Below are positions 1 through 64,000 of a DNA stretch of 64,000 nt, piece by piece (position 1 is the first letter of the stretch; each line of letters begins with the position of its first letter). The DNA is from Aurantiochytrium sp. KH105. Its lineage: Eukaryota; Sar; Bigyra; Thraustochytrida; Thraustochytriidae. The stretch lies in the NCBI GenBank assembly GCA_003116975.1, contig BGKB01000003.1, positions 248,001 to 312,000 on the forward strand, written 5' to 3'. The notes beneath the pieces were generated by a model. That model ran no database searches. It was given only the letters and a program-made list of their open reading frames with translations, and was not told the DNA's origin. A program made the position numbers and the translations under genes.

Positions 1-570
1 GTTTTGCGAGGGTCTGCTCAGTACTATAATGGATTCTTCGATCGACGTTCCCTTGTTGAGGCTTTGGATTGCATCCGTGTAAAGAAAATGGTCCCGGGTT
101 CTCTGTACATTGGCTGCTGCGAGAGCGGCAAGGTTGAAGATGTATTTTGTCCCATTACTAGCGCAATGTGCCGCAGCAAGCGCACTTTGCAAGCCAAGAG
201 CTTCTCGACGTGTGGCGTCCATATCATTTTGTGCCCACGTGACTGCAGTGCGCAATGCGCGCCTGACGAGATCTTTGTTCTTGTCATCTGCAAGGTGCCG
301 GTTGGAGTCTGCAAGCACGGGTGTTTTTCGCAAATCTTTCAGCATCTCAGACGACGGAAGGGACTGTGCGTGGTAATTACCCGCCGCGAGGATCATCCAG
401 CAAGCGCGCGCAGCGTCCCAGCCGGCGTCTGGCGCGTGTGCCTTTTGCAAGAGCACGTCAAGGATCGGGGCCTCCTCATCGCGACCTGCCCCGGGCCGCT
501 GCTGTTTTTCGTGCGTGTTTGCGAGAAGATGGCCATCCTTGGCAAAGGTGCGTAGTTGCTGCAGACTCAT
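1..570 (-). CDS. Partial unknown protein, N-terminal part, runs off left edge
   Basis: I translated this frame by hand. It is open for 190 codons from an ATG at 570 to the window edge without a stop. The frame has an in-frame TAA about 75 bases upstream and no other ATG in between, so the start is well defined. The product begins MSLQQLRTFAKDGH and is mostly alpha-helical in character, rich in Ala, Asp, Arg and Leu, with no membrane segment, signal peptide or motif I recognise. Codon use and composition look like the neighbouring real genes, whereas the opposite-strand frame over the same bases gives a Cys-rich product of improbable composition. No function can be assigned. It is followed at 842 by NCA2 on the same strand. 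Confidence 0.6.
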   Translation of the reverse strand, partial: MSLQQLRTFAKDGHLLANTHEKQQRPGAGRDEEAPILDVLLQKAHAPDAGWDAARACWMILAAGNYHAQSLPSSEMLKDLRKTPVLADSNRHLADDKNKDLVRRALRTAVTWAQNDMDATRREALGLQSALAAAHCASNGTKYIFNLAALAAANVQRTRDHFLYTDAIQSLNKGTSIEESIIVLSRPSQN

Positions 571-841
571 GCATGCGGGGCTGCTCGTGCTCTCTGCCTG
601 CGCCGCGGCCCTCACGCTGACGCGCGCTTGCCAACAATCTGGTTAGGCTTTCAGCAAGTTGCGTTGTAGTAGGCCTGACTTTGATCGAAGGGCTTCACTC
701 AAACTAGCATTAGGCCCATTGGGCAGAAAAAACAAAACGTTGATGGCAAGCAACGAGGACTGGTAAAAAGTAGTAGGAATATCTCACAGTCGTTCATTTA
801 TAATCGTGAAGCTGGTCATGCGCGCTTGCCTGGCATCACAA

Positions 842-2602
842 TCACACGGACGTACAAATAAGAAGCAAAAGCTGGTTGCAGGCCGTCATTCTTGCCGAGG
901 TATCAAGGCCCGTGCGACCAAGAACAGCAGCCACCATTTCGTCAGGATCCTCAACTTGAGGGACAGGTGCCGTTGCGAGAGTCCGACGCAGGCGAAATGC
1001 TGCCTCAGTAATGCGTCCTTCGCGCTCAGCAAGCCGGTCTTCGTCACCCAGGGCACCTAACCCAGACCCTTCCTTGGAAATGGTGCTTTCAGCACGATGC
1101 AGTGCATTAATGCTGGCGGCGAGCTCGAGCGCTTCATTGCGAAGCCGAAACGAAAGTTGGTTTCGGCTCTGGGTGTCGTTGATGAGCATGTAGTATAGAG
1201 AGCGGGCGCCGTTATAAAGCGCTCCGAGAGCCAAAAGAGCGGGCGCCAGGACCACGAGCTGGGTGTTGAACTTATTCTCCTCAAGAAGCGTGTCAATCAT
1301 GAGCATGGCGTCGAGAAGCTCGGTTTTCACGTACTGGACCTGGATGAGCGCGAGTTCGACAAGATGACCGGTGACAGCGCCTCGAATCGGAGATTGAATC
1401 TCTTTCTCGTAGTCGTGGGAAATAAGCCTGAGGTCAGCCTCGGAGATTTTGTTGCCGGGGACCTCGCCAATAGCATGTGTTGCCTCGCGATGGTTCTCAA
1501 TCATGCGGCGAAGGCTTTGGCGCGCGTCTCTAACTGCGGCCTCATCGGTCTGTCGCTTCGACATTTCCCGCTCGGAGCGCAGAAACATTTGCTCTGCAAT
1601 CGCACGCGATGGAATGATGACGTGGTCGCAAAGCCAGTCCCAAAAGAGGACGGCCTGGTGACGGAGAGGAAGCTTTCCGGCCTTGAGGTTTACTGCGGCA
1701 CCGTGCGCCTCGTTGCGAAGCGTGGCGAGACCTACCCGAGTCTTGTTGACAAGACCGGCCTTGGAGTCGTCGTCATTTTGCGTCATAAAATTCACGAAAC
1801 GGAGAGTACCACGCGCCACGAAAAAGACGGCGACACCGCCCGCAGCAAGCTTGAGTAGCTGCTTGGGCGCGAGCAGACGGTCGTAGAGGGGCACACGATT
1901 TTGTAGTTCGTAGAGGCGGTCTTGGTCAAGTGTCAGGGAGAGCGGCTGCGGATTCTCGGAATTTGTTGTCGTCGCCGTGGTTCCAATAATGGCGCTCGTC
2001 ACGGCTTCTGTAATCGCGGCGCGCAGATCCGTCGATCTGATGCCACTGAGGCCCGAGAGAAGGAGATCTGCGCGCTCCGAACTGGAGAGAGCATGGTCAG
2101 CGCGCAAAAGATTATCCAAGAGGCGCTCAGCAGCCTCGATGGGCTTGCGTGCTTCCGCTCCTGCGAGCTCCCCGCTCGACACGCGGCGCAAAGCGCCCAT
2201 GATGTGCTCGCATTTTCCGAGGATGCGTCGTCCGCGCGCAAGATGCTCGCGCACGTGCACGATTTCTTCCGCGGGGTCTTCGGAGGAGAGCTTTGTGCGC
2301 AAGAGCCCGAGAAGTCCAAAACGTTCGCGCCAGCGCCGACGCCAGTAGCGTTCGATCTCGTCGAGGGGCCTCAGCTCGCGAAGCACGCGCTGCACGGCAA
2401 ATTGGACTTGCGCAGCAAGCTGCGCTGCCTTGCTGACCTCGCTAACATGGTCACCCTGCGCCTCGCCGATCTGATCAAGCGCCGTCTCGTCGCCCGCGAG
2501 CGAGACCGCCGCCAGATTCCCTCCAAGGCCGTCCTGGTCGCTGATCTCCGCGAGCTCTCGGCGGGAAACGTGCAGGACCACCGCCATGGTCTGTGCAAAC
2601 AA
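842..2602 (-). CDS. NCA2-like mitochondrial membrane protein
   Basis: A 586-residue protein resembling nuclear control of ATPase protein 2 (NCA2), a mitochondrial membrane protein linked in yeast to expression of the mitochondrial ATP synthase subunits 6 and 8. The supporting region is at about residues 396-465: an acidic DYEKEIQSPIRG stretch, then a GHLVELALIQVQ segment, then an amphipathic helix and a hydrophobic stretch near 447-463. That order is characteristic of the NCA2 domain. A second hydrophobic segment lies near 253-272. The N-terminal third is a helical, Arg- and Leu-rich region. Length is in the usual range for the family. Translation may begin at Met1 or at Met6 (MAVVLH); nothing visible decides. 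The family assignment rests on motif recall, not on a search. Confidence 0.7.
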   Translation of the reverse strand: MFAQTMAVVLHVSRRELAEISDQDGLGGNLAAVSLAGDETALDQIGEAQGDHVSEVSKAAQLAAQVQFAVQRVLRELRPLDEIERYWRRRWRERFGLLGLLRTKLSSEDPAEEIVHVREHLARGRRILGKCEHIMGALRRVSSGELAGAEARKPIEAAERLLDNLLRADHALSSSERADLLLSGLSGIRSTDLRAAITEAVTSAIIGTTATTTNSENPQPLSLTLDQDRLYELQNRVPLYDRLLAPKQLLKLAAGGVAVFFVARGTLRFVNFMTQNDDDSKAGLVNKTRVGLATLRNEAHGAAVNLKAGKLPLRHQAVLFWDWLCDHVIIPSRAIAEQMFLRSEREMSKRQTDEAAVRDARQSLRRMIENHREATHAIGEVPGNKISEADLRLISHDYEKEIQSPIRGAVTGHLVELALIQVQYVKTELLDAMLMIDTLLEENKFNTQLVVLAPALLALGALYNGARSLYYMLINDTQSRNQLSFRLRNEALELAASINALHRAESTISKEGSGLGALGDEDRLAEREGRITEAAFRLRRTLATAPVPQVEDPDEMVAAVLGRTGLDTSARMTACNQLLLLICTSV

Positions 2603-4143
2603 ACTCGTCCTTTTCCCTGCTCAAGGCTAAAATGCACCCTCGCTGCTGCCAGACCGACGGCTGCGAGCAAACGCTTTGCAATCGTCCAGCAGCGCGGTCG
2701 AGTCTCCCCGCGCACGCGTCGGCGAGCCACTGGATGTAGCTCTTGCATTTGCAGGGCCAGTCGCCGTGCTAGCTAGCATCGCGCTCATCTCATCGCGAGA
2801 GCCTCAGGCGCTTTCTTTTTTTTCTTTTTTTTTGCGCTATCTTTTGGCGGTTTCGCGCTTCAAGCGGACGTTTCGAAGTCGTTGAAACACAGCCGTTTCC
2901 TTCTGTCCTTCCGCATTGCTAGGTTCCCGATGTTCCCCGGAGAGTTCGGGGAAATAGCTTGGCTTGGCACGCGCCTTTGCCACTGAGGTCAAGTTGCCAG
3001 CAGCTCCTCCTAACGGCTCGCCGGAGGTTCCGAATCTGCCGAGTCGCGCGCGGCGCGCTGCTGGAAGAATGTACAGAGGAGGCGCCACTGGGCGTTTCAG
3101 CCGGCGGTTCCTTTCAAGAATTCCTTCTGGAAGCGTGCCCGCGCGGAGCGTGTTTAAGGTGGGTTTCGAGTTTACGTAATGAGACGCGCCACCTCATGCG
3201 AGGCAGGCGCAGTGCTGTCCGGTTAAGGTGGAAGTTCAAACCGCCGGGCCATGCCGAATGGGCAGGAAAGATCTTTGTTTCACTTGCGCGTGCGAGAGGT
3301 CGACTTGGCGGGCCGTAATACCCATTGTGTGGGAGCACATAGTCCATTTGCGGGAACGCGCGTCATCCTCGCGCCTGCTGCCGCTGCGCATTTTGGATTC
3401 AAACCAAAGCAATTCGTCCAAACCGATTCAAACCCGAAAGAAAGCTACGCGCAACCAAGGTACGTGACCCCCCGCGCGCAGATCTGCGGCGCCCGCCCAC
3501 CGCTCCGCACGCACGCTCTCGCTCCGCATCTCCCCGGCTTCGGCTTCGGCTTCGTGTGCGCTTCCGCGCGCGCCTCGGCTTCCCCGGTTCGACGGACCGG
3601 CGAGGCTCGGACGCGTCGATTCATCGAGGCAACGATCCATCCATCCATCCATTCCATCCATCCATCAAGCCGTGCGCTCGAGCAGCCTCGTCTGCTGGAG
3701 AGGCGGCAAGACGCTGCCCGCTGCCCGCTGCGGCTGCGGCACGGCTTGCAGACGACCGCGAAGCTCGGCACTCTCGCCGGCCTGTGCCAGTGGCTGTGGC
3801 AAGCGGTGGCGGCGCCAAAAGACTGCGCTCGGCTTCGCTGTCATCCCGACCACCCTATGCGCCTCTCGAGGGAGGACTCGGGCCGGGGCGGCCGGCCGGC
3901 CGGCCGGCCTTGACATGCATATCTATCTCCTGCCTGCTTTCCCTGCCTCGTGTGACTTGTGTTGCAGCAGCAACTGCTGCTGCAGCTGCAGCTGCCGCCT
4001 CCGAGCGCTCGGGGCCGAGTGCTGCGTGGCGCTGCGGCCGGAAGAAGACCTAAGCCAAGCGAAGCAAAAGAAAGAAAGCTATGCGATCATCCTCCACGAC
4101 GGCGCCGTGGAGCCTGGCTGGCTAGCTAGCTAGCTCGCGGCTG

Positions 4144-4203
4144 CTGCACTGCACTGCACTGCACTGCACTGCACTCCAAGGCAAGGCAAGGCAAGGCAAG
4201 GCA
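4144..4203. repeat. Adjacent pentanucleotide repeats (TGCAC)n and (AAGGC)n
   Basis: About six TGCAC units at 4144-4175 are followed directly by about five AAGGC units at 4178-4203. A degenerate TGCAATGCAATGCA stretch follows to about 4245. Confidence 0.9.
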
Positions 4204-4278
4204 TGATAGCGCAAGTCAATGCGATGCAGTGCAATGCAATGCATTGGTGCCTGACATGTGGAGGCGCGAGATGGATCG

Positions 4279-4506
4279 AACGACGAACCGATCGATAGAT
4301 CGACCGACCGATCGACCGACCGACCGCCGAGCTCCCGGAGCTCGCTGTTGACGCCTTCCGCCGTTGGTCGCTCCAGCTGCCGCTAGCTAGCTAGCTAGCT
4401 AGCTAAGCTTTCAACGGCGCCGTCGCCGGCTCTGGGGCCATTCCTCCGTCCATTGCTGGCTGGCCTGGCCGCCTTGCTTGCTTGCTGGCTGGCTGGCTGG
4501 CTGGCT
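4279..4506. repeat. Cluster of tetranucleotide repeats
   Basis: ATCG/ACCG units run from about 4279 to 4328, CTAG units from 4382 to 4405 (with a second CTAG tract at about 4117-4136), and CTTG/CTGG units from about 4473 to 4506. All are direct tandem repeats visible by eye. Confidence 0.85.
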
Positions 4507-5308
4507 CCCGCGCACCTGCGAAGTCCTGCGAAAGCTGCGCGGCGGCCCGCCATCGACGCAGGTCTCCCTCCATCCATCTGCTGCCGTCCATGTCCATGTC
4601 CATGTCTCCTTCCTCCCGAGTCACGCGGCGCGCGTCTATGCCACAGCCTCTTGCTTGGCCCCGGCCGTGCCGTGCCGGCCGCAGCTCCGAAGCACCTCCT
4701 GCCCTGCGGCGCTGGCTTCTCGAGGCCTGCTCCAGCACCTCCAGCAGCAGCAGCAGCTGCAGCAGCATCTCCGGCAGCAGCAGCTCGGCCTCACGGCTTC
4801 CTGGAACGGGCAAGGCGTAGATGGATGGATGGATGGGTAGATAGATAGATGCACGAGGGGTAGACGCGTGGATAGGACGTCGTCGTTCCCGAGCAGCGGC
4901 AGCAGCAACAGCAGCAACAGCAACGGCGGAGTTGCGGAGACAGGCGGCGCAACGGCCCGCATCACCGCCCTCCCTCACTCCCTCCCTCCCGCTTTCACCT
5001 GCGGCCGCGCGTGCTGGCGCGGCGCGGTCAGGATTTGGGGCGAAGCTGAGCCGCCCGCCCGCCCGCCAGGGGAAAAGCAGGAAGCCGTGGGAGTTACTGT
5101 GCGGAGTCCGAGAGAGAGGTGGGGTGTGGCTGGCTGTCTGTCTGTGTGGTCGGCTGGTTGGCCAGGAACAAGGGCGAAGCAAGCAGGCAGGCAGTATGGA
5201 GGATCGATGCAAGGAGGGCCCAGAAAGCTAACTTTGTGCAAAGCAAACCCCGAAAGGAAGCAGACAGGAAGGTAGTGGTAGGAAGCTCGCCAGCGCACAC
5301 AGGAAAAC

Positions 5309-6376
5309 ATGGTTCGCATTGTCGCACTCGTCGCGCTTGTCGCCGCCCTCGTCGCCGGCGCGGAGGCCAAGGACCGCCGCCCCAGCGAGTTCGTGCTCCT
5401 CCCGGGCCACACCAAGCGTGAGTGGAAGACCCACGACCACGCCCACGAGTACCTCGACAGCAAGAAGCTGCCCAAGAACTGGGACTGGCGCAACGTCAAC
5501 GGTGTCTCGTACGTCACCAAGTCGCTCAACCAGCACATTCCCCAGTACTGCGGATCATGCTGGGCCCACGGCGCCGCGAGCGCCCTTGCCGACCGCATCA
5601 AGATCGCACGCAAGGCCCAGGGCGACGACGTCAACCTCGCCGTCCAGTACATTCTCAACTGCGGCACAACCGTCGCTGGCAGCTGCCATGGTGGATCCCA
5701 CACCGGCGCGTACCAGTTCATCAAGGAGAGCGGCTACATTCCCTACGACACCTGCATGAACTACGCGGCCTGCAGTGCCGAGTCCGAGGAGGGTGACTGC
5801 AAGAGCGGTGACTACACTTGCAAGCCCATCAACATTTGCCGTACTTGCTCCACGTTCAAGGCTTTTGGCGGCTTCTGCTCCGAGATCGACGTCTTTCCCA
5901 ACGCCACCGTCGCCGAGTACGGCACCCTCCCTGACGCCGAGGCCGTCAAGCGCGAGATCTACGCCCGTGGCCCCGTGGCTTGCGGCGTCAACGCCAACGA
6001 GCTCTCCGAGTACCAGGGTGGCATCCTCGACCTGCCCGACGCCTCGCGCGAGATTGACCACATCGTTTCCACCGTTGGCTGGGGCACCGATGAGGAGACC
6101 GGCCGCGAGTACTGGATTGTGCGCAACAGCTGGGGTGTCTACTGGGGCATGTCCGGCTTTTACAAGATCTACCTCGGCGACAACCAGCTCGGTATGGACA
6201 CCAACTGCGCCTGGGCCACCCCCGGTCACTTTACCGAGGAGAACGAGGTCAAATGCTTCGAGGACGGCACCAACTGCGTCAAGCGCACTCGCTACGTCGA
6301 CTCGCACGAGATGGGCATCCCTTACGGCGAGCTCCTCATGCGCGAGCGTGGTGGCTTCAACGCCGAGCTCGTCTAA
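5309..6376 (+). CDS. Cathepsin X/Z-like papain-family cysteine protease
   Basis: A 355-residue C1A cysteine protease. Residues 1-19 form a hydrophobic signal peptide (MVRIVALVALVAALVAGAEA), so the enzyme enters the secretory pathway and is probably lysosomal or vacuolar. The propeptide is very short: the mature domain begins near LPKNWDWRN at about 54, which is typical of cathepsin X. The HIPQYCGSCWAH segment at 76-87 contains the HIP mini-loop insertion that distinguishes cathepsin X/Z. Catalytic Cys84, His251 (EIDHIVSTVGWG) and Asn273 (VRNSWG) are present, and Gln75 is the likely oxyanion-hole residue. The family is known for carboxypeptidase activity because the mini-loop blocks the primed side of the cleft. 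The start has an AAAACATGG context. A C-terminal extension after about 310 continues beyond the typical end of the fold. All catalytic residues are intact. Confidence 0.93.
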   Translation: MVRIVALVALVAALVAGAEAKDRRPSEFVLLPGHTKREWKTHDHAHEYLDSKKLPKNWDWRNVNGVSYVTKSLNQHIPQYCGSCWAHGAASALADRIKIARKAQGDDVNLAVQYILNCGTTVAGSCHGGSHTGAYQFIKESGYIPYDTCMNYAACSAESEEGDCKSGDYTCKPINICRTCSTFKAFGGFCSEIDVFPNATVAEYGTLPDAEAVKREIYARGPVACGVNANELSEYQGGILDLPDASREIDHIVSTVGWGTDEETGREYWIVRNSWGVYWGMSGFYKIYLGDNQLGMDTNCAWATPGHFTEENEVKCFEDGTNCVKRTRYVDSHEMGIPYGELLMRERGGFNAELV

Positions 6377-7205
6377 GCGCGCCTTGTACAGAAAGAGAAC
6401 ACTCTCTCTCTTTTGCTCGCTGCGCTGAAACAATTCATTAGCGTGATCGGTTAGGCAAGAAGACCAGTTTCTCATGCACGAGGATAGATTTTAGCGTGCG
6501 TTGTTGCTTCTTTCAAAGCAGAAAGCACCGCGTTCTCGAGCCTGAATCGTGCGTAAACGTCGCCTTTTTCCACGGTCCAACCATTAGGGCGACCGACAAT
6601 TTTCGGTTCCATCGCGACCTCCGCCAATTCCTCATTCATCATCTTTCTTATCACCATTTAGCAATTTTGTCACGTGCTCTGAATCGTATCTTCGGTTTGG
6701 TACATTTCTATGCTTCGCTTGCATACCATTTGCACGCCACGTCACGCACGCTACGCCGTTGTTGAAGGGAGGGCATGCTGAATGAATGGATTCCAAATTG
6801 GACATCATCACTTGTGTTAATCGGGCTTTTCGTCACGAACCTTGACGACCATGCGGATAAAGAAGCCTATCCAATGACAGATGTTTTGGGCCTTATCTGC
6901 GGTCCAAAAATTGACTCCTCTGATCTGAGATCGGATCTGAAATCTGATCTCAGATCTGATTTGATATCTGATCTGATCTGCTTGAGCGATGGATTGATCG
7001 ATGGTCTTTGACTTGATTTATTTTTTAGCGACAAACAAACGAATGAACGAGTGTACGCCAAGGCGCGTACTTTTTTTGGTGATGGGATCACGTGAGTTTG
7101 TGCGTCTGCCCTGGAGGCGCATCGTGTAAATCAACCAACCACTCCTTTCACAATTTCTCATCAATTCTTTTCATCAATTCTTTTCGTTTAGGAAACTGCT
7201 CTTGC
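6377..7205. other. Spacer between convergent cathepsin and kinesin genes
   Basis: AT-richer than the coding regions and without a convincing gene. A minus-strand frame at 6472-6657 encodes 61 residues of reasonable composition (contains GRPNGWTVEKGDV) but has no recognised motif. The notable structure is a degenerate GATCTGA repeat at about 6919-6980. Confidence 0.5.
6919..6980. repeat. Degenerate GATCTGA/AATCTGAT tandem repeat
   Basis: About eight imperfect copies of a 7-10 bp GATCTGA-type unit, alternating with partly inverted copies (TCAGATC), so the tract can also form short hairpins. Confidence 0.8.
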
Positions 7206-9179
7206 TTATTTCTTCGGTTTGACAGCAGACGCAGGTCCTTGCACTGCCTTGGCCGTGCCAATGTCACATGAGTTAACCTTATGGCCAAATCTCAACGAAC
7301 AGAGACTCTCGGGCGCATTCACTGGTGAAAGGTTGACCAGCATGAGCGTCTTGGAGTTGCCCCCAAGCGAATTCTGCAAAAGATGAGTCAGCTTGGAATT
7401 GCGATACGGAACGTGCGACTTGCGACTCGCCAGCGCAAAAATGACGTCACCCAGGCAGGACAGTGACTTGTTGATTGCCTGCGTCTCCTTGAGTACCTGA
7501 CCAGTCGCTTGGCTCTGCGCAAGCCGCTCACTACCTGCGAGATCCACAAGGTTCAAAACGCCGCGAAGCTTTTCTCCAGACGCCTTGTGCTCTGCCTGCA
7601 CCGTGAGCGTAAAAACCGAGTGACTACGCGATGACCGTTCATTGCAGCTCGTTGCGCTCACTGCGCGGACACTGTTGGCCTGTTCAATGATGCGGTGAAT
7701 CTCCTCCGGCGCCTCGACCGGAACCTGCGTGAGGCCCTGGACACTCGTTTCCCCGCCGACGTGGCGGATCTCAAACGTCGGCGTTGGCTGCGTACTCGTC
7801 TCACAGCCCCCACTTGGCGCGCACAGGTCACGAATCGTCTCATTGTAAATTTCGAGAAATGAAGCAGACAATCCAAACGTCCAAGCCTGGTGGCGCTCTT
7901 GCGAACGAATGGTCTCAAAGATAAGATCCACTGCACGCGGAATGATGCCTCGCGACGCGACGTCACAGGACTCTCCGCCCTGCATTGTATACGTCTTACC
8001 AGAGCCCGTTTGGCCATATGCAAAGATGCATACGCGGTAGCCATCGAGGGCAGAGCGAATCAGATGCGAGACCTCATCAAAGACGGCGGCTTGGTCATGA
8101 TGCGCGTGAAAGACACGATCAAAAGAAAAGTCCCAGCGCTTCGGCGTGCTCGACCGACCGTCCACGGATTTACGGGGCTCGCCAACGACCGTGACAGCGC
8201 GCTGCTCGGGATCATTTTCCGGGAACTCAAAAACCTGCTTTGCGGTAGCTGTCTCCTCCGAGGCGGCCAGAGGCCTCACGCGCGCAAACACACGAATGTT
8301 GCCCTTTAGCTCAAGAATTGTATTGCGCAAATCACGCTCGCGCTGTTGACGCTCCACAATGTCGGCTTTCAGTTCCGCGATTTTCTCCTTGCCGGTCTTC
8401 ACATTTCCTTCGAGCATGCTGCGTGTCTTCTCGAGGTCCTTGCGCACCTTGTTCAGCTTTTCGACGTCGGCTTCACGCGCACGAATTGTTTCCTGCAGGC
8501 CTTCCTTCTCAGCATCCCGGGCCTTGATATCCGCCTCTAGCGCCTCGATGCGCGCTTCAAGGCTTGCTGCTTTCTCTTCGGCGGTCTTGGCGCGATCGAG
8601 TGCTGCCTCGAGCTCCGCACGGTCAGATACTACGGCCGGGGACGCAGGCTGAGTGCGATTGCTACGGTTGCTGCGGTTGCTGCGAGCACTCAAGCTGCTG
8701 TCGCGTGGGCGACTTTGGCGACCAGGCTGCGCGCTAGTCGGTCCACTGCTGCGCGTTTGCTTGCGTGCCTTTGGGGCGCTGCCCATCCCGCTCCCGGAAG
8801 TGCTTCCCGCGGTGGCGGGTTTGGCGGCACCGCGGCGTCGGCTGATACTGTTTTCATGAGCGGCGTTCTCCTTTTCGGCGCGAGCTCGCTTTTGAGCAGC
8901 AGCACGTCGCCGCGCTTCATTCTCCCGCTTCTTCTGGTCCGCCTTCTCCTTCATGCGCTCCCTGCGCTTGGCGCGCGGCGTCATGGAGTCCACGACCGGG
9001 TACGAAGAGAGCAGCGGGACCTCTTCTTGCTTGTTCTTGTTCGTCGACGCATTCTCCGGCGTCGCCTCCTCGGCGGCCTTCGTCTCGACCTGCGCGTCCG
9101 CCGCCGGCGGCGTCGAGGGCGCCTCTAGGGCGGCCTTCTTCTTCTTGGCGTGCGCGAGCTCGCGCAAGACCGCGCTCAT
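7206..9179 (-). CDS. Kinesin-14 family C-terminal motor protein
   Basis: A 657-residue kinesin with its motor domain at the C-terminus, the arrangement of minus-end-directed kinesin-14 (Ncd/KIFC1) proteins. Residues 1-180 are a basic, Ser- and Arg-rich tail probably binding microtubules. Residues 186-290 form a heptad-rich coiled coil for dimerisation. The neck-motor junction LKGNIRVFARVRP at 291-303 is diagnostic of the family. The motor has the P-loop GQTGSGKT at 389-396, switch I NERSSRSHS at 513-521, switch II DLAGSE at 546-551, and the KSLSCLGDVI helix near 571-580. All nucleotide-binding residues are intact. The expected role is spindle organisation. The AT-richer spacer downstream holds its 3' end; a tetranucleotide tract lies about 440 bases upstream of the start. 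Confidence 0.95.
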   Translation of the reverse strand: MSAVLRELAHAKKKKAALEAPSTPPAADAQVETKAAEEATPENASTNKNKQEEVPLLSSYPVVDSMTPRAKRRERMKEKADQKKRENEARRRAAAQKRARAEKENAAHENSISRRRGAAKPATAGSTSGSGMGSAPKARKQTRSSGPTSAQPGRQSRPRDSSLSARSNRSNRSNRTQPASPAVVSDRAELEAALDRAKTAEEKAASLEARIEALEADIKARDAEKEGLQETIRAREADVEKLNKVRKDLEKTRSMLEGNVKTGKEKIAELKADIVERQQRERDLRNTILELKGNIRVFARVRPLAASEETATAKQVFEFPENDPEQRAVTVVGEPRKSVDGRSSTPKRWDFSFDRVFHAHHDQAAVFDEVSHLIRSALDGYRVCIFAYGQTGSGKTYTMQGGESCDVASRGIIPRAVDLIFETIRSQERHQAWTFGLSASFLEIYNETIRDLCAPSGGCETSTQPTPTFEIRHVGGETSVQGLTQVPVEAPEEIHRIIEQANSVRAVSATSCNERSSRSHSVFTLTVQAEHKASGEKLRGVLNLVDLAGSERLAQSQATGQVLKETQAINKSLSCLGDVIFALASRKSHVPYRNSKLTHLLQNSLGGNSKTLMLVNLSPVNAPESLCSLRFGHKVNSCDIGTAKAVQGPASAVKPKK

Positions 9180-9616
9180 CGTTTGCTTTTTGGGCTCTCT
9201 TCTCCTCCGTGAAAGACACGCGCTCGGCTCTCCTGCTGCTGCGGTGCTTGCTGCCGCGGCCTCGCGCTCGCAGCGGGGCGGTCCTCTCCGCTGCCAGGGT
9301 GGGGCTCTGCTCTCTGCAGGGCGAGCCTGCGTTGGCTGTCGCTCGCTCGCGTGCTCGCAACTCGCTCATCATCAGCCTGATCGACGAGGTAGAGAGGCCA
9401 CGGATGGAGGTTTCTCGCGCGGCGGTTTTCGCGCCCCACTCAAAGCGTGCCCCGGGTCCGTTACGAGCAAGCAATGATGAAGCACATGTGCGAATAATCC
9501 AAGACCACTTATGAGGCCAAAGCGAGGCCAGAGAGCAAAACAAACGGCGGCGCGGAGACGGTGAGGGGCGCGAACGTGCGCGCGTGTGAGAGGACGCGAC
9601 AGCTGGCGAGCGAGCG

Positions 9617-9663
<47 letters not shown>

Positions 9664-9765
9664 GTGCTGAGTGTGCAGTGGTGCAGGCTATCCTTGCACG
9701 CATCGCGTGTTCGTTCGTGGGTTCGCTGCGAAGCAGGGACTCTGATTTGAACAATCTGATCAACC
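9180..9765. other. Divergent promoter region between kinesin and spliced-gene candidate
   Basis: No gene seen. It holds the GAGC/AAGC tract at 9607-9663 and the 5' flanks of two divergent genes. Long frames through it on both strands are Arg/Ser/Ala low complexity. Confidence 0.5.
9607..9663. repeat. (GAGC)n then (AAGC)n microsatellite
   Basis: Three GAGC-type units followed by about eleven AAGC units on the plus strand. It begins about 430 bases upstream of the kinesin start and ends about 100 bases upstream of the candidate start at 9766. Confidence 0.95.
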
Positions 9766-10552
9766 ATGCCGACCACTACGACGACCCCCGCGTCGAGGCG
9801 ACGAAGAGTGCAGGTACGTTTGCATGGATGGGCAAGGGCTAGGCCAGGTCCAGGCTGAGGCGTGATCGTTCGATCAACGAATGCAGGTTAATTTTTGCAG
9901 GAGTGTGGTGCAAAACGCTGACGAGCAAAGTGATGCATCTGGCCAACGAATTTGTCAACAGACACTGGACCATTTGGACGACGCAGAGATGAACGACGTC
10001 GTAAACAGGATGTTCGGAACCGTCGACGATGACCAACTGAGCGAGCTGATGCCCTGGAGAGATGTATGGCAATGTGATGGATCGCGTACAGAGAGTCGAA
10101 TGCCTCGGCCGCCTTCGTTCACGCCCTTGATGGGCGGCGGCGTTCAACGAAGCGCGCTCAAGTCAAGAACCAACAATCACTATCAAGCTGAATCTCTCCT
10201 TAACACACCCATGGACAAGCGTTCTGCTACTTCGAGCAAGCTCGGAAGCTTGTATGATCCTGTATTCAACCCAAGTAGCTATCATCTAGATGTTGCTCAA
10301 AGCAGCGTGACCACGCATAGATAGCATACGTCGTGCTGCAATGACACATCTCTTTCAGTTTATATGGCTGAGCTCATGAAAATGGATGGCTACCCCCGCG
10401 ATTTAATAAAAACGCTCCTCGCGAGAAATGAAGACCTTCTTTTTGTTGTTAGTATCGCCTCCCACTCATTGTTTGATCTTGTCGACCCTTCGTGCACACT
10501 CGATCTGACCCTTAGAAGAGTGAACCGCCCGCGGTTGCTTGCAGAGGGATGA
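9766..10552 (+). CDS. Candidate three-exon gene, unknown product
   Basis: Inferred from splice-like signals. Exon 1 is 9766-9813 (MPTTTTTPASRRRRVQ) and ends CAG before GTACGT. The first intron would be 9814-9886, 73 bases, ending ATGCAG. Exon 2 from 9887 is open to a stop at 10324. Alternatively it splices at a GTAGCT donor at 10275 to an acceptor CTCTTTCAG ending at 10358, an 84-base intron. The third exon then reads IYMAELMKMDGYP and stops at 10552. The phases are consistent and give about 209 residues. The middle part is acidic (LDHLDDAEMNDVV, TVDDDQLSELM). I recognise no domain. Competing acceptors exist, including one 14 bases further on that reads a different frame for about 30 codons, so the gene model is tentative. 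It converges with the RADX-like gene. Confidence 0.35.
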
Positions 10553-10873
10553 AGACCACCATTCGTCAGTCAGCACTTGCCGCTTCTTCCTCATTTGGCT
10601 TGCGTACCATTTTCTGGCTCTCCAGGCTAATGAACCGAGAGCCACGTTGTTGCAGACTACACTGCCGTTTTCATTTTCGTTACTCCATCCGCGTTCGATT
10701 AAGAAGCGTTGTTGCTCGACATCAAAGTTAGCGCGGCCTCGGATAGACCTACCCTTGTAGCAGCAGATGCCACAGTGCCCTCAGCTTCCGGAAGAAGAGC
10801 AGCCGCAGTTGATGCGCGAGTACTATCGCTGGCGTCATCAGCATCATCATCATCGTCATTGCTGTCATCACGC
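10553..10873. other. Short spacer between convergent genes
   Basis: Nothing recognised. Short frames here would extend the upstream spliced candidate if further introns exist: a pyrimidine-rich CCTTAG occurs near 10513-10518 and CTTGCAG near 10539-10545. Confidence 0.35.
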
Positions 10874-13615
10874 TCATTTTTCAGCAGCAGCAGAAGCAGC
10901 AGCAAGAGGAGAGGAGGAGGAGACCGCTTCCGTTGTTGACGTCCGAGCCCGGCGTGTGCCATCTTGAGGAGCGGGATAGAAGCGGGTGTCAACCTCGCCC
11001 ATGACCTCGAACTCAATCTCATAAAAGGAAATCTTGTGCGCTTGGACCCAGAGCTCACACTCTTGAGTTACATGCTCGTTGATGACCTGGTCGAGGTCGA
11101 CGGTGACTAAGCGTTGCTGGAAACACTCCAAAGCGAAGTTAGCATTGGTCATCTCGGCGCGGGTCGGACATGGCGTGAGAATTGGATTGCGCTTCATCAC
11201 GGCCTCCAGCGATTCTCCTTTGTCGGCGTCAGCCTCCGTCCCGAGCATGATAGAAAGGAAGATCATTCCTGATCTTCGCAATAGCTGCATGTCGGCAGAT
11301 TGGACGACACCATGAATACGCAGGTGGCGCGTCTCGCCCACAAGCATGCTGTTATAAAAGTCCGTCGTTTGCAAGTCCGCTACAGTTGTAAAAGTCATGG
11401 GCTCGAAGCGCGTCCTAAGAGAATGCATGTTCGGGCTGTAGAGGAGCGACACTGTCGTGCGTTCTTTGATGTCGAGCTCCTGAGATGGGTTCTTGAGAAA
11501 GATGAAGTCATTAGGGGCCTGTGGCACAAAAACGTCCGCATTATCCTTTTCAACCTCGATGTTGACGGTGCGACGAATACGTTTCTGCCGTCGGTGAGAA
11601 GTAAATCCAGCTTGCGTTGCAATTTTGGGCATCATTGGATCATACATGATTGCAGTATCGGCAAGGGCGGGCAGCCATTTTTGCATGCTTCCGCGCAATC
11701 GCTTGGTCGTTTCTGGCAGCAGGCGCGCCAACTTGACGGCACCGGGATGGCCATGCAAAATGTCCTTTGCTTTGGTCTTTTTTTCATCCTTGGATCCTTT
11801 CTTGCCGCGATTTTGGCTACCTCCAGCGTTGTCTTCGGCAAGGGCAGAAGACGCTCGGGTGAGAAAATACGTAGAGTCTTTGGTTGAGCGCACACAGAGT
11901 GAGATGGGGTGCAAGCTCGACACAAATTGAGCACAAATGTGCACGCGAGTTGCCACCATCCAAGCGCCAGCGACGATGCTCATAAAGCTATCGGGGTCCG
12001 AGTTGGCGTACATTTGCATGACAAGTTCCTGACTGCTGTCTGGATCTGCGAGCTTGATCCAGCGATACTCGAATCTTGCTCCACGTGGTAAACAGAGAAT
12101 CTCGCGACGGCCCACAAAGGAAACGAGGCCCGAGACGGTGACGGGTCTCAGCTTTGCAGGTGAAGCGAGGTACTCGCCCGCAAGGTGATGGATCTTCTCG
12201 ACGGACGCCCAAGATGTGTCATCATGCATCGTGATTTCCTCAAGTTGCACAAGTTTGCATGCGTCGGCGGCGTCTATGGCAGTTGCAGGCACTATAAAAG
12301 GTTGAGCAAGCATCTCTTTGAGGCTCTTGGCCGGGGCAGGACCGGAAAGCTCAAGAGAAACTTCATACTTGGGAAAGAGATAATTTCGGGTCTGGTCCTT
12401 GGGCCCCTTGTAGCGTTTCAAGCGCGCTTTCGAAATGAACACGATTTCACCAGGCTGCACCGTACTATGCACGAGACGGCAAAGTTCATTCCAGCAAGTG
12501 ACGCGAATGGTGCCAGTTCCGTCGGAGAGATCGAAGGAGAAGTGTGCCCAGCTCCGCGAACGCGAGTTGTTCGTGGCATTGACTTGAATTGCAGACTTTG
12601 CCGTGACAAGACCAATGATAGGTGCCTCGATTGTGGTGCCCTTGACCGTGCCCGATGCCAGAGTCGCTGATGTTTCTTGAATGTCCTTGATACCTCCTTC
12701 GAGCCTCGAGCGGAGCGTACCGGGGTCCGCGTGGAACCGCTCAGCCATCTTTGCGGACATTTTGGTCAGCAGCTTGGGTTCCGGGGTCCATGAATTGTCG
12801 ACAAATATACTAGGCCCCACAGGCGAGCGAAGAACTTCTCGCCAGCCCTCAATGGTGTTATCGCGGATGCCGTGGCCGTCGCTTGGGTCGCGAATGAGGT
12901 GCTGGCACAGGATGCCATCGAGACAAGAGTATGGCATGGGCATGGAGAGCGCACTGTTGGGGCAATCGTCGGAAGACGCGGAAAGGTAAAAGTTCCTTCC
13001 CGGTACGAGAGGTCGCCGCCAAAAGGCCTCCGTCTCAATTTTCTCCTTTGCGGCCTCGTCTGCGGCGAGCAGATTAGGGTGGTAATGAATGCCCATAGTG
13101 GTGGCGAGCCTAGTCTTGGAATTGAAGGATGTGTTAAAGTTTGACACAATCTCCACGCGATGGCTCTCAACATGCGCCTGCATGAGAACGGGCACGCGCA
13201 CGTGGTTGATGATAATGTGTTTCCATGAGCTGCATTCGATATGGGCGAGAAGGTTGAAGAAGCCGGCGCGAACGAACTTGTTCAGCCTTGGGTGCAAGAC
13301 GACGCGTGCACGTTGCAGGCCATCGCTGACAACAAGATCAAACATTTCCGTCTCCTTGTACCCTTGACCCTCGAGCGAGAATTTGAGGTGTTTTGTGAGC
13401 TCCTCGTTGTCAGGAACATAGCGAAAGATGCCAATAATTTGGACGCTGCTCTCCGTAGAGAGCCGTCCAAGCGAATCTGGCGGGATATCATCACTGGTGA
13501 ACGTGCTGGCTAGAGACTCGATGCTCATGTATCGTAGGCCGCCGTACATGTGCGACTCGTAACGCGACAGGGGCTGCAGCGTGTTACGGATGGGTCCGGT
13601 CGAGAGGGATGCCAT
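10874..13615 (-). CDS. RADX-like RPA-related OB-fold protein
   Basis: A 913-residue protein resembling RADX, a vertebrate RPA-related single-strand DNA binding protein that restrains RAD51 at replication forks. Three OB-fold-like regions can be placed. The first, at about 55-160, contains DLVVSDGLQRARVVLHP and a following LNKFV. The second, at about 332-425, contains SDGTGTIRVTCWNELC then a GEIVFISKARLKRY strand. The third, at about 488-565, contains PVTVSGLVSFVGRRE, EYRWIKLADP and a strand ending VATRVHI. The SFVGR...YRWI pattern is what I associate with RADX rather than RPA1. There is no RPA-type C-terminal zinc finger. Residues 618-700 form a lysine-rich insertion. The C-terminus is a Ser/Ala low-complexity tail. 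A more general RPA1-like single-strand DNA binding protein is the alternative. The expected location is the nucleus. Confidence 0.62.
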   Translation of the reverse strand: MASLSTGPIRNTLQPLSRYESHMYGGLRYMSIESLASTFTSDDIPPDSLGRLSTESSVQIIGIFRYVPDNEELTKHLKFSLEGQGYKETEMFDLVVSDGLQRARVVLHPRLNKFVRAGFFNLLAHIECSSWKHIIINHVRVPVLMQAHVESHRVEIVSNFNTSFNSKTRLATTMGIHYHPNLLAADEAAKEKIETEAFWRRPLVPGRNFYLSASSDDCPNSALSMPMPYSCLDGILCQHLIRDPSDGHGIRDNTIEGWREVLRSPVGPSIFVDNSWTPEPKLLTKMSAKMAERFHADPGTLRSRLEGGIKDIQETSATLASGTVKGTTIEAPIIGLVTAKSAIQVNATNNSRSRSWAHFSFDLSDGTGTIRVTCWNELCRLVHSTVQPGEIVFISKARLKRYKGPKDQTRNYLFPKYEVSLELSGPAPAKSLKEMLAQPFIVPATAIDAADACKLVQLEEITMHDDTSWASVEKIHHLAGEYLASPAKLRPVTVSGLVSFVGRREILCLPRGARFEYRWIKLADPDSSQELVMQMYANSDPDSFMSIVAGAWMVATRVHICAQFVSSLHPISLCVRSTKDSTYFLTRASSALAEDNAGGSQNRGKKGSKDEKKTKAKDILHGHPGAVKLARLLPETTKRLRGSMQKWLPALADTAIMYDPMMPKIATQAGFTSHRRQKRIRRTVNIEVEKDNADVFVPQAPNDFIFLKNPSQELDIKERTTVSLLYSPNMHSLRTRFEPMTFTTVADLQTTDFYNSMLVGETRHLRIHGVVQSADMQLLRRSGMIFLSIMLGTEADADKGESLEAVMKRNPILTPCPTRAEMTNANFALECFQQRLVTVDLDQVINEHVTQECELWVQAHKISFYEIEFEVMGEVDTRFYPAPQDGTRRARTSTTEAVSSSSPLAAASAAAEK

Positions 13616-14328
13616 CTTGGCTGGCTAAATGTACGTGGACGTTCACGCCGGGCAAGGCCACCTTGTCGTCCTTCTTCCCCTTCTCGGCCTCGACACGCTC
13701 CCTCACGGTCGTCGCTTGCGGCCCGGCGTACACCGCGAGCTCGCGCGTGTGCGCCGCGCAGCACACGTTTGTTGGATCAACGTCGTTAGGTTTTTAACTG
13801 CTGGCTTTGGTCGAAACGAGGGATTTACTACTAGAAAAAAAAACGAGGATTGCTTGACAGTGAAGCGCATAGCAAAACGAGGAGCGCAAGCAGACGCGCA
13901 AATCGAGGTGCGCATCGAAACGAGTATCGCAAAGAGAATGAAACGAGATTCTTCAAAACGAAAAACATTGATACTAGAGTTCGCCAATGGAACAAATCAA
14001 TTCACCTTGCTTTTCGCCATACATGAAAAACTTATCTAGGACAAAAGAGTTCGGGCGCGAGGAGCGAGACCGCTGCACTTGATTGATTTGCAAAGAGCCG
14101 AGAGATACATGACGTTTGTCGAATGTCATGCATTTTGTGACTCTTGCGTCAACGAACGCGCAGACTTGCAGGGTAACTTGAATGAGAATGGTGAGAAGAA
14201 CATTTAGAAGGAGGAGACGAGCCAATCTCTGTGAGCACACACGCAAAATATATACTTTTCATGAATGATGTCGTTTCGTCCTTTTCTTCAGCTTGCTTGA
14301 TGCGTAAGACCACACCACAATTTTAGGA
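13616..14328. other. Spacer between RADX-like and STING-like genes
   Basis: About 710 bases, AT-richer, no convincing gene. A minus-strand frame at 13974-14246 would encode 90 residues with a hydrophobic N-terminus (RLLLLNVLLTILIQVTLQV), but nothing else supports it. The RADX-like promoter and the STING-like 3' end must lie here. Confidence 0.4.
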
Positions 14329-15588
14329 TCATGATGCTGATGATGACACATGCTCAATGATGGTAGCCTTGAGCTCGTCGTCGATCACGGGAACAGATGG
14401 GAGGGAAATGATACGAACCCTCCCGACCGTCTTAGGATTGGAAGCGCAAAGCCGAAAAAGCTCATTGGAAAAGTCGCGCACCTCACGCACAATGTCGACC
14501 GTGGGCGGAGGTGCAATGGCGCTCTTGTCGTCAAGAAAAGACAAGGATTTTGACACAAGATTAGAAAGACCAGCCACTGTTGGCTCAAAGCCCTCGGCTT
14601 GATGGACTCCTTCTCCAGCAAATGTTGCTTCGCCACGCTCCTCGAGATCGCGCTTGCGGTCCCAGCATGAGCTAATGATCGTGGGCAAGTCGAACATGAG
14701 GTCGCACGATCGGGACGTTTCATCGTGGTCCCAAAAGTAGAGGAACATGGGGCGATGACCTTCCGGGCCAGCCTTGGGTAGGCCCATGCGAACTGCTTTC
14801 GAGCGTGTGGCCGCAGAAAGTGCACCCTTGAGGTCAGTACCATCAAGCACGCGAGGAATCAGAACGTTAAGCACCGATGACTTGAGTTCGTATTGCTCAA
14901 ATTCGCCGCGTCGCTTTTCCATATCGACGGGTGTCGGATCATTCGGCTCCGCTGCCAAGCAGCTGACAGTGGGGACGACGAAGTTAAAAAAGTATGACAT
15001 GGCCATGCCGCGACCCGGGGAGGAGAGCGCGAGCGCAAGGCGGCGCTTCGTGTCGAGAAGCTCGGTTTCGGAATCGGCGCCGATAAAAAAGAACTTTTCG
15101 AGGAAAAAGAGCGCGCCGATCGAGACGAGGCCCATGGCGAACTCCTCGTGCAGCGAGCCTTCGTCTTCAGTCCAGATGGCGACGCCCGCGGCGATGAGTA
15201 TGCCGGAAACGAGAACGCGGACGAGGTCTTTGCTTCGCTGGAGACCGCGGCCCAAGAGCAATGACCATCCAAAAATCACAGCGGGCGTAATACCTGCAGA
15301 CACAAAGAGCACCGACGTAAATCCCTGCGCGCTGAGTTCGTCCTCCTTGACCTCGCGCAGGAAGGCCATGCCCCCGACAAGGAGTGCCACGAAAAAGAGC
15401 ACGTGCAGGCCGTCGCGGAAGTCCTTTCGAGGCGGCGCGAGCTCTGGCTCGAGGGTCTCGCGCACCTCGAACACGCGCTCGGCAAAACCATTTTCCCTTG
15501 CGCTCGCCACGGCGCTCTCACTCCACGCCCACGCGTCCTGGGCCTCCTGCGCGTCGGGCCCGCTCGTGGGCGCGACCTCGCCGCCCAT
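14329..15588 (-). CDS. STING-like four-helix membrane protein with cyclic-dinucleotide-type domain
   Basis: A 419-residue protein with the architecture of animal STING. After a 55-residue acidic N-terminus come four predicted membrane helices, at about 61-77, 90-112, 123-139 and 150-169. A cytosolic domain follows. GRGMAMSYFFNF at 192-203 matches the conserved GLAWSYYIGY segment of human STING: Ser198 aligns with Ser162, and Phe203 with the base-stacking Tyr167. VLNVLIPRV at 239-247 matches the central strand. Arg279 in GHRPMFLYFW fits Arg238. CDLMFDLP at 295-302 aligns without gaps with CVLEYATP, so Pro302 equals Pro264. VREVRDFSNELFRL at 367-380 then GRVRIISL at 389-396 fit the final helix and strand. 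Serine-to-Cys spacing is 97, against 95 in human. There is no C-terminal tail, and an insertion of roughly 45 residues lies near 312-360. An in-frame TAG 15 bases upstream fixes the start. The alignment is from memory, not a search. Confidence 0.75.
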   Translation of the reverse strand: MGGEVAPTSGPDAQEAQDAWAWSESAVASARENGFAERVFEVRETLEPELAPPRKDFRDGLHVLFFVALLVGGMAFLREVKEDELSAQGFTSVLFVSAGITPAVIFGWSLLLGRGLQRSKDLVRVLVSGILIAAGVAIWTEDEGSLHEEFAMGLVSIGALFFLEKFFFIGADSETELLDTKRRLALALSSPGRGMAMSYFFNFVVPTVSCLAAEPNDPTPVDMEKRRGEFEQYELKSSVLNVLIPRVLDGTDLKGALSAATRSKAVRMGLPKAGPEGHRPMFLYFWDHDETSRSCDLMFDLPTIISSCWDRKRDLEERGEATFAGEGVHQAEGFEPTVAGLSNLVSKSLSFLDDKSAIAPPPTVDIVREVRDFSNELFRLCASNPKTVGRVRIISLPSVPVIDDELKATIIEHVSSSAS

Positions 15589-16551
<963 letters not shown>

Positions 16552-17259
16552 TCATGGCTCGTCCTCGTAGTCGTCGCGGTCCACGTCACTCGACTCGGGC
16601 TCGAAGTCCCTAAGTGTGGTGTCGTAGACGACGTCGTCGATGAAGAGCTCGAATTCGAGCATGTTGCAAAAGACGGACTCGAGCCGGTTAACCTCGGCCT
16701 GGGAGATGCCCGAGACTTTGGCCCACCAGTCGGTGCTCATGACTTGGTCCTCGCTCCACTTGACGGCGACCAGGTAGCCGGCCATGAGAATCCGGTGGAC
16801 GTTTTTCTGGTTGACGCCAAAGTCAGGGTGCATCTCTTCGAGGTGGCGCAGGTAGATGATGGTCATGACAGCTGCCCGCACACCTGCGGACTCGCGCCCT
16901 CCGGCATGCCGGCGCCAGACGTTGACGTAGCGGCTGAGCCTGCACATGTAGTCCTCGACGGAGATCCCGGGGATCTTGCCCTTGCTGAAGGGGTCTTCCT
17001 CGTTGTCGTGCCCCTCGGCCTCGATCCTGAGCTCGAGCTCGCGCGCGATGTTGCTGATGATGCTCAGGCCCTCCTCATTGAGCGCGTTCGACTCTCGCAG
17101 CGCGGCGCCGCGGGACTCGTCGACGTCGCTCACGCCGGACTCCTCGCTCTGCGCCGAGGCCGCGCGCTCGGGCCTGCTGGCCGCCGCCTTGCGCAGCAGC
17201 GCGCCCCCCTTCGCAGACAGCCTCCTGCTCAGCCTTGCGCCCGCGTCCGCGAGCCCCAT
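16552..17259 (-). CDS. PHO80/U-type cyclin, copy 1
   Basis: A 235-residue cyclin of the PHO80/CYCU type. I chose the start MGLADAGARLSRR at 17259 because the paralogue at 25712-26419 begins MGLGKEAAKLGRR and is exactly the same length; the longer frame upstream is repeat-derived. The diagnostic motif is IPGISVEDYMCRLSRYVNVW at about 95-114, followed by the helix with AAVMTIIYLRHLE and the LMAGYLVAVKWSED helix. These are the conserved cyclin-box helices of the PHO80 family, which binds PHO85-like or CDK5-like kinases in phosphate, cell-cycle or stress signalling. The N-terminus is basic and Ser-rich and the C-terminus is acidic. A (TTGGC)n/(CTTG)n tract lies 33-120 bases upstream of the start. 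Confidence 0.88.
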   Translation of the reverse strand: MGLADAGARLSRRLSAKGGALLRKAAASRPERAASAQSEESGVSDVDESRGAALRESNALNEEGLSIISNIARELELRIEAEGHDNEEDPFSKGKIPGISVEDYMCRLSRYVNVWRRHAGGRESAGVRAAVMTIIYLRHLEEMHPDFGVNQKNVHRILMAGYLVAVKWSEDQVMSTDWWAKVSGISQAEVNRLESVFCNMLEFELFIDDVVYDTTLRDFEPESSDVDRDDYEDEP

Positions 17260-17291
17260 CTTCGCCGCTCCCGCTCCTCGGCCTGGCCGGC

Positions 17292-17380
17292 TGGCTTGGC
17301 TTGGCTTGGCGTGGCTTGGCTTGGCTTGGCTTGCGAGCTTGCTTGCGAGCTTGCTTGCGAGCTTGCTTGCGAGCTTGCTA
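17292..17380. repeat. (TTGGC)n and (CTTGCTTGCGAG)n tandem repeats
   Basis: About seven TTGGC-type units with one variant are followed by about four copies of a 12-base CTTGCTTGCGAG unit. On the sense strand of the adjacent cyclin gene these read as GCCAA and CTCGCAAGCAAG repeats immediately upstream of the start. Confidence 0.9.
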
Positions 17381-19028
17381 GCCTGCCTCAGTTGCGAGTT
17401 TGCGCGTCTGCCTCGCGCCGCGGCCGCGGACCGCCGGGTCCCTCGAGGTGCGATTCGCGGCGCGTCGACGCCTGTGATCAGAGAGGGAGAGAGGGGCGTC
17501 TCACTGGCATGGAAGGAAGGAGGGAGGGGGAGGAGGACGCACGATGACGAGGCCGACTTTACTGCGAACTTACAGAACCTGGAGAAGGTGTCATAGCGCA
17601 TGGCATCGGAGAACTTGGGCAACGTGAGACATAGGCCTAACACAAAAGATAGATGACAGGGGATGACACGAACGGCACGGAGCAGCCAGGCAGGGCACGG
17701 AGCAGGGAGGGATGATTGGTTGATCGATTTTGATAGATAGATAGATTGATTGATTGATTGACGATAATCGACTGATGGCAGCCGGGGCGAGGGGAAACGG
17801 CGAAGAAAGGGAGAAACGAACTTGAAGGCCGGCGGGCTGCATGTGGAGGCCGGGTCGGCCGGCTGCGGCTTGTTCCTCCTCGGCATCATGGCTGATGCAG
17901 GTGGGTCGGTCGGCGTGCCGCATCACTTGCAGGTAGGCTAGTGTAGGGAGCGGAATCGAGGGACTATGTTAGTTAGTTGCTCGAGTACGAGTTCGGCCCA
18001 TTGGGACCATCTCAAAGAAACTGCTCCGCATCCTTCTCATCCTCATCCTCCCCTTCAACACCATCCTCATCCCCATCCCCATCCCCATCCTCCTCGTCGT
18101 CGTCCTCGTCGTCGCCTGCCAGTTGTGGAAGGCGATGAGTCCGTCCAGCCCTGCCGCGACTCGGACGAGGTTGGTTACGTGTTCTAGAAGTGGTTACGCG
18201 CCCCTTTAGGCTTCCTCCCTTCCTGGGCTGCGCCCGCACCAGCGTGCACCATCCCCTTCACCATCACCATCATCACCATCATCATCTCCTCCACGATCGA
18301 CCAAGAAAGCGCGTCTGCCCGGCGCTGCGCCTGCTCCTGCATCTCGCAGCAGCGACTGCGACCTCCTGCGAAGCCCGGCCGTGACGCTCGCATCGCGGGC
18401 GACGCAGCGCAAGGCAGCACGCGCGACGGCGAGCGAGCTCGAGGAAGCCTTGCTTGCCAGCCGCGGCGTGCCATCTGGCTGGCTGCTCTGTTACCCGCCC
18501 CAAGCCAGCCGAGCTGCCAGTGCTGGCAGGCTGCAGCTGCTCGCTTGCGACTGCGCAGCGCGGCGCGATTACGCTGCACGCGCTCGCTCGCGACGGCGAC
18601 GCGAGCGTCGACGGAGTCGGAGTCGGAGACGGGGACGGAGACGGGGTCCGCGAGACGCAGCGTGCGCAGCTGCAGCCATGGCAGCTTGCGCGCGGGGATT
18701 GTGATGCGCTCCAGGAGGGGGAGGCCCGGACGGCGGGGTCAAGCAGCTTATGGCATGGCGCGGCAGGGCAGGGGGCGATTTGCGAAGGAGCTGGCTTGAG
18801 GAGAGAGCCCTGCCGCGTTCGGGCGGCGAGCTCGATAGCTAGCTAGCTCTGCTCCGCCAGTCGCTCGGCAGGGCAGGAGTCGGCCGCCCAGTCGCGGCGA
18901 GAACGAGACGAGAGGAGAGGAGCTTGCATGCATCGTGACAAGCAGGGTGTGTGCGCGCGTCGCACACGCCCCCGGGGAGGCCGAGGCTGCAGGACGAGCA
19001 GCGCCGCAGGGCTCGGGGGATCGAGCGA

Positions 19029-19076
19029 GTCGCGTCGCGTCGCGTCGCGGTGCGATGCGATGCGATGCGATGCGAG
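19029..19076. repeat. GCGTC then GCGAT pentanucleotide repeats
   Basis: About three GCGTC units then about five GCGAT units. A similar GCGTC/GCGAG/GCGAT composite recurs at 26686-26752 upstream of the second cyclin gene and, more weakly, near 27150-27185. Confidence 0.85.
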
Positions 19077-19567
19077 CGAGGCGTGGCCGCGAAAGAGAAC
19101 CTTCGAGCTGTTCTTGGCTTCATTGTTGCTGTTGTTATTTTTTCTTCTTACTTTCTCGCCCCGCATCTTGGGCTCCTCCCGCGATGTTCCAAGAAGTTGC
19201 ACGCGCGGCGCCGCGCTGCACGTGCCGGGTCCGTGGCCGAGAGGCACCGGAGCAAATTGGCAGGTCTTGGTGGCCGGGTTGGCCGGCGGAGAATCTCGGC
19301 ACCATCGAGCAAGGAAGGAGGGTCCGCGGTTGGCAAAGTAGGCCTTGGGCCAGCCAGCCTCTTCGGCCAGCTGCGACCGCCATCTCTGCATGAATAATAA
19401 ATGGGACGTTGAAGCTTTTACAGCTAGTCCTTTGTGATCGATCAATGCATCATTCATTTCTTGCTTGCTGTAATCTTCATTTCTACACGTATTCTTTACG
19501 CTCGGACTCGGCCTCGGCCTGGGCTAGGCTATACATGAATCTATCCATCACGAACCCTTTTTGTCGT

Positions 19568-22500
19568 CTACTGGATCAGACAAAAGGCGCTCCGCTTCTC
19601 GGACGCCGATGCAGTCTCCTTGGCCAGGGCAGAGACGGAAGCCTCTTTCTTTTCTTCCGTGATCTCCGTCTGCGACGCCGAGCGAATGGCGAGCTGCGCT
19701 TTGCGCTTGACAGAAATAGATGCCAACTGCGTCAGACTGTTGAAAATGAGATGCGCGGTCTCCCGCGTGCTAATGCACAAACGCATATAATGGTTTTTCC
19801 GGCCCCCCTTTGCCTCATCGTGGAACTCCCCTTCGCAGCGGTAAGACACTCGAGCCGTTGATTCGGTCATCACTTCGAGCGTTACGCCGAGATCTCGCAG
19901 ACTCTGATCCGGCCCACAGAGCACAGCGCAGCTCAAAGGCCACATAACCAACGCGTCATGCGCTGTCGAGACTTCAACAGCTCGGAAATGCACCATTTGC
20001 GCGTAAATGTCGTCGGTAGAGTGCACAAACAAATATATTCGTGCGCTGTCTTGCAAAGAAAAGCAATGGCACCCGTCCTGGTCAGGACCTAGAGGCGCAA
20101 ACTCGGTTCCCAGGCGGCATGCCGCACGCTTGTCGCATTTGGGCCCCAAAAGTGGCTCGAGCTCATGGTAGCATCGAAGACAGGCCACAAAGGCCGCAAA
20201 GCTTCGGTCCAGGTCCCCCTTATCGCGATCCTGCATGCCCACCACAAACATGGCTCTCGCGGCGGCATCTTCGGCCTCCCGTAGCTGCGTTTGTTGCCAG
20301 GAGCGAGCCAAATCGAAGCATCGCATCGAGAGCCGCTTCACGCGCTCTGGATTCCTCTCAATCTTGCTGAGGCCTTTGTTAATATATGAACACGCGACCA
20401 TGTGATGCTCCGAACCTGACTGCGCGTAGTGCGACCCAATCATGATTTGAAGTTGGTGCTCCGTTGCGGCAGCATACGAACCCATGGGACCCGAAAGATC
20501 ATCTTCGTAGGCTCGCGCGAGCTCAAGGTGCGTGTCTTTTTTGAAGAAGTGCATAAGAGAATCATACAATGGTTTGACGTCGGTCTCCACATTGTTGACC
20601 ACAAAGCGGTTCCCTCCCGCTTTGCAAAGGATTTGCAGCTTGTTACGTAATACATCAAGTGTCATTTGCATGTCCTCGTCCTTGAAATTGGGCGGCAAGA
20701 TCGATCGCAGAACGCGCGTGTCAATGTCCGACGACACGGCAGCCATGACGGCAATGTACTGGAAAATCTGGCGCACGGTCTCTGCCTGCTCGACGCTGCT
20801 CGTGACCCCAAGAATCTGGTCCACGACATTGCTACGGGAATTGTAAAAAAGGAGTCTCCGCACATCACTGGGAAGTGCGTCGGCGACGGTGACCATTCTT
20901 ACACCGCCAGAAAAGGCAAGATCAATGCCCAGTTCAGCAAGAGGGAGCGCTTTGATTCGACAAGATCCCGGATCGATCACGATCTCTGGGAAAAATACCT
21001 GCACGGTCTCTCCGAATCCTGCCAAAAAGGCCTCCGAGGTGCCAAACTTCGTGCTCAGCGATGCAGGCAGACGCACAAAGGTTGACTGCTCGAACAACAA
21101 GAAAGATCGCTTCACGCTCAGACCGCGAGAGGCCAACCTCGTGGCGATCTGAGGCACAAAGCCAAAGAGAACAGGCTCGCTCCTTGCGGTGTCGCCCACG
21201 ACGCCCAGGTAGCATTCGCCCGTGGCCAATCCGATGGAGGTCCTGATGCCGAGCTTGTCAAGCTCTTTGATTATATGCAGTCCAACATGGAGAGCATTTG
21301 AAGCCGCCCGGTGACTCTCATCGCTAAAATAGCCGACAAGAAGAAAATCAGAAGATTCCCGTTTGATGTGCAGGAGATCCCCGGATCCACCCGACAAAGC
21401 ATGCTGCACGATCAGCATGATCTTCTCCGTGAGAGCAAGGCGGTCCTTGTCAACGGCGAAGTCGCCGAGTCCATTGGCTGCGAGGATTGAAATTACAGTG
21501 CATTGTCGCGGGTCGAGTCGCGGCATGTGTCGCCCGGCCACAATCTGCCTCACCACAGGGCAAGGTGTGAACCTCGACAAGGCTTCAATCGACTTTTCGT
21601 CGTAATCGTCGTCAAAAACGCTGCTTGCTCGGCGTATTGCTCGCCGCGTCACTTCATTGCGCTGGTCAGGGTTGTTTGCAAACTTGAGGTCGCTTGACAT
21701 TTTCCGCAGCATCAAATGCACCTGCGCCGGCTGATAGACGTTCTCACTTTGATGCAGCCTCACAAAATCACGCGAATTGCGAAATTCATCAAAAAGTCGC
21801 TCAGCCAAGAAACCTTCCTTTCCGATGCGAGCATATGGGGTGGAAAAAAGGGCGTGAGGCTTGATGGCCTCGATCGAGGTGTGCGCGACAATTTGGTTGT
21901 CCATCGCGCGGGTGACAAGATCCCACGCGAGCACGACAGCCTCACCTGCCGAGACGATCTTGCAGCGAGCATCTACGCCGCCGACAATGTCCAGCTTGAT
22001 GTCTCCGAAAGCAATGCCTATACGAAGACTGAGGTGATTTTCTGTGCGAATGCTGGCATCAAGGGAGAATGATTGAAACTCTGTCCACAATGCGAGGGCA
22101 AAGGTTAGCGCCCGCCGCTGACACAGGTCCTCCTGAGTGCTGGACGCAGCGCTTGAGAAGAGAGGGTCGACTGGAAAAATGATTTCGGCCGTTTCGTCGT
22201 GAATACGAATGGTATCACCTTCGAAGCTCTGCACGCAGTCAAGCACAAGTTTCCAATACCGCGAAAAGACATCGGTGCACATCATGGGCGGACCTTTGTC
22301 GACGCTTGCTTCTATGTCTAGCATGGACGAAAATTTCAATCGCTCATTGGCGCTGTTCACGCTGCGCACAAAGCTTGTGAGTCCGCTGAGATGGACAACT
22401 ACGCAGCCTCCTGGCGCGACGAGCGTCGAGTTCGGGGAAATAATGCGCGCGCCCCGCGTGCGACTTGCCCAACGGAGATAATGTGGAGTCAAAGAGAGGA

Positions 22501-22870
22501 GACCAGCAAGCTTTTCTCGATTTCGCTGCTCCTGCGATGAATCCTTGGGAGGATCATCCCATGTTCTCAGTTCACGAAAGTAGTCGGAAATCAGATGTTT
22601 GGAATAGGATCTTGCTCTTTTTCGAGCAAGTTTTCGCGCGAAGTTCTGTAACTCTTTGGCCGCCCGTTCTCGCTTGGTGCTTTCTCGTCGTTGCCGCCCA
22701 GAGCAATCAACACTACTGTGAACCGCGGGCACAAATGAGACCTTGGCGAAAGAACTAGAGTTTCGAGGCGCCACGGTCCATAGAGTCGAAGTTGCCTTTC
22801 CAAGCACTTCATCGACGTTTAAAGAACTGGCCTCTTCGAGGATTAAATTATCGGCGCTGAAGGAGAACAT
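19568..22870 (-). CDS. Soluble adenylyl cyclase-like protein with two degenerate class III cyclase domains
   Basis: An 1100-residue protein laid out like soluble adenylyl cyclase (ADCY10): two class III cyclase homology domains in the N-terminal half, then a long helical region. A basic IQ-like helix at about 66-90 may bind calmodulin. Domain 1, at about 155-345, contains CVVVHLSGLTSFVRS, FEGDTIRIHDETAEIIFP and LRIGIAFGDIKLDIVGG. Domain 2, at about 455-585, contains CTVISILAANGLGDF, GGSGDLLHIKRESSDFLLVGYF and IRTSIGLATGECYLGVVGD. Neither domain keeps the usual metal-binding Asp of the FxDxxGFT motif: domain 1 has HLSGLT and domain 2 ILAANGLG. Strong catalysis is therefore doubtful and a regulatory or pseudo-enzyme role is possible. 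The AAA-type NTPase core of ADCY10 is not evident. No membrane segment. The start ATG at 22870 is the first in frame. Confidence 0.68.
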   Translation of the reverse strand: MFSFSADNLILEEASSLNVDEVLGKATSTLWTVAPRNSSSFAKVSFVPAVHSSVDCSGRQRRESTKRERAAKELQNFARKLARKRARSYSKHLISDYFRELRTWDDPPKDSSQEQRNREKLAGLLSLTPHYLRWASRTRGARIISPNSTLVAPGGCVVVHLSGLTSFVRSVNSANERLKFSSMLDIEASVDKGPPMMCTDVFSRYWKLVLDCVQSFEGDTIRIHDETAEIIFPVDPLFSSAASSTQEDLCQRRALTFALALWTEFQSFSLDASIRTENHLSLRIGIAFGDIKLDIVGGVDARCKIVSAGEAVVLAWDLVTRAMDNQIVAHTSIEAIKPHALFSTPYARIGKEGFLAERLFDEFRNSRDFVRLHQSENVYQPAQVHLMLRKMSSDLKFANNPDQRNEVTRRAIRRASSVFDDDYDEKSIEALSRFTPCPVVRQIVAGRHMPRLDPRQCTVISILAANGLGDFAVDKDRLALTEKIMLIVQHALSGGSGDLLHIKRESSDFLLVGYFSDESHRAASNALHVGLHIIKELDKLGIRTSIGLATGECYLGVVGDTARSEPVLFGFVPQIATRLASRGLSVKRSFLLFEQSTFVRLPASLSTKFGTSEAFLAGFGETVQVFFPEIVIDPGSCRIKALPLAELGIDLAFSGGVRMVTVADALPSDVRRLLFYNSRSNVVDQILGVTSSVEQAETVRQIFQYIAVMAAVSSDIDTRVLRSILPPNFKDEDMQMTLDVLRNKLQILCKAGGNRFVVNNVETDVKPLYDSLMHFFKKDTHLELARAYEDDLSGPMGSYAAATEHQLQIMIGSHYAQSGSEHHMVACSYINKGLSKIERNPERVKRLSMRCFDLARSWQQTQLREAEDAAARAMFVVGMQDRDKGDLDRSFAAFVACLRCYHELEPLLGPKCDKRAACRLGTEFAPLGPDQDGCHCFSLQDSARIYLFVHSTDDIYAQMVHFRAVEVSTAHDALVMWPLSCAVLCGPDQSLRDLGVTLEVMTESTARVSYRCEGEFHDEAKGGRKNHYMRLCISTRETAHLIFNSLTQLASISVKRKAQLAIRSASQTEITEEKKEASVSALAKETASASEKRSAFCLIQ

Positions 22871-23980
22871 GGCGGATTCTCAAGTCAGCCAAGCCTGCCT
22901 GGCGGTATCCCGGTTGGCCGGCGCCTCAGGCAGCCGGCCAAAGAGTACCCTTTGCAGCAGGTACCTGCTGGTCGTTCTTATTATGCTTGAGGTCAAGACT
23001 GTCTCTGCCTCCGCGTCACCCTTGCTTGCGCTGCACACATGCCATGTCTTTTGCCAGTGCCTGATCGTCTACCTTCCACAGTGTTCCACAAATATGTCCG
23101 TTTTCGATGAAAGCTGTCGAACTCTCGGAGCAGCGTGCCTGCCAGTGACGCGAGCCGCTGCGGCCTCGCCCGGGGCCTAGTCGCCAACTAGACTTAGACA
23201 TAGGAGTGCTTGGTTGGAGGGAGACGAACTCACTGTCAGTCTGCGACTCGAGGGGACACAGTCTTTGTCTCCAGATGTGAACATGGAGGCTTGGTGGTCC
23301 TCTTTGGCGGCACGATCGTCTACGAGCGCAAACTTTCATAAGCAGCTCCCGCCCAAGCTCTCTCTCTCTTTCTCAAGCTCAGTCTGTGCCTTCAAGCATC
23401 GGATACAAAAAATGAAAGAAAGAGGAAAGCTCGCAGTTGGGTCCACCAAGGTCTCGACCTTTTTGCTCACTGATCAAGGGCGTTTACCAGCTCCTTTCTG
23501 TCCGTTGATCAATCTTATTTCTGTGCACCGCCTTTCAAGTGCTTAAGACCCGCAAGTTAATTTTAAAGAATTGGACGTAATTACGCACCGGAAGTCGAAT
23601 TATGAGCTGAGATGGGGAAATCGCATCAGCTCTCTTCTCTTCTTATTCTTTTTTTATCAAACGAAGCAAAGGCTTTGCTCTTTGCAAAGCATGTCGGGCT
23701 TCGGCAGATTGCTATATTTTCTGTGAGAAAAAGAGGGTCTGTTCTTGCGACGCGCGAATTTGTTCGACGATTGTCGCGTTCGGAGGTGAGCGGAAGACAA
23801 TGAGAGCAGTGGTGGTACGCGACCCACTTGAATCGAGTTATGCAACCGATACTTGTCCAAGAATAGGTTACTTATGCGCAAGATTCGCGTTATGTAACCG
23901 AAGATTCCTCGGTCACAGAACATGATAACGGCGGGCCAGCTCGTTGAAAGCTGCTTGGGTTACGAATAGAAACGGTAGCG
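22871..23980. other. Intergenic spacer, no gene seen
   Basis: About 1.1 kb between two minus-strand genes. Frames at 22743-23180 and 23214-23546 on the plus strand have no motif and partly overlap the cyclase-like gene. A T-rich patch lies near 23643-23657. Nothing else stands out. Confidence 0.45.
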
Positions 23981-25165
23981 TCACTGCCCTTGCAGTGCGC
24001 CCAAATTGACATAATTGATGTTGAAGTTATGAGCGCGCCCCGCAGTGGAACGAGCCACCCACTGCGCACGGCAGTTTGGACAGGTGTTGCGCTTGGCGAC
24101 CCAGCGATCGACGCATGCCTTATGAAAATTCGTGCCACACTGGGTTTTGCACCAGGTCAAAAGTGAAGGTTTCGCAGCGTTGAGCTCGTCAAAGCAAATG
24201 GAACAGACTTCACCTTGAATAGGTTTTCGCTTGCTATCGCCTTTGGCATCGGATGATGCTTTGTTATCATCGCCTCCGGCGCCGCTGCTGCTGTTTTGAA
24301 GCGCTTGACGCACGTGTGTATTTGCAAGGACTTCAGAGCCCAGATACTGCAGATGAGAAGGAACCTTGGAGAGTAAATATTGAACCTCGCTGACCGTCAA
24401 ATGCCGTTGCCAGATGAGGTAATCATCGGGTGAGCAGCGCAAGACCTTGAGCATGACGAAAAGGAGATGCTTGCAATGATTCCCGCGCATATTATCAGGG
24501 CATGAGCACTTGGGCCGTCTTGCCAAAACCACCTGGTAGACGTTTCCTGTGGAACCCATGACGTGGAATGTCTGCGCCCGCACGTCAAAGTCAATAAGGT
24601 ACAGACGTTGTGTTATCGCGCGATCTATTCGCATTTCCACTCCATAGGGGCAGCGTCTGATGAGTTTGGATCCTCGGCGCTCATTGGGGTCTGGCCTCGG
24701 CTGCTGGATTGATCTGTTTACTATTGTTGCCGTAAGTGAAGGCGAAAACGAGGACGAGGACGAGGATGACGATGACGATGAAGACGCCGTGACCGCCGTC
24801 GTGGCGTGTGTATAATCTGAGGTAGCTTGCGTGTGAGTTACAGCGGACTCGGAGGGAGCTGCCACCGTAGGTTCGTCCTTGACGCGTCTTTGTCTCTTGC
24901 TTGGCCGCGTATCTTGCGCGGCAGCAGGAGGAGCAGGATCCGCGGCCAAGCGAGAAGCGGCCGCAGCTTCCGCGAGTTCGCGTTGTCGCCGCCGCCGCTG
25001 TCGAGGTCGAGCAAACTCTGCTTGAGCGGACGACTCTATGCTGGCCTCGCCATCGTTAGCCGCGGCTCGCCGCCGGCGTATCGCCTCGTCTACGCGCCGG
25101 AGTCTCGTCCTGGTGTCCTCCTTCATGCTCAGCCGCCTCAGGCTGTTAACCTCGCCTCGCGCCAC
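23981..25165 (-). CDS. SWIM and RING finger protein, probable E3 ubiquitin ligase
   Basis: A 394-residue protein combining a SWIM zinc finger and a RING finger, the arrangement of ZSWIM2/MEX-type ubiquitin ligases. The SWIM finger has Cys220, Cys222, Cys231 and His233 (KCSCPDNMRGNHCKHLLFV). The RING starts at Cys321-Cys324 (CSICFDEL) and continues with Cys343, His348, Cys351 and the final pair Cys362 and Cys365 (CPNC). The ligands needed for a cross-brace fold appear to be present. The first 165 residues are basic and low complexity, including a 15-residue Ser tract near 128-139 coded by an expanded repeat, and probably disordered. Function as an E3 ligase is family inference; the substrate is unknown. 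It lies between the cyclase-like gene and the second cyclin, all on the minus strand. Confidence 0.88.
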   Translation of the reverse strand: MARGEVNSLRRLSMKEDTRTRLRRVDEAIRRRRAAANDGEASIESSAQAEFARPRQRRRRQRELAEAAAASRLAADPAPPAAAQDTRPSKRQRRVKDEPTVAAPSESAVTHTQATSDYTHATTAVTASSSSSSSSSSSSFSPSLTATIVNRSIQQPRPDPNERRGSKLIRRCPYGVEMRIDRAITQRLYLIDFDVRAQTFHVMGSTGNVYQVVLARRPKCSCPDNMRGNHCKHLLFVMLKVLRCSPDDYLIWQRHLTVSEVQYLLSKVPSHLQYLGSEVLANTHVRQALQNSSSGAGGDDNKASSDAKGDSKRKPIQGEVCSICFDELNAAKPSLLTWCKTQCGTNFHKACVDRWVAKRNTCPNCRAQWVARSTAGRAHNFNINYVNLGALQGQ

Positions 25166-25711
25166 TTGAGATGACGATCGCAGTTTGAAGAATGAGACCG
25201 AAAATACTGGCCATGGATAGTTTAGGCTTAGGTTACTAGTAGGACATGTTCGGCTCTACTTGCATGCCGCTCAGCCAGCCACAGCTTGTTTGTTTGGAGA
25301 GGGGTGCTGACGAACTTCGGGCGAACGGAGAATGTTAATTAAAAGTGCAAGGTGAATTGACTGTGAAGTCCTCGTGACCTCAACGCGACCAAACCGGAAA
25401 AATCTCGAGTCTCATTAGGCTTTTTTTTTTTTTTTCCCGGTTTGGCCGCGATAAGGTCGCGAGAGTGTTAGCGTCAGATTGGGCGGGAGCATCAATGGCT
25501 GCCACGACTGGCTTATGACGTATACGTAACACCCAGCCTGGCAGGATTTTTGTTGTTTTGCAAAGTAAAGTTCAAAGTTATTGTTATTCATGTTGGGAAA
25601 GATGTAGAAGTAGGATTCAATTGAGAAGCAGGCGAACAGGGACGGATGCTTTGAAGCCATTAAGCGCCGCCTAGTGCGGCTGGCATCGCAGCGTCGGCTT
25701 GTTCGATCTTC
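25166..25711. other. Intergenic spacer, no gene seen
   Basis: About 545 bases, AT-richer than average, with a T-run at about 25423-25436. It is the 5' flank of the SWIM-RING gene and the 3' flank of the second cyclin. Confidence 0.45.
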
Positions 25712-26419
25712 TCAGAATTCAGGCTCATCGTAGGTGCCGTGCGAAAGACGATCTGTGTCCGCGTCGTCGCCATTGCAAAAGTCCTCGAGAGCGTTGGCGT
25801 ACTCTTGGTCATCGATGAAAAGCTCAAAGTGCATGATGTTGCAGAATGCGGACTCGAGCTTGTTCACCTCGGCCATGGAGACGCCAGCAACGCGAGCCCA
25901 CCATTCGGTGCTGATGATTCCGTCCTCGGTCCACTTTGTTGCGACGAGCATGCCGGCCATGAGCAGGCGGTGCACGTTGCTGTGGTTGATGGCGAACTCG
26001 GGGTTGGTCATCTCGAGATGGTTGAGATAGAGCACCGTCATGACTGCGGAGCGGACGCCGGCCGAGTCGCGGCCGCCGGCGTGTGCGCGCCAGATGTTCA
26101 CGTAGCGCGCGAGTCTGCACAGGTACCCCTCGATGGAGATGGGCGGAATCTTGTCCGAGCTGAAGGCGTCTCCCTCGTTGTCGCGGTCCTCCATGTTGAC
26201 CCTGTGCTCCAGCTCCGCGGCGACGTTGCGCACGATGCGGAGCCCCTCGCGGTTGAGCGCGTTCGACTCGCGCACGCACTGGCTCTGCGACTCGTCGATC
26301 TCGCTCACGCCCGACACCCGGCTGTCCTCCGACTCTGCGCTCGCCGCGCGCTCCTTGCGCGCCGCCATGCGCCTCGACAGCCTCCTGCCCAGCTTCGCGG
26401 CCTCCTTGCCCAGCCCCAT
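25712..26419 (-). CDS. PHO80/U-type cyclin, copy 2
   Basis: A 235-residue PHO80-like cyclin, paralogue of the gene at 16552-17259. It begins MGLGKEAAKLGRRLSRR and carries IPPISIEGYLCRLARYVNIW at about 92-111, SAVMTVLYLNHLE and LMAGMLVATKWTEDG in the same order and spacing. The two proteins share exactly the same length, a Ser-rich N-terminal DESxxxxxRESNALN segment and an acidic tail, so they derive from a duplication in this lineage. Substitutions are spread throughout, so the duplication is not recent. Each copy has GCTC/GCTT-type tracts just upstream of the start codon (26429-26448 and 26508-26550 here). The role is probably to activate a PHO85/CDK5-like kinase. Confidence 0.88.
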   Translation of the reverse strand: MGLGKEAAKLGRRLSRRMAARKERAASAESEDSRVSGVSEIDESQSQCVRESNALNREGLRIVRNVAAELEHRVNMEDRDNEGDAFSSDKIPPISIEGYLCRLARYVNIWRAHAGGRDSAGVRSAVMTVLYLNHLEMTNPEFAINHSNVHRLLMAGMLVATKWTEDGIISTEWWARVAGVSMAEVNKLESAFCNIMHFELFIDDQEYANALEDFCNGDDADTDRLSHGTYDEPEF

Positions 26420-26685
26420 CCTGCTGCTCCTGCTCGCTCGCTCGCTCGAAGACTCGCCTCGACTCCTCGCTTCTTGTCTTCGTCCCAGCGCCGCTCCCTG
26501 CTTGCAAGACTTGCTTCTTGCTTCTTGCTTCTTGCTTGCTCGCTTGCTCCACGCGCTCGAGTTGCGGTTCTGCTCCGGGCCCGGCCGGCGGCGTCCGTCC
26601 CGCCGCGTCGCCGCGCGTCGTCGGCGGGGCGAGCCGCGGAGGCAGGCGCGTGCGGCCGCTCTCGGCCTGCGAGGCGCCGTGGCGC

Positions 26686-26752
26686 GGCGTCGCGTCGCGT
26701 CGAGTTGGGAGGCGAGGCGAGGCGAGGCGATGCGACGCGATGCGATGCGACG
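26686..26752. repeat. GCGTC/GCGAG/GCGAT composite pentanucleotide repeat
   Basis: Direct tandem GCGTC, GCGAG and GCGAT/GCGAC units, similar in kind to the tract at 19029-19076. Confidence 0.85.
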
Positions 26753-27882
26753 CCGGCGATGATGTCTCTTTCAATGTACCAGAAGCGCCGCCGCGAAAGC
26801 CGCTTTCCGAGGCCGCGCCTCCGCACGGAGAGGCGCCGCGCGGGCGGGCGCGAGGGCGGCGCGGCGAGCCGAGCGAGGGCTGGGCTGGGCGTGCGTGCTT
26901 GCTTGCTTGCTCGCTCGCTTGCCTGCGTAAGACTTGCGCGCGACAGCAACTGCAACTTGTAGCGTGCAGCCAGGTGGAGGCTTGCTTGCTGTGATCGATC
27001 GACGCTTGGTGGGCGACAGCGACGTGTGTTTGCGCCTCGAGGCGGCGGAGACCAGCTTGCGCGTCATACTACTGCATCGCGCGTGCGCGGGGACGCACGG
27101 GCGGCAAGCGAGACGCGGGTGCGCGCAAGCAGTGCAGGCAGCCAGCGGCGAGGCGATGCGACGCGACGCGATGTGATGGGATGGGATATAATGTGATGGT
27201 ATACTACCGAGAGGTCATCAAGCGCGTGGCTCTGTGAAAGAGGCCGGCTGTCACCACCACCACCATCACCTCCGGGCAGGTGGAGAAACGAAGGTCGAGA
27301 GTATGGGTCACATCCGTCGAAGCGAACACGGAACCTCCCTTTGCACGTGCTCGAGGTACGCGAGCATACGCTAGCGAAATCACTTGTGTTGTCGACGCGT
27401 CGCTGGCACCATCGCATCGCTGCGCTGCGCTTCGCATCACCATTTATCGGCGGCTAGGCTAGGCGACTGCTTGCGTGCGGCCTCTTCCTGTGGTAATCGG
27501 TCAGTCATCCGAGGCCTGGAAGTATGTAACGCACCGCGATGGCGACGAGACGGAACGGAACGCAGCGCAAACTCGAGGGCCCGGGCCAGTGGGAACCTGG
27601 CGAAGAAGAGGCGTAGAAGCGGCCCGCCTGCTTTCTCGAGTCGCTGGTGGGTGTGGCGAGTTGTCAGCTTGGTGGCTCACTTGCTTAGGGAATAGCTGTC
27701 TTCTTGCTTGCTTACTCGCTTGTTTGCTTGCTCGCTTCCTTTCGGGGTTGCGAAGACGTACACACGGCGAGTCTGAGACGTCCCGACGCTTACTATATGG
27801 CGAGTTCGGGACGCCCTCGTGTCCGCCGTTTCCACTGCTCGCGGCGAGATGCGTGAACGGGCGCAACTCATTGATGACCTGT

Positions 27883-28495
27883 GCTGTTCACGCATGTCGA
27901 AACCCTTGAGTCGACGCGAGGCAAAAGGCAAGCTTGCACCGGTCGGACGGCCGCGTACGAAGCCCTCGTTGTACGCCTTGATGCTCACCCAGGCAGGACG
28001 ATCGCTAGATAGCACAATCACTTTTTCACCATGATGTCGGCGAACTGCGCTCTCAGCCAGATGACTCATCGGCGACTGTTCGCGCACATTTGAAGCATCT
28101 GACTAGCTCAAAGGGGGCGAGGAACTCCGAATCGGGACGGACGCATGCAAAGCCCCTCGTACTACTTTCGATGTTCTGGCCGCTAGACAGCACGGACAAA
28201 CACTTGTGCATCATGATTGGCGACGGATGACTCACAGGCGACTGTTCGCGCACATACAAAGCACCTGGCTAGCAGCAAAGGGAGTGGGGAACTTCGAACC
28301 GGGCCGGACGCATGCGACGCCCCTCGTACTATTTTCGAAGCTCTGGTCGCTAGACAGCAGAAACACTTTTGCATCATGATCGCGGCGGACTGCGCTCTTG
28401 GATGACTCGCCGACTGTTCGCGCATGTCGAGGCCACCTCGCAGCAGCAAAGGGGATGGGGAACTCCGAACCGGCCCGGATACATGCAGGCAGAGG
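27883..28495. repeat. Satellite-like tandem array, about four units of 166-191 bp
   Basis: The landmark GACTGTTCGCGCA (GCTGTTCACGCA in the first unit) recurs at 27883, 28074, 28240 and 28412, giving spacings of 191, 166 and 172 bases. Other shared landmarks within units are GGGAACTTCGAACCGG-type segments, CCCCTCGTACTA, CGCTAGACAGCA, TGCATCATGAT and GACTGCGCTCT, in the same order. Units are diverged by many point changes. A partial echo (GGACTCGCCGACTG) occurs near 28930. No reading frame is kept across units, so it looks like a non-coding satellite. Confidence 0.85.
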
Positions 28496-29491
28496 TCGCC
28501 ACGTCGGTGCGTACGTCTTGCCGGATCAACTTGCGTGCTTGTGCGTCCATTGGATGCTCGCCGTAAGCGTTTGTCGAGCAAATCAGCCACAGCCAGTAAG
28601 CAAGAAATTCGATACAACGGTCGAAGTCCGAATCGGACTGTTTGTCCTGATCTTGCAAGACGGCGCGGTTGCTGGAGATACAAGCCAAAGTCGCGTCACC
28701 TTTCCGCGCTTCGCAGAACGCTGTGTCGCAAACGGGCAGCAGTCTAAAAGAAGGCCCTCGTCAATAGTGCTTGTCATGCGGCCACGGCTGGTGCAACTCG
28801 CTGCTGGGGTGAGCAGTCTGCATTCGTTGTCCATATTCGATTGCATAGCTCTGTTCACTACGGTATACGCTAGCGGCGGCTAGAAGTACAAAACCCTAAC
28901 AACGTCTAGCAGAACGTACGCAACGGCATTCGAGGACTCGCCGACTGAACAGCAACCTCTTGCATTTCGACTTCAGCGATGGATCGCTGCTCTTGTTTGC
29001 AACGACAAAAGGGCCTTGACAACGATTTTGCGCACCCTCGCCGGTCTCGGATCAAGAGTTCATGTACAGACGACTTCACAGTGAGTCGAGGTTGCGTCGG
29101 CGTCAACACAGGCACCCCCCAGCCCACACCCACCCCACACCCACTGCCGCGATGAGCCTGCCCGAAGCCCCTAGCGGAGGGCTCGTCGCAGTGACCAGTG
29201 GCCCCTGCCACTGCCACAGTGGCCTCTAACAACCGAACAGACACATCCAGCCATTCCGCGCTGCCGCTGACGCCGCCGCCGATCATCGAGGCGTTGGCGT
29301 TTGGTCCCGGGTCCTCCTCTCGGCGAGCGCTCGCCATAACGCCTTTGACACGAGGTAAAGGAAGGCCGACAATGGCTGATACCGCAGCGCTTGCAAGCTC
29401 TCTTATCCCCAGGCGCAAGTAAGTCTGGGGCGCGAAGAAACTCTATCGTTGCCCGCGAAAGCCCTCCCCTTCAGTCTCGTCCCTGGCGCAG

Positions 29492-29685
29492 GAACAGAGG
29501 GTGCTGATGGAAAGACCCGCTGGCTGAAGGAAAGACCTGCCTGGCCGACTTGAGTCGAGTCGGGAGTGGGCGCTTGCATAGACACGAAGAACAGAGGGTG
29601 CTGATGGAAAGACCTGTCTGGCTGATGGAAAGACCTGCCTGGCCGACTTGAGTCGACGGGAGTAGACGCCTTGCAAAGACACGAA
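29492..29685. repeat. 97 bp tandem duplication
   Basis: GAACAGAGGGTGCTGATGG begins at 29492 and again at 29589. Both copies continue with GGAAAGACCTGCCTGGCCG, ACTTGAGTCGA, and a final GACACGAAGAA. Each copy also contains an internal short repeat of TGGAAAGACC. The copies are nearly identical, so the duplication is fairly recent. Confidence 0.9.
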
Positions 29686-29751
29686 GAAACAAACGAAGAA
29701 ACAAACGAAGAATCAAACCCCGATTCTCCTTTAGGACGTGCGAGCGAACGA

Positions 29752-29792
29752 GTAAGCAAGCAAGCAAGCAAGCAAGCAACCAAGCAAGCAAC

Positions 29793-29823
<31 letters not shown>

Positions 29824-29941
29824 CCAAGCAACCAAGCAACCAAGCAAGCAACCAAGCAACCAAGCAACCAAGCAAGCAACCAAGCAAGCAACCAAGCAAG
29901 CAACCAAGCAAGCAACCAAGCAAGCAACCAAGCAAGCAAGC
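29752..29941. repeat. Long (CAAG)n/(CAAC)n variant microsatellite
   Basis: About 47 tetranucleotide units of CAAG interspersed with CAAC in higher-order patterns such as CAAC-CAAG-CAAG. It ends 35 bases before the start codon of the kinase at 29976, so it probably lies in its 5' leader. Confidence 0.95.
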
Positions 29942-29975
29942 GCCGCGGCCACGCTCGGGCTGGGCTGGGGAGCAC

Positions 29976-30878
29976 ATGCGTCTGATCGAGTCGGGCGCCA
30001 CAGCCCATGTCTACCGCGCGACGAACTGGGAAGGGGCTGACGACCTTGGCTTTCTCGAGGGCGACTTTGCCGTCAAGGTGCTCCGCGACGACTGCGAGCA
30101 CGCGCGAGACGAGGCCGCACGCGAACTGCGCGCGCTCAATCGCCTTGCGAATCTCGGTGACGAACGCAAGTTCATCGTAGACTTTGTCTTTGCCGACAAG
30201 CTCGCGCAAGACTCGCTGCACATCTTCGGGCTCGAATTCTGCAAAGGAGGTGACCTGTTCCGGCTCTTAGGTTACGCCCCGCTCACAGAGCATGATACAA
30301 AGCACTATGCAGCCGAACTTGCCAGCGCGCTTGGCTGCATGCGCAAGGCCAACGTCCTTCATGGCGATCTTAAACCCGAAAATATCGGACTCACCGCATC
30401 AGGTCATCTTCGTGTTTTTGACTTTGGCACGGCGCAGATTCTCGAAAATGACAACTCTGTAAAGCATAGCGCAGGCACCCTCTTGTACGCGAGTCCGGAG
30501 GCGCTTCTACGCCAGGAATGCGCTTACGCCGCCGACTGGTGGGCTCTTGGCGTGATAGTCTTCGACATGCTCATGGGCCAACACGCTTTTGAGGCAGACT
30601 CGTCGGACGAAACGGTTGACAACATTTTACACTTGCGCTACGCCTGGCCTGCAAATCCACGACGCAGCGCGTCTGCCATGGATTTTGTGGAATGCTTGCT
30701 TGTGGTGAATCAGCATTTCCGCATGCAGACTTTGCATGACTGCATCGAGCATCCCTTCATGAGCGACGTTAATTTCACAGAGGTGACGCAAGAGTCTTGG
30801 CTCCCGCTCAAGTTCAACTTCGCCAAATTCGATCAAGAGCGTCTTGCACAGGGTCATACCCAGCAAAAAAAAAATTAA
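29976..30878 (+). CDS. Divergent protein kinase, paralogue A
   Basis: A 300-residue protein kinase consisting of little more than the catalytic domain, starting directly at the glycine-rich loop region (LIESGATAHVYRAT). The loop is degenerate with one clear Gly. The ATP-anchoring Lys34 sits in DFAVKVLRDD. The catalytic loop reads HGDLKPEN at 129-136, with Gly replacing Arg of HRD, so activation is unlikely to need the usual phospho-loop contact. DFG is intact at 149-151, and the activation segment ends YASPE at 171-175. The sequence AYAADWWALGVIVFDML resembles AGC kinases (RSK, PKA type), as does the C-terminal FxxVNF segment. It looks catalytically competent. It shares this short format, HGD and SPE with the gene at 32473-33420. 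The substrate is unknown. The start follows a long CAAG tract. Confidence 0.88.
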   Translation: MRLIESGATAHVYRATNWEGADDLGFLEGDFAVKVLRDDCEHARDEAARELRALNRLANLGDERKFIVDFVFADKLAQDSLHIFGLEFCKGGDLFRLLGYAPLTEHDTKHYAAELASALGCMRKANVLHGDLKPENIGLTASGHLRVFDFGTAQILENDNSVKHSAGTLLYASPEALLRQECAYAADWWALGVIVFDMLMGQHAFEADSSDETVDNILHLRYAWPANPRRSASAMDFVECLLVVNQHFRMQTLHDCIEHPFMSDVNFTEVTQESWLPLKFNFAKFDQERLAQGHTQQKKN

Positions 30879-32472
30879 GCCTTCTCTACTTCTCCAATGT
30901 TCGCGATAATGTAGAGCGAGTGAGCGGGGCGGGGCAATGAATTCTCGGGACAGCATAGCTGCAGATACTCTGCGCTCTAACAACACACCATTTTGGCCTT
31001 TTTGTTTCGTACACATCGCGAAACGCCTACTTGATGCTTGCAAATCTATGCGAAAGCAGACAACGTTTTCTCCTCTTATAAAAAAGTCTTGGCAAGCCGA
31101 GTCGTCTCATGCCCTCCCATCAACCATTGACGCGGTATAACAACACCGCGCTCTCCTACCCTGTCATGGCTTTTGCCATTTGTGAAAAAGAGGCTGATCG
31201 ACACCCCCGATCAGGCAGCGTGTCGAACTCTGCAGCCTTTCTACGACAGTTGTCCCACTCAGCCGCTAGCTTTTCATCGTAGTCTGGAGAAGAGTCAGCC
31301 CTTCTGCCCAACCTACAATTTCCTTTTTCCCAGCGTGCTACTTTCTGTCTGCGCAGAAAGAAAGCGGCGCCTCCTCGGTCCATTGACCCCCGGGAGCCCG
31401 GCCCTCAGACCAACCAACGGACGAATGATGACGCTCATTGAGGTACAAACGGCCGCACGAGACCGGGGCCTGTTTAAGGCCCGCATGCGTGCGTCTAAAG
31501 ATCTCGGACACAACCGCAAGCCATTCTTTCCATTGCTGAGGTATAAGAGGCCTGGCGGCGAGTGGAAGCTTGACATTGCAGGCCTCCCGGAAATCGCGAA
31601 TCTACGACTGTGGGGAAAAGCTAACCGCTATTCGGTGTGGGGTGGGTGTGGTATGGGGCCAAATTTATTTCACTGTGTGTAGGGCATATTTCCCCAGTGC
31701 AGAGTCAGTTGTGTAGCAACGGCCGGCAGGGCAATAAAATCGACGCAGCTTGAGCCTGCTTCGCCAGGCATTCCGTTTCGTCCCCGATCGCCCCGGGACC
31801 GGCACAAAGCCCCTGGCGATTTGTATTGAACAAGGACGCGAAGCCGGGTGAGACCGATCAGCATGCTGGAGAGAGACGCACGACAGACATGTAGACAACA
31901 GCTTTTTGCTGCGGGATCTCACTGGCATGAGCCATTGCATTTCGCGTCCGCTTCATGTTGTAGCGCACGGATGACAAGATGGTGCGATGCATGCGTTCTT
32001 GCAGACTTCATCGCCGCTGCCAGCAGTGGTCGCGAGAGATCGGTTTTCTGTTTGTACTTTTCTCCTTGCGATGCGGGGACGCCGCGAGCCGAGGCCGGCT
32101 GACCGGGGGCAACGAAGATGGACTCCGTGCCAGTTGAAGAATCAGTCGTAGCGTACGCTAGATATTTCGCTAGCCGGTGTCGGTGTTATCACACCCGGAC
32201 AGACACCTAGCGGAGACTGGAGTTCCGGCGTACGATGTGCGATGCCCGAACGGTGCCCTCCAGCCCCTTCCCGTGCTGCCCCTTCGCTCCGCGTCAGCGA
32301 CTACGCGACGAGCACAACTTTATTTCGTCTCGATCGCCAGGGGAACAAATCGACAATCCAGTGAGCAAGGGGAGCCCAAGCTGCAAGCAAAGCAAGGTCA
32401 TAAGAGATACAACGCGGAAAGAACGCTCTTCACAAAGGGACTTGTGTAAGATAAACCCCTGGAAGTCCAAAG
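30879..32472. other. 1.6 kb spacer between the paired kinases
   Basis: No gene can be supported. A plus-strand frame at 31173-31682 (169 residues) has a fairly protein-like C-terminal half from MMTLIEVQTAARDRG at 31425, but no motif and no supporting context. An AATAAA occurs near 31732. I saw no tRNA-like cloverleaf. Confidence 0.4.
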
Positions 32473-33420
32473 ATGATACATCTATTGCAGCAAGGGCCAA
32501 CGACGCACATCTACCTCTCCTCGGGCACCGAGGCGAACCATCAAGATGCAGCTGAAATCAATTTTGCGAACGATCCTTCCACGAGTGAGACCAGCTTTTA
32601 TAGTATGGGCCAATCGAGCAACGGCGTTGTTCTAAAAGTTTTTCGACCAGACGCGCCAAACGCCCATTCCAAGGCCATTACAGAAATCGACACTCTGCGT
32701 CGTCTGCAGGAATCGAGCACGATTCCGAGATGCCCTTTTGTCATTGCTTTGTACTTTGTGCGAGAATCCAGCTCAACACCACCATCTCTACCTATTCTTG
32801 GGCTGGAACACTGCGCGCGAGGGGATCTCGTGACTCTGTGCTACGAGGAGGACTTTGTTTTCGAGGATGTCCCTTTCTTCGCCGCTGAGCTCGTTCTGGC
32901 TCTTGACCACCTCCGCAAGCACAACGTCCTCCACGGCGACATAAATCCCGAAAACATTGGTGTCACTGGCGATGGTCATCTCCGCCTTCTTGACTTTAAA
33001 TTTGCCAAGGTACTCGGAGATCAAACCGCAGTGGTGCATGAGGCAGGGACTCTTGCATACACTAGTCCAGAGGTGCTGACTCGTGTACCTTGCACTCGCG
33101 CAGCAGACTGGTGGAGCCTTGGTGTCGTACTCTTTGAACTTCTCTTTCGCAGACCTGCATTTCTCGAAAACACAGAAGAGGAGACAATGAATCGCATCAT
33201 GCTTCATGGTCCGAAATGGCCAAGCTCGAGCGAGTTTTTGACCGACGATCACGCCTCGCAAATACTTGAAAGTCTATTTGCCCACAATCCAGAGCAGCGA
33301 CTTTGCTCTGCACAATCTTGTCAAGACTTATCATTTTTCAGCGGCGTCAATTGGGAGCAAGTTGCTGCCCAAGACTGGCAACCACAAACTTTGGCCCTGC
33401 CATTAGAAATTTGGGATTAA
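32473..33420 (+). CDS. Divergent protein kinase, paralogue B, with DFK in place of DFG
   Basis: A 315-residue kinase-fold protein paralogous to the gene at 29976-30878. It starts at an equivalent point (LLQQGPTTHIYL) and has an extra Ser/Asn-rich loop at about 18-48. Lys55 in VVLKVFRPD is the likely ATP-anchoring residue. The catalytic loop is HGDINPEN at 154-161, and the usual DLKPEN Lys is Asn. The metal-binding motif is DFK at 174-176, with Lys replacing Gly. The activation segment ends YTSPE at 196-200 and is followed by RAADWWSLGVVLFELL. The catalytic Asp156 and Asp174 remain, so residual activity is possible, but loss of Gly and of the catalytic-loop Lys suggests a pseudokinase or a highly specialised enzyme. 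Pairing with a more canonical paralogue 1.6 kb upstream would suit a regulatory partner, which is inference. Confidence 0.87.
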   Translation: MIHLLQQGPTTHIYLSSGTEANHQDAAEINFANDPSTSETSFYSMGQSSNGVVLKVFRPDAPNAHSKAITEIDTLRRLQESSTIPRCPFVIALYFVRESSSTPPSLPILGLEHCARGDLVTLCYEEDFVFEDVPFFAAELVLALDHLRKHNVLHGDINPENIGVTGDGHLRLLDFKFAKVLGDQTAVVHEAGTLAYTSPEVLTRVPCTRAADWWSLGVVLFELLFRRPAFLENTEEETMNRIMLHGPKWPSSSEFLTDDHASQILESLFAHNPEQRLCSAQSCQDLSFFSGVNWEQVAAQDWQPQTLALPLEIWD

Positions 33421-33720
33421 TTTTTAAGTTGACTTTTTGGCGTGTAGGCCTAATACCGTTTCCTTTGCACTCGTGATGTCGCTTCCTTCGTGCCGATGAG
33501 GCTGTTCTCTTTGCGCTTGTACTCTTGCGCTCCGCCTTTCCCTTTAAGGCGTCGCTTCGAGTTGCACATAGTGATGACCATAACCAACTGGAAAGAATCT
33601 CAGCACCTTGCAAACCTGGAACTGGCACCACGAAGCTACTCTACGAGGCACGCGCTTGGGCAAAGAGATCCTTGGTAGAGGGAAGAGCTCGCACGCGCGA
33701 GCGCGCGCGCGCGCGCACGC
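33421..33720. other. Intergenic spacer ending in alternating GC tract
   Basis: Nothing coding is supported. The last 30 bases before the lipase start are an alternating purine-pyrimidine GCGCGC tract (about 33700-33720), which could favour Z-DNA. Confidence 0.45.
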
Positions 33721-36243
33721 ATGCCAGCGCTACGTTTCTTGCGCAGGCAGTTCGCCTTTGGTGAAGACGACCTGCCTCTGCCATCTTGTCTCGGACTCGT
33801 TGCACGTCTTTTGCTCGTGACCACGCTTGCCGCAAGTGTCCTGGCGGTGCGCGGGCTTGATGCTTCGAGCGCGGAATTGCCAGCTTGCACGTCCGACGAG
33901 GATGGAGTAGAAAAGGTCGCAGATCTCAAAACACTAGCATACGTCTTGGGCGCAGTGCTTCTTGTTACGACACTCGTCTTGCTCCTCGTGTTTTTTCACT
34001 CGCTTCGAGGGACCATTGTCGACGCAGAAGATCGCGCGCTTGTGTCTCCTCTTTTGCGCGCCGTTTTCGTCCTCGTTGCGATCGAAGGCCTCGTTGCCCT
34101 GGTGGGGATCAGCCCTTCCTTTCGGGTTGCACCCGAAGGATGCGATGGCGTGCCCGACAGCGACATGCGCTTGGCGTTTGTTGCCGTCAGGGCTGCTGTA
34201 TGCACAGTCTGGATCATGTCAGTCTTCTTTTTCACCTGTGGCTTTCTCACAGTCTCCAACAAGCGCGTTCACTATTCGTACCATCAGGCCAGTCGACCTT
34301 TGCGAGGGCTTCATGGCGTGGGCGAATCTTCCGGAGACAGACTCGCGGACGATGCTGATCTCGAAGACCAGGGCGCTTACTATGTTGATGTCGAGCACGC
34401 GACGGATTCCGATGGCATGTCGATGTCAGTTACGCGTCTCGATTGGGAGCGAAGGTGTCGTCGATGGTGCAAGTGTTTTCAAATTCTCACGTGCAACATT
34501 TTTGGCAGCTCGTACCATGAGGTAACCGATGAAACGTACCGCGATGTCGCCAATGTCATGGCGCGATTTTTCAAAGGCATGGACGTTGTGCCATCGGACC
34601 TCATTGCCGCATTATGTCTTTTGCGAGCAGAGCAACGCAGCAAAGAGAAAGCGGCAGTTAATGCTATTGTCGCCTCAGAGTCCTCGGGTCGAATCGCGCG
34701 TGACGAGCTCGAGCGTGAACTTACCCAGAATCAGGATCTTGAGCATGAACAATCTGTGCACGATTGGCTCTGGTCGGCCAAAAACATTAACTACAAGGCG
34801 CGAACGCTGCTTCGGGTACAGCATATTAGTGAGTCGCGACTCGCCGTTGATGCCGAGGCTCGCAGCATGCTCGCGGAAGCCAATCACTTTGCTCCATACA
34901 TGCTCGCCATCTATGGTAAACTCCTCTACACGTACATGAACATCGTCACGGGACCATGCCAGCTTCTATGCGGCGAGCCGTGCAGAAACTGTCTCAGCAT
35001 GGCTGCCATCAAGACGTCTCGATCAAGTGGCGGTGGTTCAGGAGACGGTGACCTCAATCGCCCGGCGCTTCGCGCGCGTAGCTTTTCGCACAACATGCTC
35101 GATGACGACTGTTGCAGTCTTAATTATTCTGCGCTACTTCGCAGCACGGCAGGCAGCCGCAAACCCGTCTTTGTCTTTGCAAGTTTTGGGAACCGTCCGC
35201 ACTTTCTACCATATTCCATTGGCGTTGACGAGGAGTCTCAAACTGTAGTTCTCGCTGTGCGAGGCACTCTTTCAGCTTCCGACATGCTCGTCGATGCCGT
35301 GGTCATTCCCAAGTCTCTCCAATCTACCGCGCAGCGCTGGGGATTCACGGATCTAATTCGAAACGAGTCGTATGCGCATTCGGGCATGCTTCTTACTGCC
35401 GAGAATCTCCGCAAAGATATTGAAGATCGCGGTATCTTACACGCGCTTTTGCTTGGAGCCACCTCGCCAAATGCATCGTACGGCTCTTTTGAGCAAGAAG
35501 CAGAGGGTGAAGAGCGACCTTCGGCAGCCTTCAACGTGGACAGCTTTGCAGATTTGCCCGACTGTCGCGGATACAAACTCAAAGTAGTAGGCCACAGCCT
35601 CGGCGCTGGCGTGGCATCGATTCTTTCGCTCATGCTCAAGGACGCTTTTCCTGGGCTCAGCTGTCTCGCTTACTCGCCACCAGGATGCGTATTTGACTAT
35701 GAGCTGGCATGTCGCTCCGAAGCGTGGATCAGTAGTATTTTCGTCGGAAGTGACCTCATTCCGCACTCCTCTTGGCGGTCGCTCATGCGACTCCGAGCAC
35801 AAATGATGGAAATGCTGCGTCGTAGCAAGGTCAACAAGACCAAGGCTATCCGATCTGCTTTTCTCGACACTCCCGCTCAGGATCTTTTGTACCCGGAAGA
35901 CGGCGTGCCCGATACATTTGCGCGTCGTCAACTCGCACTTCGCATTGAGCAGCTTCGCAAACAAGCCGAGGGTTCGGACTTTCTCAACCGAACCCCAATG
36001 TTTTGTCCCGGTAAACTTCTTCACGTGATGCGAATTGACACCTTCAAGGATGGAACTTGCTCCTCGCACGATGAGTTTCTCCCGGTCTGGGTCCGCGATC
36101 GTCGCTCTTTGCACGAGTTCGACCTCAGTTCTTCAACGAGGATGGCACTCGATCATTTCCCAGATGTTAGCGCTTCCATTATTGATCGCGTTGCAAAAGA
36201 GTTTGCCTCTTTGGATGACCGCTTTCAAGGTTTCCACGTGTAA
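33721..36243 (+). CDS. sn-1-specific diacylglycerol lipase-like membrane enzyme
   Basis: An 840-residue protein with the layout of animal diacylglycerol lipases, which release the sn-1 acyl chain of diacylglycerol to give 2-acylglycerol. Four predicted membrane helices lie at about 24-44, 70-93, 107-129 and 150-177. WERRCRRWCKCFQ at 242-254 leads into the conserved DVANVMARFF...DVVPSDLIAALCLL segment at about 275-301. The lipase core has VRGTLSASD at 513-521 and the nucleophile elbow GHSLGAG at 624-630 (Ser626). The likely acid is Asp678 (VGSDLIPH) and the likely catalytic His lies in MALDHFPD near 808. The triad appears complete. An in-frame TAG 45 bases upstream supports the start. The long loop at 430-480 is low complexity. 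The product should sit in the plasma or an internal membrane. Confidence 0.88.
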   Translation: MPALRFLRRQFAFGEDDLPLPSCLGLVARLLLVTTLAASVLAVRGLDASSAELPACTSDEDGVEKVADLKTLAYVLGAVLLVTTLVLLLVFFHSLRGTIVDAEDRALVSPLLRAVFVLVAIEGLVALVGISPSFRVAPEGCDGVPDSDMRLAFVAVRAAVCTVWIMSVFFFTCGFLTVSNKRVHYSYHQASRPLRGLHGVGESSGDRLADDADLEDQGAYYVDVEHATDSDGMSMSVTRLDWERRCRRWCKCFQILTCNIFGSSYHEVTDETYRDVANVMARFFKGMDVVPSDLIAALCLLRAEQRSKEKAAVNAIVASESSGRIARDELERELTQNQDLEHEQSVHDWLWSAKNINYKARTLLRVQHISESRLAVDAEARSMLAEANHFAPYMLAIYGKLLYTYMNIVTGPCQLLCGEPCRNCLSMAAIKTSRSSGGGSGDGDLNRPALRARSFSHNMLDDDCCSLNYSALLRSTAGSRKPVFVFASFGNRPHFLPYSIGVDEESQTVVLAVRGTLSASDMLVDAVVIPKSLQSTAQRWGFTDLIRNESYAHSGMLLTAENLRKDIEDRGILHALLLGATSPNASYGSFEQEAEGEERPSAAFNVDSFADLPDCRGYKLKVVGHSLGAGVASILSLMLKDAFPGLSCLAYSPPGCVFDYELACRSEAWISSIFVGSDLIPHSSWRSLMRLRAQMMEMLRRSKVNKTKAIRSAFLDTPAQDLLYPEDGVPDTFARRQLALRIEQLRKQAEGSDFLNRTPMFCPGKLLHVMRIDTFKDGTCSSHDEFLPVWVRDRRSLHEFDLSSSTRMALDHFPDVSASIIDRVAKEFASLDDRFQGFHV

Positions 36244-37059
36244 AATTCTCGTAGGACGAATTCTGTTGGCAACCTTCAATCATTTTCTATTGTAATAGCA
36301 CCAATCGGGATCGTATCACCTGGCGACGGCTGAAAACTCTGGTCACGAATGCGTGTACCTGGGCTTCAGTTCGCGAAAGAGTGCACATCTCATCCTCAAT
36401 GCTCTTTCACGGCTCGCATCGCTTTCTAAAGTCTCGCGGGAAACCCGATAGTTTCATTGCAAATTTCTCGCGAGAGCTCAGCAATGTTTCTCACAAGAGC
36501 TCTGGCGATGTTGCGCAAGAAGAAAAGAGTTCAAGCAAGAGCTCATTTTATCTTGTGCAATGAGGATTTGCTACCAGGACTCACTGTCAACAACGGAAAC
36601 TATCTGAAAAATCCTCCCCAATTGTTACCGGGCTTTTTGCCATACTTCGACGTAGCGAAGAGTGCTTGTCTGTCGATCATCAGAGCAATGACCCTTGTCA
36701 TCGCTTGGACTCCCTTTCGGCTATTTCGAGCGCCATAAGAACCAACAGCTCAGCTTCGCAATTTGCCACTCACCGCAATCGCCTCGCCGACTCCACGCTC
36801 TTTTGCCCGCTGGGCGCCCTCGCATTACCCAAGGAAGCTAACAATCGGGCCAAAGCTCGAGGGCCAAAGCTCGAGGGCCAAAGCTCGCAAAAGATACCTA
36901 CTACATACGGACATACGAGGAACTCGCTCGAACGGCAGAGACGCAGGGCGTCTGCGCGACGGGCCAAACTTCGGATCGCGAGGTAACTGTCCGCTCAGAG
37001 CGGCCCGCGGCTACCGCTCCCTGAGCTGAGCGGAGGACACGGACAAGCTGAGTCGAACA
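36244..37059. other. Intergenic spacer with a 14 bp triple repeat
   Basis: About 815 bases, no gene supported. Frames at 36381-36563 and 36457-36738 have no motif. The 14 bp repeat at 36847-36888 is the only structure that stands out. Confidence 0.45.
36847..36888. repeat. 14 bp tandem repeat, three units
   Basis: GGGCCAAAGCTCGA occurs at 36847 and 36861, and GGGCCAAAGCTCGC at 36875. It lies about 170 bases before the next start codon. Confidence 0.95.
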
Positions 37060-38892
37060 ATGTCCACGGCCTACGTCGTGCTGGTCGCGGGATGCTTTGA
37101 CCTTTTGCACTCGGGCCACGTTGCGTTTGTGAGAGACGCACGCGCGCAGGCCAAAGCAGCAAGCCAAGGGCGTGAGGTGCGTCTCGTCGTGAGTGTTGCA
37201 GACGACGCTACGGCGCGGGAGAAAAATCATGGCATCGATCCTTCGTACCCCGCGGAAGAACGCCTCTTTTTCGTGCAGAACCTGCGCGACGTTGACGAAG
37301 CCATGATCAGCGCCGGAACTGGCAAGTCCTTCTTCGTGCACGACATCGAGTCCCTTGCACCGGACATGTACCTTACAAACGATGAGGAGGATTCTCAGGA
37401 AGGCAGTGCTGCTGCAACACGCGTTGGCGCACGCTATGTCAAGGCCCAGAGAATTCCTTTGCCAGGTCTTACGGCGCGAAGCACAACGTCAATCCGTGCA
37501 ATGCTCCGAAACAAGGGTGTGCCGGATCCTAACCGTGAGCCCGACCGCGGCAGTCACTCGGCGGACGTAGTCGTGCTTGAAGCAAGCACGAAGCCGAAGC
37601 TTGCGCCCCCCCGGCCGGAAGGCTCCAAGCCGGTTGTCTTCGTCTCTGGCTGTTACGATTTTTTGCACACGGGTCATGTTGCCTTTTTCAACAGCGCGGC
37701 TGCCCTCGGAGACTTATACGTCAGCATCGGCAGCGATGCAAACATCCTCCTGCTGAAAAAACATCAGGCAATGTTTCCAGAACAGGAACGCCTGACAATG
37801 GTGAGCGCGGTTCGAAGCGTGACAGAAGCGCGAGTTTGTCGCGGTAGCGGGATGCTCGACTTCGAAGCGGACCTAGATCTCGTCAAGCCAGACATCTTCT
37901 TTGTCAATGAGGATGGTCATCGCGAGAGCAAGGAGCAAGCATGCGCGAAGCGCGGAATTAAGTACATGGTAGGCAAACGCGAGCCGGAAGGAGGCTTGGA
38001 GGCACGTAGCTCTACAGATTTGAAGAAATCGCTCGCGCGCCAGGGTTCAAGCAAGATCGACTTTTCGACCGCTTCGGCTGCTGGCCTCTCGCGCGAGGAC
38101 TGGGAGGATTTGAACGGGTTCCCGTGGCGCATTTGTCTTGCGGGAGGGTGGCTCGATCAGCCATGGGTGTCCTCGGTGCTTCCAGGGTCCGTTATTGTCG
38201 TCAACGTTATGCCGCATCTTGCGTTCAAGACGAGATCAGGTTTGGCAACGAGCACGCGTCAGGTGGGCATTCGTCTTTGGGGTCCGCAGGGCCCGCCTTC
38301 GGACGTTCCTCCTCTCGAGCTCGCGCATTTTCTCTTTGGCGCCGAGAATCCTCCGGGCAGCAAGTACATTGCAGGCTCGCAAGATGCGATTGGACTTATG
38401 CTTCCTGGTATAAGCCGCCTCGACTACGATGGCGGATTCTGGCCCCATTCCGTATCGCAATGCATCGACCGTCAGGATACGACAGACTGGCTACAGCGCG
38501 TGCTCTGGTTAGTCCCGCTTCCGTCGCGCCCAGCAGGATATGACCCCCTCGAGATCAAGGATCTCTCCAAAGAGAATGTAGCGCTGCTCGCTGACGCAAG
38601 TTCCCGTGCATGGGCTGCCATCGAGGCGCACGATGCGCCGGGACTCGGCCAGGCGCTCTCCGACACTATGGTCGCCTGGAGTCGCTTGTTGCCCAACACT
38701 GTACCCCAACCCATGGCTGACGAGTGGTGCGCGCCATACCGAGACAAGCACCTTGGATGCTTATTCAGTGGCTGCGGCGGTGGATTTCTTCTCGTGATTT
38801 CCGACGGCGAGCCGGTGGACCGAGGCTTTCAAATTGAGATCAAAACCACGCATTGGCTCGACAACACATCAAAGAGCGCAGGAGAGACATGA
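37060..38892 (+). CDS. Tandem nucleotidyltransferase plus GHMP kinase-like fusion
   Basis: A 610-residue fusion of three recognisable modules. Module 1 (5-150) begins GCFDLLHSGH at 11-20, the cytidylyltransferase HxGH signature, and ends with ARSTTSIRAM at 139-148. Module 2 (190-330) repeats it with GCYDFLHTGH at 197-206, EQERLTMVSAVRSV and EARSSTDLKKS. Module 3 (355-600) has GHMP kinase hallmarks: WRICLAGGWLDQPW at 356-369, GSQDAIGLMLPG at 439-450 and FSGCGGGFLLVISDG at 569-583. Nucleotidyltransferase and GHMP kinase activities together suggest activation of a sugar or alcohol phosphate, comparable in logic to HldE or bifunctional fucokinase enzymes; two tandem transferase modules recall ethanolamine-phosphate cytidylyltransferase. 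The substrate cannot be read from sequence. The classic GHMP ATP loop PxxxGLGSS is not obvious, so the kinase module may be altered. Cytosolic, no membrane segment. Confidence 0.8.
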   Translation: MSTAYVVLVAGCFDLLHSGHVAFVRDARAQAKAASQGREVRLVVSVADDATAREKNHGIDPSYPAEERLFFVQNLRDVDEAMISAGTGKSFFVHDIESLAPDMYLTNDEEDSQEGSAAATRVGARYVKAQRIPLPGLTARSTTSIRAMLRNKGVPDPNREPDRGSHSADVVVLEASTKPKLAPPRPEGSKPVVFVSGCYDFLHTGHVAFFNSAAALGDLYVSIGSDANILLLKKHQAMFPEQERLTMVSAVRSVTEARVCRGSGMLDFEADLDLVKPDIFFVNEDGHRESKEQACAKRGIKYMVGKREPEGGLEARSSTDLKKSLARQGSSKIDFSTASAAGLSREDWEDLNGFPWRICLAGGWLDQPWVSSVLPGSVIVVNVMPHLAFKTRSGLATSTRQVGIRLWGPQGPPSDVPPLELAHFLFGAENPPGSKYIAGSQDAIGLMLPGISRLDYDGGFWPHSVSQCIDRQDTTDWLQRVLWLVPLPSRPAGYDPLEIKDLSKENVALLADASSRAWAAIEAHDAPGLGQALSDTMVAWSRLLPNTVPQPMADEWCAPYRDKHLGCLFSGCGGGFLLVISDGEPVDRGFQIEIKTTHWLDNTSKSAGET

Positions 38893-39772
38893 AGTAAAAG
38901 AAAGGATTGAATGAACAGACTTTGCCCTTGCGATCATCAACACATAGGCCTGCAGCTTATATGAACAACAGCGAAGGCGCTCCACCATCGCGACTTGCGC
39001 ATTCCTGATAATCCTCATGATGTGCTTACTTTGTTAGAGAGACTCCAAAAAAATAACCAGCAATCCGACGCTCTTTACGCTTTCGAAAAAATTGACAAGA
39101 CTCTCCTCACTCACAGCAAAATACTCTGGCACGATGGAGGAGAAAAACATATACGCAACAGCAGCTCCGTATAGCCTATCAACGTTCAGGTTCCCTGAAA
39201 GAAAGAACGACGTCGTTTGGGCAATACACAAGTGCACAAAGCCTCGACTGTGAGTTGTGTAAAACGACCACTTTCGTCCCAAACAGCAGAGTCGGTAGCA
39301 CAGATCCGTTGAATTCGAGGTGGCTCAGTAGGCTGTAGCGCTGTCGGTGGTCTGGCGCGCGACGGAGGAGTGTCGCGGCACTGCACATTATGCCGACAGG
39401 CGCGAGTCACGATCTGGCTGCTACGGCTACTCGTGCTTCAGAGGACGGCGTCAGGGGCCGGGTTTGGGCAACGTGTGTGCTGCTAGCGTACAAAGAGGTG
39501 GGCGGGGTAGCTCATTGAGTGGCAAGGACTGGCAAACGGGAAAGGCAAGTCTCTACTCGGGGCATGCCGCTGAGGCCGTCGTAAGACGTGGCCGATATAA
39601 CCCTGAGGCTGCGCCGCGCAGCCAGGAGAGGCAATCGGCATACCGGAGAGAGGCAGTCGCTACATTGCGACCACGCGTGGAGCTGGATAAAGCGTTGTTA
39701 CGCAAGAGGAAAGAAACATCAAGGCTCTTTCTCGAGTAGGCTGCGCGGCAGCCGTCGACGCGCGCGCTCGCG
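38893..39772. other. Intergenic spacer, no gene supported
   Basis: About 880 bases. A minus-strand frame at 39034-39282 would encode an 82-residue hydrophobic peptide (contains YGAAVAYMFFSSIVPEYF), but there is no motif or supporting upstream exon. The TKL kinase promoter must lie at the right end. Confidence 0.4.
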
Positions 39773-41035
39773 TTGCACCGTCTCATCATGTCTTGTGATG
39801 CGTGCTGGTCTCCTGTATACACGGGAGTTCTGGTCGTACTCTCGGTCGTTAGCCTAGGCATTTACATCAATGTTCTCTCACTGACGCTGAGCATAAAGAC
39901 CGTCAACCAACGCTCTGAGCTCTCATCCTCATCACTGCCGCGAAGCCGAAAAGAAAGCTCCATATTTCTTCGATCACTTTTTCAAAGTTTCACCGGGCGA
40001 ATAAATCGAAGCTTCTCTCGAAAGAATCGCGTGCGTCCAGATTCTTCGGCTACGAACACGGTGCGCTCCTTCAAACTGAATGCCGCCCTATCTGGAAAGC
40101 AAATGACGCGCGTTCTCACACAGGCGACACTTCCCATTGGCAGAATCTTCCAAGCGACAGCCTCGCCTCGAGCTGTGACCGAGAACGATTGGGTCCTTAC
40201 ACCACGCGACATCAAAATCGGGGAAAAGGTGGCGGGCGGTTCTTTTGGAGAAGTCTTCATTGGCGAGTACATGGGAAGTACCGTAGCAATCAAAACGCCC
40301 AACAAGGACATTCCGCAAGAAATGTACGACAAATTTGTCGTCGAGGTGGAGCTCATGGTCGGACTCCATCATCCCAACATTGTCCGTTTCATTGGTGCAT
40401 GCCTCACCATCGGAAGCTCCTTTCTTGTGCTCGAGTATCTCGAGAAGGGCTGTCTTTACGACTTTTTGCGCACAGAGGAATGCGCAAACTACCTGACCTA
40501 TCCCAAAATGATCAAATTCGCAACAGACACGGCGCGTGGGATGCGGTACCTGCACTCGCGTGTGAAAATCATTCAGCGAGATCTCAAGAGCAGGAATCTT
40601 TTGCTCGATTACGCGTACAATATCAAGATTTGTGACTTTGGACTTAGTCGGTATGCAGGTGGCAACGAACAAATGACGGCGTGTGGAACGCCATACTGGG
40701 CAGCGCCAGAGGTTATTTTGGGAAAGGCATACAACGAAAAGGCCGACGTCTTCAGCTTTGCGATTGTTCTCTGGGAAATCTGTGCGCGCGAAGAGCCATA
40801 TGACGGCCGGCCAGGCATTGACACTGCAATCGAAGTTGCGCAAAATGGACTGCGACCAAGAATTCCCAAGTCATGTCCTGGGGCATACCGTCGGCTCATG
40901 GAGAGTGCGTGGTCGCACGATCCTCGAGACCGCCCAAACATGGAGCAGGTACTTGAGCGACTCTTTGAAATGGGCAAGGATGCGCGAGCAAAGGCTTTGA
41001 ATGCAGGCGCAAGCGCTCGAATCGTTGCTACATAG
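39773..41035 (+). CDS. Membrane-anchored TKL-family protein kinase
   Basis: A 420-residue kinase of the tyrosine kinase-like group. One membrane helix at about 16-40 (YTGVLVVLSVVSLGIYINVL) is followed by a basic, Ser-rich linker to about 135, then the kinase domain at 146-405. Motifs are GGSFGEVF at 155-162, VAIK with Lys174, HPNIVRFIGAC at 200-210, QRDLKSRN at 268-275 (Gln in place of His before Arg-Asp), DFGLSR at 288-293 and GTPYWAAPEV at 305-314. All catalytic residues are present, so it should be active. The short N-terminus leaves almost no extracellular part, unlike receptor-type TKL kinases; an upstream exon is possible but none is seen. Met1 or Met6 could be the start. An AATAAA lies about 25 bases after the stop, at 41060-41065. 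Confidence 0.9.
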   Translation: MHRLIMSCDACWSPVYTGVLVVLSVVSLGIYINVLSLTLSIKTVNQRSELSSSSLPRSRKESSIFLRSLFQSFTGRINRSFSRKNRVRPDSSATNTVRSFKLNAALSGKQMTRVLTQATLPIGRIFQATASPRAVTENDWVLTPRDIKIGEKVAGGSFGEVFIGEYMGSTVAIKTPNKDIPQEMYDKFVVEVELMVGLHHPNIVRFIGACLTIGSSFLVLEYLEKGCLYDFLRTEECANYLTYPKMIKFATDTARGMRYLHSRVKIIQRDLKSRNLLLDYAYNIKICDFGLSRYAGGNEQMTACGTPYWAAPEVILGKAYNEKADVFSFAIVLWEICAREEPYDGRPGIDTAIEVAQNGLRPRIPKSCPGAYRRLMESAWSHDPRDRPNMEQVLERLFEMGKDARAKALNAGASARIVAT

Positions 41036-41207
41036 AGTGGCACCTCCCCAGTTATTGCAAATAAAGATGTCTTCTCTTTGGGGAAGGTGTAAAGCGCGAG
41101 AGGGGGAGGGGGGCGATGTTGCTGGCGAGGAGCATGTAAGATGTTCAAAAAATACCTTATCAATAGTTTTTTGCTCTCCTCCTTTTACATTTTTAATTAA
41201 CGGAAAT

Positions 41208-43382
41208 TTAATTCAATTTGTACTTTGTATTGTCCAGCATACCCTGCGCTTTACGGAGTGCAAATACGCAGCCAATTGTCAGCAAAATCCCGCACACGAG
41301 AAGAGCGATCGTTGTCGACGCGCTGTTGGCCGATGTATACAATGTCAATGTGCCATCGGACCATCGCGGCTCTGTCCAAAGACCATCGTCGTCTGCCAGC
41401 TTTTGTGCATCAACAGAAAACGCACCGCCCTCATAGACAAGAGCAGGAGATACAGCGTCATGAAAATAAGCGTTGCTACACACGCAGCCGCCTCGCAAGC
41501 AAGCTAGAGCAGATCGACCCAGCTCACATTCAGGCGGCTCCGTCAAGGCCATACACTCCAGGTCCTGAGCACACGCATATTTCGCGCTTTCCGTCGCTTT
41601 CTCAACAAGGCTTGCGTTGCGTCCGTACTGCGCCAGATAGTCGCGTACAAAAAGTGGCACAGGTCTCATGACGTTGTTCTCTACGGGAAACGGGCTGTAA
41701 ATCCCCGAAAAGAAATTTGGCGCGCCACCGGCAATACCTTCACTCGCAGCAAAAAGAGTTGAGCCCATAAAATCCGCAACCGCTGTCGTGTCTTCCGCGC
41801 CGATAACATCTGCCACTAGCGTACACGCAAAGTCCTTGGTCAGACAATCCCAGAGCTCTGCTGCGTGTGTCCCATCGACAAGGACAAAGTTTACTGCATC
41901 TGAAATGCTGCCCCCTGCTTGGACAAAGGCGTGGCGAGCAAGCAGCGTGGCAACATCGGCGATTCGAGCCGCCGTCAGCGCTTCCGCGTCATCTGCCTCG
42001 GACCCTTCATCGCGGCGATCGTACCGTGAGCTGTATCGCGGGTTTGCGTCGGTAATTGCCGCATCGAATCCGCTCACCACCAGACCCGCACCGCCAAAAG
42101 AAACATCCGTTTCCAATTCCGCAGCAAGGAAGCTGTCGAGTGGCGAGGGAGGCACGACGCCAGAAGTCGTCGCGCTAGTGATCGAAATGTCAACATCTGT
42201 GCTTGACGAAGCCACGCTCTGCAGAGCCACCGCGGCGTTAGCGCTCGCCGTTCCAGCAGCAGTGTGCACGTAGAATGTGTCCGACTCGTTACCAGCGACA
42301 TTGTTCACGCTCACAACGTCGGTGATGTTGTCAAGACCAAGCGAGGTCCACGCCAAAGCATAAACGGGTGGATTGGCGCAGGTGCTTTCATTGTACGGGC
42401 TGGCCGTTTGAGGCGAAAGGCATTCGCCCAGCGCCACATCGTGAACAAATCTTCGCGAGCCAGCGCGGCTCCACACCTCGCCGTTGAAGAGTGCTACAAC
42501 AATTTGCTTTGATAAGGCTTCCAATACAGACTCATCAACCGAGGCAAGCGCCTTTGCCGCGAGCAAAACAGCCGCCACACCGCTGGCTGTGGTATCTCGG
42601 GCCGGCACTACATCATGGAAGAAAGATGCAGCGTCCAAGTTCGCAGCAAGAAGAACAGTCTCCTTTGCAGAGTTCACAGGTACGGGTCCTGCTGAGGCCC
42701 AAACGCTAAGTCCGCCCAAAGGGTCGCAGCGCCCGGATACCAAGCACGAGAGACTCGTGGCGGTCTCTTTTCCCAGGTAGAACTGGTACCGCGCGCTATG
42801 CTGAAAGACGGCGTCGGCATACCCGCGGTCGCGGTTGCTCGCCGCCAGGGCACGAATCTCCTCGCTCTGCGTAACATTTCGTAATCTCGTGACCACGAAG
42901 CTGACAGTTTCGTTCAAAAGGCCGTCGCCGGATGGAATCCACGTTGTCGGCGCCGCCGAGCTGCGAGGGGGTTCTTGCGGCGAGCCGTCTTCTTCCACAG
43001 TGACGATGACGGCCGCTACCCTGATTTTCTTGGCGAGATCTTGCATAGCCCGTAGCGAGTCCCCGTGCAAGAGCGCATCGTCCACGACGAGCGCCACTGC
43101 GTCGAGACCCTGTGCGTTTTCGATCAGGCCAGTCACATCCTCGACGGACTCCACCAGGAAAAGCGCGCCGCCCTCCGCGACGCTCCTGTCGCTTGGCGAC
43201 CCGCACCCCACCGCGCCATCGCGCGCAATGGACCGCACGCACGGCAGCGAGGCGTACTCGGTGAGCATGGCCTCGGTCATGGCGTTCACCCCATTCACCT
43301 CCGCCCGCGCGGGCTGCAGGCCAGTCAGCGCCAGCGCGGCCAGCGTCGCCCACGCCGCGAGGGCTTTCCGCGCCGCGCCCAT
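41208..43382 (-). CDS. Nicastrin-like gamma-secretase subunit
   Basis: A 724-residue type I membrane protein resembling nicastrin, the large glycosylated substrate-receptor subunit of gamma-secretase. I set the start at 43382 because MGAARKALAAWATLAALALTG is a signal peptide; the frame extends 62 codons upstream but that part is low complexity. The ectodomain has the nicastrin aminopeptidase-like core: a WASAGPVPV strand, ANLDAASFFHDVVPARDTTA, IVVALFNGEVW with GSRRFVHDV, and later PPSPLDSFLAAE followed by an SRYD segment. N-glycosylation sequons and paired Cys residues are scattered through. A single membrane helix is at the C-terminus (TTIALLVCGILLTIGCVFAL) with a short cytosolic tail. It implies that presenilin, APH-1 and PEN-2 exist elsewhere in this genome. 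It converges with the TKL kinase gene. A GAGC tract on its sense strand lies about 40 bases upstream of the start. Confidence 0.88.
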   Translation of the reverse strand: MGAARKALAAWATLAALALTGLQPARAEVNGVNAMTEAMLTEYASLPCVRSIARDGAVGCGSPSDRSVAEGGALFLVESVEDVTGLIENAQGLDAVALVVDDALLHGDSLRAMQDLAKKIRVAAVIVTVEEDGSPQEPPRSSAAPTTWIPSGDGLLNETVSFVVTRLRNVTQSEEIRALAASNRDRGYADAVFQHSARYQFYLGKETATSLSCLVSGRCDPLGGLSVWASAGPVPVNSAKETVLLAANLDAASFFHDVVPARDTTASGVAAVLLAAKALASVDESVLEALSKQIVVALFNGEVWSRAGSRRFVHDVALGECLSPQTASPYNESTCANPPVYALAWTSLGLDNITDVVSVNNVAGNESDTFYVHTAAGTASANAAVALQSVASSSTDVDISITSATTSGVVPPSPLDSFLAAELETDVSFGGAGLVVSGFDAAITDANPRYSSRYDRRDEGSEADDAEALTAARIADVATLLARHAFVQAGGSISDAVNFVLVDGTHAAELWDCLTKDFACTLVADVIGAEDTTAVADFMGSTLFAASEGIAGGAPNFFSGIYSPFPVENNVMRPVPLFVRDYLAQYGRNASLVEKATESAKYACAQDLECMALTEPPECELGRSALACLRGGCVCSNAYFHDAVSPALVYEGGAFSVDAQKLADDDGLWTEPRWSDGTLTLYTSANSASTTIALLVCGILLTIGCVFALRKAQGMLDNTKYKLN

Positions 43383-44300
43383 GCTGCCCCGCCTCGCGCG
43401 CCGCGCGCTCTCCGCTCCCTCGCTCGCTCGCTCGCTCGCTCGGCTCGGGCAGCAGGCGGTCTTTTGAGGTTTGTCTTGCGCGTTTATGCGCAACGAAGGG
43501 AGGCCTTGCGCGCCTGGATTCCGCACTTGCGCGCCAAACTCGCCACTTGCGCCGGCCAAACTCCGCACTTGCGAAAAGGCCTTCCTCCCTCCCGGCTTTT
43601 TTGAGCCTTGCTTGCGTGCTTGAGAGCGTCGTGGTGGACCGGGTCTTGCTCTACGATGTGCCGCGACCCTCCCTGGTCGCTGTGCTTGGGCTTGATGATG
43701 TTCCTCGCACAGACGAGGTCGTCGACGCCATGACGCGGATTACTGATGGCAAGTTTCTCGATCGACCCCCAACGCAGGCAAAGGCGCAGGTATGGACGAG
43801 GAACTTCGGAAAGGAAACGAGAGAAACCAAGACCCAAATCCACAACTTTCCATCGTCGACCCAAATGGCCAAGAACGAACCTGGCTTCGACCATGTCTTC
43901 CGTCCCTTCTTGCATCCCTCGGCCGCCCCGCCGGCCAGCCTCCGCACGCTGACGCAGCCCCGCCACGCCGAGCCGAGCTAGCCTCCTTCCCAGCTCGAAT
44001 CAACGCTCGCGACACGCGGCGCCGGAGCGGTCCGGACTTCTCCGCGCGAGCGATCGCGCACTTGGGCGCGGCGTTTGCCCGACTTGTCGGGGGCCATTCC
44101 GCACTTGCGCGCGGCGCGGGCAAGTGCAGTATGCGGGGCGCGTGTGCGGGCAAGGAAGGGGAGAGGGAGACACAGAAAGCGAGGTGAAAGCAGAGTCCGA
44201 ACGCGGCATCGCGGGCGGCGGTCTGCGGCGCGCGAGGGCGCGGGCAGCGAGCGAGCGAGCGAGCGAGCGGGCGGGCGAGGAGGGAGGAGGCGCAGGCAGC
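43383..44300. other. GC-rich divergent promoter region, possible unresolved exon
   Basis: Contains GCTC tandem units at 43423-43444 and GAGC units at about 44250-44275, both directly upstream of start codons. Between them a plus-strand stretch at about 43625-43790 reads as plausible protein (VLLYDVPRP, LVAVLGLDDVPRTDE) and ends CAG before GTATGG, like an exon end. I could not connect it in frame to the downstream gene. Confidence 0.35.
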
Positions 44301-44984
44301 ATGGAGGCGTCCGCGCGCGCGGCGTCCGCGCTGCTGCGAGGCCCCGCGCCGGTGGGCGCGCTCGCGGCGGCGTCCAAGGTGACGGCATGGGCCGGCGAGC
44401 GCCTGGCGCGGCACGCCGAGCGCGCGTCCTCGGCGGTGCGCGCGGCCGTGGCCACGCGCGCGGCGCGGGGAGACTTCGCGCACTCGCCCTCGCTGCGCGT
44501 GCTCGCCAGCGAGGGCCGCTCCATCGTGGCGGAGCTCCTCGAGAAGGACGCCTGCAAGGCCGACCAGGCCTCCAACGCCGCGCGCGCCGTCTTCGAGACG
44601 CCCTCGCTCGCCGAGGAGGCCGCGCGTCGCGAGATCGTCCTGGACGCGATCCGCACCGACCTCACGCTTTCCCCGCGTGAGTCCGTGGCGCCCTGCGTCA
44701 GTCTTGGAGGACTGTCTCCCGTCAGTTTCCAGGTGCTCTTTGGCACCCGCGCGGAGGCCTGGCTCCAGCAAGGCTCGCGGGCCACCACCGAGCTTGCGGC
44801 GCGTCTTCAGGACCAGAACGAGTTTCTTGAGGACACCCACGTGTACATGACAACTTTTATCGAGCGACAAAAGGAGAAGATCGAATCTCTCGAGGAAGAA
44901 GTTCGCCGTCTGCGACGCGAGCTCCAGGCTTGCCAGCAGCAGCCTAATTTCTCCTCCGCCGCGCACGGCCTTGCTCTCGATTAA
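44301..44984 (+). CDS. Coiled-coil protein of unknown function
   Basis: A 227-residue protein starting MEASARAASALLRG at 44301. I chose this start because the upstream in-frame extension consists of repeat-encoded Arg, Ala, Ser and Glu. Residues 1-60 are Ala- and Arg-rich with an amphipathic character that could act as a mitochondrial targeting sequence. Residues 60-170 are helical. The C-terminal part, 175-215, is a clear coiled coil (FIERQKEKIESLEEEVRRLRR) with leucines in heptad register. No membrane segment or catalytic motif. I do not recognise the family. The gene is strongly GC-biased at third positions, as expected of a real coding region here. It converges with the CHD gene. Confidence 0.65.
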   Translation: MEASARAASALLRGPAPVGALAAASKVTAWAGERLARHAERASSAVRAAVATRAARGDFAHSPSLRVLASEGRSIVAELLEKDACKADQASNAARAVFETPSLAEEAARREIVLDAIRTDLTLSPRESVAPCVSLGGLSPVSFQVLFGTRAEAWLQQGSRATTELAARLQDQNEFLEDTHVYMTTFIERQKEKIESLEEEVRRLRRELQACQQQPNFSSAAHGLALD

Positions 44985-45315
44985 TCATTCATCAAGACCT
45001 GACTTACCAGATACCGGCGCACTTACGCCGCTCGCTGTCAGTAAAGTTAAGTTTTTTTTTCCTTCTAAAAAAAGATCAAGCTTGGTTCTGTTTTTACTTT
45101 GATTGTCAGACTGAATGAGAAGACTTTTGCCCAGCAGCCAGACCTTATCGTATTTTTCAGCTAATAAGAACATCGAATACGAAGTCGACAATAAGCAAAT
45201 TCCTTTCTGACTGATAGGTTCTCTCTCCTACTTGATCATGGCACTCTCGCATCCTATTTGTATTGCTCTCTCTGTCCCTCGCTCTCTTGCTCATTGGTGA
45301 TCAAATATATGACCT
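44985..45315. other. Short spacer between convergent genes
   Basis: About 330 AT-rich bases with a T-run near 45051-45060 and CTCTCT stretches near 45220-45295. It holds the 3' ends of both genes; nothing else is seen. Confidence 0.5.
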
Positions 45316-48300
45316 TCACGAAGAAGTTGCAAACTCTAGAGAACCAATTCCTGACGCCTCCACTGTGACAGTCACGCGCTTGCCACGCCACATTGCGGCG
45401 CGAGTGAACCGTCCGAGTTTGACGTCGCTGCTTGCAATTCCTATCTCTCCATTAGCCACGACATTCTCCAAAGCGTTGACCTTCTTCTTTTGCGCAAAAG
45501 GTGCATCTGCAGGGTTGCCATTGGCACGGCGCTTGCCACTGCTCTTGGTTGCCTTGCCCTTGCTCTTGCTACTACTCTTTGCCGCACCAGCCTTGGGCGC
45601 GAGCTTGGCTCGATGCTCCTTGCAGTAAAACTCCAGCTCCTCGTCCGGGTTCCAACCCGTGTTGACGGCGCATGGCACGTGATATGACTTGTCGCACTTT
45701 GTATAGTAGCAACCAACAGTGGCGCCACGACTTGCGCACCCCGCGCAATTGAGGAAGCGACCTCGTCGCACGGCCTTGAGCACATTGTAGTACTCGTCGT
45801 CCTTGATGTAGGCTTCAGGACTCAGTGTCGCACACCGAACGTGGACCCATACAGGCGCCCATCGATTCTCGCCCTTGGGCTGCAAGAAGGGAAATGGCAT
45901 CGGACGGTCGTAGTCCTCCATCTGCTCAATGGCCTCCAAGGCTCCCTCCGCCTCTGCGGGCAACCGCATATCGCGCATACACAGAGCGCACGTCTTGATG
46001 ATCGGCTTGCCCGGTTCTGGAGCCGGAGCGTCCATGTGTTTGCGCCAATCCAAGTCAGCGAGGTCAGGGCCGTCGCGTCGTTTCTTCTTTGACGAGTTCG
46101 GGTTCTTGCTCGACGATGACTTCACGACAGCCGCAGTCGCCGCGGCCATTGGCGTCCTCGACGATCGCCGTCGCGATGGTGACGTGGACGTTGATGATGC
46201 ATCACCGTCCGTCTGAAACTTGCGAGGACGACTGCGGGCGCGCTTTGAACGAGCTGGTCCTTCAAGCTGCCTGCGCAGACTCTTGGCAAACGGATAGTGA
46301 TGCGACACATCGAACTCCTTGCCGTCGAGGTGATCGGGGCAAATGACAAGGTTCTGGTGCAGACGCAGCGTGTGTTTGTGGTCCATGCACAAGTTGTGAA
46401 AGCCCTTGGGGCAACGCAGGCAATGCGCATGCACAGGGGTTGCCTTGTCAGAGCACTTGGAGCATTCGTGCAAGGGACAGAGGAATGTCTGATTCGCCTC
46501 ATCGAGAATTCGAGCGTGCTTGGAGTTCTTGATGCACGACATATGATGAAACCGCCCGCAGTTATCATCGGCGCACACAAAAACGCCGTCGGGCTTCACA
46601 TCCGCGTAGCCACCCTTGCGACAAAGCAAGCATGTGTGGTACCCATTGGTGCAATCCGGGCAAAACCAGGTTTCGCTCTCGTCAATGTCCTTGGCCTTCT
46701 TGTTGTTATTCACGCACTGAAGATGGAAAGCCTGCTTGCACGGGCCCTCGCACAGCAAAAGTTCGCCGCCGTCAGCGCACACAGCGCATACCTCACTAAA
46801 GTGGTCCTTCATGATCGATTCGTCTACCTCGCCGGTACCGTCGTTATCGCCCATGTACTCCGCATCAACGCCGTCCTGGGTGTCGTCCAGCTCGTCTTCG
46901 CTCAACTCCGTGTATTTGCTACGCTGGGATCGTCCCTTCTTGCGTTGCTGCTGAAAATCGCCACCGCTCCTCGAATCGGCCGCATTGCCGGCAGCATCGC
47001 CGGGGTCTCCGCCGGCGTCGCTCTCACCGTCGGAAAAGAGTTCGTCGTCGCTTTCAGCAGACTGGTTGCGGCCACGACGGGCTCTCCGTTCTCGGAGACC
47101 CTCGAGACGGCGCATCCAGCGCTCAGCGAGCTCCGTGTACACCTTGCGCGAAGGATTGTCGAGATTGAAGGACTCTGACCCAAAGGTCTTGCGCATATTG
47201 CTCACCTGGACCAAGAGCGCCACCGCCGTCTCCATGTCATGCTCGTTCACAATCTCTCCAGCCGTGCGCTGCTGAACAATATCGCGCACGAGCATGCGGA
47301 CATCCTCCATGAACTGCCGTCGTTTCGATGGGTCACGCCCAAGTTCCATTTGCTGCTTGACATCGTTGAGCTTTGCCAACATGGTGTCGGGTGTCGCCAT
47401 GTCCGGGAGCACCTTTGACCAAAAGTTGGGATCGTTAATGTCAACACCGTCTTCGCGCTCCTCGGCCTTGAAGCTACTCTTGTTCACCGTGTTGTGCTTG
47501 AGCTTGTCGAGGGCACCGCCACCTCCGCCACTTGCTCCGCCCACCGGGTCCATCTTTACGGTGCGCGCATTCGTCTTGAGCAAATCGTCGATATTGGCGC
47601 CCACAAAAGTGCGCGCCGCCGCGTTGTCGTCGTCTTGCAGGTGGTGGTAGGCGCCTTCGCGTAGCATGCGCTCGAGTTCGGCGGGGCTCAGGTTTTTGCC
47701 ACCCACGCCCTTCTCGCTTCCGTCCTTCTTCCCCTTGGTCTCCTTCAAAGTAGATTCGTGCACCGTTCCCAGCACGGCGCGCTCGAGGCCGAGCTTCATG
47801 GCAGCACGCTGCAACATGGTCTCCTCGTACGTGTTCTTTGTAACGAGACGAAAGATTTTGACGGCCCGCTTCTGTCCGATGCGGTGCACGCGTGCCTGCG
47901 CCTGAGCATCGTTTTGCGGGTTCCAATCCGAGTCAAAGATAATCACCGTATCAGCAGCCGTAAGGTTGATGCCGACGCCGCCAGCGCGGGTCGACAGCAA
48001 AAAGACAAACGAGTTAGAATCCGGGTTACTGAAGCGATCAATTGCAGCTTGGCGCACGTTGCCTTGCACGCCACCATCAAGACGCTCCATCGGGTACCCG
48101 CGCTGACGGCAAAGGTACTCAAGCATGTCGAGCATCTTTACCATTTGCGAGAAAATGAGCACCTTGTGGCCCTCGTTGCGAAGCTTGGGCAGCAGCTTGT
48201 CTACAAGAACAAGCTTGCCCGAACCTCGCACGCATCGCTCGAGCGTAGCGCGATCAATGAGCTCGTCGCGACTCATCTTTTCGCGATGCGCCTGGCGCAC

Positions 48301-51300
48301 GAGTTGCAAGAGATCAGCTTGCTCGTCGGCATCCGTCGCGCTCTCCTCGGCACCCGCAGCCTTGTCGGCCGTCCCGAGAGCCTGTGCCTCTTTTTCAACA
48401 GCGGCAATCTTGGCACGGATTTCCTTGCGCAGAATCGAGTGTTCGCTATCCTGGACGCCGGAGATGAGGTACGGGTGGTTGCAGCACTTGCGCAACTCCA
48501 TCTCCACATTAATGAGCTGCGGTTTGTTGCCACCCTTGCAGCCCTTGTACAGGACCTGGCGGTTTCGGTCAAAGATGGCGCGATAGTATCGTTTTTGCAG
48601 CATGGTCAGCTCCACGTCGATAATGGTTTCTTCCTTTGGTGGGATACTCTTTTCCACGTCTTCCTTGACGCGCCGAAGCATGTACGGCGCAATCTCGTGC
48701 TGGAGTTCATCGAGCTGCTCCTTGCTCTTGATGTCGCCAAAACGGTACATAAAAGACTCAGAATCGGGAAAGCGTTGGGCGTCACAATAGTTGAGCAATG
48801 ACCACAGTTCGAGAATATTGTTCTGCAGCGGGGTGCCCGTCAGCAGCAGTCGATTGGCCTCGGTGATCCGGTTGAGCATCTCGAGAAGCTTTGACTTGAT
48901 ACTACGAAGGCGATGACCTTCGTCGATGACGACACCAAGCCACGGTAGCGCCGTCATGTAGTCTACGTCCGTCATAAAGGTCTCGTACGTGGTCACAAGC
49001 ACATTGAACTTTAGCAAGTCCTTGCGACCGTCCAGACCTGGGTAGTACCACTCGTAGCGACGAATGACCTCGCGCGCTTCTTGGCCTCCCATGTCATAAT
49101 ACGTACAGACGTTCATGTCGGTCCACGTCTCCACTTCACGGTGCCAATGGCCAATCGTGGACAGTGGCGCCACAATAAGAAAGGGTCCACGGAGGTTCTC
49201 GCGCGTACGCAAGTGCTCAAGCGTCGCCACTACTTGCACGGTCTTGCCGAGTCCCATTTCATCGGCAAGAATGCAATTCACGCCTCGGTACCAATGGTCC
49301 AGGAGCCAGTTGATGCCCTGCAACTGGTAGGGGCGCAGCATGTTGCCGTTTTTGTAGCGAGGCTGGTTTCGAGGCTGATAGGGCATGAACTGTTTTCGGC
49401 GAAGCTGATTGAGCGCTGCGCGTTGTGCCTTGAACGCACGCACCGTGCTCTGGTTCTCCATGGTTTCGCCCCCCATCCTCTTTTGCCGCCACTCCATCTC
49501 CTGGCGCTGCAAATCCCGTTGCTGTTGAATGTCCACCTCGCCGACGAAACTCTCCTCGGGGATGGGCATGAGCGAGACGGCGATCTGCCAGGCCTCCATG
49601 CGAATGTTGGTTTCGATTTGCTCAAGTGCAGCACGCCGTTGTTGCGGGTTTGGGATCAATTGAGCGCGAGCACGCGCAGCTTGAATGCCCGGGTTATCAA
49701 TCGGTCGATTCTCCCAGATCATAATGTTGGAGCGAAGAGCACGCAAGCACTGCGAAAGATGCCGGGCCATGTAAACATGGTCGTCGTCGGGCGGCGTGCG
49801 CGCTGCGCCGTCGAACTGAATGTCGGACGGCTCGATACGGCAGGCCTCGTAGTTGAAGCCCTGGCACTGACTCCATGCAGCAGGGTCAAGGCCACTTTGA
49901 CTGGCGTGTTGATCCTCGATCTGTCGAATGATATCGTCTAGGACAGGGGCGACCCTGACAAGGCGTTGCATGCGATAGTTTTCCTCGACGTTGTGTCCGT
50001 CCTCCTGTTCCATAACCTGGGCCTTGCGTGCTGCATCGGCAAGGACGCGTTTCTTTGCCGCCGCCGTGGCGGCAGCGACGGCTTCGTCCCCAGCGCCGGC
50101 TGTATTACTTGCGGCAGCGGCGTCGGCCTCGATCTTGGCTTTGGCCTTGGCCATCGCCTTTTCTTCCTTTTTCCGCGCCGCCTCGGCGCGAAGAATGGCC
50201 AGTGCACGCTGCAAAAGGCTAAGTCGGCGTTCGACAGCAGCCTCGGGGAACTTGCCGAACATCAAGCGGTCGAGCCGCGAGGTGTTCAGGAGACCGTAGG
50301 TTGCAAATTGGAAGATTTGTCGAAGACGGTACAAAAGGTCTTTGATCTTGTGCTCAGTCATCATGCGCAGCTCGGCAAGGGCATCAGACCCGTTCGAGGG
50401 CCAGCCCATCATCCATCGCGAAAAGGTGCCCACGTCGCAGCGTGCCAGCTTGCTCAGTTGTGCGACACTCACGTCTCGCCGCGCCCATACGACGTTGATG
50501 AGTGTCCGCAAGAGCGCCACAGTGGCAGCACGGAGCGATTGATTGGCATGGTGGCTCGCCATTGGGTGCCGCGACAGCTCGTCGTGGTGCAAGAGGCCTT
50601 CTACATACGCGCAGCACAGCGCAGATTTTGGCCGGGTGACGATGCGATACGGATACTTTCCGCCAGGTCCAATGAGGCCGAGACGCACGCCAAGCGGTTC
50701 CTTTCCGAGATGTAAAGTAAAGAGCACCGTCTCGATCGGAGGCTTATTTGTCGTGGGATCTCGGCGCCGGTCGTAGCGGTAGATAAATCTCCGCATAGTC
50801 ACCGCATAAAAGGTCCGGTTTCCACGCATCACCTCGTCTCGTCGCGCCCCAAGATGTCTACCAATCGTGGCGAGATCAAGACCTTGCATGCTGAGATTCT
50901 CGACAGCGATGATTTCATCTCCAGGAAGTAGCATACAGAGATCCGAAGGCATGACAAAGTGACGCAGGGCATCTGGAATCTTGATGGCACCACGCGCCCG
51001 ACGGTCTTCTACGCACTGTGCTGCCACGCTGGGGAGCCGGCCCACCTGCGCAGAAGCGTCGGCCTCGTCCTCAGCAGCGGCCGTATCTTTCTTTGCATCT
51101 TTCTTTGAGCCTCGATGCCCAGTGGCACTTGGTAGGAGCGCTGGCCAAAGCATGTCATCATCGTCGACCTGAAAGCCACGGGTCGGGACACGATTGCGAC
51201 GGTGAAAGATTGCCATCTTGAAATCGTCTTGTACGTCCTCTTCGAATTCCCAGGTGGAATCTTTGTACGAGAGTTCGCACCACTTGATGAGAAAGAGCTT

Positions 51301-51966
51301 CTTCACCGTGCTTTTCTTGCCAACATTACGATCCGCGCGTTCTTTGGGCGTGAGCAGGTCCACCACACTCTTGCCGTTGTCCCGAACCTTGCCTCCGGAC
51401 CATTGAAACCATCGCAAGTCCGCCACGTCTTCCGCTCGACCCTCTTCCATGACTTGCGTACTTTCTGCAAGAATGCGGTCAACCTCCGTGAAGCGAGGAT
51501 CAAAGTATTCCTCTTCGCCGTCCTCGTTGACTGGAATGTTGGCCTTTCCTGAGAGGACCTTCATTTTAAAGCGCTGGACCATGGACTTGTACTTGCGGTG
51601 CAATGCTTTGATCTCATTCTCGTGGACCCACTTGACATGAAGATATGACTGGTTTCGGTACTTTATAAGTACTTCGTGCAGTGGTCCTCGGCCTGCGCTT
51701 CGCAGGCCAAGAAACTTTTCAATGACGGGACCTTTTTCTAGTTCCTCGTCCTCGCGCTCGAGTTCGAGTCGTCGCTTTGTATCGTCTTCTGTCTCGCCAA
51801 AGTTATCGTCAGAGTCATCTTCGACCTCGGCGTAGCTAACGACCTTTCTGCTTCGCTGGCGCGTGCGACTGGATCGTCGCGGGTTGGCATCATCGATACC
51901 ACCCGTGGGCGCCGCGCCGTGGGCGTTGTACGCTTCGTCCTCGTTTTCGTCCGGCATGATGACCAA
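45316..51966 (-). CDS. CHD-type chromatin remodeler with PHD and extended PHD fingers
   Basis: A 2216-residue SNF2-family ATPase. An acidic N-terminus is followed by two chromodomain-like segments at about 80-125 and 183-255 (the second contains FLIKWCELSYKDSTWE). Residues 337-450 contain PDZ-like pieces (LLPGDEIIAVENLSMQG, then GKEPLGVRLG). An HTH-like segment lies near 500-522 (VAQLSKLARCDVGTFSRWM). The ATPase core has ILADEMGLGKT, the DEGH box VIDEGHRLRS, LLTGTPLQNN and, in the C-lobe, STRAGGVGINL and ARVHRIGQ; all nucleotide-binding motifs are intact. After it come several PHD-type fingers (CAVCADGGELLLCEGPC and relatives) and a C-terminal extended PHD (CALCMRDM to YCKEH). Related CHD proteins slide nucleosomes and read histone methyl marks. 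Met1 or Met4 could be the start. The whole gene is one uninterrupted frame of 6.6 kb. Confidence 0.95.
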   Translation of the reverse strand: MVIMPDENEDEAYNAHGAAPTGGIDDANPRRSSRTRQRSRKVVSYAEVEDDSDDNFGETEDDTKRRLELEREDEELEKGPVIEKFLGLRSAGRGPLHEVLIKYRNQSYLHVKWVHENEIKALHRKYKSMVQRFKMKVLSGKANIPVNEDGEEEYFDPRFTEVDRILAESTQVMEEGRAEDVADLRWFQWSGGKVRDNGKSVVDLLTPKERADRNVGKKSTVKKLFLIKWCELSYKDSTWEFEEDVQDDFKMAIFHRRNRVPTRGFQVDDDDMLWPALLPSATGHRGSKKDAKKDTAAAEDEADASAQVGRLPSVAAQCVEDRRARGAIKIPDALRHFVMPSDLCMLLPGDEIIAVENLSMQGLDLATIGRHLGARRDEVMRGNRTFYAVTMRRFIYRYDRRRDPTTNKPPIETVLFTLHLGKEPLGVRLGLIGPGGKYPYRIVTRPKSALCCAYVEGLLHHDELSRHPMASHHANQSLRAATVALLRTLINVVWARRDVSVAQLSKLARCDVGTFSRWMMGWPSNGSDALAELRMMTEHKIKDLLYRLRQIFQFATYGLLNTSRLDRLMFGKFPEAAVERRLSLLQRALAILRAEAARKKEEKAMAKAKAKIEADAAAASNTAGAGDEAVAAATAAAKKRVLADAARKAQVMEQEDGHNVEENYRMQRLVRVAPVLDDIIRQIEDQHASQSGLDPAAWSQCQGFNYEACRIEPSDIQFDGAARTPPDDDHVYMARHLSQCLRALRSNIMIWENRPIDNPGIQAARARAQLIPNPQQRRAALEQIETNIRMEAWQIAVSLMPIPEESFVGEVDIQQQRDLQRQEMEWRQKRMGGETMENQSTVRAFKAQRAALNQLRRKQFMPYQPRNQPRYKNGNMLRPYQLQGINWLLDHWYRGVNCILADEMGLGKTVQVVATLEHLRTRENLRGPFLIVAPLSTIGHWHREVETWTDMNVCTYYDMGGQEAREVIRRYEWYYPGLDGRKDLLKFNVLVTTYETFMTDVDYMTALPWLGVVIDEGHRLRSIKSKLLEMLNRITEANRLLLTGTPLQNNILELWSLLNYCDAQRFPDSESFMYRFGDIKSKEQLDELQHEIAPYMLRRVKEDVEKSIPPKEETIIDVELTMLQKRYYRAIFDRNRQVLYKGCKGGNKPQLINVEMELRKCCNHPYLISGVQDSEHSILRKEIRAKIAAVEKEAQALGTADKAAGAEESATDADEQADLLQLVRQAHREKMSRDELIDRATLERCVRGSGKLVLVDKLLPKLRNEGHKVLIFSQMVKMLDMLEYLCRQRGYPMERLDGGVQGNVRQAAIDRFSNPDSNSFVFLLSTRAGGVGINLTAADTVIIFDSDWNPQNDAQAQARVHRIGQKRAVKIFRLVTKNTYEETMLQRAAMKLGLERAVLGTVHESTLKETKGKKDGSEKGVGGKNLSPAELERMLREGAYHHLQDDDNAAARTFVGANIDDLLKTNARTVKMDPVGGASGGGGGALDKLKHNTVNKSSFKAEEREDGVDINDPNFWSKVLPDMATPDTMLAKLNDVKQQMELGRDPSKRRQFMEDVRMLVRDIVQQRTAGEIVNEHDMETAVALLVQVSNMRKTFGSESFNLDNPSRKVYTELAERWMRRLEGLRERRARRGRNQSAESDDELFSDGESDAGGDPGDAAGNAADSRSGGDFQQQRKKGRSQRSKYTELSEDELDDTQDGVDAEYMGDNDGTGEVDESIMKDHFSEVCAVCADGGELLLCEGPCKQAFHLQCVNNNKKAKDIDESETWFCPDCTNGYHTCLLCRKGGYADVKPDGVFVCADDNCGRFHHMSCIKNSKHARILDEANQTFLCPLHECSKCSDKATPVHAHCLRCPKGFHNLCMDHKHTLRLHQNLVICPDHLDGKEFDVSHHYPFAKSLRRQLEGPARSKRARSRPRKFQTDGDASSTSTSPSRRRSSRTPMAAATAAVVKSSSSKNPNSSKKKRRDGPDLADLDWRKHMDAPAPEPGKPIIKTCALCMRDMRLPAEAEGALEAIEQMEDYDRPMPFPFLQPKGENRWAPVWVHVRCATLSPEAYIKDDEYYNVLKAVRRGRFLNCAGCASRGATVGCYYTKCDKSYHVPCAVNTGWNPDEELEFYCKEHRAKLAPKAGAAKSSSKSKGKATKSSGKRRANGNPADAPFAQKKKVNALENVVANGEIGIASSDVKLGRFTRAAMWRGKRVTVTVEASGIGSLEFATSS

Positions 51967-53732
51967 TTATACGTTGCTCTGCTCAGTTTTGGCTCAGCTT
52001 GGCTTGGCTTGGCTTGGCTTTGCTTTGCTTTGCTTGCTCGCGGCGGTCGTAGGACCAAATTCAGGGGAAAATAGATCGAAAAGGTCTGTCCACTCCACTC
52101 CGCCCGAGCGAGATATTCCGCGGGACTTCTCTGGCTGTGCCTTGCCTCTTGCCTCTTGCCTCTTGCCTCTTTCCTCTTGCCCCTTGCCTCGGGGCGAGAT
52201 CGAAGGCGGCCGTCTATCGCCTACCGCTCGCTAACTGTAGCGGCGGTGGGCCCGGCCGACCCGGTCGTTAGTCTCGCGCCCGAGCCAAACCGGCGGGGGC
52301 TACGCCTGCCGGGTAGGCCGCAAGGAGAGAGCGGAACGCGCGGGCCGTCCTACCGGCGCGCGCGGAGAGGGTCCCCGCGGGCCCTCGCCCGCTGGCCTGC
52401 CCGCCCGCACGCGCGCGCGCACGGCCTCGAGCGAGCCCGACGTTGGCCTTTCTTCGCCTGCCTGCCTGTCGAGACCGGCCGATCTTGGCTCCCTTGGCCG
52501 TCCTCTCCAGACCCGAGCCCTCGCGCGGCGGCGCGGCGCTACGCGGCGCAACGCGGCGGGGTTCTGGCGGCTGGCGGCTGCCCGCGCCCGCGCGTCGTGC
52601 GCGCGAGCCTGCGTGCCGACTCTGGCGGCGCCGGGGCTCGCTGGAGCCGAGAGATCGTTTGGTCTGATTGCTCTTTGTTTCAACTTTCTTGCTTTCTTTC
52701 TTTTTTCCTTTCTTTCATTCTGTCTTTCTTACTCACAGACAGAGAAAGAAACAAACAAACAAACAAGATGCACGAAAAAGAGAGAGAAAAGAAAAGAAAA
52801 GAAAAGAAGAAAGAAAAGCAAGCGTTCTGTTCTTTTTTTGCATCGATAGATGGACTTTGTGCGGGACTCGGACAAGTGCAAAACGGAGAATACTGCACTT
52901 GTTACGAGACGGAGGCGTTCTTTTGGGAGTTTTTTCCCTTCCCGTGGCGGGTCGTCGTCACAAAGATAGGTTCAAGGTTGGTTCTGTCTATACTGACCTC
53001 TCTGCCCTGCGTGGGTGGGACACGAAAGAGATGGATCGATGGATTGATGAGTTGATGGCTGTGGCTGGCGATGAACGGCGAACCTATGACTCGCGGGGGA
53101 CGCAGGTGAAATCTGCTAGCGTTGTGGGATTGCGCCGGAGAGTTTGCGATGAAGATGATGACGTTGCGCAATCCAGAGTATGCCGCAAGCTTGGGCTGCG
53201 TTAAGCGTTCGCTTCCGCGCAGGCGAGTGCCGATGTGCGTACAGGTGAGCGGGACCAAACTGGAAGCAAGGTTCTCACGGCCAGCCATTTAGAGGGATTG
53301 GAAGGATAGAGAGAAAGATTACGGTTGCGAGCGAATACTGCATGTATTGTATTGTTCCCTATGAGCTCAATAATCTCTAACCTATATCTACGGCAAGAAG
53401 ACTCTCTGGCCGTTTTTTTTCAAAGCTGCTCGCTCCCACGTTCTTGCTTCCTCTCTTTCTCTCCTTCTCTCTCTCTCTTTCTCTCGCGCGCAAGTTCAAG
53501 AAAACTAATAAAAAAACAAAAAGTGACGGAGACATGCATTGCTTCTTGGTGGATCTAATATCTTCTCTACACCTGCACGAGACTCCTCGGAAAGTATCAA
53601 ATCAACGTAAGTAGGCCTAGTGACAGACTTGGTCAGCGGAACGTGCGCGGGGCGAGCAAGGTCCTCAAAACCTGCATCGCCTTGCCATTTACTTGCAACG
53701 CACATTCATCATATGGTATTTGTCGTGAACGT
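51967..53732. other. GC-rich to AT-rich spacer with simple repeats
   Basis: No gene supported. It contains the CTTGG/CTTTG tract at 51991-52040, CCTCTTG units at 52140-52190, a very GC-rich block to about 52660, then pyrimidine-rich and AAAAG-rich stretches (about 52680-52820), and CTCT-rich sequence near 53450-53490. The 299-residue frame across 52156-53055 is repeat-derived. Confidence 0.5.
51991..52040. repeat. (CTTGG)n then (CTTTG)n repeat upstream of the CHD start
   Basis: About five CTTGG units then about three CTTTG units. On the CHD sense strand this reads CAAAG and CCAAG, 25-75 bases before the start codon. Confidence 0.9.
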
Positions 53733-53978
53733 CTACGCAGAAGCTTCCGCCCTATCGCGCGCCATCCGCTCCTCTGCACGCCTTCGGCTCTCGCGTGCGC
53801 GCTCTGCATTCGCTTTGCGCATGACCTCCTTCTCCGCCCGGAAACACTGGTCCAGCGCCGTCTTGGGCTCGTTGCAAGAGCCGAGAAACTTCATGTACGG
53901 GTTGTCCTCGTGGCACTTGCGCAGGGCGTCAATGACGTCCTGGCAGTACGGGTGGGGGCGGTCTAGGGGCGGGTGCAT
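53733..53978 (-). CDS. CMC2-like twin CX9C mitochondrial protein
   Basis: An 81-residue small protein beginning MHPPLDRPHPYCQDVIDALRK. It has the twin CX9C signature: Cys12-x9-Cys22 and Cys35-x9-Cys45, which form two disulfides in a helical hairpin in the mitochondrial intermembrane space after import by MIA40. The MHPPL start and the CHEDNPYMKFLGSCN linker match CMC2, a factor involved in cytochrome c oxidase biogenesis. The start at 53978 was chosen over an in-frame ATG 52 codons upstream because it matches the family N-terminus exactly and upstream sequence is Arg-rich filler. The C-terminal third is a charged helix longer than in yeast CMC2. Confidence 0.9.
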   Translation of the reverse strand: MHPPLDRPHPYCQDVIDALRKCHEDNPYMKFLGSCNEPKTALDQCFRAEKEVMRKANAERARESRRRAEERMARDRAEASA

Positions 53979-54689
53979 GCTGCCGACGCGTCGGGCCTTC
54001 CGCGCTCTCCTGCGTCCGCGCGCGCGAGTTCTCTCGCGGTGACTGATGGCGCTCTGCTGTCTCACTCCGCTGTCCTTGAAGCTAAACTCCGAGAAAACAG
54101 GGCTATTTAGCGCCCGCTCGCGGGCGAGTGACATCTATATCCGTTCACCGGATCTCGGACTCTGGACTCGAAGGCGGCCGCACCCTGCTCACGTGACAAG
54201 TATGCATCTCACGACAACTGCGGCGGCGTTGAATGCAATAGACTTGTCTCGTCGGAGCGCGTTGTGCAAGGCCAAGGGTTCCCGGTCTGCTTGGTTGTCT
54301 GCCTGGTCGCTGTGTTTTTTAACTGCTTGTTTGCTAGTTTGTTTGATTGATTGCTTGTTCTGGTCTGGTTTCCTCCCTTAAGGCTGAAAACACCGTCGTG
54401 CATAAAAAGAAGAGGACAGGCGCTTCTGCTTGATTTGTCGAGACGCAACAACCCGCCAGGGCGAAGCGAGCGCCAGAGTCTCCAAGCGTCGCAGGCAAGC
54501 ACATAAGCGCCAGCGAGAGCGTGTAGGAGAGGCATGCGTGAGATCGCACACGATTCTGCGCGACGACAAGAGAGCGCCGCAGGACTTTGCGCCCAGAGAA
54601 AAGTATTGTGCAAGAGAGAGTCAGCGTCTCGAGCACGTGAGCTTGGTCAGCCTGTCCGGTCGAAGCTGCAAAAGCGCGTCTAAGCTAGC
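53979..54689. other. Divergent promoter spacer
   Basis: About 710 bases between divergent genes. TTTG/CTTG/ATTG units occur near 54320-54360. Frames on both strands have no motif. No RNA gene recognised. Confidence 0.45.
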
Positions 54690-56576
54690 ATGCTGCGCGA
54701 GGCAGCGGCGCCTGCATCATGGTCAGAACCCGAGGATGCTCGCATTGAGCGAGAACACTCTCGAAGGCGGCGAAGACCATTGCACGCATCGCAGGGTTCG
54801 ATGGAGGCTGACCCACGGCGCATGTCGCCGGCATCCAGTCCAGGCAAGAAATTACTCATGGCACGAGCGCGTCGTTGGGGTAGTCCGGGCGGCGCGGGGG
54901 GCACAAGCATGGCAGCTTCGGTAGATGGACGTATGCAACGCCGACACTCGTCTCCAAGGCAGCGCACTGTTCACGATGAAGTCACCGACGTTCCGATTAG
55001 TAGTGACGACTCATCTGACGATGACGAGGTTTATTCGCGCGCAAGCCGGAAAAGCCGTACTACCGTGCATCGCGAAGCGAATGGCATTTGGGTGAGCAGT
55101 GATGACGAAAGTGACGACGATGCGATGACGCCTCGAAACTGGCGAGCGCGCAGAACGTCAAGGCACACAAGCTCGTTTCGAGTCCCTGATGCTCGTTCTT
55201 TTTCGGATGTTGGAGCACATTCACCACAGACGAGCGGTCGAAATGGCTTTCCTTCGCGCTCGCATTTGGAGCAACATGACCAAACACTTTCCAAGTCACC
55301 ACAACCACGATACCAGCAGCAGCAGCCGCCGCAGCAGCTGCCGTATCCGCACTATCAGAGCCTCCCAGAAAACGCTGCTTCGTGGAGAGATCCGTCAGAG
55401 GCTGCAATGTCGCCAAACTCAATGCCAGTAGACCAGCAGTGGCAATCCGCGCAGCGGCAGACGCAGCAACTTCAAAATACCAACCCTTCCCCATCGGCAT
55501 CGTCGCACAACTCCAGATATTGGTCATCTTCCAGCTCGGAGACGAGCTCTGTGCGCGGGAATGATTCTTCGACATTGCGTTTCAGGCGACGACACGCGTC
55601 ATCAACTTTTGGCATGGATCCGACAGCTCATCTAGGCGGACAGCAGCATCAACAAAATGGATATGAGTCTTTGGACTCGATTAGCCTTGCATCCACAACT
55701 TTATCAGACGCCAACGGGTATGCATCTGCGGCATCAAGCGACCGCCGGAGCATGCAGCGCGCACGCCCTGCACCAAGCTCATTTCGAAGTTCAGGGCTAA
55801 GTCAGGGCTCGAGCTGCTCCACGTGGACCTCGACACAGAAGCAGCAGCAGCAAGAGCAGCCTTCATCATTTGTGTATCCGGGGCAGAGGGAAATGCAGTG
55901 TTCATACCCATCATCGACAGCTAGTGCTGGCGTTGGTGTTGCTACAGGGGCACCTCTGACGAGTGCGACGCCTGTGATTACCGCTGAAACCATTCAGCTT
56001 CATGCGGTGCAGTTTTGGGATCCAGATGGTACACGGGCGCTCATTGCAGACAGAGGCAGCATCGGTGGAGGCCTTGCGATTGGATTCGGATTGATAGCGT
56101 TTGGGTCGTGGATGTGGGGCTGTGCGCTTATTGCGGTAACAGTACTGACGGCGAGCTATCTGTCGACAATCTATCGTCTGTCCAAGTGGCGCGCGAGCAG
56201 TGGGATTGAGCAACAGGCGCTTTTCAACGACATGTATGAGATTGTCGAGCAAACGTGTACAGACACCCGCGTAACGTTGCCATCAGGGGAAATGCGCCCT
56301 CGGCTCGTTTGTGCAGGAGAGCTCGGGACGGCGCTAGAGAGAAATTTCCCAGGTTTGACAGGACCGCTCAAGCTTCGATTCTGGACAGAAGCCTGCGTGC
56401 ATTTCCGTTTAACGCTTCGCAGCGGATGTCACCACCTCGGCCAGGGCAAGTTACACCCGCGGCATCTTTCAACGTCAACGCTTGGGACGATGACGAAACA
56501 GTTGCCGACGGGGGTCTGCCCAAGTTGCGATAATAAGATTGCGATAGAGACGAGATTCCCTCTCAAGTACGAATGA
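54690..56576 (+). CDS. Large low-complexity protein with C-terminal membrane hairpin, unknown
   Basis: A 628-residue protein. The first 430 residues are predicted to be disordered, rich in Ser, Gln, Arg and Pro, with two acidic Ser-Asp patches (SSDDSSDDDE near 104-113 and SSDDESDDD near 137-146) that resemble casein kinase 2 sites, and poly-Gln runs. One long hydrophobic region at about 455-495 (GGGLAIGFGLIAFG, then WGCALIAVTVLTASYLS) could form one or two membrane helices. A folded part follows to the end, with a CPSC pair at 610-613. No family is recognised. The C-terminal 170 residues are the part most worth comparing with databases. An AATAAA occurs at 56761-56766, in the 3' spacer shared with the convergent dehydrogenase gene. 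Confidence 0.7.
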   Translation: MLREAAAPASWSEPEDARIEREHSRRRRRPLHASQGSMEADPRRMSPASSPGKKLLMARARRWGSPGGAGGTSMAASVDGRMQRRHSSPRQRTVHDEVTDVPISSDDSSDDDEVYSRASRKSRTTVHREANGIWVSSDDESDDDAMTPRNWRARRTSRHTSSFRVPDARSFSDVGAHSPQTSGRNGFPSRSHLEQHDQTLSKSPQPRYQQQQPPQQLPYPHYQSLPENAASWRDPSEAAMSPNSMPVDQQWQSAQRQTQQLQNTNPSPSASSHNSRYWSSSSSETSSVRGNDSSTLRFRRRHASSTFGMDPTAHLGGQQHQQNGYESLDSISLASTTLSDANGYASAASSDRRSMQRARPAPSSFRSSGLSQGSSCSTWTSTQKQQQQEQPSSFVYPGQREMQCSYPSSTASAGVGVATGAPLTSATPVITAETIQLHAVQFWDPDGTRALIADRGSIGGGLAIGFGLIAFGSWMWGCALIAVTVLTASYLSTIYRLSKWRASSGIEQQALFNDMYEIVEQTCTDTRVTLPSGEMRPRLVCAGELGTALERNFPGLTGPLKLRFWTEACVHFRLTLRSGCHHLGQGKLHPRHLSTSTLGTMTKQLPTGVCPSCDNKIAIETRFPLKYE

Positions 56577-56600
56577 GTTTCGAGTTTGCGAGCGAGTGAT

Positions 56601-56602
56601 TG

Positions 56603-56642
<40 letters not shown>
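56601..56642. repeat. (TGCC)n microsatellite, about ten units
   Basis: Perfect TGCC tandem repeats in the short spacer between two convergent genes. Confidence 0.97.
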
Positions 56643-56784
56643 CACAGAGGACCGTCGCGGGACGCTCGCTCTGTTGTTTTCTTTCCTTTTGAGACACACA
56701 AAATAGCCAAGTACAATGGGAGAAAGGCCTTCCATGTTTACGTGTCACTGATGTTATGTGAATAAAAAGAATGCTAGCTATGTA

Positions 56785-58242
56785 TCAGAGCTTGTTCATG
56801 CCGATCGCAATGTGCTCGGGTCCAATGTCGGCAAGGCGCGCGCAGCCAGCAAGTTTCATGACAGTGACGAGCTCCTCCTTGAGAATCTTGAGCGCCCGCT
56901 GGACACCGAGCTGGCCCTCGGCCGCAAGCCCCCACAACACGGGGCGCCCCACAAGCACGCCTGTGCACCCCATTGCGAGCGCTCGAAAGACATCCTTGCC
57001 CCGGCGGATGCCGCCATCAACCCAAACGGGAAGCTCGGGAAAGGCGTTGCGCAGTGGCGGAAGAATCCCAAACGCAGCGCTCGCAGTGGCAAGAGCGGCG
57101 TCGAGCTGGCGACCGCCATGATTGCTAATCATAAGACCATCAACGCCGAGCGAGGCTGCGTGCAAGGCGTCGGGAAGGGCAAGAATGCCCTTGAGCACAA
57201 GCCCTAGGCCATGCGTGTGGCAAAGGTCGCGGAGACGAGCAATGTCCTTCCAGGACAGGGCCGGGGAGTGGCCAGGATGTTTGCCAATGCCGTCAATGGC
57301 TTCAAGGGCACGAAGCTTGGGCATACCGCCACGTTCGGCTTGAAGCTGCGCAATCCACGCCGGATTGCGATAGGTTTTTTCGCGGTTGCCAAACGTTGGC
57401 GAGTCCACCGTGAGCACAATCGCTTGCACCGCAGAAATATGGTCGGCCACATGTGCAATGATTGTCTCAAGGTAGTCAAAGTCCACAGAGGGGTCCTGCG
57501 CGCTGCACACAGGAGCGTAAAGCTGGAGGAAGCGTGGCGCCACCAGAGCGAGTTCTTCGAGAGGCACCGAGGCGTAATGTGGCAGCACATAGAGTGCATT
57601 TTGCGCAGTAGCGGCTTGTGCAATGGCACCTTCGGCTCTTTCGGGATCCACAATTGCTGCCCCGGCAAACGGCGCAATGCCAATGGGAGTATCCGTTTCG
57701 ATATGAATGAATTTGGTCTTGACCCTGAGCGTCGTGCTGCAGCGGCTGACATCGCGGAGGACACGAGGACGCAAGGCAAAGGCTGCCCAGGCCTGGACGT
57801 TCTCGCGAAGACTCTCCTCGTCCTCTGCGCCAAGGTCTACGTAGGCGAGGACGGCTGGGGGGAGACTGCTGACGGCTCGTTCGTGGAGGTCCATGATGGA
57901 GAGCGTCGGTTTGGGTGGCGCGGCCCCGCCTTGTGCTGCGCTGCCCTGGAACCTCGCCAGACGTTCTTGCATGCTGCCTTCGCCCAAGGTATCGGCGCTT
58001 GCGTCGTCCAGGATGCGCCCCACGGCCATGTCTGCAAAGCTTGCGAGAAGCGCGGGGTCGTGTGCCGCGTGAAAGGCTGCCGAGGCGTCGCCGCCCGCCG
58101 CGTCCAGCAGCACTTGCGCGCCCCCCGGGTGCACGTCCACGAACTCGCTCACATCGTAGACGACATCGTCGACGACCACGAGCACGCCTGTGGCCCGCGA
58201 CGTCCGCGCCGCCACCTCTGCCCACGTCCAGCGCTTCTTCAT
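56785..58242 (-). CDS. Cytochrome b5-fused FMN 2-hydroxyacid dehydrogenase
   Basis: A 485-residue protein with the layout of flavocytochrome b2: an N-terminal cytochrome b5 domain joined to an FMN-dependent alpha-hydroxyacid dehydrogenase. The start at 58242 (MKKRWTWAEVAART) was chosen because upstream in-frame sequence is repeat-derived. Heme ligands are His38 in VDVHPGG and His61 in AAHDPALL. The FMN barrel begins near YVDLGAEDEESLREN and contains TPIGIAPFAG, LTVDSPTFGNRE, LVLKGI, the catalytic SNHGGRQLD, VWVDGGIRRG and GRPVLWGLAAEG. The barrel active-site motifs look intact, so it should oxidise L-lactate or a related 2-hydroxyacid and pass electrons to the heme. Unlike the yeast mitochondrial enzyme it lacks an obvious targeting presequence and ends NKL, a weak peroxisomal-type tripeptide. 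Location is therefore uncertain. Confidence 0.92.
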   Translation of the reverse strand: MKKRWTWAEVAARTSRATGVLVVVDDVVYDVSEFVDVHPGGAQVLLDAAGGDASAAFHAAHDPALLASFADMAVGRILDDASADTLGEGSMQERLARFQGSAAQGGAAPPKPTLSIMDLHERAVSSLPPAVLAYVDLGAEDEESLRENVQAWAAFALRPRVLRDVSRCSTTLRVKTKFIHIETDTPIGIAPFAGAAIVDPERAEGAIAQAATAQNALYVLPHYASVPLEELALVAPRFLQLYAPVCSAQDPSVDFDYLETIIAHVADHISAVQAIVLTVDSPTFGNREKTYRNPAWIAQLQAERGGMPKLRALEAIDGIGKHPGHSPALSWKDIARLRDLCHTHGLGLVLKGILALPDALHAASLGVDGLMISNHGGRQLDAALATASAAFGILPPLRNAFPELPVWVDGGIRRGKDVFRALAMGCTGVLVGRPVLWGLAAEGQLGVQRALKILKEELVTVMKLAGCARLADIGPEHIAIGMNKL

Positions 58243-59767
58243 CGCCCCGCTCTTCTCGTTCGAGCTCTGCTTGCCTGGCCACGGCAAGGCCAGCCAAGGC
58301 CAGCCAAGGCCAGCCAGCTGCTGGTTGCTCGTCGCGGGGACATTGGGGACACACCGACGGGACACACTCACACAAACAAACAAACACAGTCTGGGAGAGC
58401 CCAAGTACTACTACCAAGGCAAGCCAGCAAGCAAGCAAGCCAGTCCAACCAAGTCAACCAAGGGCAAGTCAAGTCCGAGTTTTCACCGCCACCTGCCACT
58501 CTAGCCAAAGACACTGGTGTATACATAACATACGTCAGTAACCATGGTATAACTGGCATGACCAGCACAGCAGCTAACGAAGACTCGGCCGGACATTTAT
58601 TTGATCGCCGCAGGACCGCCTTCTGGCTCGACAAAAAGCCGCGTGGCCTTGGATAATAACCATGACCAGCCGACCACCATGCCAGCCAACCAGCCAGCCA
58701 GCGAGCCCGCCAGCCAGCGAGCCCGCCAGCCAGCCAGCCAGCGGTGATCTCAGTTGTCCCGATAACTTCGCTGCGGTCGCTTCCCCGATGTTGACTTATT
58801 GCATCAAGCGTAAGTTCAAGCGCAAGTTCAAGCTCGGCTTCAAGTTTTGGTGATGCTCATGAGCCCCGAGCAGAAAGCAGTCCTACACCTGGAACGACAT
58901 TTGTTGCCTCTGCACCATCATCTCCACTACATTCCAGGCTAGGCCTCTCTCTCTCTCCGCGACGCGGAGGGGATGGTCTCTTCCCCCTGCGAAGGCACAA
59001 TCAAGGTGCGCTCTCTGCGCCATGCCGCTCTTTGCTCGCTGGCCCCAAAGCTCGGGACTCTGATCCACCCCCACCCTCCTCCTCTGCATCTGAATCTGGG
59101 TGCCGCCGCATCATCATCTCCTCTTCTGCATCATCCCCCATCCTCCATCATCATCATCATCACCATCAGCGACGTGCCCTGCCTCAACTTCCCGGGCTCG
59201 CTCGTGGTGAAGTCGACGCTCTCGAGGTCGCAAGCAGGCAGGCAGGCCAGCTAGCCGGCAGAGCGAGCCGCTCGCATCTCAAGCCCACGCTCCCACGCCA
59301 GGCTTCGCGCGGGCTTCGATCGGACGTCCGTTGCCCTCGCCCGCCCGCCTTGGCCGTTGGCGTCTCCGTTGGCGTCTCCGTTGGCGTCTGTCCCCGCGCC
59401 CTGCGACGTCGATCTCGCCCTGGCCTTGGTCCGCTCCGCGCAGTCCGCCCAAGCGCGGCGAGACCCGGAAAAGCACGCGAGGCCCCGCACCGCACGCACT
59501 CCCAGTCACTCACTGTCATCGCGAGCAGGCCCTTCCTTTGGCCGCCGCCTTTAGCCTACTGTAAGAGCATCGGCGCGAATGAATGAAGGAAGGAAGGAAG
59601 GAAGGAAGGAAGCACGCAGCGCGAAGCAAAGCCGCAAAGCCGCAAAGCTGCAAAGCTGCAAAGCGGCGAGGAAATCGCGGAAATCGGCGCAGAGCAAGCA
59701 AGCACCGCGGACCTCGAGGCGGCAGCGGAGCAGCGGAGCAGCGGAGCAGCGGAGCGCGGCGAGCAAG
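58243..59767. other. Repeat-rich divergent promoter region
   Basis: No gene supported. Visible tandem repeats are GGCCAGCCAA units (about 58285-58316), GCAA/CCAG units (58419-58445), CCAG/CGAGCCCG units (about 58680-58742), CATCAT units (59145-59166), a 12 bp GTTGGCGTCTCC repeat in three copies (about 59356-59390), GGAA units (59585-59611) and CGGAGCAG units (about 59727-59757). Confidence 0.55.
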
Positions 59768-60640
59768 ATGGCGTCGACGCGGCAGGAGGTGGAGGCGGAC
59801 TTCGTGGGGCGGGTGATCGGCGCCGCCTCGCAGGGCGCCGCAGGCGCGGTGGTGGGCGCGGTGCTCTCGAGCGTGACGGAGCCCGTGGTGAACCGCGTGC
59901 TGGTCAAGCGCCAGTCGCTCTCGGAGGCGCTGGCCGAGGTGGACCTCGAGTCCATCAAGAAGTTCTTCTCGACGGTGGTCGCGGCCAACTTCATCAAGTT
60001 CCCCTTCTTTGAGGTCGTCAACATCCTCGTCGGCGACCTCGACCTGCCCGACACGGCCAAGGGCGCCGTCCTGGGCGCCGTCTTTACCACGGCCACGCTG
60101 CCCATCGGCAACTACCGCTTTTGCAAGAGCATGGGCATGCCTGTGGACATGAACTCGCTCTACAAGGCGTATCTGCCCACGGTCGCGCGCGACGTTGTGT
60201 ACGGCGTTGTCCGCCAGAACGTCGGGTCTTACCTCGCGCAGGCGTACCCGAACCTGCAAAAGACGACCGCCGGCCGCTTCTTTGCCACCTTCTTCACGGT
60301 GCTCGCGGCCTGCATCATTTCCGCACCGGGTAACGAGGTTCGCGGCTACTACTTGCAGCCCGAAGACCGTCGTCTCCCTGTCAAGGAGTTCTTCAAGCCG
60401 GATCGTTTCGTGCGCAGCACCACCATTGGAGGTCTCATCATGTCCTCCGCCCTGGGCGTTGGCTCCCTTGTCGTTGGCCCGGCCACGGAGCGCTTCAACG
60501 CCTTCAAGGCTCTGCTTGACGCCAACCCGGTCGCCAAGGTCATGGTAGGCATCTTCATTGCTCAGCAGTACCTTGCCACCAAGCGCCACACTGAGCTGAT
60601 CAGCAAGCTCGACAGCGACGCCGCCAAGAAGAACGCGTAG
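59768..60640 (+). CDS. Divergent mitochondrial carrier family protein
   Basis: A 290-residue protein with the threefold layout of mitochondrial carriers. The start MASTRQEVEADF at 59768 was chosen because upstream in-frame sequence is a Lys/Arg-rich repeat product. Three signature-like motifs are spaced about 75 residues apart: TEPVVNRVLVKRQ at 37-49, TLPIGNYRFCKSMG at 110-123 and SAPGNEVRGYYLQ at 185-197. They match PxDxxRxxxQ only loosely; the acidic residue is Asn or Gly in the first two. AYLPTVARDVVYGVVRQN at 134-151 resembles the conserved segment that follows the second matrix helix. Six hydrophobic segments are plausible. The substrate cannot be inferred and the degenerate motifs may mean altered or lost salt-bridge gating. 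An AATAAA lies at 60782-60787. Confidence 0.68.
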   Translation: MASTRQEVEADFVGRVIGAASQGAAGAVVGAVLSSVTEPVVNRVLVKRQSLSEALAEVDLESIKKFFSTVVAANFIKFPFFEVVNILVGDLDLPDTAKGAVLGAVFTTATLPIGNYRFCKSMGMPVDMNSLYKAYLPTVARDVVYGVVRQNVGSYLAQAYPNLQKTTAGRFFATFFTVLAACIISAPGNEVRGYYLQPEDRRLPVKEFFKPDRFVRSTTIGGLIMSSALGVGSLVVGPATERFNAFKALLDANPVAKVMVGIFIAQQYLATKRHTELISKLDSDAAKKNA

Positions 60641-61988
60641 ACTATTTCCGTTCTGGACCGGGGCTTGGGCTTGCCTCGTCGACATACTCACATAGTTTGT
60701 ACGTATGCTAATCCTAGTACACACACCAAGACAAGAAAGAAAGCCGCCCACGATGATTTGACGGCAAACGAAAAGCATTAAAATAAAAAAAAAGACAATG
60801 CATTCGAGGATAGGCCTACCTGCGCTCGCACACACTATGTTAGGGGTAAGAAATTATTTCCAACTTGTTTCTGCGCTGCCCCTAGCTAGCTGACGGCGAC
60901 TAGCTAATAAACCGATGCCACCGTGCCTGCTCGTCGTCGCTACTTTATACCATTTACGTCTTGTCCAGCTCGCTTTTGTCCCGCGTTTCAATTTCGCTGA
61001 CTGCCTGGCTGGCCGGTGGCCAATCCAATCCGCCCATGATCCAAGATTCGCGGCCGGCTGCCAAACGCAGTAGAATCGCAAGTTGAGGCAACTCGCCCTT
61101 GTTCATTTCTCAACGTAGTATACTATGGGAATGCGTACACGCGCGTGTGCATTCGCCGAGATCTTCGATGGGTCCGAGAACGTGAACAGCGGGTTCCCAG
61201 CCATCTCCTCACAATACCTTCTGGCCGCAGAACCCGTTGACGCTAGAAATAAGCCGACGCGCAGCCCCGCCCCGCTGCACACACGCTCGCCAGCCTCGGC
61301 CCTTTCGCCCCTAGCCAAACACCGGGTTCCGCACAACTCTCTGCCGCCAGCGACTGCATGATGTGAAAGATGCGCGCGGCCACATCGCGAAGGGTGTGCA
61401 TTTCGGCGCGTTCGCTAACCTCCCAAAAGTGGATTTTCTAGCCACCGATTGGCAGTGTGACTCTTCTTTTTTCCTTGGCTTCTGCAGTGGGAGCTGGCTG
61501 CTGCTACAAGAGCAATCAACATAAACAAAAGGTGTGCGCCTTTCGTCCCGCCGGTGCCATCCATTGTCGCCGGAGTCGAATTGCGTAGCCCCGCGCATGC
61601 CGAGCGGCGAGTAGGAATGGCTACGTGGACCATACCGTGCAGCACCACGCACACGCACGCGGCCTACTTCCCCTCCCCTCAACTTTGAAGGAAAGGAACA
61701 GCCTCTGATTAGGTTCTTGTTTGGACTCAGAGGAGGAAAATGGAGGAGGAGGAAGGAGGAGCATGATCTGAGTCCAAGGCGCGTCGAAGTCCGCGTGGTT
61801 GCGGCCACACGTTTTCAGGCAGACAAGGCGAGAGGTCAACCAAGGGACGCAGCAAACCCGAAATCTGGCAAGAACTGAGTAGCCCGAGAGGGTCGCCCGA
61901 ACGCTAGCTGGCCCACAGAGAGCAAGACAGCAAGCATTTGCATAGCATAGCATAGCATAGCAAACAAGGCAGCTAGCCTTGACCTAGA
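60641..61988. other. Intergenic spacer, no gene supported
   Basis: About 1.35 kb. Frames such as 61311-61808 (minus) have no motif. A GCATA repeat sits immediately before the channel gene. I found no tRNA-like element. Confidence 0.45.
61940..61961. repeat. (GCATA)n pentanucleotide repeat in the pLGIC 5' leader
   Basis: Four GCATA units ending about 28 bases before the start codon. Confidence 0.95.
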
Positions 61989-63227
61989 ATGAGCACAGCC
62001 ATGTCCGCTCATCGCCCAGAGCTCAAGCGGCAGTCGTCCGAGCTCTTCCTCGGCGTCGGCACGGCGTGCGAGCTACGTCTTATCAGCGTCGACGATGTCA
62101 ATGAGATCTTCAAGGTAGCCGTCCTGGTCCATTGCCATTTCGAGAACCCCAACTACTGCCGTGCATCGGGCAATCCTGCCGAAGACGAATTCGTTCGCGA
62201 CAAGAAATACGATATCGATGAATACTACGTCCCCAAAATTTCCTTGACGAATGTCATTGACGCCCAGTGGGAGGATGACGAAGTCACTGTCCGCGTGAAC
62301 CGCTGCACGGGAATCATCTGGACGACCAACAAGAACACCTACGACATTAACGAGAGCCTCGAGCTCTTCTCCTTCCCCTTTGACCGTCAGCTGTTTCGTG
62401 TTTGCTTCAAGTCGCCCAATGCAGCACTTCAGGAATGGGCTCTCCCCGTTGATATCCTCGATCTCGATCCCGTCATGAAGAACGGCAAGGTTATTTCTGA
62501 GAACGATTCGAAATACTTTGTCAGCTGCGAAATGAACTCGTGGAGCATGGTCGACCTTCAGGTCACGTTGGATCAGCGAGATCCGGACCCGGTCTCACTC
62601 ACCGCGGCCGAATTTGAGATCGCCATCATGGCCGAGCGCAACCCCATCTATTACTTGAACAACTACGTCGTTGTCATGTACATTATCGTACTGCTCAACA
62701 TTGGCAACATGGCGCTCAGTCTTACCGAACAGGTCGGCGAGCGCCTTGCCGCTTCGCTCACTCTTTTGCTTTCTGCCGTCGCCTTCAAGTTCGTCCTCGG
62801 CTCCACGCTTCCCAAGGTCGCCTACAGCACATGGGCTGACGCCTACGTGCGAATTTCCTTCATCACGCTCTTTATTGGCTGCGCTGAAAACTTTTTCGCT
62901 GCTCCCAAGGTGTGGTGCTCGAGCCGCTACTTTGACAGCGGGGACGCGACCGCGGTCCTTGCTGGGGTCGAGTCTTGCATTGCTGACAACGCCCTTGCGG
63001 CCACCAAGCTCGATGTGATTTTCCAGAGCCTCTTTATCGTTTGGTGGACCCTGGTCAATCTTGTGGCCGCCATCGTCTGCTACTTTCCCACGCTCGTGCA
63101 GCCGTCCTGGAAGTACGTTCTCGAGAACCAGATTGGCGACACTGAGGCCACCACACGTCGTACGAACGACGTTATTCTCTTGATTGGGGACGACGAAGAT
63201 GATGACGGCGACGAGGGCGACCATTAG
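61989..63227 (+). CDS. Pentameric ligand-gated ion channel homologue
   Basis: A 412-residue protein with the fold order of pentameric ligand-gated channels. The extracellular-type beta sandwich covers about 25-215 and includes the family hallmark LFSFPFDRQLF at 126-136, the Pro-Phe-Asp loop, without the flanking cysteines of metazoan Cys-loop receptors. A pre-helix ERNPIYYLNNY at 216-226 leads into M1 (221-244). M2 is about 251-273 (ERLAASLTLLLSAVAFKFVL), M3 about 285-302 and M4 about 345-367, followed by an acidic tail (DDEDDDGDEGDH). The M3-M4 loop is short, as in prokaryotic members. An in-frame TGA lies 9 bases upstream of the ATG, and no signal peptide is visible, which is odd for an extracellular N-terminal domain unless a spliced leader exon exists. 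Ligand and ion preference are unknown. Confidence 0.85.
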   Translation: MSTAMSAHRPELKRQSSELFLGVGTACELRLISVDDVNEIFKVAVLVHCHFENPNYCRASGNPAEDEFVRDKKYDIDEYYVPKISLTNVIDAQWEDDEVTVRVNRCTGIIWTTNKNTYDINESLELFSFPFDRQLFRVCFKSPNAALQEWALPVDILDLDPVMKNGKVISENDSKYFVSCEMNSWSMVDLQVTLDQRDPDPVSLTAAEFEIAIMAERNPIYYLNNYVVVMYIIVLLNIGNMALSLTEQVGERLAASLTLLLSAVAFKFVLGSTLPKVAYSTWADAYVRISFITLFIGCAENFFAAPKVWCSSRYFDSGDATAVLAGVESCIADNALAATKLDVIFQSLFIVWWTLVNLVAAIVCYFPTLVQPSWKYVLENQIGDTEATTRRTNDVILLIGDDEDDDGDEGDH

Positions 63228-63849
63228 AAATCGACGACTATCACTCCCTTTTTCTCCTGAATATATCTTTGACTTTGCTATACCATGACATACCATAGAC
63301 GTTGATCTCTAAAAAGTATGTTACGACGACTACCTCTGGCGCGTATGCCACAGACGTTGATCTCTAGAAAGTTTGTCACGACGACTACCTCTGGCGCTCT
63401 CTTCTTCTTCGTGGTCTTCTTACTGTTAATCTTTGTCATTGGTGCAAAAATGTCGTATGCACATTGCGAAGCCTTTCAAAGAATTGACGCAGACTCGAAG
63501 CCGTATCACTCGAGCTTACAAAACCGAAGCACCATCGTGGCGCGTCGAAGAGCCACATGCAAGCTCAGGACGTGAAAACAAAGTAATTTTTTTTTCTTGA
63601 AGTCAATCGGAATGACCAACGTCACCCTCATGTAGTTTTCTCATTGACTTTGACGCCTTGAGAAAGTGGAAGTAAGATGATAAAGTTACATTGCAATTCG
63701 ACGGCAGACATAAGGAATGCCGTCGTCTGCAGTACTCGGGCGTCTTGTGTGCAAGATGATTTGAATAAAGCAAAAGAGGCCAAAATATTGATTTGTACAG
63801 GTGGCCTGAGAATATCTCGCCCATCAATGGGCATGCGCAGGCAGTGTAC
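63228..63849. other. Spacer with a 55 bp tandem duplication
   Basis: AGACGTTGATCTCTA begins at 63297 and again at 63352; both copies continue AAGTxTGTxACGACGACTAC and CTCTGGCGC. A plus-strand frame at 63318-63575 spans it and would encode an 85-residue peptide with one hydrophobic helix (GALFFFVVFLLLIFVIGA), but nothing else supports it. No other feature seen. Confidence 0.5.
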
Positions 63850-64000
63850 CTATTCGGAACTTTCGCGCAAGATGATAGACACCATCATACGCAAGTCATC
63901 GACGTCGTCAAACTCATCGTGCTCGACACCAATCTCGTCAAGTGCAGCACGCAAGGTTGTCTCGTCAACTGCATCAACATGCTGTCCATTTGGGAGCAGC
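63850..64000 (-). CDS. Partial unknown protein, C-terminal 50 residues, runs off right edge
   Basis: Read by hand on the minus strand, the last 50 codons are open and end at TAG (63850-63852). The sequence is acidic (DAVDETTLRAALDEIGVEHD, then EFDDVDDLRMMVSIILRESS), which reads as a natural helical C-terminus. No family recognised. The rest of the gene lies outside the window. Confidence 0.55.
   Translation of the reverse strand, partial: LLPNGQHVDAVDETTLRAALDEIGVEHDEFDDVDDLRMMVSIILRESSE

Follow-up and report, generated by a model that had tools for sequence, protein, structure and literature searches.

Does a marine protist outside the animal line carry a STING-type receptor for cyclic dinucleotides and, if so, of which type is it and where would its ligand come from? 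This question was raised by one open reading frame in the window, i.e., the whole stretch of 64,000 nucleotides of Aurantiochytrium sp. KH105 that was analysed. An earlier note had read the frame as a four-helix STING homologue resembling animal STING, had inferred a membrane-bound cyclic-dinucleotide sensor in this lineage, either anciently inherited or transferred, and had added that a cGAS-STING-like pathway here would be a substantial addition.

An Intact Gene With Four Hydrophobic Helices

The frame proved to be real, and it was found to be a single open frame on the reverse strand that starts with ATG and encodes 419 amino acids. The motifs from which the homology had been read were all present, namely, GMAMSYFFNF from residue 194, VLNVLIP from residue 239, HRPMFLYFW from residue 278, and CDLMFDLP from residue 295. 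The spacings were likewise reproduced, with 97 residues from Ser198 to Cys295 and the last helix ending 29 residues before Ser198. The features are given below in window coordinates, and the basis of each call is shown in brackets.

14329..15588 (-): candidate bacteria-like STING gene (open frame, profile matches, and copy comparison)
15358..15414 (-): predicted hydrophobic helix 1, residues 59-77 (hydropathy)
15256..15312 (-): predicted hydrophobic helix 2, residues 93-111 (hydropathy)
15169..15225 (-): predicted hydrophobic helix 3, residues 122-140 (hydropathy)
15082..15138 (-): predicted hydrophobic helix 4, residues 151-169 (hydropathy)
14668..15015 (-): STING domain core, residues 192-307 (positions 2-101 of 137 of Pfam prok_STING)
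14980..15009 (-): stem helix motif GMAMSYFFNF, residues 194-203 (alignment)
14731..14757 (-): lid strand HRPMFLYFW, residues 278-286 (alignment)
14683..14706 (-): strand CDLMFDLP, residues 295-302 (alignment)
14533..14661 (-): insert-bearing stretch, residues 310-352 (alignments)
14440..14505 (-): STING-domain C-terminal helix, carrying the invariant F373 (alignment)

The helices were called as the strongest hydropathy segments; the four that had been claimed were recovered as predicted helices, each with a mean hydropathy of 1.85-2.07. Loops 1 and 3 were net acidic, and a net basic charge was seen in loop 2 and just after helix 4, a pattern that would fit a topology with both ends in the cytosol (N-in, C-in); the N-terminal stretch, for its part, carries a net acidic charge (6 basic versus 12 acidic residues). 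An insert of approximately 35 residues, whose exact limits depend on the alignment, lies within residues 310-352 and is absent from the 19 bacterial STINGs used for comparison.

Profile Matches to Bacterial STING Domains

The relationship of the protein to known STINGs was evaluated via profile searches. The Pfam profile prok_STING (PF20300) matched residues 192-307 of the whole protein (E = 1.6e-5, 25.4 bits; cut-off 27.1). The score was 27.1 bits for the isolated STING domain, equal to the cut-off, and 27.9 bits for the STING frame in a six-frame search of the genome, above the cut-off. The PADLOC model PDLC00729, which is named Effector and described as TIR, matched residues 190-307 (E = 7.7e-4) with its positions 153-255 of 310, a part of the model that probably corresponds to the place where TIR-STINGs hold their STING domain. 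A profile of our own was built from 19 bacterial STINGs, the window protein being excluded; these were encoded at 19 loci of 18 genomes, 3 of which belonged to a set of 40 that had been reached via loci and 16 to a set of 395 from the same phylum, with one genome in both sets. This profile scored 24.4 bits against the window protein, whereas the best of 2000 shuffles reached 3.2 bits; among 594 window frames (stop-to-stop, at least 60 amino acids), the runner-up scored 4.5 bits. A chance likeness to STING was ruled out by these two controls. Moreover, hhalign aligned the window protein with the 19-row bacterial alignment at a probability of 87.5 (E = 3.6e-6). A196, Y199, P245, and F373 were invariant across the window protein and the 19 bacterial STINGs, and N202, D300, and P302 were nearly so, in an alignment that was gapped near the lid and in which the identity of the window protein with the bacterial rows was just 14-25%.

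Other searches added little. A PDB search with the 20-row alignment retrieved bacterial STINGs, with E-values as low as 6.4e-51, and also animal STINGs, the best of them at E = 7.5e-6, which says little on the window protein because 19 of the 20 rows were bacterial. As a lone query against PDB sequences, the window protein gave one chance match, and its partial STING domain gave nothing. No match was obtained at E up to 1 in NCBIfam or among plasmids and phages, and the motif-pattern matches in viral and prokaryote contigs included no relative. The earlier claim of a four-helix STING homologue in a protist was borne out by the hydropathy segments, the prok_STING match, the 24.4-bit score, and the eukaryotic setting and purifying selection described below.

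Two readings of the gene were weighed against these matches. An unrelated four-helix membrane protein that resembles STING by chance is scarcely credible. Its helices gave a weak MASE3 match, with E = 0.11 and 12.5 bits for the whole protein and E = 0.019 and 15 bits for residues 1-182 (cut-off 31), but the shuffle and window-frame scores lay far below 24.4 bits, and two libraries, Pfam and PADLOC, matched the same residues. An origin as an animal-type STING (TMEM173), whether by descent or by transfer from animals or choanoflagellates, is very improbable as well, if slightly less so. Animal STING also has four helices followed by a ligand-binding domain, and its SYY stem is similar to the SYF of the window protein; GMAMSYF is close to the GLAWSYY described for human and metazoan STING (PMC12424679). 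However, D300 is a bacterial-type residue, and the animal profile STING_LBD (PF15009) was not among the matches of the window protein at E up to 1. Its six-frame search of the genome found none either, although that search was silent in every control too. Hence, the proposed STING profile check succeeded with prok_STING and failed with the animal profile, and the resemblance is to bacterial STINGs and not, as had been thought, to animal STING. No C-terminal tail with the TBK1 motif of animals was visible by eye.

Comparison With Bacterial and Protist STINGs

The window protein has the Y, N, R, DxP, and F positions in common with the bacterial CBASS STING effectors (CD-NTase-associated protein 12 in the PDB). 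The fetched bacterial proteins have TIR-type N-termini, two helices, or short N-termini, whereas the window protein has four helices; two hydrophobic helices precede the STING domain in 5 of the 19 (L134-L138). Furthermore, their lid reads RX(Y/F) or RXR, and the residue 310-352 insert is missing, whereas the window protein combines RPM with the insert. An assignment to the TIR-STINGs or to the two-helix bacterial TM-STINGs was rejected, given the four hydropathy helices and the lack of a TIR domain in Pfam. In a tree whose comparison rows were all bacterial (20 rows), the window protein sat on an end branch of 3.37 changes per column and had no supported place.

Culbertson and Levin (2023; PMC10732462) described bacteria-like STINGs (blSTINGs) from 26 microeukaryotes, Stramenopiles among them, and most of these proteins have four helices. 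They were typically found without CD-NTases, and they were suggested to sense nucleotides from outside. The eukaryotic host, the prok_STING match, and the four N-terminal helices that most of them have are common to the window protein. Stramenopiles are a named group among them; a CD-NTase is typically not found beside these proteins, and none was found in the exon-by-exon searches of the present genome. No difference between these proteins and the window STING is shown. Judged by these features, the window protein belongs to the bacteria-like STINGs that were known before from protists of scattered lineages, and its novelty is modest. Four-helix members in stramenopiles were already published in 2023. 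The main text of that paper does not mention Aurantiochytrium, Schizochytrium, thraustochytr- or Labyrinthul-, and the main text of the preprint of Li et al. (2025; PMC12424679) does not mention Aurantiochytrium, Schizochytrium or thraustochytr-; the gene may be in the supplementary lists of either. A literature search for thraustochytrid STING or cyclic dinucleotides had no STING among the matches listed. According to the same preprint, the STINGs of Stephanoeca diplocostata and Diaphanoeca grandis bind 3'3'-c-di-GMP at about 1 uM, cluster near bacterial STINGs, and belong to choanoflagellates with no detectable cGLR; stramenopile STINGs are present in its tree. The absence of a detectable cGLR from those genomes is similar to the present genome, in which the exon-by-exon searches found no CD-NTase. 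Binding was measured for the choanoflagellate proteins, whereas ligand binding by the window STING is predicted from sequence.

Residues of the Predicted Ligand Pocket and the Lid

In bacterial STINGs, the guanine is read by an arginine (R233/R230) and an aspartate (D252/D251) and is stacked between F171/L169 and Y235/Y232; I256/T255 would clash with 2'3'-cGAMP (PMC8748872). The residues were transferred via PDB chain 7ebl, whose numbering fits MySTING. This mapping places F203 at the stacking position, R279 and D300 at the guanine-reading positions, M281 at the position of the lid tyrosine, and I304 at the position of the clash. The guanine-reading arginine occurred in 16 and the aspartate in 18 of the 19 bacterial rows. 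The predicted pocket would hold the arginine, the aspartate, and the stacking Phe/Leu residue, and it lacks the aromatic lid partner. The lid motif R279-P280-M281 (RPM) is neither the class I RX(Y/F) nor the class II RXR, since the position of M281 is Tyr or Phe in the former and Arg in the latter. With moderate confidence, the ligand would be c-di-GMP or another 3'3' dinucleotide. Its identity is unsure because of the RPM lid and the report that the change of the lid tyrosine to arginine in MySTING costs nearly 1200-fold in affinity (PMC8748872).

Two Constrained Copies in a Eukaryotic Setting

A second STING copy was found on another contig (C19), and no third was found at E = 0.1 in the genome (76 Mb, 367 contigs). 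The two contigs were collinear over 20 kb; pieces of at least 900 bases had identities of 86-94%, the two longest having 93-94%. The copies thus appear haplotype-like, with one copy per haplotype. They differed by 31 synonymous and 3 nonsynonymous changes (pS 0.10, pN 0.003), which were distributed over codon positions 1, 2, and 3 as 4, 0, and 30. This excess of synonymous differences indicates strong purifying selection on the protein, and the gene looks conserved and functional.

The gene sits on a 695-kb contig and is surrounded by genes for a kinesin, a cyclin, nicastrin, and a chromatin remodeller, and further by an RPA/RADX-like protein and a class III cyclase. The GC3 of the STING frame was 0.667, and seven other frames spanned 0.56-0.785. 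A bacterial contaminant was ruled out by the eukaryotic neighbours on the long contig, the collinear second copy, and the GC3 value.

Several features of the surroundings were recorded separately. Upstream of the STING gene, before the cyclin gene is reached, lies a pure (GCA)32 run (15982-16077); the corresponding stretch of the other copy is shorter, and no run of at least 8 was found there. The next frame downstream of STING, on the same strand, encodes 913 amino acids (10874-13615, (-)); it contains OB folds and matches RADX at a score close to the cut-off. The cyclase frame (19568-22870, (-)) encodes 1100 amino acids, and its class III nucleotide cyclase domain is in two stretches. Class III nucleotide cyclases make single cyclic nucleotides and are not known to make cyclic dinucleotides. 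Toward the far end of the window (61989-63227, (+)), a frame of 412 amino acids gave a weak match (E = 9.4e-5, 22.4 bits; cut-off 26) to PF02931, the ligand-binding domain of Cys-loop receptors, which would be notable in a protist if real.

Searches for a Cyclic-Dinucleotide Enzyme

The proposal of a cGAS-STING-like pathway had been joined to a call for CD-NTase and Mab21 genes in the same genome, and the genome contigs were searched exon by exon. Neither Mab-21 nor OAS1_C was found, and neither matched in any control genome. SMODS was not found in the contigs and matched in 3 of 14 control genomes. A bacterial CdnE query gave only a chance hit (E = 0.28) and matched in 3 of 3 bacterial control genomes; the frame hit was rejected because it read, by eye, as cyclophilin-like. 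GGDEF and EAL, the domains of c-di-GMP turnover, had no match in the genome at E = 0.01, and they matched in 8 and 6 of 14 control genomes, respectively. In the window, a Pfam scan of 28 of the 55 frames of at least 200 amino acids, including the STING frame, gave no match to a CD-NTase family. Its sole nucleotidyltransferase-type match was CTP_transf_like (37060-38892), which is presumably another fold than CD-NTase. Little weight can be put on these CD-NTase negatives, since the search went exon by exon and the Mab-21 and OAS1_C profiles were silent in all controls. With no cGAS, OAS, SMODS, or CdnE relative found in these weak searches, the pathway that had been proposed is not supported, and the window STING by itself does not show a new pathway.

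The bacterial loci were inspected for partners within 1500-base flanks, so that neighbours at a greater distance would be missed. A neighbouring frame with the GS...DxD nucleotidyltransferase motif was found in 10 of the 19 loci. The pattern is unspecific, since at locus L129 it was met within the STING frame itself; in L140, a downstream frame matched the GG form of the motif and was not counted. Among the two-helix STINGs L134-L138, only L138 had such a neighbour. For the frame beside the L124 STING, Pfam gave no match at E = 0.001. This frame was called a CD-NTase (CdnE) on the strength of its GS...DxD motif, its adjacency to a STING gene, and its similarity to frames that neighbour three further STINGs.

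A Probable Membrane-Anchored Receptor and the Proposed Source of Its Ligand

Taken as a whole, the reading that we consider probable is that of a blSTING, i.e., a membrane-anchored, bacterial-type cyclic-dinucleotide-binding domain whose ligand is probably bacterial. The four N-terminal helices would anchor the cytosolic domain, which would dimerise around a single cyclic dinucleotide with 3'3' linkages, c-di-GMP being the likeliest. F203 may stack on the guanine, R279 and D300 may read it, and I304 may disfavour 2'3'-cGAMP. The ligand is probably supplied by bacteria because the genome searches disclosed no enzyme that could produce it, and an outside, bacterial source is the simplest reading. 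As with other STINGs, the lid would close upon binding, and the proteins would then assemble side by side into oligomers within the membrane; a bacterial STING forms filaments upon c-di-GMP binding (PMC9402430). The best guess for the output would be autophagy, by analogy with the choanoflagellate STING that is required for 2'3'-cGAMP-induced autophagy (Woznica et al., 2021; PMC8592570).

Two alternatives accept the STING domain and differ in its use. The gene may encode a receptor that serves a cGAS-STING-like pathway of the cell itself, with a diverged CD-NTase of the same genome making the cyclic dinucleotide that it senses. The motif-bearing neighbours in 10 of the 19 bacterial loci and the cGLR kept beside STING in two choanoflagellates (PMC12424679) speak for such a pairing. 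However, neither the scanned window frames nor the genome search disclosed a CD-NTase, the CdnE hit being due to chance, and we regard this pathway as unlikely, although the Mab-21 and OAS1_C negatives are weak. Still less likely is a STING domain that was kept but is no longer a cyclic-dinucleotide sensor, serving as a membrane scaffold or binding another ligand. M281 in place of the lid aromatic or arginine, the insert of about 35 residues, and the very long branch would suit such a loss. By contrast, comparison with the 19 bacterial STINGs shows conservation of the stem motif and of R279, D300, P302, and F373, several of them at ligand-reading positions, and F282 beside M281 might, as a guess, take the stacking place.

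Within the preferred blSTING reading, a narrower proposal may be put forward only tentatively, as we would sooner doubt it than rely on it: the stand-alone four-helix STING of this thraustochytrid with its RPM lid may be a dedicated, receptor-only sensor of bacterial cyclic dinucleotides in a host without its own cyclic-dinucleotide enzyme. If true, a marine heterotroph that does not belong to the animal line would have a STING system consisting of the receptor alone. Culbertson and Levin (PMC10732462) asked whether blSTINGs function without CD-NTases and, if so, by what means. The gene is intact, appears single per haplotype, and looks strongly constrained, and thraustochytrids are cultured and used for oil production, which would make the question testable in a stramenopile.

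Frames of PfaA-type PUFA synthases were also seen in the genome, and they suggest that the host is a thraustochytrid stramenopile. The profile gave 24 matches, of which the best reached 930 bits and none exceeded the cut-off of 1010.1 (18 of 68 candidates scored); it also matched in 11 of 14 control genomes, none above the cut-off. The frames occurred in paired copies (contigs C72/C155 and C290/C61), with parts of the profile on different contigs. The best-scoring frame, as far as it was translated, is presumably very similar to OrfA of Schizochytrium.
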